DNA of 38,487 bases from Deltaproteobacteria bacterium. Lineage in GTDB: Bacteria; Desulfobacterota; Desulfarculia; JACQYL01. Each line of letters begins with the position of its first letter. Positions within the stretch are counted from its first letter, which is position 1. A program made the position numbers and the translations under genes. The stretch covers positions 1-38,487 of the forward strand of contig JACQYL010000031.1 in the NCBI GenBank assembly GCA_016208165.1, written 5' to 3'. The notes below the pieces were generated by a model. It saw only the letters and a list, made by a program, of their open reading frames with translations. It was not told where the DNA came from and did not search any database. Shown here piece after piece: positions 1 to 38,487 of the stretch.

Positions 1-58
1 GGCGCGACCCTGGATCCACAGGAAGCCGCCCGTGTGCGCGTAATTCAAGTCTTGATCT

Positions 59-98
59 GGAGGGGCCCCTCCTGAGTCTGTCGAAAGACCGCCCCTCC
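59..98. repeat. Imperfect palindromic intergenic repeat
   Basis: The arms GGAGGGGC (59-66) and GCCCCTCC (91-98) are inverted copies. The interior carries CCTGAGTCTGTCGAAAG, which resembles the inserts of two repeats in the phage region (35128-35178 and 37946-37996). This links the two ends of the window through one repeat family. The rest of 1-264 shows no recognisable gene; a frame open from base 1 stops at the repeat and could be the tail of an upstream gene. Confidence 0.5.
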
Positions 99-264
99 GG
101 ATGCGAATATTTGAATCAGTGGATAGATCGTGACAGTTCGGGGTGAACGGGGCGAAATGACCAGAAGTTTTCCCCACGGAGCGCTCTATACGTAAAGATT
201 CGTATATTATAACAGGGCCGCCGAGTACACCAACGGAGACCTCGTCCTTCCAGCAGGAGAACAT

Positions 265-1662
265 ATGCATCCCGAGCAGAATCTCATTGACCGGCTGAAC
301 TCCCTGTTTCATCCCGAATCCGTAGCGGTTGTGGGCGTACCCAGGGGAATGAAAAGCGGCAAGCTGTTCCTCATGGCATTACAGGACCAGGGCTTTCCCG
401 GACGTATCCTGCCGGTTCACCCGGAGGCCGGGGAGATCGACGGGCTTACCGCCTACCCGAGCGTATCCGCCATCCCGGGACCGGTGGACCTGGCCATTGT
501 TTTGGTTTCGCGGGATCAGACCCTCCCCGTGGTCCGGGAATGCGCCGCCAAGGGCGTCAAAGGCGTCGTGCTTTTTACCGCGGGCTACCGGGAAACGGGC
601 GCGCAAGGGGAGGCCCTCGAGCGGGAGCTGTTGCGGGTGGCCCGGTCCGCGGGAACGCGCCTGATCGGTCCGAACTGCATGGGGCTGTATTGTCCCGAAT
701 CCGGTCTTTCCTTCTTTCCCGAACTATCGAAAGAATTGGGGCCGGTGGGCCTCATTTCTCACAGCGGTTCCCTGGCCAACATTATATGCCGTATGGGTTC
801 CGAAAAGGGGCTCCTGTTCAGCAAGGTCGCAAGCTTGGGGAACGAGTGCGACCTGACCAGCCGCGATTTTCTCCTGTACCTGGGCAACGATCCGGCTACG
901 CGCGTCATAGGCGGGTATTTGGAAGGCATCAAGAACGGCCGGCGTTTTCTCGAGACGCTGCGGGAAGTATCGTTGAGCAAACCCGTGATTCTATGGAAAG
1001 TAGGGCTCACGCCCGAGGGCGTGCGCGCGGCTTCTTCCCATACGGGCGCCATGGCCGGGTCGCGCAGCGTGTGGTTGGGAGTGGTGCGCCAGGGAGGGGC
1101 CGTGCCGGTTGCGGGATTCGAGGCCTGGGTGGATGCCCTGATGACCTTCTCCATGCTTCCCGCCGATCTGGGACACCGCATTGCCATTGTTTCCGGACCG
1201 GGCGGTTTGGCCGTATCCGCGGCCGAGGCGTGCGGTGGCGAAGGCCTTGCCCTGGCCGACCTTTCCCCGGAAACGCGCTCCCGTTTAAGCCGGTTCGTGC
1301 CCCCCACCGGCACCAGCCTGAGAAACCCCGTGGACGTGGGGCTCAGTGCGTCCTTCGAAATGGATATCTACGCGGAGGCCGTCCGCGCCGTTGCCATGGA
1401 CCCCGGCGTGGACGCCGTGGCCGTCATCGGTAGAGGAATGAGCGACGATCTCAACCATCGATATCTGGAAGCTCTGATACGGGCCCGCCGAGAAGCGGGA
1501 AAGCCCATACTCGTCGTGAACATTCCGGGGTTCGATGCTTCCATGCCCAAGCGATTTTTCGAGGCGGGCCTGCCGTTTTACGAGTCGGCGGAAAGAGCCA
1601 TGCGGAACTACGCCATGGCTCTGAAATACCGGCAGTGGCAGAAGAAACACGAAGGCCGTTAG
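265..1662 (+). CDS. Acyl-CoA synthetase (NDP-forming), alpha subunit
   Basis: This 465-residue protein resembles the alpha subunit of ADP-forming acetyl/acyl-CoA synthetases, which interconvert acyl-CoA + ADP + Pi and acid + CoA + ATP in the cytoplasm. An N-terminal CoA-binding Rossmann domain (about 12-140, with SVAVVGVPRG and LIGPNCMG) is followed by two succinyl-CoA-ligase-like domains. The motif SSHTGAMAG places the expected phosphohistidine at H259, close to the position known for archaeal Acd alpha subunits. The ATP-grasp beta domain, fused to alpha in many bacteria, is absent and no beta gene is adjacent, so a partner elsewhere is inferred. AGGAG at 255-259 precedes the ATG. The substrate acid cannot be told from sequence. 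Confidence 0.85.
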   Translation: MHPEQNLIDRLNSLFHPESVAVVGVPRGMKSGKLFLMALQDQGFPGRILPVHPEAGEIDGLTAYPSVSAIPGPVDLAIVLVSRDQTLPVVRECAAKGVKGVVLFTAGYRETGAQGEALERELLRVARSAGTRLIGPNCMGLYCPESGLSFFPELSKELGPVGLISHSGSLANIICRMGSEKGLLFSKVASLGNECDLTSRDFLLYLGNDPATRVIGGYLEGIKNGRRFLETLREVSLSKPVILWKVGLTPEGVRAASSHTGAMAGSRSVWLGVVRQGGAVPVAGFEAWVDALMTFSMLPADLGHRIAIVSGPGGLAVSAAEACGGEGLALADLSPETRSRLSRFVPPTGTSLRNPVDVGLSASFEMDIYAEAVRAVAMDPGVDAVAVIGRGMSDDLNHRYLEALIRARREAGKPILVVNIPGFDASMPKRFFEAGLPFYESAERAMRNYAMALKYRQWQKKHEGR

Positions 1663-1839
1663 CAGGGAATACGCGAATCCGGGCCTATACCGTCCGACTC
1701 CCTGCGGCCTACTTGGGTTTCGTGACGGAGCTAAGGGATCGGGTGTCTTGCCGGGAAGCCGTCGAATCCGGATTCGCCCAATGGACCGCGCCGACGGACT
1801 GTCACGAATCGCAGACGATGTCTTGAGCACTTACCACCA

Positions 1840-2109
1840 GTGGCGTGGGTCCCTACGTGGCAAGGACAGGGAGAATCAATCCAAACACGGGATCCCGTTC
1901 GCCGATACCTTCGGAGTCTTTGAGGATCCGAACGCTGTGACACTCGAGGACCCCCGGACCGGCGAGCAGCGCTACGTCACCATTGGAATGGACGCGCCCT
2001 CGGCCGTATTCTCGTGGTGGTCTACACGTGGCGAGGGGACAGCATCCGGATCATTTCCGCACGCAAGGCCGTGCGATATGAGGTGAAGCAATATGAAGGC
2101 GAAATATGA
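1840..2109 (+). pseudogene. brnT: BrnT-type toxin, frameshifted remnant
   Basis: Two adjacent frames together give a BrnT (RelE-fold ribonuclease toxin) sequence. One frame carries SKHGIPFADTFGVFEDP and LEDPRTGEQRYVTIGMDA up to about 1996. The frame one base over resumes with LGRILVVVYTWRGDSIRII and SARKA, ending at a TGA at 2107-2109. One extra base near 1994-1999 explains the break. The normal N-terminus with its Trp-Asp start is also not intact. The end overlaps the first 17 bases of brnA, the usual toxin-antitoxin arrangement. The toxin is probably inactive unless the frameshift is a sequencing error. The left boundary is approximate. Confidence 0.75.
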
Positions 2110-2350
2110 TTTCAGTAAAGGTAAACGTGGGGCTGTACTTCCTACCCCTGGAAAGAAAGTACGTATCACCATTCGGCTTGACCGTGACATTGTCGATTGG
2201 TTCCGTTCCAAGGTAGAGGAACAAGGTGGGGGCAACTACCAGTCGATGCTCAATGACGCCCTTCGAACCTATATGGAGCGTCAGGAACAGCCCATAGAAG
2301 AGGTCGTCCGCCGTGTTGTTCGGGAGGAGTTGCAGGCTGCTCAGGAGTAG
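2093..2350 (+). CDS. brnA: BrnA family antitoxin
   Basis: This 85-residue protein has the BrnA pattern: KVRITIRLDRDIVDWFRS, then a ribbon-helix-helix core ending in NYQSMLNDALRTYM, and a charged C-terminal helix. BrnA neutralises the BrnT ribonuclease and, in characterised systems, represses its own promoter through the ribbon-helix-helix fold. A GAGGTG Shine-Dalgarno sequence at 2080-2085 lies 7 bases before the ATG, inside the end of brnT, so translation is probably coupled. Because brnT is frameshifted, this antitoxin appears to be an orphan that survives its toxin. Confidence 0.85.
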   Translation: MKAKYDFSKGKRGAVLPTPGKKVRITIRLDRDIVDWFRSKVEEQGGGNYQSMLNDALRTYMERQEQPIEEVVRRVVREELQAAQE

Positions 2351-2413
2351 CAGAGGCGAACAAGACGCTGGAAAGGGATCTCCGCCTTTTTGGAGGGAAA
2401 GAGTGGAGGGAAA

Positions 2414-2620
2414 GGGGGACGGTGTTGAGTTTGCGCGTTTCTATGTTTCATCATGCATGCCGTGTAAACCTCATACCACTAAAAGCACGCATGGATGCGC
2501 CCCAGGGACGTTGCATCACATCATCTGCCGAGGGATCGAACGGCGCAACATATTCCGTGACGATTTGGATAACGCGTTGCCGTTGAAGAATAGAAACGCA
2601 CAAAATCAACCCCATACCCC
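2414..2620 (+). mobile_element. Short RAYT-derived element (MITE-like), class I ends
   Basis: The left end (2414-2442, GGGGGACGGTGTTGAGTTTG onward) and right end (2585-2620, inverted) match the terminal inverted repeats of the full-length RAYT element at 9904-10993. Between them is only the 5' part of the transposase gene: LHHIICRGIERRNIFRDD is readable after a one-base frameshift following the codons for DAP. The remaining nine-tenths of the gene is missing. It is therefore an internally deleted, non-autonomous copy of about 207 bases, inserted just after brnA. Confidence 0.75.
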
Positions 2621-2919
2621 TTCCCACGTCTTGGCCGTTTGGTATCGAGGAGGCTTAGGCAGGAAAATATTCAAACCCTATGTCTGTCATCTCAGTAGAC
2701 CGCAACGATACTTTCCGGATTGGATAACGTAATTGTTCGAAATGTCCATCCTTAGTATGGTAACAGTGAATAATAAACAACTATCCTAAAGAAAATGCTG
2801 AAGTCTACCAACTTATGAATTAGAAATTTACAAATAGATCGATCAGCGAAATAACTTATTGACAATAGTTACCGGCGACGTTTGCTTTTATATTCTTCAA
2901 GTCTCTTTTCATATTCGGC

Positions 2920-4092
2920 TTAAGCGGTATTTTGACTTAATTCCTCTGTAGCGCTTTCAGCCCAATCAACGAAATCACCTGAATATAAATGAACGTTTCT
3001 TTTATTGGCCTTTCTGATATGCGGGAAACATTTCGTAATCCGGCTAAGTTGCTCTCTATTATTAAGTTTGTCTACGTAAAAAATATACTTGTCCTTTGCA
3101 TCTCTATAGTCTTCAGCGAACTGTCTTAATAAAAACTGCAGCATAGCATCATCTTCAGGAAAACTGTAGCCAATAATAACCAACACCTTGCTTTCTTGCA
3201 GCAATCTGACTGCCTTTGGAAAAATAGAATTAAAATAGTTGTGGCCGTAATCTTGCTCTCTGGAAGGCAGCATAATCACAGGCGGCTGTCTATATATCTC
3301 CGATAGGTCTCTTTTACGATATTCCAAGCTGAAAGAACCATCGTTGTTGGCGAGGATTTCAAATCCTCCGTTTATTTTTATAAGTGTACATACGTGGTAA
3401 TGGTCGTGGATAAGAGAAGGATTATCGACACCACATATATTTACAGGAGTTATTCCTCTATATGTGTATAAAAAATTGGGTTCGTTAGTTGACCCGCTTA
3501 TATTATCTAAAATTGTTTCAACTATATAGTCGTAATTAGTTGTAATAAAATTAATTCGAACCCCAGTTGGATATCCCCTTGAACCATCTTCATGATATGC
3601 AACGTCACGAAAAAAGCGCAAGATCTTGCCTTTATCCCCTCCGTAATCTTTTGGTAGCTTAATCATCAGTGAATTAGGATAAACATAATCAGGAGTAACA
3701 CTTTCTAGAAAATTCTTAACGATACTGGACCTTATTCTATCTAATGCGATTCTTATACTATTTTCATCTCTGTAGCGAGATCTAATGGCTGAATACTTCA
3801 ATTCCATGCTTAGGTGATAGACAATCTCTTTTAGCATGTCCGGTGTAATGTCACTATTGATATTATTCTCGAAAAGTAAACCTGTGATATCATAGAATGA
3901 TGACCGTACATCGCCAGAAGGAAAGTTAAAGAGCTTATCTGCTAGTGGATAGCTATCATCCCACGCCTTTGAGAAACCAGCACCAAGGAAGAAGGTAACA
4001 CTGATATGAGGAGCAGGTTCTTCAGTAAAGTGCTTTGTATATGAGTAGCTGTTAATAATATCAGCGAATTGATGTGCTGATGTTATCCGCAT
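2920..4092 (-). CDS. SIR2-like domain protein, putative defence gene
   Basis: This 390-residue protein has the hallmarks of SIR2-like NAD-binding domains: FFLGAGFSKAWDD (GAGFS at 37-41), INFITTNYDYIVE (TTNYD, 184-188) and VIIGYSFPEDDAMLQFLLR (GYSFPEDD, 308-315). Related domains in phage-defence systems (Thoeris ThsA, DSR proteins, short Argonaute partners) degrade NAD+ after infection. The segment where the family usually reads KLHG reads IKINGG (238-243), so the usual catalytic histidine position appears to be Asn; H229, H231 and H233 (DHYH) lie close by. No second domain or partner gene is visible. The gene and its flanks (about 2.7-4.3 kb) are visibly AT-rich against GC-rich neighbours, a sign of transfer. 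The defence role is inferred from family and context. Confidence 0.75.
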   Translation of the reverse strand: MRITSAHQFADIINSYSYTKHFTEEPAPHISVTFFLGAGFSKAWDDSYPLADKLFNFPSGDVRSSFYDITGLLFENNINSDITPDMLKEIVYHLSMELKYSAIRSRYRDENSIRIALDRIRSSIVKNFLESVTPDYVYPNSLMIKLPKDYGGDKGKILRFFRDVAYHEDGSRGYPTGVRINFITTNYDYIVETILDNISGSTNEPNFLYTYRGITPVNICGVDNPSLIHDHYHVCTLIKINGGFEILANNDGSFSLEYRKRDLSEIYRQPPVIMLPSREQDYGHNYFNSIFPKAVRLLQESKVLVIIGYSFPEDDAMLQFLLRQFAEDYRDAKDKYIFYVDKLNNREQLSRITKCFPHIRKANKRNVHLYSGDFVDWAESATEELSQNTA

Positions 4093-4529
4093 CGAACAGA
4101 TTTCTTAAGAGTTATTGATATTATTCATAGCTGTCCAGAGCAATTGAAACTCACGACTTATGGAAGTGCGCGTATCTACGATCCCGATTGAAAGTCATAA
4201 GAATTCGAAATTGGCTTATAAGATAGTTTCAACTATAATTCTGGAATCGCCACAAGATACGGGAGACTCGTCTCCAAAATTATATATTTCGAATTATAAT
4301 ATCAAAAATATATGGAGAGCGTCAAGCGTAGGAAAAGACCCAAATCCACCGCCTGGAGTGCCAACACTGCTGTTCAGGGGAGGAGGGTGCCGTTTTTAAG
4401 CCCAACAGAGCCGCCGGGATTGTCTCAGGTTGCTGTGAATCTCCTATTTGAAGATTTATGCCATTTTTTTAGCGCACCTGTGCGCTCTTCGGTCTGAGAC
4501 CGGCGTCACTCTTTTAATCCATTCTCGGC
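4093..4529. other. AT-rich non-coding stretch upstream of the SIR2-like gene
   Basis: The first half (to about 4330) shares the AT-rich composition of the SIR2-like gene and presumably holds its promoter; I could not fix -10/-35 boxes with confidence. The second half is GC-richer and leads into the IS1380-like remnant. It contains the palindrome GCGCACCTGTGCGC at 4471-4484. Short open frames here show no recognisable protein. Confidence 0.4.
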
Positions 4530-4716
4530 TCAGGTCGGGTGTAACTCTTTAATTTTGCATCGTATATCTATCAACCAGCGCACGGAACGCCCACAGCGGA
4601 TGATGAGCTCTCGACTGCGCGTGATGATTCGCCCTGCAATGTGAATCAACGCAAAGCGAAGCGCTTTCATCTTGCGCCCAGACCAATCGCCGCCCAACAC
4701 CAGGCGCTTCAGGGTT
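4530..4716 (-). pseudogene. IS1380-like transposase, C-terminal remnant
   Basis: The minus strand reads TLKRLVLGGDWSGRKMKALR, then FALIHIAGRIITRSRELIIR and a basic tail ending in a TGA at 4530-4532. The pattern (Met-Lys-Ala-Leu-Arg-Phe, then IAGRIITRSRELII) is typical of the last part of IS1380-family DDE transposases. The upstream coding region is missing and is replaced at 4725 by the terminal repeat of a RAYT-derived element, so the IS was probably truncated by that insertion. The family call rests on a short segment. Confidence 0.6.
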
Positions 4717-4724
4717 GGGAAAAC

Positions 4725-4998
4725 GGGGACGGGGTTGAATTTGCGCGTTTCTTTGTTTCATCATGCATGATATGGAAACCTCGTGTCACGAAAAGCACGC
4801 ATTGATGCGCCAGGGCGCAATATCCTATGATCGTCAGGGGGATCGAAAGACGAGAGAGTTTCCGGTCCGATTATGACCGGTTGACCGCCACCGGGATTGC
4901 CGGGAGGCTCGAGATCACTCAACCGGCGGCCGGTCGCTTGGCGAAACGCGGTGAACCAATTGAAAAAGAGGTTCGATTCAGTTTGATTGGCGAATAAA
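4725..4998 (+). mobile_element. Internally deleted RAYT-derived element next to HigBA
   Basis: It begins with the class I terminal repeat GGGGACGGGGTTGAATTTGC. A degraded 5' end of a transposase gene follows (lysine-rich start, then the Asp-Ala-Pro/Gly region, frameshifted). From about 4880 the frame reads TATGIAGRLEITQPAAGRLA and KRGEPIEKEVRFSLIGE, then stop at about 4998; this is the C-terminal helix-turn-helix of a RAYT. Start and end of the gene are thus joined without the catalytic middle. No class I right repeat is seen. The sequence after the stop (4999-5025) may belong to a different repeat class, suggesting a chimera. Confidence 0.6.
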
Positions 4999-5038
4999 GG
5001 TATAAAAGCACGGACGTCTACCATGAGTTCCGTTCGGC

Positions 5039-5353
5039 TTATGCGGCATTTAAAGGTCGAATTTGCATCAGTTCTTCGTTGAACCTTTTTTCGGAATCCC
5101 ATAAATCCCGGGAGTGTTGCGCGTTCAGCCAAAATTCGGGAGAATTGCCAAAAAGACGAGATAATCTGAGCGCCATGGTCGGTGTTATGGCGCGTCGTTC
5201 TCTTAGAATTTCATTAACAGTTTGGCGCGATACTCCCAATGCCCTAGCCAACGCGGTGGCGTTCAAATTAAAGTCCGGCATGAAATCTTCCTTGAGCATT
5301 TCACCGGGATGAGTCGGAGGCGATTCCCTCTTTGTGGTGTTCGGTATAGCCAT
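5039..5353 (-). CDS. higA: HigA-type antitoxin (HTH, XRE family)
   Basis: This 104-residue protein has the HigA layout: THPGEMLKEDFMPDFNLNAT, then a Cro/C1-type helix-turn-helix (ALARALGVSRQTVNEILRER) and the family motif LSRLFGNSPEFWLNAQHSRD. HigA binds and neutralises HigB and represses the operon. It follows its toxin gene with a gap of 10 bases, the toxin-first order characteristic of higBA. The final residues have weaker family support. A RAYT-derived element lies immediately downstream. Confidence 0.9.
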   Translation of the reverse strand: MAIPNTTKRESPPTHPGEMLKEDFMPDFNLNATALARALGVSRQTVNEILRERRAITPTMALRLSRLFGNSPEFWLNAQHSRDLWDSEKRFNEELMQIRPLNAA

Positions 5354-5363
5354 GGTTCTATCC

Positions 5364-5645
5364 TCAATGGTAATCGGTTATTTCAACATCATAGGCGTCA
5401 CCTTCGATGAAGCGGAAGCAGATTCGCCATTGGTCATTGATCGATATTGAATGCTGTCCTTTCCTATTACCCCTTAGCGCATGGAGTCGATTGCCGGGGG
5501 GGACTTTGAGATCATTCAGGTTGATTGCGTAATGGACATACTCCAAACGCCTTATGGCCCGTTTGATCAGTTCAGAAGGCAGCCTCTTTGATTTGCCTGT
5601 AATGAAAAGCTGTTGGGTTTCTTCATCGGCAAATGTTTTTATCAT
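5364..5645 (-). CDS. higB: HigB-type mRNA-interferase toxin
   Basis: This 93-residue protein has the size and pattern of HigB/RelE-superfamily ribosome-dependent mRNA interferases: PPGNRLHALRGNRKGQHSIS, then INDQWRICFRF and a final EITDYH strand. HigB cleaves mRNA in the ribosomal A site. It is the first gene of a two-gene unit with the HigA-type antitoxin at 5039-5353. The reading frame is intact, so the module is probably functional, unlike brnT. An uncertain partial repeat (5714-5737) lies upstream. Confidence 0.9.
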   Translation of the reverse strand: MIKTFADEETQQLFITGKSKRLPSELIKRAIRRLEYVHYAINLNDLKVPPGNRLHALRGNRKGQHSISINDQWRICFRFIEGDAYDVEITDYH

Positions 5646-5713
5646 GGTTGCTATTGTAAATAGTCACGTGACAGTTGTCAAGGCTGAATTGGGAACAAAT
5701 CGGGATCAAATTG

Positions 5714-5890
5714 GGGATGTCCATGCTTTTAAACTTTAAAAAAATCATTGGACTTGATGTGTGAGGACCACGCCACGGAAAGCAAGAATAGACGCGCCAG
5801 GGCGCAGTATCAAGTGATCGTCCGGGGGATCGAAAAACCGAGGGTGTACCGGTCCGATGATGACTGGTTTCGTCTCCCGGAATTCGATCC
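5714..5890 (+). mobile_element. Degraded 5' fragment of a RAYT element
   Basis: From 5771 the sequence matches the start of a RAYT gene (Pro-Arg-Lys-Ala-Arg-Ile-Asp-Ala-Pro-Gly), but the ATG is an ACG. The frame then shifts by one base before AQYQVIVRGIEKPRVYRSDD. It is closely similar at DNA level to the 5' part of the element at 4725-4998, so both come from one RAYT subfamily, different from the intact copy. The flank TGGGGATGTCCATGCTTTTA (5715-5734) resembles the inverted sequence at 4999-5025 and may be its terminal repeat, but this match is short. The right boundary is uncertain; 5891-5999 shows nothing else recognisable. Confidence 0.55.
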
Positions 5891-5999
5891 GGCTCAGCGG
5901 GAGAGTGCGTGGGCCGCATCGGCGGAGGCCTGTCTTTCCTGATGCCTTCCGAGGTCTACGCACAAGCGGGGCGGGACCGGGCCTTTCTCCGGACCGGGT

Positions 6000-7064
6000 T
6001 CAAGGCGCAGACAGGAGCAGGGGAAACACGATGGGAGGTAGAAGCGCCGGGTGGACGGGGTCCGGGTTCCCGCCTGTTTTGACCTGACCCGAGTCCGGGT
6101 GCACCATAAGGGAAGAGCAGTCCACCGCCTCGAAGTCTCTCCCGTGCACCTGACGCAGTTCGCGCAGCACGTCGTTATCCCACCGTTCGTCCGGCGCTCC
6201 CGAGATAAACCAGTTGGACCCGTTGTCCGCCAGGATCAACCCATACTCCTTCATGGCCTTGAGGATGACCTGCACTTGCGGCGAGAAGCTGGAGACATCG
6301 AAGCTTTTCTTGAGGCGGAAACGCTGCCCCATGGGCGGATACCGGGGGTCTGTGAGGTCCGAAGCGTAATGGCGAGCGGGCCAGACATAAGCTCGCCTTG
6401 TCTTTTCCACCGTGAAACGAATGGCGTGGTTGACGGCTCCGGCAGCCACGTCGTCGTACCGTACGAGGCCGGGAAGAATGGGCAGGCCGGCCGCGTCGGC
6501 GGAGGTCCACGTTTCGGGACGCAAGGCGTGGAATTTCAGGTCGAAAACAGCGCCGGAGCCCGCGTACCAGCTGCCGTCCTCCTGCGGATACGCCGAATAC
6601 AGCTCGTAGAGAATGCAACGCTCCTTGTCCATCACCAGCACGTGCCTGTCCCCGGTACTATCCGGGCCGCCTTCAATAGGAGGATCGGGGGGAATGGGAT
6701 ACGGTCCGGGGTCGCTTTCGTCCTCGTAGAGAAAAGACACCTCCACTTTGGGCTGGGTTCCCGGAACCGTGGTGTAGGGGATGCCGATGGGGCCACCCTC
6801 CCAGAGGCCGGAGCCGAAATCCGGGTGCACGCAGGCGTCCGGTCCGATGGAATTCACATAAGCGTCCGACTGCGGGTCCAAGGGCAACCCATCCACCCGG
6901 GCGTTCCAGATGTTGTCCGAGGGAAAGACCAGACAACCATCCACCTCGGGAGCTGCCTGCGGACCCGACTGGGCGAGCACTCCGGGAGGGAACAAGCCTC
7001 CCACCCAGGCAAGGCAAACGAGGATCATGAATCCAAGGTTCAGCATGGGATGGACCCGCACCAT
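6000..7064 (-). CDS. Secreted protein of an unnamed conserved family
   Basis: This 354-residue protein starts at an ATG with AGGGG seven bases upstream; an in-frame ATG 30 codons earlier lacks this. A Sec signal peptide (hydrophobic 8-30, likely cleavage after VLAQ) is followed by a single globular domain rich in Trp, Pro and Asp: CLVFPSDNIWNARVDGLP, FGSGLWEGGPIGIPY, GDRHVLVMDKERC, AGLPILPGLVRYDDVAAG, TRRAYVWPARHYAS and FISGAPDERWDNDVL. I recognise this layout as a secreted protein seen in various bacteria, but know no function. The conserved His, Arg and Asp residues could suit a hydrolase; that is speculation. It lies between two HigBA modules. Confidence 0.75.
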   Translation of the reverse strand: MVRVHPMLNLGFMILVCLAWVGGLFPPGVLAQSGPQAAPEVDGCLVFPSDNIWNARVDGLPLDPQSDAYVNSIGPDACVHPDFGSGLWEGGPIGIPYTTVPGTQPKVEVSFLYEDESDPGPYPIPPDPPIEGGPDSTGDRHVLVMDKERCILYELYSAYPQEDGSWYAGSGAVFDLKFHALRPETWTSADAAGLPILPGLVRYDDVAAGAVNHAIRFTVEKTRRAYVWPARHYASDLTDPRYPPMGQRFRLKKSFDVSSFSPQVQVILKAMKEYGLILADNGSNWFISGAPDERWDNDVLRELRQVHGRDFEAVDCSSLMVHPDSGQVKTGGNPDPVHPALLPPIVFPLLLSAP

Positions 7065-7356
7065 ATTGGATCCCCTCGGTCGGATACGAGGGAAACGAGG
7101 AAATATCCGCGTTATCGAAAACAAGGATTCCGAATTATGCGGCGACTTGCTCAACCCGAGGCTCGGCGCGCATTATTTCCCGCTTTCGAGGTCCTTGCTT
7201 TGGCTTGAAGGCTCGAAAGGTGCGTGAAGCCGCCCAACATCCCGCCAACGCCGCATCCAAACCTATTCGGAACCTTCTCCCTTGATTTTCGACCATACCT
7301 CACCTTCGATTTTTGTTTCAAGGCGTTTCACAAGGCATAAATAAGCATAAATGAAC

Positions 7357-7456
7357 AGGGACGTGGTTTCTTTGTTGTCATGCAAGTGCAAAACGGTTAG
7401 CGGAGGAGCCGTCCGGGAATTGCTTCAGACCGAAAAAAGTCAACAATGAAACACGG
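7357..7456. mobile_element. Minimal RAYT-derived element, class II ends
   Basis: About 100 bases with left end AGGGACGTGGTTTCTTTGTT and right end GTCAACAATGAAAC (7439-7452). Both ends align with those of the longer element at 8200-8470, including the internal strings ATGCAAGTGCAAA and GGAGGAGCCGT, but the transposase start and most of its end are deleted. It is the smallest member of this family here. The rest of 7065-7507 shows no gene. Confidence 0.65.
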
Positions 7457-7507
7457 ACAACAAGTTGTCCGCGGACCCCTTCCGCACGTTGCTCATAGAC
7501 GGCCCTC

Positions 7508-7828
7508 CTACTGCAGACGGACGTGTTGTTCAGCCACCGGTCTTATGTTTTCCAATTCATTCGCCTCGGACTTCCGGGCGAAATACAAATCCCATCTCAA
7601 TTGAAGATTCATCCAGAAGTCCGGAGAAACGCCAAAAAACTTGGACAGCCTGAGCGCCGTACTCGGTGTAATGCCCCGGCGTCCGTTGACAATTTCGTTA
7701 ATTCGCTGGTAGGTGACGTGTATGGCGCCGGCCAGCTGTCGCTGGGTAAGTCCCATGGGTTTCAAAAATTCCTCGAGCAGCATCTCACCCGGATGGGTGG
7801 GCGCCCGATCCGTCGGTATTCGGATCAT
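7508..7828 (-). CDS. higA: HigA-type antitoxin (second module)
   Basis: This 106-residue protein has the HigA signature: RAPTHPGEMLLEEFLKPMGL, helix-turn-helix TQRQLAGAIHVTYQRINEIV, then ITPSTALRLSKFFGVSPDFW and MNLQLRWDLYFARK. It is the second gene of a toxin-first pair, 23 bases after the toxin. It is clearly diverged from the HigA at 5039-5353, so the two modules are separate acquisitions rather than a recent duplication, and cross-neutralisation is not implied. Confidence 0.9.
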   Translation of the reverse strand: MIRIPTDRAPTHPGEMLLEEFLKPMGLTQRQLAGAIHVTYQRINEIVNGRRGITPSTALRLSKFFGVSPDFWMNLQLRWDLYFARKSEANELENIRPVAEQHVRLQ

Positions 7829-7851
7829 AAGGATCTCCTGACACGATTATT

Positions 7852-8145
7852 TTAATGGTAATCCACGACTTCAACATCGGTGGGACCCGTTTCCGTCCAT
7901 TTGAAACAGATCCGATATTGGTCGTTGATGCGAATGCTGTATTGTCCTTTACGGTCTCCAGAAAGAGATTCCAGTCGATTTCCGGGAGGTATGCGCAGTT
8001 CATCGAGGGACAAAACGGAATCCAGTTGATCGAGTTTCCGGAAGGCTGTTTTCCAGAGCTGCCTTGCACATAACTTTAACGCGGGTTTAGTGGCCTTTCC
8101 GTTGAATATGTCCTCGGTACCCTGGTTTTTGAAAGACCCGATCAT
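7852..8145 (-). CDS. higB: HigB-type mRNA-interferase toxin (second module)
   Basis: This 97-residue RelE/HigB-superfamily toxin starts MIGSFKNQGTEDIFNGKA and carries the conserved block PPGNRLESLSGDRKGQYSIR followed by INDQYRICFKW and a final VEVVDYH. By family it is a ribosome-dependent mRNA interferase. The frame is intact. It is flanked by class II RAYT-derived elements on both sides (7357-7456 and 8200-8470), so the module sits between two related, dead mobile copies. Confidence 0.9.
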   Translation of the reverse strand: MIGSFKNQGTEDIFNGKATKPALKLCARQLWKTAFRKLDQLDSVLSLDELRIPPGNRLESLSGDRKGQYSIRINDQYRICFKWTETGPTDVEVVDYH

Positions 8146-8199
8146 GAAAGCATGATAACACGTCTACCATGTTATTTCAACCGGACCTGGCATGGGCAA

Positions 8200-8470
8200 A
8201 GGGACGTTGTTTCCTTGTTGATATGCAAGTGCAAAGCGGTTATCAGATACGCATGCCAAGGCAAGGTGTCATTGACGCGCCCGGTCCGCTGCATCACATC
8301 ATTATCCGAGGAATCGCGGAAGCGAAGTCGCGCGTCGTCTGAATGTGGACCGTTCGCCCGGCTGCCGTGCGGTGAAGAGGGCGAAGGAGGATGAAGACTC
8401 GATCGCAGCCGGAGGAGCCGTTCGGGAAGGGCTTCAGACCGAAATAAGTCAACAATGAAACAACGTCCCC
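8200..8470 (+). mobile_element. Internally deleted RAYT element with intact terminal repeats (class II)
   Basis: The ends GGGACGTTGTTTCCTTGTTGA (quoted as 8201-8221; first 20 bases conserved) and its inverse at 8449-8469 differ at one base. Inside, an ATG at 8250 begins MPRQGVIDAPGPLHHIIIRG, the start of a RAYT gene, which breaks off after about 25 codons. Near the right end another frame reads CRAVKRAKEDEDSIAAGGAV and REGLQTEISQQ to a stop at about 8459, a plausible RAYT C-terminus. The catalytic middle is missing. It represents a second RAYT subfamily, with different ends from the intact copy. Confidence 0.75.
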
Positions 8471-8486
8471 ATACGGACAGTCTAAC

Positions 8487-9845
8487 CTACCAAGCCATTC
8501 CCGCTTCTTTTCTCAAGTCCCTGTAGTGATCCATGGTCTCGACAAAAGCCTCCATTTTGGAGATGGCCTCCTCTTCATTGAACACGCGCAAATCCACGAT
8601 ATCTCCCTCGATCAACACTCCCGGAACTTTGAGCTTTTCCTCCAGCATATTTCTCGCGTGCAGCAACACATACGTGGCGGGACGACAGGACATAAGCGGA
8701 TGACCCAGAAAACCGTCCGCTCGATAGTCCTCGGCATATTGGAGGTTCGCCGCCATGAAGAAGCCGGGCTCCACGCCGTATTTCACCGCAATCGAATTGT
8801 ATTCGGACCATTTCCTGTAAGAGAGCCGGGCGATCAGCTCGAGGGGATCGGTCACACCCTCCAACTCCTCCGCCGGAAAGGGCGTAATGGCGTGGTAACC
8901 CCAGCTCTCCATGACCATGGCGATGCCGAAGCGCTCCGCAAGCTCATCGAAAAAGCCCAGGGTGTGCCAAGGGGGCAGTTCACAAAACACCATGCGGTAC
9001 TTCTCGTTGGGAATGGCGCCGATCTTGTTGTCCACCTTTTGCTTCACTTCGTCGTACACGCGCCGATAGAATTCGTAGGCTTCCGGATCGTCAGAAAGAT
9101 ACAGATGGGGAATCATGATAGACCAGAAATCCGTGCTCACCATGGGCGACGGCTTGGCTCTCCGCAGGAGATCCACCTCGTGCGCCAAAGCAAGGGTTTT
9201 GAAGGTCCGTTGGACCATTTCGCGCAGCTTGTCGTAGTCCAGCTTTGTGCCGAGCAGTTCTTCCAGGAATTCCACGTACCTCCGAAGGTGGCTCACCATG
9301 AACGAGATATTCAGTTCTTTGTTACCGGCCATGAAGTACTCTTTGGCGCCGGTCTGGGGGAGGTCCAGGGTCCAAACGGGCGCATCGATGTACCGAGTCA
9401 GTGCCTGAAACCATTTGTATCGGGCATCGCACGCAACACCCGAGGCCAGAAGGAACTTAGGCTTCGCCAGCCCTCCTCCGGGAGCGCCTTCCGGAACCTT
9501 CCCATGGTTGTCCGCCATCATGGCCGCATAGCCGATGCAGTTTCTTGCATATCCGCACAGGGTGCTCGGATATCCCTCGGCCGCGCATCTTTCCAGGTGC
9601 GGTTCCGCCTGACGCACGGAAGCGCAGTAGGCGCCGTAGTTCTCCGGGAATACCAACTCGACCCCCATGGCCCTGGCCACGAGTTCTCCCTGCCACCAGG
9701 TGACCATGGACCAACCGATGGGAGCGCCCTTCTCCTGGGCGTCGAGGGCCCGCTTCAGCATCTTCTTCCCGAAATAGCCCGCTTCCCGAGCCGTCTGCAA
9801 TGTCTTGCCGGACTTCCTGGTTTTCGGCTTCGTCTCATTTCCCAT
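8487..9845 (-). CDS. 2-hydroxyacyl-CoA dehydratase / benzoyl-CoA reductase subunit B-like protein
   Basis: This 452-residue protein belongs to the HgdB/BcrB (2-hydroxyacyl-CoA dehydratase subunit D) family, which binds an [4Fe-4S] cluster and the acyl-CoA for radical dehydration or ring reduction. Typical blocks are GWSMVTWWQGELVARAMGVE, YPSTLCGYARNCIGYA (C97, C103), LLASGVACDARYKWFQ (C139), and a C-terminal GHPLMSCRPATY; some of these Cys are likely cluster ligands. The start at MGNETK is chosen because the 40 residues readable upstream are translated from the terminal repeat of the RAYT element at 9904. No partner subunit or ATP-dependent activase is adjacent, so substrate and activity are open. 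Confidence 0.8.
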   Translation of the reverse strand: MGNETKPKTRKSGKTLQTAREAGYFGKKMLKRALDAQEKGAPIGWSMVTWWQGELVARAMGVELVFPENYGAYCASVRQAEPHLERCAAEGYPSTLCGYARNCIGYAAMMADNHGKVPEGAPGGGLAKPKFLLASGVACDARYKWFQALTRYIDAPVWTLDLPQTGAKEYFMAGNKELNISFMVSHLRRYVEFLEELLGTKLDYDKLREMVQRTFKTLALAHEVDLLRRAKPSPMVSTDFWSIMIPHLYLSDDPEAYEFYRRVYDEVKQKVDNKIGAIPNEKYRMVFCELPPWHTLGFFDELAERFGIAMVMESWGYHAITPFPAEELEGVTDPLELIARLSYRKWSEYNSIAVKYGVEPGFFMAANLQYAEDYRADGFLGHPLMSCRPATYVLLHARNMLEEKLKVPGVLIEGDIVDLRVFNEEEAISKMEAFVETMDHYRDLRKEAGMAW

Positions 9846-9903
9846 AGTAGGCCTCCGTTTACATAGAGTTTGTATCGTCAAAACGGATAAAGGGGGATGT
9901 GAA

Positions 9904-10993
9904 GGGGGACGGGGTTGATTTTGGGCGTTTCTATTCTTCAACGGACCATGCATTATCCGAGGCAATCTGTCCGCCTCTGCTGACAGCCCGGCTGACCGCC
10001 GATTTGCTCAACCCAAGTTTCCTTGCCACCTCGGTTGCGGGTAAGCCCAATTCATGGACAGCCCAGTAGCTCAATACGCTTCGGGCGGCCACCCGAGTCG
10101 GCTGTTTTCCGGGAATGACAATCTCCTTCGCATCCAGGCCGAATAATTGCCCAACGCGTTTGGACAACCGGTCGAACGAGTACCCTGTTTCCCGGAGACG
10201 ATACCGGCGATCCATCTGCTCGGAAACCCGGTCCAACACTTCTTCCACAAAATCGCTGTCACCTAGAATTCGTTCATCCCCTTTCAAATGGATCTGCATT
10301 TCCCGCATGGATTTCAAAACGCCCCACCCGCCGACGCTTCTTAACAAACCACCTCCGGTCAATTCCGGCCTTCGGCCTTGGGTCAGACCTTTTTCAACAA
10401 ACTCACCGTAAAGCTTTCGGGCGGATCGTTTGGAATGGTCAAACAGGCTGAGAACCGTTTCGGTGTCCTGCCATTGATGGGTCACTTTCCCCATGAGTGC
10501 ATGGTGTCCGGAAAATGGATGCTTATTGAGGGTTTTCAGATCAGAGACAATCCCCGCACGGATCGGATTTAAGTGGATGTAGCGCACCAGTTCCAATAGA
10601 TACGTGTCTTGCCGGCAGAGAATCGATTTGTAGCGATTTTGAAACAACCTGCCGTATCGCCGATGCCGCCGGTTGAACGTCACGGCATAGCCGGTGAGCA
10701 AGCGCTGCATGACCTTGGCGATCGGTTCTTTTCCTGTTTTCAACAGCAGGTGGAAGTGATTGGGCATCAAAGCCCAGGCAAAACAGGGTGTTGCGGTCTC
10801 AAGCAGCAGTTTCGCCAGGCGATCGACAAACCGGTTTCTGTCGGTATCGTCACGGAAGATGTTGCGCCGTTCGATCCCCCGGCAGATGATGTGATGCAAC
10901 GCCCCCGGCGCATCGATGCGTGCTTTTCGTGGCATGAGGTCTCTATACCATGGATGATGAAACAAAGAAACGCGCAAAATCAACCCCGTCCCC
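9904..10993 (-). mobile_element. Full-length RAYT element with terminal inverted repeats (class I)
   Basis: Left end GGGGGACGGGGTTGATTTTG (9904-9923, continuing to 9932) and the right end at 10966-10993 are inverted copies with about one mismatch over 28 bases. They enclose one transposase gene on the minus strand. The left repeat overlaps the transposase stop codon region and lies 59 bases upstream of the dehydratase start, so the insertion may have separated that gene from its promoter. This is the probable source type for the shorter class I elements at 2414 and 4725. Confidence 0.8.
9931..10935 (-). CDS. REP-associated tyrosine transposase (RAYT, Y1_Tnp family)
   Basis: This 334-residue transposase has an N-terminal Y1 (IS200/IS605 TnpA-like) nuclease domain (about 10-130) with the HUH pair H60 and H62 in MPNHFHLLLKTG. 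The conserved RYIHLNPIRAG segment contains Y119, the likely nucleophile. RAYT enzymes cut single-stranded DNA at palindromic repeats. The C-terminal region ends in a helix-turn-helix (LPATEVARKLGLSKSAVSRA). The ATG before PRKARIDAPG is chosen; an upstream in-frame extension is only repeat DNA. The gene is intact and alone among six related copies in this window. Confidence 0.9.
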   Translation of the reverse strand: MPRKARIDAPGALHHIICRGIERRNIFRDDTDRNRFVDRLAKLLLETATPCFAWALMPNHFHLLLKTGKEPIAKVMQRLLTGYAVTFNRRHRRYGRLFQNRYKSILCRQDTYLLELVRYIHLNPIRAGIVSDLKTLNKHPFSGHHALMGKVTHQWQDTETVLSLFDHSKRSARKLYGEFVEKGLTQGRRPELTGGGLLRSVGGWGVLKSMREMQIHLKGDERILGDSDFVEEVLDRVSEQMDRRYRLRETGYSFDRLSKRVGQLFGLDAKEIVIPGKQPTRVAARSVLSYWAVHELGLPATEVARKLGLSKSAVSRAVSRGGQIASDNAWSVEE

Positions 10994-11021
10994 ATTTTCA
11001 CGCCCCGTCCCCATTTTCACG
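10984..11021. repeat. 19-base tandem duplication at the RAYT element end
   Basis: CCCCGTCCCCATTTTCACG occurs twice in a row (10984-11002 and 11003-11021). The first copy contains the outermost bases of the right terminal repeat of the RAYT element, so the duplication straddles its boundary. It may record an insertion or slippage event. Confidence 0.8.
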
Positions 11022-11116
11022 CCTTTTTATCGGTGATACGTCATTTTCCCCTCATCCAAATCCGTTACGAACCGATATTATCAAAATAGATGCAAGACAA
11101 AAGGAGACTGGTGCGT

Positions 11117-12319
11117 ATGAGAGTGGGGACGCGATTTCTTCTGATCACCGTGGCCATATTTCTGATCAGCACCGCGGCCATGGTTCTGTGGGTAAGTCAC
11201 CAGATGCGGCAACAAGCCCTGAAGGAAGCGGAGTCAAAGGCGCGCATCCTGCTGGAACGGAATCTGGCCACCCACACGTACTTTACCCATCAGCTCAAGC
11301 CGGCGGTATTCAAAGCGGTCGAGGGCATCCTTACAAAGGACGATTTCGAGCCCGCCTGGATGTCATCCACGTACGCTGTCCGCAGTATCGACCAATATTT
11401 CAAGTCCTTGTCCTTGGACGACTATTACTACAAAGAATGCGCCATCGATGCCCGGGATCCGCACAACGAGGCCGACGCGTACGAGAAAGAGTTTATAGAA
11501 AAGATCAATGCGGATCCCATGCTGAACCTGCAGACCGCTATTCGCGACATCGCCGGCCAATCCTATTATGTCGTGCTTCGGCGCGGCGAGGTGATGGAAG
11601 AAACCTGCCTGCTCTGTCACAGCGTTCCACAAGCAGCCCCGCAAGGCATGGTGCTCCGATACGGTCCCGACCGAAGCTTTCACCGCGAGGTCGGCGAAGT
11701 GGTTTCAGCCATATCCATTCGAGTACCTTTGGGGGCGGCCTACGCCCAAGCCAGGTCGTTAACATGGAAGCTCGTCGCAGGTATGGTGGCCGGACTGCTC
11801 CTGCTGGTCGCCGCCGTTATCGGGTCCAATCGGATCCTTTTTTCCAATCCATTGAACGCGGTTCGGGAGAAGACCGAGCTCATTGCCCGACAGCAAACCC
11901 ATTTGGGCGAACAGATCTCGGCTCGGCTTCCCGGTGAATGGGGCGATCTGGTCCGGGATTTCAATGAAATGTCCGCCCGGCTTCGGTTTAGCCACGACAA
12001 CCTGGAAGAACGCGTGGCGGAACGAACGGCCGAACTCACGGGGGCCAACGAGCGCTTGACCAAGGAAATCGCCGAACGCAAGAAAGCGGAAGAGGTCCGG
12101 GAAATCCTGATCGGCCATCTGGAAGACGCTCTGGGCGAGGTAAAAACCCTCCAAGGCATCATTCCCATCTGCTCCGGCTGCAAGAAGATCCGTGACGACG
12201 AGGGCTACTGGCAACAGGTCGAAACATACATACAAAAGCACTCCGGCGCTCAGTTCAGCCACGGTATCTGCCCGGTCTGCGCCGAAGAGCTGTACTCGGA
12301 AGTGTATAAGGTCAGATGA
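11117..12319 (+). CDS. Membrane haem-binding sensor: DUF3365, HAMP, coiled coil, Cys4 tail
   Basis: This 400-residue inner-membrane protein has TM segments at about 5-26 and 218-238, enclosing a periplasmic DUF3365 (Tll0287-like) domain with one c-type haem motif, CLLCH (164-168). A HAMP-like linker (about 240-292) and a coiled coil (295-345) follow. The last 55 residues read IIPICSGCKKIRDDEGYWQQ and SHGICPVCAEELY, a CxxC-(29)-CxxC arrangement seen at the end of many deltaproteobacterial signalling proteins and probably binding metal. No histidine kinase, cyclase or methyl-accepting domain is present, so output must go through a partner. The ATG at 11117 is preferred because AGGAG lies 10 bases upstream. 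It is convergent with the cytochrome gene. Confidence 0.8.
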   Translation: MRVGTRFLLITVAIFLISTAAMVLWVSHQMRQQALKEAESKARILLERNLATHTYFTHQLKPAVFKAVEGILTKDDFEPAWMSSTYAVRSIDQYFKSLSLDDYYYKECAIDARDPHNEADAYEKEFIEKINADPMLNLQTAIRDIAGQSYYVVLRRGEVMEETCLLCHSVPQAAPQGMVLRYGPDRSFHREVGEVVSAISIRVPLGAAYAQARSLTWKLVAGMVAGLLLLVAAVIGSNRILFSNPLNAVREKTELIARQQTHLGEQISARLPGEWGDLVRDFNEMSARLRFSHDNLEERVAERTAELTGANERLTKEIAERKKAEEVREILIGHLEDALGEVKTLQGIIPICSGCKKIRDDEGYWQQVETYIQKHSGAQFSHGICPVCAEELYSEVYKVR

Positions 12320-12491
12320 GGAACGTATCCGGATGTACGGACTGAAAGGCGTTGCCGGTTCAAGGAAGAACCGGAAAATGCGGTGGGACGTCCTTCCGTG
12401 CGGCTCGTGCTGTTATGGGTAGAACGCTTTTGTTCAATCCACAATGCATCGACCAACCTGTAGGACCGTTATTTCGGTTTCCAAACGATGA

Positions 12492-12521
12492 AAAAGGCAG
12501 GGCCTTCCGACCCTGCCTTTT
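12492..12521. terminator. Bidirectional Rho-independent terminator
   Basis: Perfect 11-base arms AAAAGGCAGGG (12492-12502) and CCCTGCCTTTT (12511-12521) flank an 8-base loop. There is a T run on the 3' side of each strand. It lies between the convergent sensor gene (ends 12319) and the cytochrome gene (ends 12542, minus strand), so it can serve both. Confidence 0.9.
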
Positions 12522-12541
12522 CTAACCGTACATGCCTTGTT

Positions 12542-13945
12542 CTACAAGGCTCTCATGAAATCAACCAGATCTTTCTTTTCCTGGCCGGTGAGCTTGAGTC
12601 CCTGCACCTGGTTGAAGAATTCCACCGTATCCTCCAGGGTCAACAATCGCCTGTCGTGCAGATAGGGCGGGGAATCCTTGATGCCTCGTAAAGGAAACGT
12701 CTTGATCGGTCCGTCCGCGGAGGCCATTCTCCCATTGATCATGCGGGGATTGAAAAAGCGCTCCGTCTTGAGATTGTGCATCAGGTTATCCGTATAGTAC
12801 GGAGCCGGATGGCATACGGCGCACTTCGCATTGCCGAAGAACAGGTCCTGGCCCCGCAACTCAGACTTGGTAGCCATTTTCGGGTCCAGCATACCGTAGA
12901 TGTTGAGCTTCGGGGCCGGCGGGAAGTCCAGGAGGGCCTGAAATTCAGCCATGAAATGCACCTGGCTGCCGCGCTCGAGGACGTTGACCCCCTTCTTGGT
13001 GGCAATTACCGGGTCGCCGTCAAAATAAGCCGCCCGCTGCTCGAACTCCGTAAAGTCCTCCACGCTCTTGAGAGCCCTCTGCGAACCGAACAGACGTTGG
13101 ATGTTCACGCCCCTGAGCGGCGGGGTGTCCAATCCGTGTCTAAATTCCTGAGGGCGTATATCTCCCACGAGATGGGTGGCCGCGTTCGTGTGCCCGTTGA
13201 GATGGCAGTCAAAGCACGTGACACCCCTGTGGGCCAGCTCGGAGCGCCGGTCTTCCGTCTGATTGAACTGCTGCTGCGGAAAAGGAGTCAACAGCAGGCG
13301 GAGGCCTTCGAGCTGCTTGGGATTCAGGATGCCGTTAAAAAGTTCGTAGTAATTCATGATGGTGACGACCTTCCCCTGGGACACATCGCCAAGGTCCGGA
13401 CGGGTGGTCAGATAGATCGGCGGCGGGAACTCGGGCAGAAAATGATCCGGCAGATCGTAATCCAGGTCGAATCGTGTAAGGTCCCGACCTTCCTGCTTTT
13501 TGATTTCCTCGATATGGGATTTGGGAAAGACCATGCCGCCCTCGGCATGGTTGGGATGGGGAAGCGGATAGAAACCTTTCGGCCATACATCCTTTCCCTT
13601 TATCTCCATCGGGCTCATTTCCGCGAGCTGTTCCCAGGTGAGGCCTTCCGGAGGCTTCACTCGAACGCCCTCTTGCACGGCTTTTCGTCCGGCGGACATC
13701 ATCACCCCTTTGGCGGGTCGGTCACTCAGGTCGTATCGCTCATTGAGCAAATCCATCTGGCGTTGCATCACCTCCGCCTTGGCATTCTTCATACGATCCA
13801 TGGTCGTCGCGAAGGGTTCCTTCACGACCACGGGGCTGTAGCTGCTCTTGACCATCTCCTGCGCGAAGGCTACCCCCAACAGAGCGGTTAAGGAGCATAG
13901 AATGCCGAGAACCACCCATCTGGATTTGAAACGCTTTGCTTTCAT
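12542..13945 (-). CDS. Di-haem cytochrome c peroxidase-like protein
   Basis: This 467-residue protein has a Sec signal peptide (about 1-29, ending VAFAQ) and two c-haem motifs, CFDCH (244-248) and CAVCH (375-379), spaced as in the CcpA/MauG di-haem family. The C-terminal half carries family blocks SELRGQDLFFGNAKCAVCHP, FPLRGIKDSPPYLHDRRLLT and LEDTVEFFNQV. It should act in the periplasm, probably reducing peroxides with electrons from the cytochrome pool, but a long N-terminal region (30-235) is not typical of CcpA, so another redox role is possible. GAGGGGG precedes the ATG. It ends at the bidirectional terminator. Confidence 0.85.
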   Translation of the reverse strand: MKAKRFKSRWVVLGILCSLTALLGVAFAQEMVKSSYSPVVVKEPFATTMDRMKNAKAEVMQRQMDLLNERYDLSDRPAKGVMMSAGRKAVQEGVRVKPPEGLTWEQLAEMSPMEIKGKDVWPKGFYPLPHPNHAEGGMVFPKSHIEEIKKQEGRDLTRFDLDYDLPDHFLPEFPPPIYLTTRPDLGDVSQGKVVTIMNYYELFNGILNPKQLEGLRLLLTPFPQQQFNQTEDRRSELAHRGVTCFDCHLNGHTNAATHLVGDIRPQEFRHGLDTPPLRGVNIQRLFGSQRALKSVEDFTEFEQRAAYFDGDPVIATKKGVNVLERGSQVHFMAEFQALLDFPPAPKLNIYGMLDPKMATKSELRGQDLFFGNAKCAVCHPAPYYTDNLMHNLKTERFFNPRMINGRMASADGPIKTFPLRGIKDSPPYLHDRRLLTLEDTVEFFNQVQGLKLTGQEKKDLVDFMRAL

Positions 13946-14418
13946 TCCATTACCCCCTCTTAGATCAATACAGATGATTCAAACCGTTGATCTGGACGAA
14001 ACAGATAGTTAGAACAGTATCACCTCCTTCACTTCCCTGACCTTGAACCGGTTTCGACGGTACAACCGGGCCTTTGAATCTTCCTTTTGGCCAACATCTA
14101 GGATTCGTTCACTCAACTTTAATGATTATACTAAGGTTGTCCCCAAGCATGATCAATCTGCCCGATATTTTTTCAAGGTGGTCTTGCTGCGAAGAATTCA
14201 CGGGGAGCCTCCCCAGCTAAGGCTCAACCCGGCCTTCCTTGGGTCCCAACAAAGAGAGACTCCTTCACGGAGGGATCATAGATCTCCGAGGGCTCGAACT
14301 AGCCCCCCGGAGATTTTGATCATGCGGCTCGCCTGCGATCAGGCGTGGGAAAAGCCGTCGGAATTGAAAGCCTTTCGTGGTCTGATACCCGGCATGGGCT
14401 GCAAGTGTTCGGTTGATT
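13946..14418. other. Gap between cytochrome and chemoreceptor genes
   Basis: No gene is recognised. The stretch must contain the cytochrome promoter at its left. An imperfect hairpin lies at 14281-14315 (GGGCT at 14290-14294 pairs AGCCC at 14301-14305, extended outward by seven pairs after a small bulge). It ends in TTTT on the plus strand, where there is no gene to terminate, so its role is unclear. Confidence 0.4.
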
Positions 14419-16395
14419 CTAGAATTCCTTCAAATCATTCTCATCGAAGGGGATCACATGCTCCGGCTTGATTTCATGCGATCCTTCAGGGCCGGGCAGG
14501 GCGTTCATCTCAGGCGGTTTTCGGAGCGCCTTCTTACCTTCTTTGCCACCCCCACGCGCCCTTTTCGAGGCCCCTTTTTGTGAATCAAGTGTGCCGCCGC
14601 TAACCATCACCACCAACTCGTTTACGAACGCTTTCATCTGTTCGGCCTGCGCACTCAATTCCTCGGCCGCCGAAGCAGACTCTTCCGCGCTTGAAGCGAC
14701 CTGCTGAACCACCGTGTCCATTTCGGTGGCCGCCGTATTGATCTGTGCGATGCCTGCGGCTTGCTCCTTGGAGGCCACGGCCACTTCTCCGATCAATTCA
14801 CCCACTTTCTCGGTGCTTGCCTCCACTTCCTTAAAAGCCTCGTTGGTATTGGAAACCATGTGCGAGCCTTCCTGGACGGATCTGAGCGTGCCTTGAATCA
14901 GGGTTGCGGTGTTTTTCGCCGCTTCAGCCGCGCGCATGGCGAGATTTCGCACTTCTTCGGCAACCACGGCGAACCCTGCTCCGGCCTCCCCCGCCCGAGC
15001 GGCTTCGACAGCGGCGTTCAGGGCAAGAAGGTTTGTCTGAAAGGCGATTTCATCAATGGTCTTGACGATCTTCGAGGTTTCTTCGCCGGATTTCGAAATC
15101 TCAGCCATGGAACGAGTCAGTTCCTTCATGGTTTGGTTCGCCTTGCCGACGATCTGATTGGTCGTCCGGGTCAGGTGATCCGCCTCCTCCGAATTCCTGG
15201 CATTTTGCTTCGTCATCGAGGACATTTCCTCCAACGACGATGAGGTTTCCTCGATGGAAGCCGCCTGCCGGGAAGCATCTTCAGCCAAGGACTGGCTCGA
15301 GGAAGAAACTTCTCCGGAGGCGGTGGAAACCTGCTCGGCGGCGTCCGTAAGCCCGGCTATGATGCGTTTAATCGGCCTGGTGATATTGCGCGTGATCAAC
15401 ACAGCAACCGCAATGCCCGCGATCAAGGCAATCAGCAATCCGACAACGACTGCAGTAACGGATGTGTTCAAATGCGAGGCGACGCTATCCGCAACGGCAT
15501 TGGTTTCCGAAATGCCGGTCTTGGCAATGGCTTCGGATTCCGCCATCACGCTCTCGCCTTTTTCATCACACTGCTTGCCGATTTCGTCCCGAGCCAGCCA
15601 TTGCTCGTAAAGCTGATTCCCCGCTGTCTGGTACTTTTTGGCGGCCGCTTGAATGTTCTCAATTTGCTTTCGGCCTACCTCTTCGAACGTTGTGAGCCGG
15701 ATCTCTTCCAGCTTAAGATCCACCTCGTTGAAGTTCGCCAGCGAGTCTTTCAGCCGTTGAGGGTTTCTTGTCGCCTGCGCTCGGTACACACTCAACAGTG
15801 TGTCATGGGCAAGATCCACGACTTGTTTTATGGCCTCGATTTTCATGAGACCTTCCGACAACGTGGCCGTCTCGGCGTTTTCCCGAATTCCCTTGTGGAG
15901 GGCGGAAAACTGGTCCTTTATGTAATCCTCGGCGTTTTTCGTGAACGCCCCGGCCGCTGCATTCAAGGCCTCCCGACTGCCGGCCAGTTCTTTGGTTTTC
16001 GCCGATGTCTGTTGCACGAGCCCTTCAAGCACCGCGGTGTCTTCTTTGATCCGCTTGACGCCTTCATTGAGTTCGACCAGAGTCGGATTGTTCATGGCCA
16101 GTTCGTTGGCCTTGTTAAGGTTGTCCTTCAATTCGGCGAGCATCTTAGCGCCCTCCTCGAGGTATCGGTCTTCCTCGCTCAATCCATATCCTCGAACGGC
16201 AAACATGGTCAACAGGGCGTCTTGCAGCAAATCCCCCGCAATGTCCGCCTCCGCAACGTATTCGTTCGCCACCTGGTTAATGCCGGTCTGGACGCTTTTC
16301 ATACTCCAAATGGAGACGGCGCCGATCAGTAGTACGATAACCAGAAGGATTCCAAAACCAAAGCCGATCTTTGTTCCCATCTTGACAATTCTCAC
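14419..16395 (-). CDS. Methyl-accepting chemotaxis protein
   Basis: This 658-residue chemoreceptor has TM1 (about 9-30), a helical periplasmic ligand domain of about 280 residues (length and helicity fit an HBM-type bimodular sensor), TM2 (about 311-335), a HAMP domain and a long cytoplasmic coiled coil. The signalling tip is [20 protein letters not shown] (from about 448), the region that binds CheA and CheW. The start is a GTG with AGGAG a few bases upstream; a second in-frame ATG five codons later lacks a site. The C-terminus has no CheR-binding NWETF-like pentapeptide and instead a basic, Gly-rich stretch. The ligand is unknown and no che genes are near. Confidence 0.92.
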
Positions 16396-16837
16396 TGTAC
16401 TCTCCTGTTTTTTCTGTCAGCCGGCAACCGCGGCTTTTGGATTTGTCTCAGCTCGCACGAGCTGCTCGAAGCCTCATTCATGCCGCCCTTTGCGTTTTCC
16501 CGAAGAAATACTCTGCCTGATCCATCCACCAGGCGCCAACTCTTGGCTCAGTCGGGCCACTTTGAGTACAGAGCGCCTCGGTGAATCGAAAGCAGTTTTT
16601 GTGCCAACGCGTGTAACACTTTGATTTTACATGGATAGGTTCTTTCAGCAGAGGGCGCCGGCGCCCGAAATCGTTCAAAAACTGGGCAACGGCTCCAGGG
16701 GAGTTGCCAAGAAATTGAGCAATTCGGTGCAATCGGCCGGCGAGTGTACTTGACTCTTTCGGGGGCGTTATGAAATCCCGGCGATTGCGTTCATTGAAAA
16801 GAATCGCGCAGGCGAAAGGGTTTCGATCGGGGGGACT
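16396..16837. other. Gap between chemoreceptor and Lhr genes
   Basis: No gene is recognised. An open frame on the minus strand (16478-16732) has no family pattern and lacks a ribosome site. The chemoreceptor promoter must lie at the left. I saw no clear terminator after the Lhr stop at 16838. Confidence 0.35.
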
Positions 16838-19800
16838 TCACGCCACCCTCCGATACAGCACCACACGTTTGTAATCCACGACCGCGTCGAAACCCGTGCG
16901 CAATGGATCCACATAAGGACTGCGGTACGCCTCTTCGTCATTGACAGTCTCGATAATGATTTGTCTGAGGGGTTGAAACGGCCGGCGCAGGAGATGATGG
17001 AGAAACCCGAGATATTCCTGCATGCGCGGGTCGTCCGGGGGTACGCGAAAGGTGAGGATCTTGCCGTTCCGCTGGGAAATCACCTCCAATTCTCTTCCCT
17101 TGTACACCAGATGCGTGCTTCCGATACGTCTCGGCAGTCCGGCCTTGAGCCCATCGAGAGGCACTCCGCACAAAGACGCGGGATCCGCGGCATTGATCCA
17201 GAAGATCCGGTCGTCCGGGAGCGCCCGTTCCAACGCGCGAAACGCTTTGTGCGATATGAATTGGGGTCCTGGGATACCCTCGAAGAAGCATCCGGACAGC
17301 AGCTCTCCGGAAAGTTCCATCAATCGCAGAGACCGGAACAGGTGGGGCCATCGAAACGCCTGGACTTCGTTGAGCAGAAGTTCCCTGAAAAGAATTCCGT
17401 ACCGGTCCAGCAGCAGGCGGACGCGATCCTTGTTGCGCTCCTCGGTTTCCACCGGATCGGCCTCCAGGTCGGAACTCGGAATGCGAAACCAGCTTCCCGC
17501 CATGGGCAGGGCGCTTTTCCAACGAGAAAAAGCACTACGTCTTCCCATGCCGTGGCGTCTTTGAGCTCGATTGGCGGTTTCCGACAGTGCGGGCTCCGGC
17601 TCGAATTGATGCTCGATGCCCCTCCTCAGCACGGAGAAGGTGTCGTTGGACACTCGCCCCTCCCACACTTCCTGCCACAAATACCGAACCAGGTCGCCGG
17701 GAGAACGTCCGGACGCGCGCAGCATGGTCGAGAAATCGTAGCGGCCCATGGGATCGGGAAACAGGGCTTTCGAATCGGTGGTGTCCGAAGAATCGCCGTT
17801 CTTCGCGCCTCGATCCGTATCCGCCAGGTCCCGTGCTCCTGTAACCCCCTGCTCCTCACGCATCAGATCCAGATCCGGATCGAAATAGAACGCGACCTTG
17901 TGACCTTTGCCGCCGATCCAGGCCAGTTCCGTTTCCCGCAACATCTTGTCCAGCGTGTCGGTGTTGTAGGGATGCGCACGGGCCGGAAGGATCTCCGTTT
18001 CCCACGACTCGGCCGCCGCGAAATAGCACAGGAGTTGTTCGACACGTTCATACAAAGCTTCCGAATCCCTCGCCGGTTTGGCCACACCCTGAAAATCGGC
18101 CAGAAACACCGGCAACCACTCCGGTTCCAATGGATGAAAGGCCGGAATGTTTTCCGATCGGGCCATTCGGAGCAGGATCTCGAAATTCTCACTATCGCAG
18201 ACCAGCTCTTCATCGCGATCCGAGACCAGGATTCCGGAAACGAGCTGCTTCGAATCAAGAAGTTCCTCGAGGGCGAGGGAGAGCCGCTGCCGATGGACGC
18301 CGAGGGAAGTGGCGATGAATTCCACCGTCACCGGTCCATGGAATCGCAACCACTCGCCGAGCAAAGTCGTAAGGAGTTCAGCCGCGTCTTTTTCAGGGTC
18401 TGAGGAATCCTTTCCCCTTACAGACCATACCGAACCACCGGGCGCCAACGGTTCCATCGGAACGTGATCCGATCCCGGAGACAAGGCATGCAACACAGCT
18501 GGAACGAGTTCCATCGCCGCCACGAGAGGCTGCGAAGCCTCGGGTGGAAAGAGGCGAACCAGCTTGCCGGCAACGGGCTCGAGCACAGTGTCCAAGTCGG
18601 GACCGCGGTCCCGGCGCACGGCCTCGAGCAACCGTTTCCACTCCGACTCCGGCAGGACCCAGCGTTCCTTCACCCAATCCAGAAGGTCCCGCGGCGTATC
18701 CGGAGCGTAACCCGGACTGAGTCGCCGGCGTTTCATTTCGAACCGCTCGATCAAGTCCGGCGCAATCGAAGGCCTCATGTCCGGTGAGAACACCACGTCC
18801 CGAATCAGATCGTCGCGAAGTCTGGAAGCCCGGCCCGAGTCGGCCCCGTCGCCCATGTACATGTATTCATTGACCTGCCGCCAGCTCACGCTGCGGGCCA
18901 TGGGACTCGGGCGTCCGGTTCTCGCAACGGACCAGGTGATGGCGCCGGTTTCCAGTTCCGCCAGAAGCTTCTTGAGATTCTCGAGATCGAACTCGTCCTT
19001 GAGGCAGGTGCGCCAGGTCTCGAGGAGCACGGGAAAATCCTCGTACGCTGATACGGAATCCAGAAGCCTTTGGGATCGAAGCCGACTCATCCAGAGAGGC
19101 ATGCGTTCATTGAACTTGTCGCGGGTCAGCAGAAGAGCTCGCCCGCTGCATTCCCTGAAGCGAGCGCCGAAAAAACCGGACTTCTCGAGCCGGCTCCTCA
19201 GCCATGTTTCAACCGTCGCAACGGTTACCAGGCTGAGAAGTTCCTCTGCGCTCACTTCGTGCGGCAGCACCAAAGCAATGCAGTCATTGCTCGTGAACAT
19301 CTCGACACGCCGCCCGAAACGGGCTTCCCAGGCGGCGCCCAGAGCCATGCCGAAGGGCCGGTTTACCCGGCCGCCCCACATCGTATGCATCACCACCTGA
19401 TTTCCCGGCGCCCCTCCGGGTCCCGAGTGCACGAATTCGAGCAACAGGTGATGCCGGTGAGGCAAGGAGCATCCGGTAGCTTCCTTTTGCTCTTTTAAAA
19501 ATTCAATCAGTTGCCCGGCCGACGAGGCGTCCATCCGGTTTTCCTGCTGCAGGATACGGGCGTAGTCGGGATCGCCAAGGTTGGCGTCAGCTTTCTCCAA
19601 GAAGCGGGCAATACGGTCTGAAAAGTGAAAATGCCGGTTATTCTCTTCTCCCCTCCAAAACGGAGTCGCCATGGCCTTTGGATGCGCCGGCGTCACGAAC
19701 ACATCGTTGTGGGTGATGCGCTCGATTCTCCAATTTTGAGTGCCGATGGTGATCGTCTGTCCGATCCGGGCTTCCCAAACAAATTCCTCGTCCAGTTCTC

Positions 19801-21358
19801 CGATACGCGCATTGGTGTCGTGTCGCCGCAAGTGGAAATACCCGCGGTCCGGTATCATGCCCCCGGAGCCGTAGAGGGATAACAAGGCCCCCTTTCTCGC
19901 GGCCACCGTGTTATCGAGGCGGTCGATGGAAACCCGGGGCTTGAGTTCCCGAATCCGGGTGTCCGCGTATCTTCCGGCCAACATGTTCAACACCAGGTCG
20001 AAGTGGTCCCGGCTGAGGGTTCGGTAGGGATAACTGGTGCGCAGTTGCGCATACAGGGAATCCAGATCCCAGGTTTCGGTTCCAGCCATGGAAACGATGA
20101 TTTGAGCGAGCACGTCCAAGGGACACTCGACCGGCCGTACCGCCTCGATGTCCTGATCGAGCACGGCTTGCGCCAGCACGGCGGCTTCCAGAAAATCTTG
20201 CGAGTGGGTGGGGAAAAGAGTTCCCCGGCTGATCTGCCCCACCTGGTGACCCGCCCGCCCGATCCTTTGGATGGCCGACGAAATCGAGGGCGGAGACTGG
20301 ATGAGCACCACCTCGTCCAAGGCGCCAATGTCAATCCCCAGCTCGAGGGAATTCGTAGCCACGATGGCTTTTAGCTCACCGGCCTTGAGCCTCCGTTCCA
20401 CTTCTCCCCGAATTTCCCGTGACAGAGATCCATGATGGGAATACGCAATGGCGCGATCCTCCCCAAGGTTGATCTTATACGTGATCTTTTCGCACAAGCG
20501 CCGGCTGTTCACGAACAAAAGCGTGGACCGATTTCTTCCGATGATGTTTTTGAACTCGCCCGCCAACGAGTCCCAGACCGATTTCTTATTCCATGGGTCC
20601 ACGACCTCCTGAGGAAACCGCACCTGAATGTCGTAGTCCTTGGATTCTTCCGAACAAATGGTAGTGACGGATCTTGGAACATACTTCGGATGGGCCGGAT
20701 TCCCTTCGAGCCGATAGCCCCCGATGAACCCGGAAACCGCCTCGAGCGGCCGAATCGTCGCAGACAGAGCGATTCGCTGGAACTCGCCCGACAGTCGTAC
20801 GAGGCGATCCACGGCGGTAATGAGATGAACGTCCCGTTTGGTCCCGATCACCGCATGAATTTCATCCAGAATCACGGTGGACAGTCCCGCCAGCACGTTT
20901 CGTCCACCCAACGAACTGAGCAGCAAATTGAGGCTTTCCGGAGTCGTAATAAGGATTTCGGGCGGATGTCGCTGCATACGGAGGCGTTCGGACTGGGGGG
21001 TATCGCCGCTTCGGGTAAACACACGAATGGATGGAAACGTTTCCCCGGCCGACTCAAAGACCTGTTTCAGCCTGGATAAAGGCCCCAGCAGGTTTCTTTG
21101 AACGTCGTTGTTCAGGGCCTTTAAAGGAGAAACATACAGTACGTGGAGGTGGCCGGTGTCCCAAGTTCCGATCACGAGCTGATTCAGGGCCCACAAAAAG
21201 GCGGCGAGGGTCTTGCCGCTGCCGGTGGGAGCGCTGACGAGAAGGTGTTCCCCAGCGGCAATGCTCGGCCAGGCCTGTTTCTGCACCTCTGTAGGCGCGC
21301 CGACATTCTCGGAAAACCACTGCGAGATTCGGGGATGAAAGAGGGACAACGGATCCAC
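16838..21358 (-). CDS. lhr: ATP-dependent helicase Lhr (full length)
   Basis: This approximately 1,506-residue protein matches long-form Lhr, a 3'-5' superfamily 2 DNA helicase linked to DNA repair. Motifs, counted from the chosen start: Walker A SAPTGSGKT (about 43-50), DEIH box (about 165-168), SATIRPLE, and QRIGRAGHQ of motif VI. The long C-terminal region has the size of the Lhr extension that in E. coli carries uracil-DNA glycosylase activity in one reported case. I choose the GTG giving VDPLSLFHPRISQWF because it fits the family start and has AGG just upstream. A longer frame reaches 21478 but overlaps the preceding gene by 95 bases. It is last in a minus-strand run with unrelated-looking neighbours. 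Confidence 0.9.
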   Translation of the reverse strand: MDPLSLFHPRISQWFSENVGAPTEVQKQAWPSIAAGEHLLVSAPTGSGKTLAAFLWALNQLVIGTWDTGHLHVLYVSPLKALNNDVQRNLLGPLSRLKQVFESAGETFPSIRVFTRSGDTPQSERLRMQRHPPEILITTPESLNLLLSSLGGRNVLAGLSTVILDEIHAVIGTKRDVHLITAVDRLVRLSGEFQRIALSATIRPLEAVSGFIGGYRLEGNPAHPKYVPRSVTTICSEESKDYDIQVRFPQEVVDPWNKKSVWDSLAGEFKNIIGRNRSTLLFVNSRRLCEKITYKINLGEDRAIAYSHHGSLSREIRGEVERRLKAGELKAIVATNSLELGIDIGALDEVVLIQSPPSISSAIQRIGRAGHQVGQISRGTLFPTHSQDFLEAAVLAQAVLDQDIEAVRPVECPLDVLAQIIVSMAGTETWDLDSLYAQLRTSYPYRTLSRDHFDLVLNMLAGRYADTRIRELKPRVSIDRLDNTVAARKGALLSLYGSGGMIPDRGYFHLRRHDTNARIGELDEEFVWEARIGQTITIGTQNWRIERITHNDVFVTPAHPKAMATPFWRGEENNRHFHFSDRIARFLEKADANLGDPDYARILQQENRMDASSAGQLIEFLKEQKEATGCSLPHRHHLLLEFVHSGPGGAPGNQVVMHTMWGGRVNRPFGMALGAAWEARFGRRVEMFTSNDCIALVLPHEVSAEELLSLVTVATVETWLRSRLEKSGFFGARFRECSGRALLLTRDKFNERMPLWMSRLRSQRLLDSVSAYEDFPVLLETWRTCLKDEFDLENLKKLLAELETGAITWSVARTGRPSPMARSVSWRQVNEYMYMGDGADSGRASRLRDDLIRDVVFSPDMRPSIAPDLIERFEMKRRRLSPGYAPDTPRDLLDWVKERWVLPESEWKRLLEAVRRDRGPDLDTVLEPVAGKLVRLFPPEASQPLVAAMELVPAVLHALSPGSDHVPMEPLAPGGSVWSVRGKDSSDPEKDAAELLTTLLGEWLRFHGPVTVEFIATSLGVHRQRLSLALEELLDSKQLVSGILVSDRDEELVCDSENFEILLRMARSENIPAFHPLEPEWLPVFLADFQGVAKPARDSEALYERVEQLLCYFAAAESWETEILPARAHPYNTDTLDKMLRETELAWIGGKGHKVAFYFDPDLDLMREEQGVTGARDLADTDRGAKNGDSSDTTDSKALFPDPMGRYDFSTMLRASGRSPGDLVRYLWQEVWEGRVSNDTFSVLRRGIEHQFEPEPALSETANRAQRRHGMGRRSAFSRWKSALPMAGSWFRIPSSDLEADPVETEERNKDRVRLLLDRYGILFRELLLNEVQAFRWPHLFRSLRLMELSGELLSGCFFEGIPGPQFISHKAFRALERALPDDRIFWINAADPASLCGVPLDGLKAGLPRRIGSTHLVYKGRELEVISQRNGKILTFRVPPDDPRMQEYLGFLHHLLRRPFQPLRQIIIETVNDEEAYRSPYVDPLRTGFDAVVDYKRVVLYRRVA

Positions 21359-21383
21359 AGTCAACCTCGTGGCCTCATTTCCT

Positions 21384-23126
21384 TCAATCGAAATCCTTGC
21401 ACAGGACAAAATAGCGTTCGTTTTCGAAACATTTGAGACCCCAAAGCGCCTTGGGCAAGACAAAAGCGTCGTTCTCACCGATCCGCTTTTTCACAACCGT
21501 ATTGAAAGGCTCATCAAAAATCCGACCTTTCAGGAAGGCCGGCTCGAAGTCCGACTGCCGGATCACCCATACATCTACTCCGTACGCTTTCGAAAAACGA
21601 TCCACTTCCTGCCGGCTTGTGGCGTAATAGGCTTCAAACAGATCAAACAACCGTTTACGAACCTGGGCGTAGTATCCGGTGTAATACGGAAGAGCCAGCT
21701 CGCGGTTCACCAGTACCTGACGCCGGGATATCAGGGGTACATTGTCCATGACGCAAGGATGTCCGGCAATCACGACGTCTTTGGGAAGGGTGGCGAGGAA
21801 AGCCAGCATGTCCTGCTCCTCTCCGTCCAGAACGGCCACTTCGGAATCCACACGCACGATACCATGTCCCTGCACATAGGCATAGACGATGGCAAGCAGC
21901 ACCACGGCCGGCCACCCTAGCCAACGCGCCCGAGGCTTTTCGGGTATAAAGCGCCGCCGTTTTTCCAGAAACGGCCTCACTGCCTCCCGAAATGGATTCG
22001 TGTTCGCTCCGATCGCGATCATAAGGGCCAATGGTATGGTGAAGCTAGTGTATCTCGAGGGAAGATAGAGCTTGAACAGCACCAGATGAGCCAAAACGAA
22101 CAGAGCCAGGGACGTCCAGATGAGGTGGAACGCGGCTGATGGAAATCGCAGTTTACGGAACCCAAGGAATGCCGCCATGCCTCCCAGGATCGCAAGAAAC
22201 CCCATTATCTCGCACAGACCAATTCCGCTTCGCCCCAAAAGGAAGTAGGCGAACACATTCTCCCGGAAGAACTCGGTTCTCCCATTCTCGTGAAATTCCG
22301 GCTCGGCCTTGGCCTGTTCCACGGTAATTTGCGGACCCCAGACCTCGCCGTCGCCTCCCGAGTAGATCGAGGTCAGAAAAAGAGCCGCCGCCAGGGTAAC
22401 CAGGACTAAGGTGCTCGCATCCCATATCCATTTCGGGCCGAACTCTCCCCGATGGAACCGTGAAGCGAGGGCCCAGGATCCAAGGGCTAGAGAATTGGGC
22501 AGCATGGGAGGGTATAAGAGCGTTTCCATGGCCACTATGACCGCTGCGCCCCAGTAGGCGCCTTTCTGAAGAAACACCAGGAATCCCAACAAAAAAGGAT
22601 AGGCGAACACTCGCGGTATTCCGCCTGAATTACCGTACAGGGAATAGAACAGGAAGAGGAGCCCGCACAACAGCCGCCCTCCCGCATCCGGAATCCATTC
22701 CCGGCTGAAGCGATCCAGGAGTCCCAAGGAACAGAGCAGCAGGACCAGCGTAAGAATACGGCTCAATGGTATCGGGTCCGTGAAATTCACGCCCAGTCTG
22801 TAAAGAAGCTTGTAGCCGATGGGGTCCAATACGTTCGACGATACGAACCGGGTCAGCAGGTCGTCCGGAAAGAGCTGGGGATCCTGGTACTTCGCCGTCC
22901 AGTACACGTGCTGGCGAGCGTCGTCGTCAACCACGATCCACGGGACACCGGGGGGGTAGTATCGGACCCACCAGCAGAACAAGGCCAGACACCATAGAAA
23001 AACGAGCCCTTTTCCGCCCGTGCTCACGTTTCCGGATTCTCTGAAGGAATGAAGTTCATGACTGGAGTGGAAAGGCGGGTCAGCGCCCGTTCCTGTGGCT
23101 TTGTTTCGAAAAGTTCCGCCCCCCAT
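21384..23126 (-). CDS. Polytopic membrane protein, GT-C glycosyltransferase-like
   Basis: This protein of up to 580 residues has about ten hydrophobic segments. A large first loop contains VVDDDARQHVYWTAKYQDPQ and LFPDDLLTRFVSS; Asp pairs in this position recall GT-C lipid-linked sugar transferases. A long soluble C-terminal part (about 470-580) starts after the last membrane segment and includes DVVIAGHPCVMDNVPLIS. GT-C membership is an inference from topology and the Asp-rich loop only. The start is uncertain: the ATG at 23126 has AGGGG 10 bases upstream, while a GTG at 23027 directly precedes the first membrane segment. The stop is about 25 bases from the Lhr start. Confidence 0.6.
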   Translation of the reverse strand: MGGGTFRNKATGTGADPPFHSSHELHSFRESGNVSTGGKGLVFLWCLALFCWWVRYYPPGVPWIVVDDDARQHVYWTAKYQDPQLFPDDLLTRFVSSNVLDPIGYKLLYRLGVNFTDPIPLSRILTLVLLLCSLGLLDRFSREWIPDAGGRLLCGLLFLFYSLYGNSGGIPRVFAYPFLLGFLVFLQKGAYWGAAVIVAMETLLYPPMLPNSLALGSWALASRFHRGEFGPKWIWDASTLVLVTLAAALFLTSIYSGGDGEVWGPQITVEQAKAEPEFHENGRTEFFRENVFAYFLLGRSGIGLCEIMGFLAILGGMAAFLGFRKLRFPSAAFHLIWTSLALFVLAHLVLFKLYLPSRYTSFTIPLALMIAIGANTNPFREAVRPFLEKRRRFIPEKPRARWLGWPAVVLLAIVYAYVQGHGIVRVDSEVAVLDGEEQDMLAFLATLPKDVVIAGHPCVMDNVPLISRRQVLVNRELALPYYTGYYAQVRKRLFDLFEAYYATSRQEVDRFSKAYGVDVWVIRQSDFEPAFLKGRIFDEPFNTVVKKRIGENDAFVLPKALWGLKCFENERYFVLCKDFD

Positions 23127-23299
23127 TGGGCGCGATTCCCCTGTTCCGGGTCATTTCGTCTTCAATCGAACGCCCCGTCTTACCATATGGTCTCCCGATC
23201 GGGGAATTGATACGGATTCAGCCCGCTGCACTTTATTGGCCCCGGAGAACAAACAGCGAAACGACACCCCGTGGCGATTTCTGCCCGAGCGTCCGAACA

Positions 23300-23806
23300 T
23301 CACGAAGGCAAACGCAACAGCACTTCTTCGATGGACCAGGCTTTTTGCTGAATCTCTTCCGGGGCTTGCGGCTTTCCTTCCGGTGAAATCAAGTCGAACA
23401 GAACCTTGTCCAAACCTACCGCGCTTACTTTTCTCCAAGCCGGTTCCACGTTTTCGAAGTCGACCTTACCGTTCGGATAGATGCGCATCGAGTCGGCAAT
23501 CATGATTTGACCCTGGCCGAACCGGAGCAGTATACGCTGATATTGATAGTAGTCCTTTTTCTGAACGTTCCGACTGATCCAAACGGACGCCTCCCGTCGT
23601 TTGAATTCCACTCGGGAAACGTCCAAATAGGTCTCCTGATCCTGAGTATCCCTGTAGATCAAAACCCATGGCGAACGTTCTTCCGAGCCTCCGCATCCAA
23701 CGATTGAGACACAAAGGAGGACTAAATATATCAGACAGCGGCTCGCTGGTTTTACACCTTGATGCACACGAACCCTGCCAGCCGACATTCGGTTCACCGA
23801 AAGCAC
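23300..23806 (-). CDS. Small lipoprotein, surface-adhesin-E-like
   Basis: This 168-residue frame carries a lipoprotein signal: CLIYLVLLCVSIVGCGGSEE with Cys of IVGC as the probable lipidation site. The mature part is mostly beta strand (WVLIYRDTQDQETYLDVSRV, RREASVWISRN, QRILLRFGQGQIMIADSMRI, YPNGKVDF). This strand order resembles the small surface-adhesin E-like domain family, but no function follows. The true start may be one of several downstream codons before the hydrophobic stretch. It lies 20 bases after the CoA-transferase gene and is likely cotranscribed with it. Confidence 0.6.
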   Translation of the reverse strand: MLSVNRMSAGRVRVHQGVKPASRCLIYLVLLCVSIVGCGGSEERSPWVLIYRDTQDQETYLDVSRVEFKRREASVWISRNVQKKDYYQYQRILLRFGQGQIMIADSMRIYPNGKVDFENVEPAWRKVSAVGLDKVLFDLISPEGKPQAPEEIQQKAWSIEEVLLRLPS

Positions 23807-23826
23807 CTTCTCCTTCCATGGTCCGG

Positions 23827-24585
23827 CTATTGAGTCCAGAACCCATGGGGATCATACGTTCGAATAATCTTCAGTTCCTCCGCGGTGGGTTCCGGTGTGC
23901 GGATGATTTCAGAGGCCGTCTTCAAGTCCCATCCGGTTTCCTCCTTAACCTGGTCCGGTGAAATCGATGGGTGCACCTGGGTCAGCATCGCTTCCTTTGT
24001 AATGGAATCGAAACGCAGCACGCCCAATGTGGTGATGACGGCCTCCGGGCCCCCTCTTACAAGGCCGATATCCCTCCGCCATGTGCTTCCTGAACCGTAT
24101 CCCGGCGAAGTAACGTAATCGACCTTCTCGACAAAGCGTCGCTTCTGATGAGTCATGATTATTAGAAGTTTATGACTCAATGAAGCAATATCCGCCGCAC
24201 CGCCGCTGCCCGGCAAACGGACCCGACGATCCTTCTCCGGTCCGATCCAGGTCGTGTTCAAGTTCCCGAAACGGTCGATTTGGGCGCCTCCGATAAACCC
24301 CACGTCCACCCGACCCTTCTGCAGATATCCCATGACTTCCATCATATCGCCACAGAGGAGAGCATGCGCCAGGTTGGGAGGATCGCCCATGGTAACAATG
24401 GGCGCCAGCGCCGGGACGTCCCGAACAACGCCGTTCTCGAAAAGGCCAACGGCGTTCGGGGCATGGGTTTCTTTGGCCAGCAGAAAGGCCAGCAAAGGCA
24501 GCCGCATACCCACGAACACTACGTTCCCGTCCGAGATCATTCGGGCGGCCGTGGTTACCATCAGTTCACCAGGCGTATACTCCAT
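23827..24585 (-). CDS. CoA-transferase family I, beta subunit (GctB-like)
   Basis: This 252-residue protein resembles the beta subunit of glutaconate-type CoA transferases: YTPGELMVTTAARMISDGNV, APNAVGLFENGVVRDVP, then GRVDVGFIGGAQIDRFGNLN and RLPGSGGAADIASL. E50 in GLFENG matches the catalytic glutamate that forms the glutamyl-CoA intermediate in Acidaminococcus GctB (E54). The start at MEYTPGE is chosen because AAGGGA precedes it; a longer frame begins 17 codons upstream. The alpha subunit gene is not next to it, so it is an orphan here. The substrate pair is unknown. Confidence 0.85.
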   Translation of the reverse strand: MEYTPGELMVTTAARMISDGNVVFVGMRLPLLAFLLAKETHAPNAVGLFENGVVRDVPALAPIVTMGDPPNLAHALLCGDMMEVMGYLQKGRVDVGFIGGAQIDRFGNLNTTWIGPEKDRRVRLPGSGGAADIASLSHKLLIIMTHQKRRFVEKVDYVTSPGYGSGSTWRRDIGLVRGGPEAVITTLGVLRFDSITKEAMLTQVHPSISPDQVKEETGWDLKTASEIIRTPEPTAEELKIIRTYDPHGFWTQ

Positions 24586-24762
24586 GATTCCCTTGTCTTT
24601 CGATAGGATGGGTACTTTGAAAAGACCGGAATCCATTCTTGGTCAGTTGGGGCGGGAGTGTCAATCTTTTTCAATACGCCCTCACTCCGGGCTCTTATTT
24701 CGGTCGTGGTTATGCTAACATAATATGATCGATATGTTCGCTCTGAGAATGAGGTACAGCCG
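24586..24762. promoter_or_regulatory. Divergent promoter region
   Basis: This 177-base gap separates the minus-strand CoA-transferase gene and the plus-strand oxidase gene, so it must hold promoters for both. An AT-rich patch at 24712-24732 (ATGCTAACATAATATGATCG) is the best candidate for a -10 region serving the oxidase; no convincing -35 box or operator was seen. Confidence 0.4.
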
Positions 24763-26142
24763 ATGAAAGAATTCACACAGATACAGGCCGGGACTCTATC
24801 CGGTTTTGTAGAGGCCGAGCGTTTCTCCGTTGGGCAGTCCTACCGGGAATTGCACCTTCATGATATCTCGCCTCACCGGGGCGAACTGCCGGCAGGCATC
24901 ATCTGGCCCGTAACCACCGAGGAAATTTCGAATATCCTCGCTTGGACGTACCGGAACGACATCCCCGTCACACCCTGGGGGGTCGGCACCAGTACGGAGG
25001 GAAATCCTGTTCCCACCAAGGGAGGTCTCGTGATGGACCTCTCCAGGATGGATCGCATACTCGAGATTCGCCCCCAAGATCTTCAGGCCGACGTTCAGCC
25101 CGGGGTGCTGAGAAAGGAACTGAACCGACAGACGGGCAAACACGGCCTGTTTTTCCCGCCGGATCCCGGGGCGGACGCCACCATCGGCGGCATGATCGCC
25201 AACAACGCTTCCGGAGTACAGACCATCAAGTACGGCGCCACCAAGGATTACGTATTGAGACTCACTGTTGTCCTGCCCCACGGGGAGGTCATTCAAACAG
25301 GATGCACGGCGCGCAAGTCCTCTTCCGGTTACGATCTTGCACGCCTTTTCGTCGGTTCTGAAGGCACCCTCGGGGTGATTACGGAAGCCACTCTCAGGCT
25401 GGCGGGAATTCCCGCACGCCATTTGGCCGTTACGGTAGTTTTCCCTGACTTGAAGAGCGCTTCGGAAGCCGTGGCCCTGATCATCGGTTCCGGCTTGGAA
25501 CCCGCGGCCCTGGAACTTCTGACTCCCGGGCTTATAGGACTGATGAATCGGGAAAAAGGACTTGGACTGGTGGAACAGCCCTCGTTATTCTGTGAGTTTC
25601 ACGGAATCAGCAATGTCACATTGAAGGAAACGTCGGATCTGGCGAAAGAGATCTGCGAGACCTGCGGCGCCACGGATTTCCGGCACGGGTTCGAGGAGGC
25701 GGAGCGTAAAGACCTCTGGCGGGCCCGGCACGAAGCCTGGGAAACGATTCACCGGGCCCACCCGAACAAGGAAACGCTGATCGTGGACGCCGCCGTCCCT
25801 ATTTCGAAGTATCCGGAAATGACGGTTTTTTCCCAGCTTCTTGTGGATGAGCGCAATGTTTCCGGGTACGTTTTCGGTCATGCCGGAGACGGAAACCTGC
25901 ACGTGGTCATGGCTGCAGACCCCAATGACGCGAAAGAATGGTCCAAACTGGAAGAGATCAACGAGGTGATCGTCCGGAGAGCGGTAAAACTGGGGGGAAC
26001 ATGCACGGGCGAACACGGCGTGGGAATCGGAAAACGAAAATTCATGGAACTGGAGCACGGCCGCAGTTACGAGCTGATGAAACGCATCAAGGATCTCCTG
26101 GATCCCAAAGGCCTGATGAATCCAGGCAAGATTTTCATGTAA
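24763..26142 (+). CDS. FAD-linked oxidase (GlcD/D-lactate dehydrogenase family)
   Basis: This 459-residue flavoprotein of the VAO family probably oxidises a D-2-hydroxy acid such as lactate or glycolate. The N-terminal FAD domain (about 45-185) contains VTPWGVGTSTEGNPVPTKGG, DPGADATIGGMIANNASGVQ and SSSGYDLARLFVGSEGTLGV. The C-terminal domain has VFGHAGDGNLHVV and GGTCTGEHGVGIGKRKFMEL, ending LMNPGKIFM. These are the FAD and substrate/metal motifs of the family. GAGG at 24748-24751 precedes the ATG. No iron-sulfur partner (GlcF-like) follows, so the electron acceptor is not evident. Confidence 0.9.
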   Translation: MKEFTQIQAGTLSGFVEAERFSVGQSYRELHLHDISPHRGELPAGIIWPVTTEEISNILAWTYRNDIPVTPWGVGTSTEGNPVPTKGGLVMDLSRMDRILEIRPQDLQADVQPGVLRKELNRQTGKHGLFFPPDPGADATIGGMIANNASGVQTIKYGATKDYVLRLTVVLPHGEVIQTGCTARKSSSGYDLARLFVGSEGTLGVITEATLRLAGIPARHLAVTVVFPDLKSASEAVALIIGSGLEPAALELLTPGLIGLMNREKGLGLVEQPSLFCEFHGISNVTLKETSDLAKEICETCGATDFRHGFEEAERKDLWRARHEAWETIHRAHPNKETLIVDAAVPISKYPEMTVFSQLLVDERNVSGYVFGHAGDGNLHVVMAADPNDAKEWSKLEEINEVIVRRAVKLGGTCTGEHGVGIGKRKFMELEHGRSYELMKRIKDLLDPKGLMNPGKIFM

Positions 26143-26537
26143 CCACTGGACGAAACGAGAACCGGTTGTTTGGACTCACGGCCGTTCATATGACCGAAAC
26201 ACGCGAGATCCATCCGCAGAAAGTCTGCATCGTTGCTCCAACCTTGACAATGCATAAAGGGCTCAAGGATAATGGAAATCGTACGATATCAGCAGGGTGA
26301 TCCGGAAAACCCTTCGATCCAAGTTTTCCGGAGGCCCTCCTTTACGTCCAACCTGCATGATGTACAGGTTTCTCGAAGAAGAATTCAACCCGTTGAAACC
26401 GAGAATAAATGAGCACAAGGTTCCGTCCGGAAGAGTCCCGTTTTGGGATGATTGCCCATCATGATCCGCGTCCCGCCGTCCTGCAGGACCTTTCGGGGCT
26501 CCTTCCGTAAACCTATGCCTCAAGGAGGTGGACTTTC
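26143..26537. other. Gap before the C11 peptidase gene, with hairpins
   Basis: No gene is seen. A perfect 10-base stem TCCGGAAAAC (26301-26310) / GTTTTCCGGA (26323-26332) lies 160 bases after the oxidase stop; lacking a T run it is a weak terminator candidate. A shorter hairpin follows (AACCTG...CAGGTT, about 26349-26370). The peptidase has a very strong AAGGAGGTG site at 26522-26530, eight bases before its ATG. Confidence 0.5.
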
Positions 26538-28970
26538 ATGAAACGAGCTTCCCTGCCCTGTTGCGTAATTGCCGTCATTCTGGCCTTCGGCATGTGCATG
26601 GCTTCGGCGTCGGCCTACGGCGCCATCGACGGCATTTACAGACCCACGCAAAACCCGCAATCCATGAACGTATACGTCCAAACCTACACCACCGGTTCGG
26701 CGGTCATTATTCTCACTCCGGACGCCATCGCTACCTGGTACGCTTTTCTGGACACCGATTGGAAAGTCGGGATCACCAATCCCCAAGACCTCACCGACTC
26801 GGGACACTCCCTTTCCATGAGCTTTTCGTCGGACACCGAGGCTACGGCAACGCTGACCCCAGCGGGCGGAAATCCCATTCAATATTCCCTTTCCAAAGAC
26901 TTTTCAGCCCCGGACGGCTCCAGCACGGCGGATGGTATCTACAAAGGCAGCCCGACCACCAATCTCTACGTGCAAACGTACTCCACCAAGGCGGCGATCC
27001 TGATTTTCAGTCCCGACGCCCGATCCTGGATGGTGTTTCTGGACACGGACTGGTCGGACGGCATTGACGTGGCGGATGATCTGGCAGGTTACGGCCACAT
27101 CCTGAACATGGCGGCCACGGACTCCGATTCCTACAGCGCCGTGATACAGTTGAGCGAAGGCGGATCTCTCAGCTACGCCCTGGACAAGCAATTCTCGGCG
27201 CCGGATACGTCCCAGCCGCCGGCGGCGGACTGGACCTTCATGGTGTTCATCGCGGGGGATAACAACCTCTCGCAGGCCTTGTACTCCGATATGAACGAAA
27301 TGGAGACCGCAGGCTCCACCGACAAGGCGAATGTGGTGATCCAATTCGAAGTCAGCCAAAACTACACTTCCGAACTCAAGCAGCAATTTCCGAATACTTA
27401 TAGGGCGCGTGTGATAAAGGACAACGACACCTCCAATTTCACCAGTCCTGTGACCAACGTGGGGAACCTGGACATGGGAAGTCCCCAGGTCTTGGCCGAC
27501 TTCATTAAATGGGCGATCCAAACCTATCCCGCAAAACGATATGCCTTGACACTCGAAGACCACGGATCCGGTTGGAAAGAGCGGGGAACCACCATGGGCG
27601 GTTTCAGGGGGCTGCTCCAGGACGAGACTTCCGGTTCGTATATGAGCGTGCCCGGACTGGCCGCCGCCCTCGAGAATGCGGGCATACACGTGGCGGTCCT
27701 CGATTTCGATCTGTGCCTCATGGCCATGTACGAAGTCGCCTACGAGCTGGCGGGATTTGCGGATTACCTGGTGTTTTCCGAGGAAACGGAGCCCGGGGAC
27801 GGAAATCCATACGACACCGTACTTTCAGCCCTGGTGGCCAATCCGTCCATGTCCGCATTGGCGTTGGCCCAGCTCATTCCGGACAAGTTTCAGAATTTTT
27901 ACGAGCAGGAAGGACGGTCCGTCAGTACCAAGTCCGCCTTCGATATGTCAAAGTTAACCAACCTCGACAGCGCGATGAACGCGCTGGCCCAGACGTTGAA
28001 TCAGAACATAAACACGATCCGGCCCGACGTGCAGCAGGCTCGAGGTAACTCCATCGCCTACGAATTCAAGGAGAACCACGACCTGGGCGACTTTCTGGCC
28101 AAGTTGAATGCGGAAACGTCCGACCAGGAGGTCAAGACCAAGATTTCCCAAGTTCAGAGCGTGTTGAGCTCGGCCATTGTACGAAACGGAGTGCACGTCC
28201 CGTCACAACAAACCGATCCCAGATCCGGATCAACGGGCCTGGCCGTCTATCTGCCCACCCGGGAACAGGTGAGCGACCAGGATCTGGCTTCCTACAACGA
28301 GCTCGCAGTGAATCAGGTGCGCGCGGCGGAAGGCACGTGGGGAAGTTTTGTCAACCTGCTCGTCACAGGCGATGCGTCCGGTGGCCAGCAGCCCCTCGAA
28401 ACAGCGGAAGGGAATTTCATCATTGACCTCTATTGGGACACGGACGCCGATCTGGACTTGTATATCTGGGAACCGGACGGGCTGATCTCCGCGCCCTGGG
28501 AAGGCGTATCCACGCCCAACGGTTTCTTCTCCGGCGATTCCGCTGAGACGGGATACTCCGAGGAGTTCTATGCCGCCGCGGAAGTGGTGGCCGTGGGCGA
28601 CTATGATATTCTCGTGAATTATTGGGATAACGGGTTCTTCTCCGTGGACGCCTTGGCGGAGGTGACGGTCATCTACTCGGACGGTAGCATGGATGTGGTT
28701 CAATCCCCGATTCTGAGCCTCGGCAATCCCGCACCTATCGACTGGTACGAAAGCGATGACGAGATCGATAAAGTGCTCAACAATTTTTATAGCGACTGGT
28801 GGTACGTGGGCTACATAACCATAGGAGGCAGCGCCCAGAACCAGGTGGCGGCGATCTCGATCAGGAGTGGCGACCGCACCAAAGTTTTCAAGCCGGTTTT
28901 GAATGGGAAAAGTCTCGGCAAGAAGCGGGGATTGAAGCCCGGCATCCTGATACCGAAGCCCGCCAGATAG
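26538..28970 (+). CDS. Secreted clostripain-family (C11) cysteine peptidase
   Basis: This 810-residue exported protein starts with a signal peptide (cleavage near ASAYG, 28). Two tandem copies of a roughly 95-residue beta domain follow (30-125 and 131-222; compare DGIYRPTQNP...NVYVQTYTTG with DGIYKGSPTTNLYVQTYSTK). The C11 catalytic domain spans about 231-605, with His342 in LEDHGSGW and Cys393 in VLDFDLCLMAMYE, the expected His-Cys dyad. A C-terminal beta domain (about 633-740, IDLYWDTDADLDLYIWEPDG) resembles DUF2135. Family members cleave after basic residues. It is probably extracellular or cell-surface; no sorting signal was recognised. The adjacent downstream gene encodes a lipoprotein in disrupted form. 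Confidence 0.85.
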   Translation: MKRASLPCCVIAVILAFGMCMASASAYGAIDGIYRPTQNPQSMNVYVQTYTTGSAVIILTPDAIATWYAFLDTDWKVGITNPQDLTDSGHSLSMSFSSDTEATATLTPAGGNPIQYSLSKDFSAPDGSSTADGIYKGSPTTNLYVQTYSTKAAILIFSPDARSWMVFLDTDWSDGIDVADDLAGYGHILNMAATDSDSYSAVIQLSEGGSLSYALDKQFSAPDTSQPPAADWTFMVFIAGDNNLSQALYSDMNEMETAGSTDKANVVIQFEVSQNYTSELKQQFPNTYRARVIKDNDTSNFTSPVTNVGNLDMGSPQVLADFIKWAIQTYPAKRYALTLEDHGSGWKERGTTMGGFRGLLQDETSGSYMSVPGLAAALENAGIHVAVLDFDLCLMAMYEVAYELAGFADYLVFSEETEPGDGNPYDTVLSALVANPSMSALALAQLIPDKFQNFYEQEGRSVSTKSAFDMSKLTNLDSAMNALAQTLNQNINTIRPDVQQARGNSIAYEFKENHDLGDFLAKLNAETSDQEVKTKISQVQSVLSSAIVRNGVHVPSQQTDPRSGSTGLAVYLPTREQVSDQDLASYNELAVNQVRAAEGTWGSFVNLLVTGDASGGQQPLETAEGNFIIDLYWDTDADLDLYIWEPDGLISAPWEGVSTPNGFFSGDSAETGYSEEFYAAAEVVAVGDYDILVNYWDNGFFSVDALAEVTVIYSDGSMDVVQSPILSLGNPAPIDWYESDDEIDKVLNNFYSDWWYVGYITIGGSAQNQVAAISIRSGDRTKVFKPVLNGKSLGKKRGLKPGILIPKPAR

Positions 28971-29081
28971 CGGACAAGATCAGGATTTCCTCCGGAGCTG
29001 CCCCGGGATCATCCGAGAACAAGGATTCCCGGGATCTATTAACAGCCGCCTTGGCAAGAGCCGTTGCAGGAGGCATGAGAG

Positions 29082-29422
29082 ATGAACCGACAGACTTTGG
29101 GACTCGCGCTGATACTGGTCATGCTCCACTTCGGATGCGGGCAGGCGAACACGCCCTCTACGGAAGCCAGGGCCTTGAACGTACGGTTACCATCGAGGGA
29201 CGGTTCATGGGCTGGTCCGGGTCCTGCAAAACCGCTCCCCCGGAAACCCGGAGCGACTGGATGGTGGATATCGACAAGGGGTGCCTGTACGTGTCCGGCC
29301 CCGTACCGGAGGGTTATTCCACGGTGCCCGGCTCAGCGAGCCTCGGGAAAACCATTTCCGTAACGGGCCGGGTGCTGCTGGACAAAGAACAACGTCCCTA
29401 TGTCAAAACGCCGGCCCCATGA
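29082..29422 (+). pseudogene. Small lipoprotein gene with a frameshift
   Basis: An ATG with AGGAGG eight bases upstream begins MNRQTLGLALILVMLHFGCG, a lipoprotein-type signal. The frame then loses sense at about 29170-29185. The frame one base back continues TVTIEGRFMGWSGSCKTAPP, then RSDWMVDIDKGCLYVSGPVP and SLGKTISVTGRVLLDKEQRP to the stop at 29422, with the look of a small beta-barrel domain. A single missing base explains the break. It may be a true pseudogene or a sequence error. The product is unknown; it lies 112 bases after the peptidase gene and may be its partner. Confidence 0.6.
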
Positions 29423-29647
29423 CGCCGCCGGCTCGATCGAGTTTCGCTTCGAGAACCGACGCGATCGTGTTCTACCGGGGGAATCGATGGATTCGTTTCC
29501 CTCGGGTTTTCCGGCAATCACGCCGTCCGCTGAGAGGCCGCGTCCAGACGTGGACGTCAGGTCGTTGCCTGCTCAACGCTTAGCCGGGAGGTGTGGGGGG
29601 AAGTTCCAAAGAAACGCGCTTTTCTAATGTGAGCCCTTCTCCGGGCG
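29423..29647. other. Boundary between chromosome-type genes and the phage module
   Basis: No gene or clear attachment site is visible. Transcription switches here from plus (peptidase, lipoprotein) to minus (phage genes). No long direct repeat pointing to an att site could be found within the window, and no integrase gene is present. Confidence 0.35.
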
Positions 29648-29860
29648 TCACGGGTAGGCCACCAATTTAAAAACAGACGCCGCCAGACCGGCAATGGCGG
29701 CGCCCACTCCCGCCACAAACCACCATAAAAACTTGATCTGTGCTCTGGGGCAGGACGCCTGCTGCTGCCGTATTTTGGACAGGATTCCCGTTTGGGGACA
29801 GGTCTTGCCATGCTCGTCAAGTCGGCGCTCGATATTGCTAAGGCGATCGCCATCGGTCAT
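29648..29860 (-). CDS. Small phage membrane protein (XhlA-like layout)
   Basis: This 70-residue protein has a charged, probably helical N-terminal half (RLSNIERRLDEHGKTCPQTG) and one C-terminal membrane segment (FLWWFVAGVGAAIAGLAASV). This is the layout of small accessory lysis proteins such as XhlA. Its start overlaps the holin stop in an ATGA arrangement, so it is translated with the holin. Function is inferred from size, topology and position. Confidence 0.7.
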   Translation of the reverse strand: MTDGDRLSNIERRLDEHGKTCPQTGILSKIRQQQASCPRAQIKFLWWFVAGVGAAIAGLAASVFKLVAYP

Positions 29861-30297
29861 TTTTTCCTCCCCTTAATCGCCTCCGCGAGTCCACTCCGGG
29901 TCAGCAGCCGCTCTCCGAACCAGAACCCCAGCACCAGAATCAGCGCCGGCTTGAGCAGCTCCATGTGTTCGGGGGTGAAAACCATATTCGTATACGGCAG
30001 CCGGATCCCCATCCACCCGCACACATACGCCCCGACGATCAGGTAGGTCAGCATCGGCCGGATGCTCGATCGCAGCCACACGAGCGTCTTCGGGATCTCT
30101 TTAGCCCGGCCTTCGTAGTCCAGAACAAAATTCCGGAAGGCGCTTTTCTCCTCCAAAGCCATTCGCTGAGCCATGGCGCCTGCTTCGAGTTTGGCCTTGA
30201 CCTTCTCCTCCTCGCTCATACTCGCCGGGAGGAAATGATCCACCACCTTATTCACGATCCCCGTCACGCCATCGATAATCGGCAACGCTGGAGACAT
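29857..30297 (-). CDS. Phage holin, 3-TM type
   Basis: This 146-residue protein resembles the 3-TM holin superfamily: an N-terminal helical part (SMSEEEKVKAKLEAGAMAQR), a central WLRSSIRPMLTYLIVGAYVC segment typical of the family, and further membrane segments ending in LILVLGFWFGERLLTRSG. Holins form membrane lesions that release the endolysin at the end of phage growth. It overlaps the following 70-residue gene by four bases. No endolysin gene is recognisable in the window. Confidence 0.8.
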   Translation of the reverse strand: MSPALPIIDGVTGIVNKVVDHFLPASMSEEEKVKAKLEAGAMAQRMALEEKSAFRNFVLDYEGRAKEIPKTLVWLRSSIRPMLTYLIVGAYVCGWMGIRLPYTNMVFTPEHMELLKPALILVLGFWFGERLLTRSGLAEAIKGRKK

Positions 30298-30517
30298 GTC
30301 TGTTCCTCCTGAAGGCCCGCCACGACAGCAGGCTCCGGACCGCCGTGCAGGCTGTTGAAATATATACTATGCCCCTCTGCCCGACATCCCAGGCCGCCCA
30401 CAACCAGCCAGGCTGCGCCGGGATCGCCGCGATGAGCACCCACCGCTCGCGGTCCCAAATCAGCCGCATGGCCGATACGCTCCCCAGGGCCGCGATGGCA
30501 ATCTGATCCCGGGTCAT
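30248..30517 (-). CDS. Small phage protein, function unknown
   Basis: This 89-residue frame begins MTRDQIAIAALGSVSAMRLI and contains a Trp-rich middle (IPAQPGWLWAAWDVGQRGIV). The ATG overlaps the stop of the upstream gene as ATGA, which supports this start over a longer frame reaching 30727. Its 3' end overlaps the holin start by 50 bases, which is unusual, so the C-terminal part may be untypical. Confidence 0.55.
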   Translation of the reverse strand: MTRDQIAIAALGSVSAMRLIWDRERWVLIAAIPAQPGWLWAAWDVGQRGIVYISTACTAVRSLLSWRAFRRNRHVSSVADYRWRDGDRE

Positions 30518-30909
30518 CGGGCCTGCCCCGGCGCTGTAGGGGCGGGCGCGTCCCGGCATAGCGCAGCGACGCCGGATTGCGAACCGCCCGTGGCCTCCGC
30601 CAACGCCGCCGTAAGGTTCTCCTTTTCTCGAGCCAGACGTGCAATGCGGTTGTTGGCCATCCGCACCATGACAATATGATTCCCAAAGGAGTTCAAGACC
30701 GCCCGAGGTATCAACCACCTTCGCCATCTCCTGATGCCGTGAGCCTCCAACTCCTTTTTCGCCAGAGCCACGGTCAAATCTACCTGATCGGCCGGCTCGA
30801 TGGTGCTCCGGCCGCGCAGCGCGATGGTCAGTTCCCGCTCCCCCAGCAGATTCGCCAACTCGCCGGACGTCAAAGCATTCTCTTCCTGCGGCAAAGTGTA
30901 TGCATCCAT
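30514..30909 (-). CDS. Phage protein, function unknown
   Basis: This 131-residue protein is mostly helical, with a basic middle (KKELEAHGIRRWRRWLIPRA) and a coiled-coil-like stretch (MANNRIARLAREKENLTAAL). It lies between the tail hub gene (nine bases upstream) and a small overlapping gene, within a single transcription unit. I do not recognise the family. Its place after the tail hub fits a small assembly or lysis-associated protein. Confidence 0.7.
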   Translation of the reverse strand: MDAYTLPQEENALTSGELANLLGERELTIALRGRSTIEPADQVDLTVALAKKELEAHGIRRWRRWLIPRAVLNSFGNHIVMVRMANNRIARLAREKENLTAALAEATGGSQSGVAALCRDAPAPTAPGQAR

Positions 30910-30918
30910 GAAATCCTC

Positions 30919-33900
30919 CTACGTTAACGACGCTGCCAATCCTGTTTTGACGGTTCCATCCGAATATTTTACTTTTACGTAGAGCCCGTTGAGCGCCTCG
31001 CTCAAATAGAAAGAAAAGTCCCCGTTGGATAGCTCCCCGTTGGAAACCGCCGATCCTTCCACATGCATTACCACGTGATCGGCGGGTCGTAGGTATACAT
31101 TACCCACGGACTGATCGAAAGTGATATAGTTGGAAGCGTCCCGACCAAATGATTCGGCGAAAACTGAGGACCAGTAATAGGCGGAATCGCCTAAATCCAG
31201 CGTTCCGCCGGAAATGGGATCAATATCTTTATATGCTAGGATCTTTCCGCTTTGAACATTTAGGACGTTGCTGCCACTGATATTGAATAAAGCGGATGGG
31301 ACTCCCACGCCAGAAACGTAAAAATAGATTTCTCCAAACCCGTATGATGGCGTACCAAGAGAAAGTTTTCTTAATCCATCAGTATGCGGTCTAAAGACTA
31401 ATTCACTGGAAGAACCGGAATCATATATCCTGCACTTATCTGTCCCGCTATAAGTGAACACAATTTCGGCCGGGTTTGATGGGTCACCCGTCAGAATAAT
31501 ATCGCCACCCGCCGCCATGGTGAGCTTGTTTCCACCCGAGATCCCGATATCGGCGGTGATGGTTCCGGCCGTGATCTTATCCGCCGTCAGGCTCGCTATT
31601 TTCGCGCTCTCGATGGTCCCGTTCGCGATATGGGCATTAGTGACCTGCAGACTTCCAATATGAGCCGACGTGATCTGAGCGCTGCCGATCTTTGCCGAGG
31701 TGATGGCCGCGTTCGCAATCTGCGTGGTGCCCACGGCCCCATCGCCGATGTCTCCGCTGCCCGCCTTGCGGGGAGTCCCCGCAACCCCGGCGCACGGGGA
31801 GCTTTCGTTCCCCGTCAGATCCAGCGCCGAAACCGTGTAGGTGTAGGCGGTTCCCATCGTCAGGCCCGTGGCGTCCACGAAGCGGCTGACGTCCACCCGG
31901 GCGATCTCCGTGCCGCCCCGGCGCACCACATACCGCGCGAAATCGGCCTCCGTGTTATCGTTCCAATCGAGCGAACAATTTCCCACGTTGCCGGTCACCG
32001 CCAGCCCTGTAGGCACGCCCGGCGCGCTCGCATCCCCCGGAGCCAACTGCGCCGAAAGTGTCGGATTGGTCTCGGACTCGATCCCGAACCCGTTCACCGC
32101 CACGGCGACCAGGTCGTATTCCATGCCCGGCGTCAACCCGTCCATGCGCGCCTGCCATAGGCCCGATCCCTGATCCTCGGCGTCCTGCCAAGTGTACACC
32201 TCTTCGCCGTTGACTCGCCGCCCGAACTTCATCCTCGAAAAATTCTCGGCATCCTCGGTCCCCTGCACCGCCTCGACCACAAAATACGCCAGGGTGTTGC
32301 CGTCCCCGGCCTGGTACGTCCCCGTCGAATCGATGGCCAAATCCGTCGGATCGTCCGGAGGCGTCCGGCTCCAGTCCGTGGTGCCCGAGTCCCCGCCGTC
32401 CCCCGGCAACGTCCCCGCATCGTACGTGTAGATATCCTCGGAATAGACCGACGCCGTGACCTCGACCCGGCTCCTCGACTTCCGTATCCGTTCGATGCGG
32501 TACAGCGCCCCGTCGATATGCCGGGCCGGAACGTACAGCGTAATCGCGTCCCCCACGCTCAGGCTCCGGGCGTCCTGCCCCAGCGTCAAATCGATCCGTT
32601 CGGCCGCATACGTGAGCAGCCGCTGCCGGAAACACGCGATCCGATCCGCCGTTTCCTTGTCCTGTACGTAGTTTAGCCGCTCGACGCGGCCCTCGCCGAA
32701 ATCCGCGTTGACCGTCCTCGATTCGGTCATGAACTCGAATTTGGCGTCCCCGTCCGGAGCATACTCGAAGCTTATCGTTTTCACCGCCTCCCGCACGGAA
32801 GGCCAATACCGATCGCCCACCTCGATAATGTTCGTTTGCCGCCCGGCGGTGCCTTGCGTGAACGTGGCCGCGCTCGTGGAGTCATATGCCCCGTCCACCT
32901 CGATGGTCCATTCGCCGTCCGCGTTTCGGTCGAGCCGCCCCCTGCAATAACTCAGCAGTTCGTCCACCACTTCCTTGGTCTTGACGGCCGCCGAAAGGGG
33001 AACGTCGCACAAAAGCGCATCGATGGCCGAAACCGCCGCCGCTGCCTCGAAGCTCGCGGCATTCACGCTCTGATCCCGTCCCCAGGTCCCGTCCGACAGA
33101 ATGTGCTCGATCAGGGTCACCGGGTTGCGCTCGGCCTCCGTGCCGCCCAGCTCCAACCCGTACCAGTCCGCCTTCAGCTCGTAATATCGCCCCGAAAAAT
33201 CCCGCTGCTGCCAGCCGTTGCCCGTGAATTTGACCGATGCGTACCCCTCGTATGGTGAGCCTGTCGAACCATCGTAACAGACGACCGTCGCATCCATCTC
33301 GGTTTCGCCCACAACCACATCGTCACGGTAAATGACGGCCGTGCTCATCTTATTGACGTTGTTGGTCTCCGTGGTCCCGAAACCCACCAAGTAATGAGCC
33401 TCGTTGTTGACATAGTCCTCTTTGATCAGCGTGAGCGGCAGTTTGCGGCACCGGCCGAGGGGAATATTGATTGTCCGGCCGATGGACTCCTGAGGTGCGT
33501 CCTCGAACTCTTCGACCGTCACCGTCTTCGAACCGAGCAACCCCTCCAACAGGTCCGGATCGCGAAACGTCACCGTGAGCGATGCTTCCTTGCCCACGGA
33601 AAACGAATCGACCTTGCCGATCAGTCGATATACCTGCTCGGACGTCAGACGCGTCCTCGATGCTGCCCCGGCCCACGAAACTCCCGCCTCCCAGGCCACC
33701 CCGGCCTCCCATGATCGCGCCTGACCCACCGTCAACGTCTCGGTATCGAAATCCGCCCTCGTAATCGTGACCCGGGCCCCGCGAATGTCCACCGGCGTGT
33801 CCCCGAAAAACGTGTCCGTCAGCTCGCCGGCGAAATCGTTCAATCGAATGGATACGTCCCCGTGGTCCAGGTACCCATACAACAGCTCCGTAGCCGCCTC

Positions 33901-34029
33901 GGACACGTCCGGAAACTCGGCCACGCCCCGGTAGAACGCCTCATCCGAATCGTAGGAATCCACCGACGAATAGCGGTAATGCGTCGCGGCCTTGATAATG
34001 TCGATGAGAATAATTGGAGTTGTAGGCAT
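30919..34029 (-). CDS. Phage tail hub / tip protein with FN3 domains (gpJ-like)
   Basis: This 1,036-residue protein has a gpJ-like architecture. The N-terminal part (1-540) includes IEHILSDGTWGRDQSVNAAS and DAITLYVPARHIDGALYRIE, typical of tail hub/baseplate proteins. Two fibronectin type III-like domains follow (about 560-655 and 665-750; SLDWNDNTEADFARYVVRRG). A helical repeat, GTTQIANAAITSAKIGSAQI and following, is typical of the C-terminal part of host-specificity proteins. A beta-rich receptor region (about 830-1036) ends the protein. It sits at the tail tip and should contact the host. No clear ribosome site precedes the ATG; a 131-base gap with strong hairpins separates it from the tail-fibre gene. 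Confidence 0.85.
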   Translation of the reverse strand: MPTTPIILIDIIKAATHYRYSSVDSYDSDEAFYRGVAEFPDVSEAATELLYGYLDHGDVSIRLNDFAGELTDTFFGDTPVDIRGARVTITRADFDTETLTVGQARSWEAGVAWEAGVSWAGAASRTRLTSEQVYRLIGKVDSFSVGKEASLTVTFRDPDLLEGLLGSKTVTVEEFEDAPQESIGRTINIPLGRCRKLPLTLIKEDYVNNEAHYLVGFGTTETNNVNKMSTAVIYRDDVVVGETEMDATVVCYDGSTGSPYEGYASVKFTGNGWQQRDFSGRYYELKADWYGLELGGTEAERNPVTLIEHILSDGTWGRDQSVNAASFEAAAAVSAIDALLCDVPLSAAVKTKEVVDELLSYCRGRLDRNADGEWTIEVDGAYDSTSAATFTQGTAGRQTNIIEVGDRYWPSVREAVKTISFEYAPDGDAKFEFMTESRTVNADFGEGRVERLNYVQDKETADRIACFRQRLLTYAAERIDLTLGQDARSLSVGDAITLYVPARHIDGALYRIERIRKSRSRVEVTASVYSEDIYTYDAGTLPGDGGDSGTTDWSRTPPDDPTDLAIDSTGTYQAGDGNTLAYFVVEAVQGTEDAENFSRMKFGRRVNGEEVYTWQDAEDQGSGLWQARMDGLTPGMEYDLVAVAVNGFGIESETNPTLSAQLAPGDASAPGVPTGLAVTGNVGNCSLDWNDNTEADFARYVVRRGGTEIARVDVSRFVDATGLTMGTAYTYTVSALDLTGNESSPCAGVAGTPRKAGSGDIGDGAVGTTQIANAAITSAKIGSAQITSAHIGSLQVTNAHIANGTIESAKIASLTADKITAGTITADIGISGGNKLTMAAGGDIILTGDPSNPAEIVFTYSGTDKCRIYDSGSSSELVFRPHTDGLRKLSLGTPSYGFGEIYFYVSGVGVPSALFNISGSNVLNVQSGKILAYKDIDPISGGTLDLGDSAYYWSSVFAESFGRDASNYITFDQSVGNVYLRPADHVVMHVEGSAVSNGELSNGDFSFYLSEALNGLYVKVKYSDGTVKTGLAASLT

Positions 34030-34045
34030 ATGTTATGTGTGTTTC

Positions 34046-34158
34046 TCGGGGGATGCACCGCATCCCCCGACCCCTCTATTGTTGCGGTCCTTTTGGGATC
34101 GCCGGGCGATCCCAAAAGGACCGCCGCATGGGGGTCTGGGGGCCATCGGCCCCCGGAG
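34046..34158. repeat. Three strong hairpins between tail fibre and tail hub genes
   Basis: Three inverted repeats fill this gap. The first has 11-base arms (34046-34056/34060-34070) around GGGGGATGC. The second has perfect 20-base arms (34084-34103/34105-34124) beginning GCGGTCCTTTTGGGATCGCC with a one-base loop. The third has 7-base arms (34138-34144/34148-34154). All are long enough to affect the transcript. They may be mobile palindromes rather than terminators, since similar modules fill other gaps of this region. Confidence 0.8.
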
Positions 34159-34160
34159 GT

Positions 34161-35036
34161 TTATCTCCCCTCCAGCGCTTCTACGCGCTGGGCCAATTCT
34201 TGAAACCCCTTGGTCAGCAGGCTCACCATATTGGACAGGTTACGCCGCCGGACGGTCTTCTTATCCTCGACCGTCTCGACCAGCACCCCGGCGGGCAGGG
34301 TTCCGTGATCCAACTCGCCCCAGCCGCGGCCGTCCACGGTGTCCGGCTTGGCCGAAATGCTTCGGATGGCCGCGACCGCATCCCCGGCGAACGCAGGGGT
34401 CCGGTCGGTGAACGTGGCCGCCGAGCAATCGCCGAGGATATACAGATTTCCAGCGTCCGCCGTCAGGTACATGGCGATCCCCGCGGCCCCGTCCGTGAAC
34501 CATTGGAGCCGTGTCTGGTTATTGGGGATATAGTACAGCCATTGGACATTGTACGAGCCGCCCGATTGATTCCGCTGGAGCATGTTTCCAACGGACTGGT
34601 TCGCCGAATGGACGATGCGGATGTACTGCGCCCCGGCCCTCGAACACGCCAGGTCCAGCGGGTAGGTGGCCGCCGAATTGTTCAACGTCACACTGCCCGT
34701 GGTCACGAAATTGGACGTTGCGTTGGTCCAGTCGATATGCTCGTTGGCCACGAATCCGGTTAGGCTGTCGTGGTTGAAATCGCTTTCGATGATCGCCGCG
34801 GTGGCTTCTTTCCACCGGCCGTTATTGGCCCCGGCATCATCGGGCTTGATCACGTACGGATGAGCCGCAACGGTTTCCGCCGCGCTCGCCGTTCCGTCAT
34901 ACCGGAACACATAAAACCGCTGCGACACCGTCGCGAACGCCATGTCCCCGTCCGCCGCGCCACCCTCGAACCACGTAATCGCATCCAGTGCGTTCGCGCC
35001 CCCGCCGGTCAATGCCGTGCATTCGTATACGTTCAT
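34161..35036 (-). CDS. Phage tail fibre-like protein
   Basis: This 291-residue protein is beta-rich with a fibre-type segment SDFNHDSLTGFVANEHIDWT, similar to repeats preceding the shaft of phage fibres. The C-terminus (KKTVRRRNLSNMVSLLTKGF then QELAQRVEALEGR) looks like a coiled coil that trimerises. GAGAGG precedes the ATG. It lies immediately upstream of the tail hub gene, as expected for a receptor-binding or fibre protein. The exact family is not determined. Confidence 0.7.
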   Translation of the reverse strand: MNVYECTALTGGGANALDAITWFEGGAADGDMAFATVSQRFYVFRYDGTASAAETVAAHPYVIKPDDAGANNGRWKEATAAIIESDFNHDSLTGFVANEHIDWTNATSNFVTTGSVTLNNSAATYPLDLACSRAGAQYIRIVHSANQSVGNMLQRNQSGGSYNVQWLYYIPNNQTRLQWFTDGAAGIAMYLTADAGNLYILGDCSAATFTDRTPAFAGDAVAAIRSISAKPDTVDGRGWGELDHGTLPAGVLVETVEDKKTVRRRNLSNMVSLLTKGFQELAQRVEALEGR

Positions 35037-35051
35037 GCTGCCTCTCGGTGG

Positions 35052-35102
35052 GACAGGCGTCCCGCCTGTCTGTTCATCGGGCGCATCGCGATGCGCCCCT
35101 AC
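35052..35102. repeat. Two palindromic repeats between GH-A and tail fibre genes
   Basis: GACAGGCGTCCCGCCTGTC (35052-35070) and GGGCGCATCGCGATGCGCCC (35079-35098, followed by CTAC) are perfect or nearly perfect palindromes. The second belongs to the GGGCG...CGCCCCTAC family described for this region, with core GCATCG. Confidence 0.85.
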
Positions 35103-35104
35103 AA

Positions 35105-36283
35105 TTATTTAACCGACGCCCCGTTTTGTAGGGGCGGTTCGTCGCAAATCCCGAGCACCGTCGAGGGGCGAACCGCCCACGCGGCGTCCGCCAAAATCAT
35201 GTTCTCCAATCTTCGTTCCATCGTCCATCCGGCCGGCAAAAAATCGTCCGATCGCCACACGAACCCGAGCAGGGCCACCGGTGTTTTGCCGTACGATCCG
35301 CACGCGTCCCAGATTTGTTGGATCATATTCCACTTGGCCGCGTCGGTTGCGTTCGGATTGATGTGGTTGGCTTCCGTAACGATCCACGGCTTATCCCCCG
35401 TGCGGGAAGCTATGCCGTGAATCGCACGTTCATCGTCGCTGTCGATATCGTCCGCATAGTAGTGAAAATTGAACAGGTCCGTGTATTCGAGCATGCCTGC
35501 GGCGATGAGCCGTTTCGTTACCCCGTTGAAGTAGGTTTCCGTAATGGACGTAATGCCCGAATTGAGCACCAGGACGTCCGGATCGATGGCTTTAATGATC
35601 GCGCGCGTATCGCGCAGGAATGTCACGTATTCGGCCTCGGTGATCTGTTGGCCCGTGGGTCCGACCATCCACCGGCTGGGCTCCCACGCTTCGTTCCAGA
35701 TTTGCCAGGCGTAGACCTTGCCTTTGCCCTGGGCGGCCATCCGTTCGACATAGGGCGTCCAATCTTCCCGAAACCATCGTTCGTCCGTAGGGCCGGGATC
35801 CGCGTAATTCGAATACCGGGTGGTGTCCTCGATGCGGCCGATCAATTTGATGCCGAACGCGTCGCAATAATCGATCAGGTCGAATACGTGAGGCCTCGTG
35901 TCGTCGCGGTCCACCCACCATTTGAAGAAATTGGTGACCGCCCACGCGCCCATCGCGTTCATGCGACGGAAATCGTCCTCTCCGAGATACCGAAATTCGA
36001 TCTGTTGCGCGGGATCCAGCGAAATGCCGTACGCCCGCGCCAGGGGAAACCACCCATGTGGGTCGATCGATTTAATCGCCGGCGATTCGACCTGGTACAT
36101 TTCCACCGGCAACACGTGCGCCCCAAACCGGTCGTGCGTCAATGGCGCCTCGGGCGTCCCGCCGTCCCCTCCGCACGCCGGGATGAACGCCAAAACCGCG
36201 CAGAGAATCAACACCCAACGTAGGGGCGCTTCGCGAAGCGCCCTCGCGAAAACCCTACCGATTCGTGTGATCCCGTGTCTCAT
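35105..36283 (-). CDS. Clan GH-A glycoside hydrolase-like lipoprotein in the phage module
   Basis: This 392-residue protein has a lipoprotein signal (LCAVLAFIPAC, Cys37) and a TIM-barrel glycosidase pattern: YAWQIWNEAWEP places the acid/base at E198 and KPWIVTEANHINP the nucleophile at E304, the strand 4/strand 7 arrangement of clan GH-A (GH39/GH5/GH10-like). The substrate is unknown. The ATG chosen follows GGGGAGG, which comes from a repeat unit; a longer frame reaches 36415 but is only repeat DNA. Signal-peptide residues 14-20 are encoded by a palindrome, and about the last 20 residues by another repeat. A secreted glycosidase amid tail genes suggests a lysogenic cargo gene or a capsule/biofilm-degrading function. 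Confidence 0.7.
   Translation of the reverse strand: MRHGITRIGRVFARALREAPLRWVLILCAVLAFIPACGGDGGTPEAPLTHDRFGAHVLPVEMYQVESPAIKSIDPHGWFPLARAYGISLDPAQQIEFRYLGEDDFRRMNAMGAWAVTNFFKWWVDRDDTRPHVFDLIDYCDAFGIKLIGRIEDTTRYSNYADPGPTDERWFREDWTPYVERMAAQGKGKVYAWQIWNEAWEPSRWMVGPTGQQITEAEYVTFLRDTRAIIKAIDPDVLVLNSGITSITETYFNGVTKRLIAAGMLEYTDLFNFHYYADDIDSDDERAIHGIASRTGDKPWIVTEANHINPNATDAAKWNMIQQIWDACGSYGKTPVALLGFVWRSDDFLPAGWTMERRLENMILADAAWAVRPSTVLGICDEPPLQNGASVK
35128..35178. repeat. Palindromic repeat forming the C-terminal codons of the GH-A gene
   Basis: GTAGGGGCGGTTCG (35128-35141) and CGAACCGCCC (35169-35178) flank an insert with CCCGAGCACCGTCGAGG. The repeat lies inside the gene end, so residues of about 370-387 (AVRPSTVLGICDEPPLQ) are translated repeat. 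A close copy at 37946-37996 is non-coding. Confidence 0.85.
36224..36243. repeat. Palindrome inside the GH-A signal peptide
   Basis: GGGCGCTTCGCGAAGCGCCC is a perfect 20-base palindrome of the same family. In the minus-strand gene it encodes residues 14-20 (RALREAP), the positive N-region of the signal peptide just before the hydrophobic core. Confidence 0.9.
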
Positions 36284-36292
36284 GGTTTTCCT

Positions 36293-36448
36293 CCCCTGGG
36301 AACGCCGAGCCCCGGCTCGGCTCTTCGCGGGCGGTTCTCGAACCGCCCCTACGGGTGTCGGTTTGTTGTTCCGTAGGGGCGACCGGCAGTCGCCCTGTTT
36401 TCGGGCGAATGCCATTCGCCCCTACATCCCCTGGGAACGCCGAGCCCC
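36293..36448. repeat. Repeat cluster between tail protein and GH-A gene
   Basis: The gap is almost wholly repeats. A start-codon-type unit (36293-36321, palindrome GCCGAGCCCCGGCTCGGC) lies 9 bases from the GH-A ATG. Then come GGGCGGTTCTCGAACCGCCC (36329-36348), GGGCGACCGGCAGTCGCCC (36377-36395), GGGCGAATGCCATTCGCCC (36403-36421), and a truncated start-type unit (36428-36448) that runs into the stop codon of the tail gene. Cores differ while the GTAGGGGCG/CGCCCCTAC flanks are kept. Confidence 0.85.
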
Positions 36449-37221
36449 TACACAATTTCCACCAATTTCCATCGATTCGTCGAAAAATAACTATCCGCCT
36501 CCCACTTGATGCTCAGCGGTTTTTGAATGCGCACCAGGTACGCCTTTTCCGTGCCGCCGCTGTGCCACCCGTTCTCGTAGAAGATGAACGGTTGCCCCGG
36601 CTGCACGGCGTTGATGGCGTGAAATGTGGCCTCGTGGGTCTGCCTGGCCTGGAATTCGAGTTCCGCCTCGAACCGCATGCACAGGCCCAGGATCAAGGTC
36701 TCGATGCCGCCGCCGTCCAGCTCGACCTCTTCGTGAGGCCATCCCGGCGCGCGTTCGTAATTGTATTGGGGGTTGATGGGCAGTTCCGCCGCCGTGGACA
36801 TCAACGCCACGACCCCGATGCGATAGAATCCCTCGCCGTCCGTGCGGGTTTGCACGGGAATGACCAGGCGCATGTACCGATAGGCGAAGCCGGTCAGCGC
36901 GATAAAGGCTTTGCGTTTGAGCAGCTCGGCGTCCTGTGCGATGGTGGCTGCCAGGGTGAAGGACGGCGCTCCCCACGAATCCGTTTCGTTCCCCTGGATC
37001 GTCATGGACGTGAAATTCACGCCGCCGATATAGACCGCCGCTATGGCCGTGGCCGCCGCGCCCGTGTCCAGCACGATGGTCGTCTGCAGCGCGTTGGTCG
37101 ACCGATACTCGGCGCTCGGTTTCGACAGGTCAGCGATATTCTCCGCCGGAAATGACGCGTGCTCCGTCGACGCCGTGGGCGTGAAGTCTACGAACGAGTA
37201 TGAGAGAATGAAATTGGACAT
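36448..37221 (-). CDS. Phage minor tail protein-like
   Basis: This 257-residue protein has an N-terminal beta-sandwich (10-120; TIVLDTGAAATAIAAVYIGG, FAYRYMRLVIPV) reminiscent of discoidin-type folds. A second domain (about 155-257; ERAPGWPHEEVELDGGGIET, PGQPFIFYENGWHSGGTEKA) ends in WEADSYFSTNRWKLVEIV, like minor or distal tail proteins. It lies upstream of the fibre and hub genes in the same direction. There is no signal peptide, in contrast to its neighbours at 35105 and 37556. The family is not determined. The TAG stop overlaps a truncated repeat unit. Confidence 0.65.
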   Translation of the reverse strand: MSNFILSYSFVDFTPTASTEHASFPAENIADLSKPSAEYRSTNALQTTIVLDTGAAATAIAAVYIGGVNFTSMTIQGNETDSWGAPSFTLAATIAQDAELLKRKAFIALTGFAYRYMRLVIPVQTRTDGEGFYRIGVVALMSTAAELPINPQYNYERAPGWPHEEVELDGGGIETLILGLCMRFEAELEFQARQTHEATFHAINAVQPGQPFIFYENGWHSGGTEKAYLVRIQKPLSIKWEADSYFSTNRWKLVEIV

Positions 37222-37237
37222 CGTCGATCCTGCTATC

Positions 37238-37336
37238 GGGCGATTCTCGAATCGCCCCTACAAAACATTCGCGCCCCGATCCGTAGGGGCGGTTCGCGAA
37301 CCGCCCTGTTCCTGGGCGAATGTTATTCGCCCCTAC
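37238..37336. repeat. Repeat cluster upstream of the minor tail gene
   Basis: Three palindromes: GGGCGATTCTCGAATCGCCC (37238-37257), GGGCGGTTCGCGAACCGCCC (37287-37306) and GGGCGAATGTTATTCGCCC (37314-37332), with GTAGG/CCTAC flanks. The third overlaps the end of the 53-residue gene and supplies its last codons (RRGE) and TAA stop. Confidence 0.85.
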
Positions 37337-37484
37337 GCTGTTTCAAATCCCAAACATCCCGCACGATGGGAAACGACATCATGAAATCGTCCGGCTCGGC
37401 GCCGTCCAGAATCTCCCGGATCGCCTCTAATTGCGCGTTGGCTATGACCAACCGATTCTCCAATTCCCGTATTCTCTCGGACAT
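37323..37484 (-). CDS. Small coiled-coil phage protein
   Basis: This 53-residue protein reads MSERIRELENRLVIANAQLE (coiled coil), then an acidic stretch and PIVRDVWDLKQRRGE. The ATG lies six bases after a repeat unit that provides the GGGG ribosome site; the longer frame to 37553 is repeat DNA. The final codons come from a downstream palindrome. I do not recognise a family. Confidence 0.6.
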   Translation of the reverse strand: MSERIRELENRLVIANAQLEAIREILDGAEPDDFMMSFPIVRDVWDLKQRRGE

Positions 37485-37490
37485 CGATGC

Positions 37491-37549
37491 CCCCCTGGGA
37501 ACGCCGAGCCCCGGCTCGGCATATTTCGGGCGAATGCTATTCGCCCCTA
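37491..37549. repeat. Start-codon repeat unit plus palindrome
   Basis: The unit CCCCTGGGAACGCCGAGCCC onward (37491-37519) ends six bases from the ATG of the 53-residue gene. It is followed by GGGCGAATGCTATTCGCCC (37527-37545) with the CTAC flank, which reaches to within a few bases of the stop of the next gene. Confidence 0.85.
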
Positions 37550-37555
37550 CCATTT

Positions 37556-37903
37556 CTAAAAACTCGGCAACGGCAACACGGCCAGCCCGGTGGCCATACC
37601 CGCCGGCCGTTTTCGATGGTCATAGGACGTCAGGGCGTATTCGTTGGTCATGCCGCCGAAATCGTTGAACGCCTTGATTTTCCATTCGATCTTCCTATCC
37701 TCGGGCACGTTCTCCCAGACGTATTCCGTCACGTTCCCGACGTCCCGCGCCTCCCACGTGGCCCCACCGTCCACGGTCATGGACAGCGTGTATCCCGTGG
37801 CGCGCGCCGCCGGATCCCAGGACAATCTGACATCCTCGGCCTGGGCCTCAACAGCCATCCCAACAGACACCAGCAAACAGATTAACCAACAGATTCGTTT
37901 CAT
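37556..37903 (-). CDS. Small secreted FN3-like protein
   Basis: This 115-residue protein has a signal peptide (MKRICWLICLLVSVGMAVEA, cleavage after about AQA) and one fibronectin type III-like domain (LSWDPAARATGYTLSMTVDG then WEARDVGNVTEYVWENVPED, IEWKIKAFNDFGG). Secretion is unusual for a gene within a tail module. The ATG lies 9 bases after a repeat unit whose GGGGAGG acts as ribosome site; the longer frame to 38053 is repeat DNA. It may bind carbohydrate or a surface component; its role is unknown. Confidence 0.7.
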   Translation of the reverse strand: MKRICWLICLLVSVGMAVEAQAEDVRLSWDPAARATGYTLSMTVDGGATWEARDVGNVTEYVWENVPEDRKIEWKIKAFNDFGGMTNEYALTSYDHRKRPAGMATGLAVLPLPSF

Positions 37904-37912
37904 TGTGTTCCT

Positions 37913-37996
37913 CCCCTGGGAGCGCCGAGCCCCGGCTCGGCAAATGGGCGGTTCGTCGTAGATCCTGAGCCCAGTCGAAGGGCGAACCGCCCCTAC
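37913..37996. repeat. Start-codon repeat unit plus long palindrome
   Basis: Unit 37913-37941 has palindrome GCCGAGCCCCGGCTCGGC and lies 9 bases before the ATG of the secreted FN3-like gene. The adjacent repeat 37946-37996 has arms GGGCGGTTCG and CGAACCGCCCCTAC around CCTGAGCCCAGTCGAAGG, the same type as 35128-35178. Confidence 0.85.
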
Positions 37997-38061
37997 AACG
38001 TTCCCCCCTGCGATCGGTCCGGATCGTGAAACGATACGGGACGATCGCCGCAACAGGCGGT

Positions 38062-38084
38062 CCGGGGGACCGCCGGTCCCCCGG
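38062..38084. repeat. Perfect hairpin downstream of the right-edge gene
   Basis: Arms CCGGGGGACC (38062-38071) and GGTCCCCCGG (38075-38084) surround a three-base loop. It lies 10 bases after the stop of the gene at the right edge and may act as a transcript hairpin; no T run follows. Confidence 0.8.
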
Positions 38085-38093
38085 CGTCTTCTT

Positions 38094-38487
38094 CTATTTC
38101 ATCGGTTTCAAATTCCGATCCCACAAAATCCCCTCCGAATCCTCGGGCCGAAATCGGCCGGGATACATCTCCTCGAGCTGCTCGGGCGTGACCAGGTTCT
38201 CGGCCGCGTAGAACCACACGGGCAGGCCGAACGTGTCGAACGTGTCCAGGTCAAAATACCGGCGCAGGTGCACACCGTGGACCTGGATGGCCCGCAGAAT
38301 TTCATTGTACGCGATGGCCCGGACGGCCTCCTCGGTTTCGGGCGATAGCGCGGACAGGTCCGCTTCGGTCAACGGGATCAGATGAAAAACGATCTCCCGA
38401 TCATAATTCACGCGTACGTCCGTCAAATCCGCCTCGGGCGGAAACTCGATAATGAAATGGGCGTTCTCGGCGAACTCCCCGGCTTGC
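38094..38487 (-). CDS. Phage protein, 5'-truncated by the window edge
   Basis: The frame reads through the right edge without a start, so at least 131 residues are present. Residues visible include FAENAHFIIEFPPEADLTDV, then REIVFHLIPLTEADLSALSP and LEEMYPGRFRPEDSEGILWD. An internal TTG (38426) could be a start but the sequence upstream reads equally well as protein. It is rich in acidic residues and lacks a signal peptide. I do not recognise its family; position suggests a tail-assembly protein. Confidence 0.6.
   Translation of the reverse strand, partial: QAGEFAENAHFIIEFPPEADLTDVRVNYDREIVFHLIPLTEADLSALSPETEEAVRAIAYNEILRAIQVHGVHLRRYFDLDTFDTFGLPVWFYAAENLVTPEQLEEMYPGRFRPEDSEGILWDRNLKPMK

Follow-up and report, generated by a model that had tools for sequence, protein, structure and literature searches.

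REP transposases read their substrate as a folded single strand. The closest described relatives of the repeats analysed here, which lie in a window of 38,487 nucleotides (positions 1 to 38,487 of contig JACQYL010000031.1, hereafter C31, of a deltaproteobacterial assembly), include the REPtrons of TnpAREP subclass 2.4. The part of their description considered here (Quentin et al. 2018, PMC6006769) gives a GT[AG]G foot, a long stem with G-C bottom pairs, double-foot forms and a REP in frame between the HuH and Y motifs, all of which we also see, whereas phage-borne REPs, present in our case, are not described in that part. The GTAG REP super-family (Di Nocera et al. 2013, PMC3733652) shares with the present REPs the GTAG tag, stems of 6–13 bp, complementary sub-family changes, heterodimers, head-to-head dimers, intragenic copies and occurrence in several phyla; its main text, as far as it was available to us, neither prints GTAGGGGCG nor mentions placement in phages. 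REPINs, in the portion of the account used here (PMC8049555), are paired inverted REPs dependent on a RAYT, as here, and the model of their persistence deems replicative horizontal transfer unlikely, since the required RAYT was not seen on plasmids; in our data, by contrast, many viral stretches have paired REPs, and no RAYT was found in the REP-bearing viral stretches examined.

Enzyme tests on the TnpAREP and BIMEs of E. coli, in the portion of the report consulted (PMC8266576), found GTAG and the lower-stem bases necessary and the upper stem swappable for its complement, the same division that we see here. The E. coli REPs need a bulge in the stem, whereas ours have perfect stems, as in group 3. 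Selection for the stem, one of two causes offered by an earlier sequence-only reading of this DNA, fits REPs and these tests. The elements are of a published kind, and the pattern of their cores calls for no new copying machine. What is unusual is the location, with GTAG REPs crowding a phage head-tail module; no report of REP-crowded phage modules was found in the literature searched, most subscription journals and preprints lying outside its reach.

Anatomy and pairing of the repeats

The sequence-only reading had described at least eleven palindromes with fixed flanks and varying, paired cores between 34 and 38 kb, and this was confirmed. In the window the motif GTAGGGGCG was counted 12 times against 0.31 expected (shuffle mean; the largest of 100 shuffles held 3), with 11 copies at 35094–37996, inside that interval, and one at 30536. 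The pattern GTAGGGGCG-N(4-12)-CGCCC was found nine times in the window and never in the shuffles. All nine hairpins close, and their cores vary yet remain paired, being of the types already listed: GCATCG, GCTTCG, GGTTCG (two), GAATGC-type (three), GATTCT and GACCGG. Two further copies (35128–35178 and 37946–37996) belong to the GGTTCG type in a long-loop form. The unit consists of a GTAG foot and a hairpin with the outer stem GGGCG/CGCCC, and an unpaired GTAG stands at one foot of a stem-loop of 20–40 bp, as in GTAG-tagged REPs. The features of the window are the following.

9931–11001, minus strand: Y1 transposase, a RAYT relative with a C-terminal HTH, no flanking GTAG REPs
29857–30297, minus: holin-like protein (phrog_3427 1.3e-4, phrog_6637 1.8e-5)
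30536–30589, plus: degenerate long-loop GTAG REP outside 34046–38084, placed by eye within ORF 30514–30909 (minus)
30919–34029, minus: protein of 1036 aa resembling phage tail-tip proteins (PHROG matches to tail tip / tail fibre, the best at 3.9e-11)
34046–34157, no strand: second-family compound palindrome, with a GGGGGATGC hairpin, a variable central palindrome at 34084–34124 and a GGGGGTCTGGGGG hairpin
35079–35102, minus: GTAG REP, core CATCGCGATG, closed-hairpin pattern
35105–36283, minus: secreted enzyme-like ORF with two in-frame REPs (glycoside hydrolase guessed by eye)
35128–35178, plus: GTAG REP, long-loop GGTTCG type, in frame in ORF 35105–36283, at its 3' end
36220–36243, plus: GTAG REP, core CTTCGCGAAG, in frame in ORF 35105–36283, within its N-terminal signal region
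36329–36352, minus: GTAG REP, core GTTCGAGAAC, closed-hairpin pattern
36373–36395, plus: GTAG REP, core ACCGGCAGT, left half of a head-to-head dimer with 36403–36425
36403–36425, minus: GTAG REP, core AATGGCATT, a core type with six genome copies, all in the phage module
36448–37221, minus: phage-module ORF with REP clusters on either side, no family matched
37238–37261, minus: GTAG REP, core ATTCGAGAAT, closed-hairpin pattern
37283–37306, plus: GTAG REP, core GTTCGCGAAC, left half of a head-to-head dimer with 37314–37336
37314–37336, minus: GTAG REP, core AATAACATT, closed-hairpin pattern
37528–37550, minus: GTAG REP, core AATAGCATT, closed-hairpin pattern
37946–37996, minus: GTAG REP, long-loop GGTTCG type, 87% identical to 35132–35178
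38005–38086, no strand: second-family compound palindrome, found by eye, right-hand hairpin at 38062–38084

The genome holds 112 strand matches to the closed pattern against 3 for a reversed-letter control, a high copy number as in GTAG-tagged REPs, and many copies lie inside RAYT ORFs, as three do inside ORFs of the window. The 100 matches listed, out of these 112, gave a set of 81 elements. Among the matches listed, 302 of the 333 inner pairs in the 81 elements are Watson-Crick, compared with 58% on average and 66% at most after the 3' arms were re-dealt; pairing is kept, as the sequence-only reading had it, with no mass breakage, and the flanks are conserved far outside the window. In the same set, 62 elements carry a single GTAG foot and 19 are double-footed. 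Head-to-head dimers, including heterodimers, are present in the window (36373/36403 and 37283/37314) and in at least 120 viral stretches.

Several copies have close counterparts elsewhere. The exact 24-mer at 35079–35102 recurs on contig C39 at 6221–6244 and 8156–8179, with no others among the own-genome matches listed, and the ACCGGCAGT core type is found in C39 and in the viral loci L068, L110, L117, L128, L130, L139 and L171. The GTTCGCGAAC core (37283–37306) is also found within and upstream of RAYT genes, long-loop forms resembling 35128–35178 stand upstream of the RAYT genes at L199, L201 and L204, and an element similar to 30536–30589 lies in the sister phage L056 at 4004.

That the repeats fill every gap holds if several palindrome families are counted, which together make up 570 of the 739 non-coding bp in 34030–38093 (gap limits set by hand), and fails for GTAG REPs alone (241 of 739 bp). 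Nor do they keep to the gaps, as two copies lie inside ORF 35105–36283 (36220–36243 and 35128–35178) and one inside ORF 30514–30909 (30536–30589). The element at 34046, where the series had been said to begin, is a compound palindrome of a different type without a GTAG foot. A phage-only distribution of this second family was rejected: a strict pattern placed 4 of 4 copies in phage, a relaxed one only 6 of 11. Rfam gave 0 matches in the window at the gathering threshold, and the longer reading 35105–36415 of the enzyme-like ORF had no Pfam match at 0.01.

RAYT genes and the identity of the core

We consider it very likely (probability about 0.85), judging from sequence comparisons, that the repeats are GTAG-tagged REPs processed as single strands by RAYTs of the TnpAREP subclass 2.4 type, with lineage-specific cores. 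A Pfam Y1_Tnp search of the genome returned five genes, none near a GTAG REP, and suggested that a REP-linked transposase was absent, which was overturned by a protein query that found 19 RAYT gene matches, including fragments; the Pfam search had missed the REP-linked RAYTs. The Y1 transposase of the window (9931–11001) was rejected as the mobiliser, with no GTAG REP adjoining it. An internal GTAGGGGCG REP was present in 13 of 17 inspected RAYT loci of the genome, many with a second REP upstream, and it is read in frame as GGSRTAPT, GVLQYAPT or VVGAGLKPAPTT. It lies between the HuH and Y motifs, a feature of subclass 2.4 REPtrons, and both this genome and L185 have a HuH/Y1 transposase gene with the same REP at its flanks. 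The putative assignment to subclass 2.4, made by features and not by the profiles of PMC6006769, matches the published TnpAREP signature.

The best NCBIfam match of these RAYTs is REP_Tyr_transpos (E 2e-16); their scores of 48–60 bits on NF047646 are under the curated cut-off of 80, which counts against our explanation. A RAYT in the relative G031 scores above the cut-off and sits between two inverted REP copies with a GTAGGGGCG-type foot. Across 80 named RAYT loci, drawn from many phyla, the foot hardly varies, 59 carry a GTAG hairpin within the match (the reading frame was read for the own copies only), and one pairing of core and transposase is present in six phyla. The repeats might instead be ordinary MITEs moved by another transposase, such as an IS family with terminal inverted repeats, and they are indeed short, non-coding and inverted at their termini. 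We regard this as hardly probable at all: the hairpin is the entire unit, the GTAG foot is one-sided in 62 of the 81 elements among the matches listed, and the same REP occurs in and beside RAYT genes.

On a transposase tree built with the REP-coded residues removed, the core label changes 25 times against 46.8 when shuffled, and none of 200 shuffles was as low. Among the 35 named loci with both an internal and a flanking REP, the two have the same arm in 23, compared with 2.35 in shuffles (maximum 10). Because the core follows the transposase tree and agrees with the flanking REPs, what appeared as an interchangeable core probably marks, in the main, a REP lineage that is copied in one piece. 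Foot and outer stem are common to the lineages, while each core is paired with a particular transposase lineage, and the REPs would be non-autonomous mobile DNA dependent on a separate transposase. The two arms probably change together because an entire REP gives way to another or is joined by one, and not chiefly by paired point mutations. Some core labels (GACC, AACC and GATT) are scattered on the tree, which counts against this explanation.

The other cause offered earlier, a copying process that regenerates the second arm, corresponds to a template switch across the palindrome (quasipalindrome correction), which would act without selection or exchange. It could account for perfect 28-bp double-foot palindromes, which exist (19 double-foot forms in 81 elements among the matches listed), and for the orthologous REPs of L072/L093 and L115/L124, which differ by one pair, changed in both arms, between conserved flanks. 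However, one-sided changes within lineages exceed two-sided ones by 7 to 1 (48 elements, three core families), the cores follow transposase phylogeny, and the same cores recur across phyla. We consider such a switch unlikely, and it is not needed if the cores are separate REP lineages. Between L072 and L115, at an orthologous phage site, only the loop-proximal pair is altered, on both sides; this looks like true compensation and counts against the lineage explanation.

Judging from individual sites, real REP-for-REP exchange in a fixed position seems to take place. The tail-tube gap holds core GGGTTTCAAACCC in the phage of the window and GGTTCGAGAACC in its sister; most of the conserved flanking sequence lies towards the gene. 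Between orthologous sites, several phage dimers are unlike in one partner or in both. Orthologous phage sites had the same core in 125 comparisons, one difference in 66, two or more in 39, an absent element in 28 and no element detected in 242; the contig pairs are not independent and some alignments are poor, and only single cases were used.

Concentration in a phage head-tail module

The region had been called a tail module, which does not hold as named; it is a phage head-tail module that appears to continue on C39 with terminase, portal and coat genes. Among the matches listed, 25 of the 81 elements fall in its 24.4 kb, 0.43% of the genome (binomial p 3e-39). This contrast with the host could be an artefact if repeat-rich contigs were mis-binned, and the assembly has 4.41% contamination and some cores occur on C31 and C39 only (81 elements among the matches listed). 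We find this highly unlikely, as the contrast is also present within C31 (nine strict hairpins in 34001–38487 and none in 1–29500), the GTTCG, TATTG and GGTTT cores are common to the module and the rest of the genome (same 81 elements), and the crowding lies in phage DNA regardless of the host.

The same shared cores led us to reject the idea that all phage cores are phage-private, and 7 of 13 copies of the AGGCCCCCGTGCCT/GGCCCCCCGTGGCC family lie outside C39. The sole commoner core confined to the phage module is AATRNCATT (6 of 6, also when 2 mismatches are allowed), which was not found in any of 62 further genomes from the class. Among the loci examined, no RAYT copy had a phage-specific core (AATRNCATT or CATCGCGATG), which counts against our explanation. 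Many viral contigs carry GTAG REPs; in viral DNA, paired hairpins are formed at 473 of 681 GTAGGGGC feet and at 0 of 112 copies of a control foot.

We infer that replicating phage DNA receives REPs copied in trans by the host TnpAREP, that insertions there would survive mainly between late genes and rarely in frame within them, and that phages might gather REPs from successive hosts. Spread of REPs by phage is plausible from these comparisons. More tentatively, and at somewhat less than even odds, temperate phages could be both carriers and breeding ground of REPs: without a RAYT, they would collect several lineages from host transposases, keep private ones (AATRNCATT) and pass them on, with core cassettes interchangeable at fixed sites. 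The crowding suggests that phages may carry REPs between bacteria and, if the carrier reading is true, elements thought to be mainly vertical would spread replicatively and horizontally. REP-crowded modules that yielded no RAYT, a phage-confined core and a pairing present in six phyla make the assumption of no horizontal transfer, as given in the part of the REPIN account used here (PMC8049555), testable.

Alternatively, selection might maintain the hairpins of the late phage operon for a role in RNA, as processing sites, transcript ends or stabilisers of mRNA, where any hairpin serves and its identity turns over. Palindromes stand in all six gaps between genes of 34–38 kb, the sister phage L056 has palindromes in the compared gaps, mostly different ones, and terminator-like matches number 19, compared with 7.8 in shuffles. 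Where pairs of viral REPs are broken, G-T (34) is commoner than A-C (17), but a single-stranded DNA hairpin would tolerate G-T pairs too. GTAG REPs are not required, because the relative L058 has no GTAG REP hairpin and the L057 tail-tube gap also has none, and three copies lie inside ORFs. We consider maintenance as RNA elements rather unlikely.

Queries with the portal, tail-tube or window proteins gave no more sister phages, and the 97-bp REP cluster had no blastn match in INPHARED phages or PLSDB plasmids. Related phages differ in the presence or absence of a REP in clean-looking cases, such as those between L153 and L074 and between L154 and L167 (relatives of about 70–93% identity).

Hairpins of the tail module and the pairing of their arms

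The window, one contig (C31) of a 5.69 Mb assembly, contains 12 copies of GTAGGGGCG against 0.31 expected, 11 of them within 34046-38084. Nine hairpins have the form GTAGGGGCG-N-CGCCC, compared with none in shuffles. In all 12 copies the flank is asymmetric, with GTAG on a single side of the hairpin; each unit is therefore a hairpin with a tagged foot, hereafter REP, and several units form head-to-head dimers. Three copies fall within reading frames and the remainder in gaps.

Palindromes had been proposed to fill every gap here. This description suits all palindrome families taken together, which account for 570 of the 739 non-coding bp in 34030-38093 (GTAG REPs, TGGGAACGCCGAG repeats, two compound palindromes and a short palindrome at 35045), but not the GTAG REPs alone, with 241 of 739 bp and three copies in frames. 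A third repeat, CCCTGGGAACGCCGAGCCCCGGCTCGGC, adjoins REPs in three near-complete copies and one truncated copy.

Selected repeats of the window
35128-35178, long-loop GTAG REP, GTAGGGGCG copy
37946-37996, long-loop GTAG REP, GTAGGGGCG copy
30536-30589, degenerate GTAG REP, GTAGGGGCG copy
36293-36321, 36428-36446, 37492-37520 and 37913-37941, CCCTGGGAACGCCGAGCCCCGGCTCGGC repeat copies

Across the assembly, a closed pattern demanding outer CGCCC gave 112 strand matches against 3 for the control; the 100 matches listed yielded 81 elements, 19 of them double-footed. Among these listed matches, 302 of 333 inner-core positions were paired, whereas re-dealt arms reached 58% on average and 66% at most; with distinct cores only (n=43), pairing was 84% against a re-dealt mean of 55%. 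The sequence-only reading that both arms change together, keeping the pairing, was thus borne out. Among the 120 viral stretches listed, with the foot GTAGGGGC as the sole requirement, a paired hairpin was present at 473 of 681 feet, compared with 0 of 112 for the control foot.

Transposase genes and the origin of the core types

In the class relative G031, the gene for a REP-associated tyrosine transposase (RAYT or TnpAREP; locus L185) has a REP with the same foot on both sides. Its protein, used as a query, revealed 19 RAYT matches in the assembly under study, several degenerate, at sites previously known just as REP matches. Against the NCBIfam family of REP-associated tyrosine transposases, L185 scores above the cut-off and the copies of our assembly below it. 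The upstream REP, where present, closely precedes the start codon. A second REP, in inverted orientation, sits some 290 bp into the coding sequence and separates the HuH part from the tyrosine part without breaking the frame; depending on the gene, its core is of the GTTCG, TATTG or GGTTT type. In-frame REPs within the gene and double-foot REPs, both of which this assembly shares with TnpAREP subclass 2.4, are already known features because they were published for that subclass (PMC6006769). One copy (L203, G000:C122:18312-18815) appears chimeric: its first ~35 residues and upstream REP resemble the GTTCG lineage, its remainder and internal REP the TATTG lineage.

We examined the best 80 of 470 RAYT loci from one scan of named genomes of many phyla, picked by similarity to our copies. 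A GTAG hairpin lies inside the RAYT match at 59 of these 80 loci, nearly always with the GTAGGGGC foot and with highly varied cores, and the internal and flanking REPs have the same arm at 23 of 35 loci, compared with 2.35 after shuffling. On a RAYT tree made with REP-coded residues removed, the core labels require 25 changes against 46.8 when shuffled (0 of 200 shuffles so low); the labels GACC, AACC and GATT do not cluster. The GTTCG-core clade spans, according to sequence records in which MAG binning errors are possible and among loci chosen by similarity, six phyla: Pseudomonadota, Chloroflexota, Calditrichota, Planctomycetota, Nitrospirota and that of a deltaproteobacterium ranked by NCBI in Myxococcota. 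Since the core tracks the RAYT tree and matches the flanking REPs, different REP lineages side by side are the main reason both arms differ together.

The alternative raised from the sequence, a mechanism regenerating the second arm by copying, is disfavoured by changes within three lineages (48 elements): one arm alone has changed in seven elements and both in one, the opposite of the outcome expected from steady arm-to-arm copying. In published assays (PMC8266576), the E. coli enzyme tolerates an upper stem replaced by its complementary sequence but requires GTAG and lower-stem bases, a possible reason for the constancy of the foot and outer stem. Class genomes including G019, G004, G031 and G052 have the foot in common and are dominated by cores of their own: several by GGGTTTATCCC, G052 by AGGCATGCCT.

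The window also holds, at 9931-11001, a Y1 transposase with a C-terminal helix-turn-helix, flanked by eye by inverted GGGGACGGGGTTGATTTTG stretches and resembling published 'TIRYT' genes; contigs C11 and C48 each hold one long similar ORF (two in all).

REPs in phage DNA

Contig C39 encodes a terminase, portal, scaffold, P22-like coat, tail terminator and tail tube, and C31 from 29.9 kb holin-like and tail-tip proteins; gene direction fits a putative single late module. These 24.4 kb, 0.43% of the assembly, contain 25 of the 81 elements (p = 3e-39) and none of the 19 double-footed ones, among the matches listed. No GTAG REP hairpin was found in C31 1-29500. The core AATRNCATT has six copies in the assembly, all in the module and on the same strand even with two mismatches allowed, and none in 62 other genomes of the class; by eye, in the window and C39, its left-hand partner in head-to-head dimers is one of three cores (GACCGGC, GTTCG and AGGCCCCC).

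The coats of sister phages L056, L057 and the more distant L058 are 92%, 69% and 46% identical to that of C39. Gaps compared between C39/C31 and L056 contain palindromes in both, mostly unlike. The gap preceding the tail tube holds GGGTTTCAAACCC in C39 and GGTTCGAGAACC in L056; of 25 flanking bases compared on each side, 22 match towards the gene and 11 away from it. The phages do not require GTAG REPs, because the tail-tube gap of L057 and the whole L058 stretch lack them. REPs are also present in one phage and absent in another elsewhere (L153 versus L074 and L154 versus L167 among the cases), and in the L126 terminase gene a REP dimer is nested within a copy of itself. One terminase-gene site, an apparent insertion hot spot, carries differing dimers in viral contigs L126 (5643-5735), L064, L169, L178 and L153 and none in L074.

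At least 120 viral stretches have the head-to-head dimer pattern, the densest with more than 2 per kb. For five contigs, two proteins each, PHROGs gave portal, terminase or protease in three, a phage transposase in one and weak matches only in one. A RAYT profile that strongly recovers our copies found none in 123 viral loci (partial contigs). Host TnpAREP enzymes probably copy these REPs in trans, with REPs tolerated between phage genes; we infer that REPs insert into the phage genome, are acquired from several hosts and are carried to new ones. A model paper considers replicative horizontal transfer of REPINs unlikely (PMC8049555). The phage evidence is relevant to that claim without settling it, because the viral stretches counted were chosen by a pattern match rather than set against a viral background rate, and blastn of a 97-bp REP cluster gave no match in INPHARED phages or PLSDB plasmids.

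A second compound palindrome family

Another family consists of a GGGGG..CCCCC hairpin, ACCCCC and a long palindrome that differs in every copy.

Copies of the second compound family
Window: 34046-34157; 38005-38086
L036: 3380-3470; 7279-7480; 9500-9590; 13629-13905
Sister phages: L056, L057

The outer bases adjoining the hairpin covary too (ct/ag, cc/gg, tt/aa, tc/ga), and in an orthologous gap of C39 and L056 the first hairpin is kept and the central palindrome replaced.
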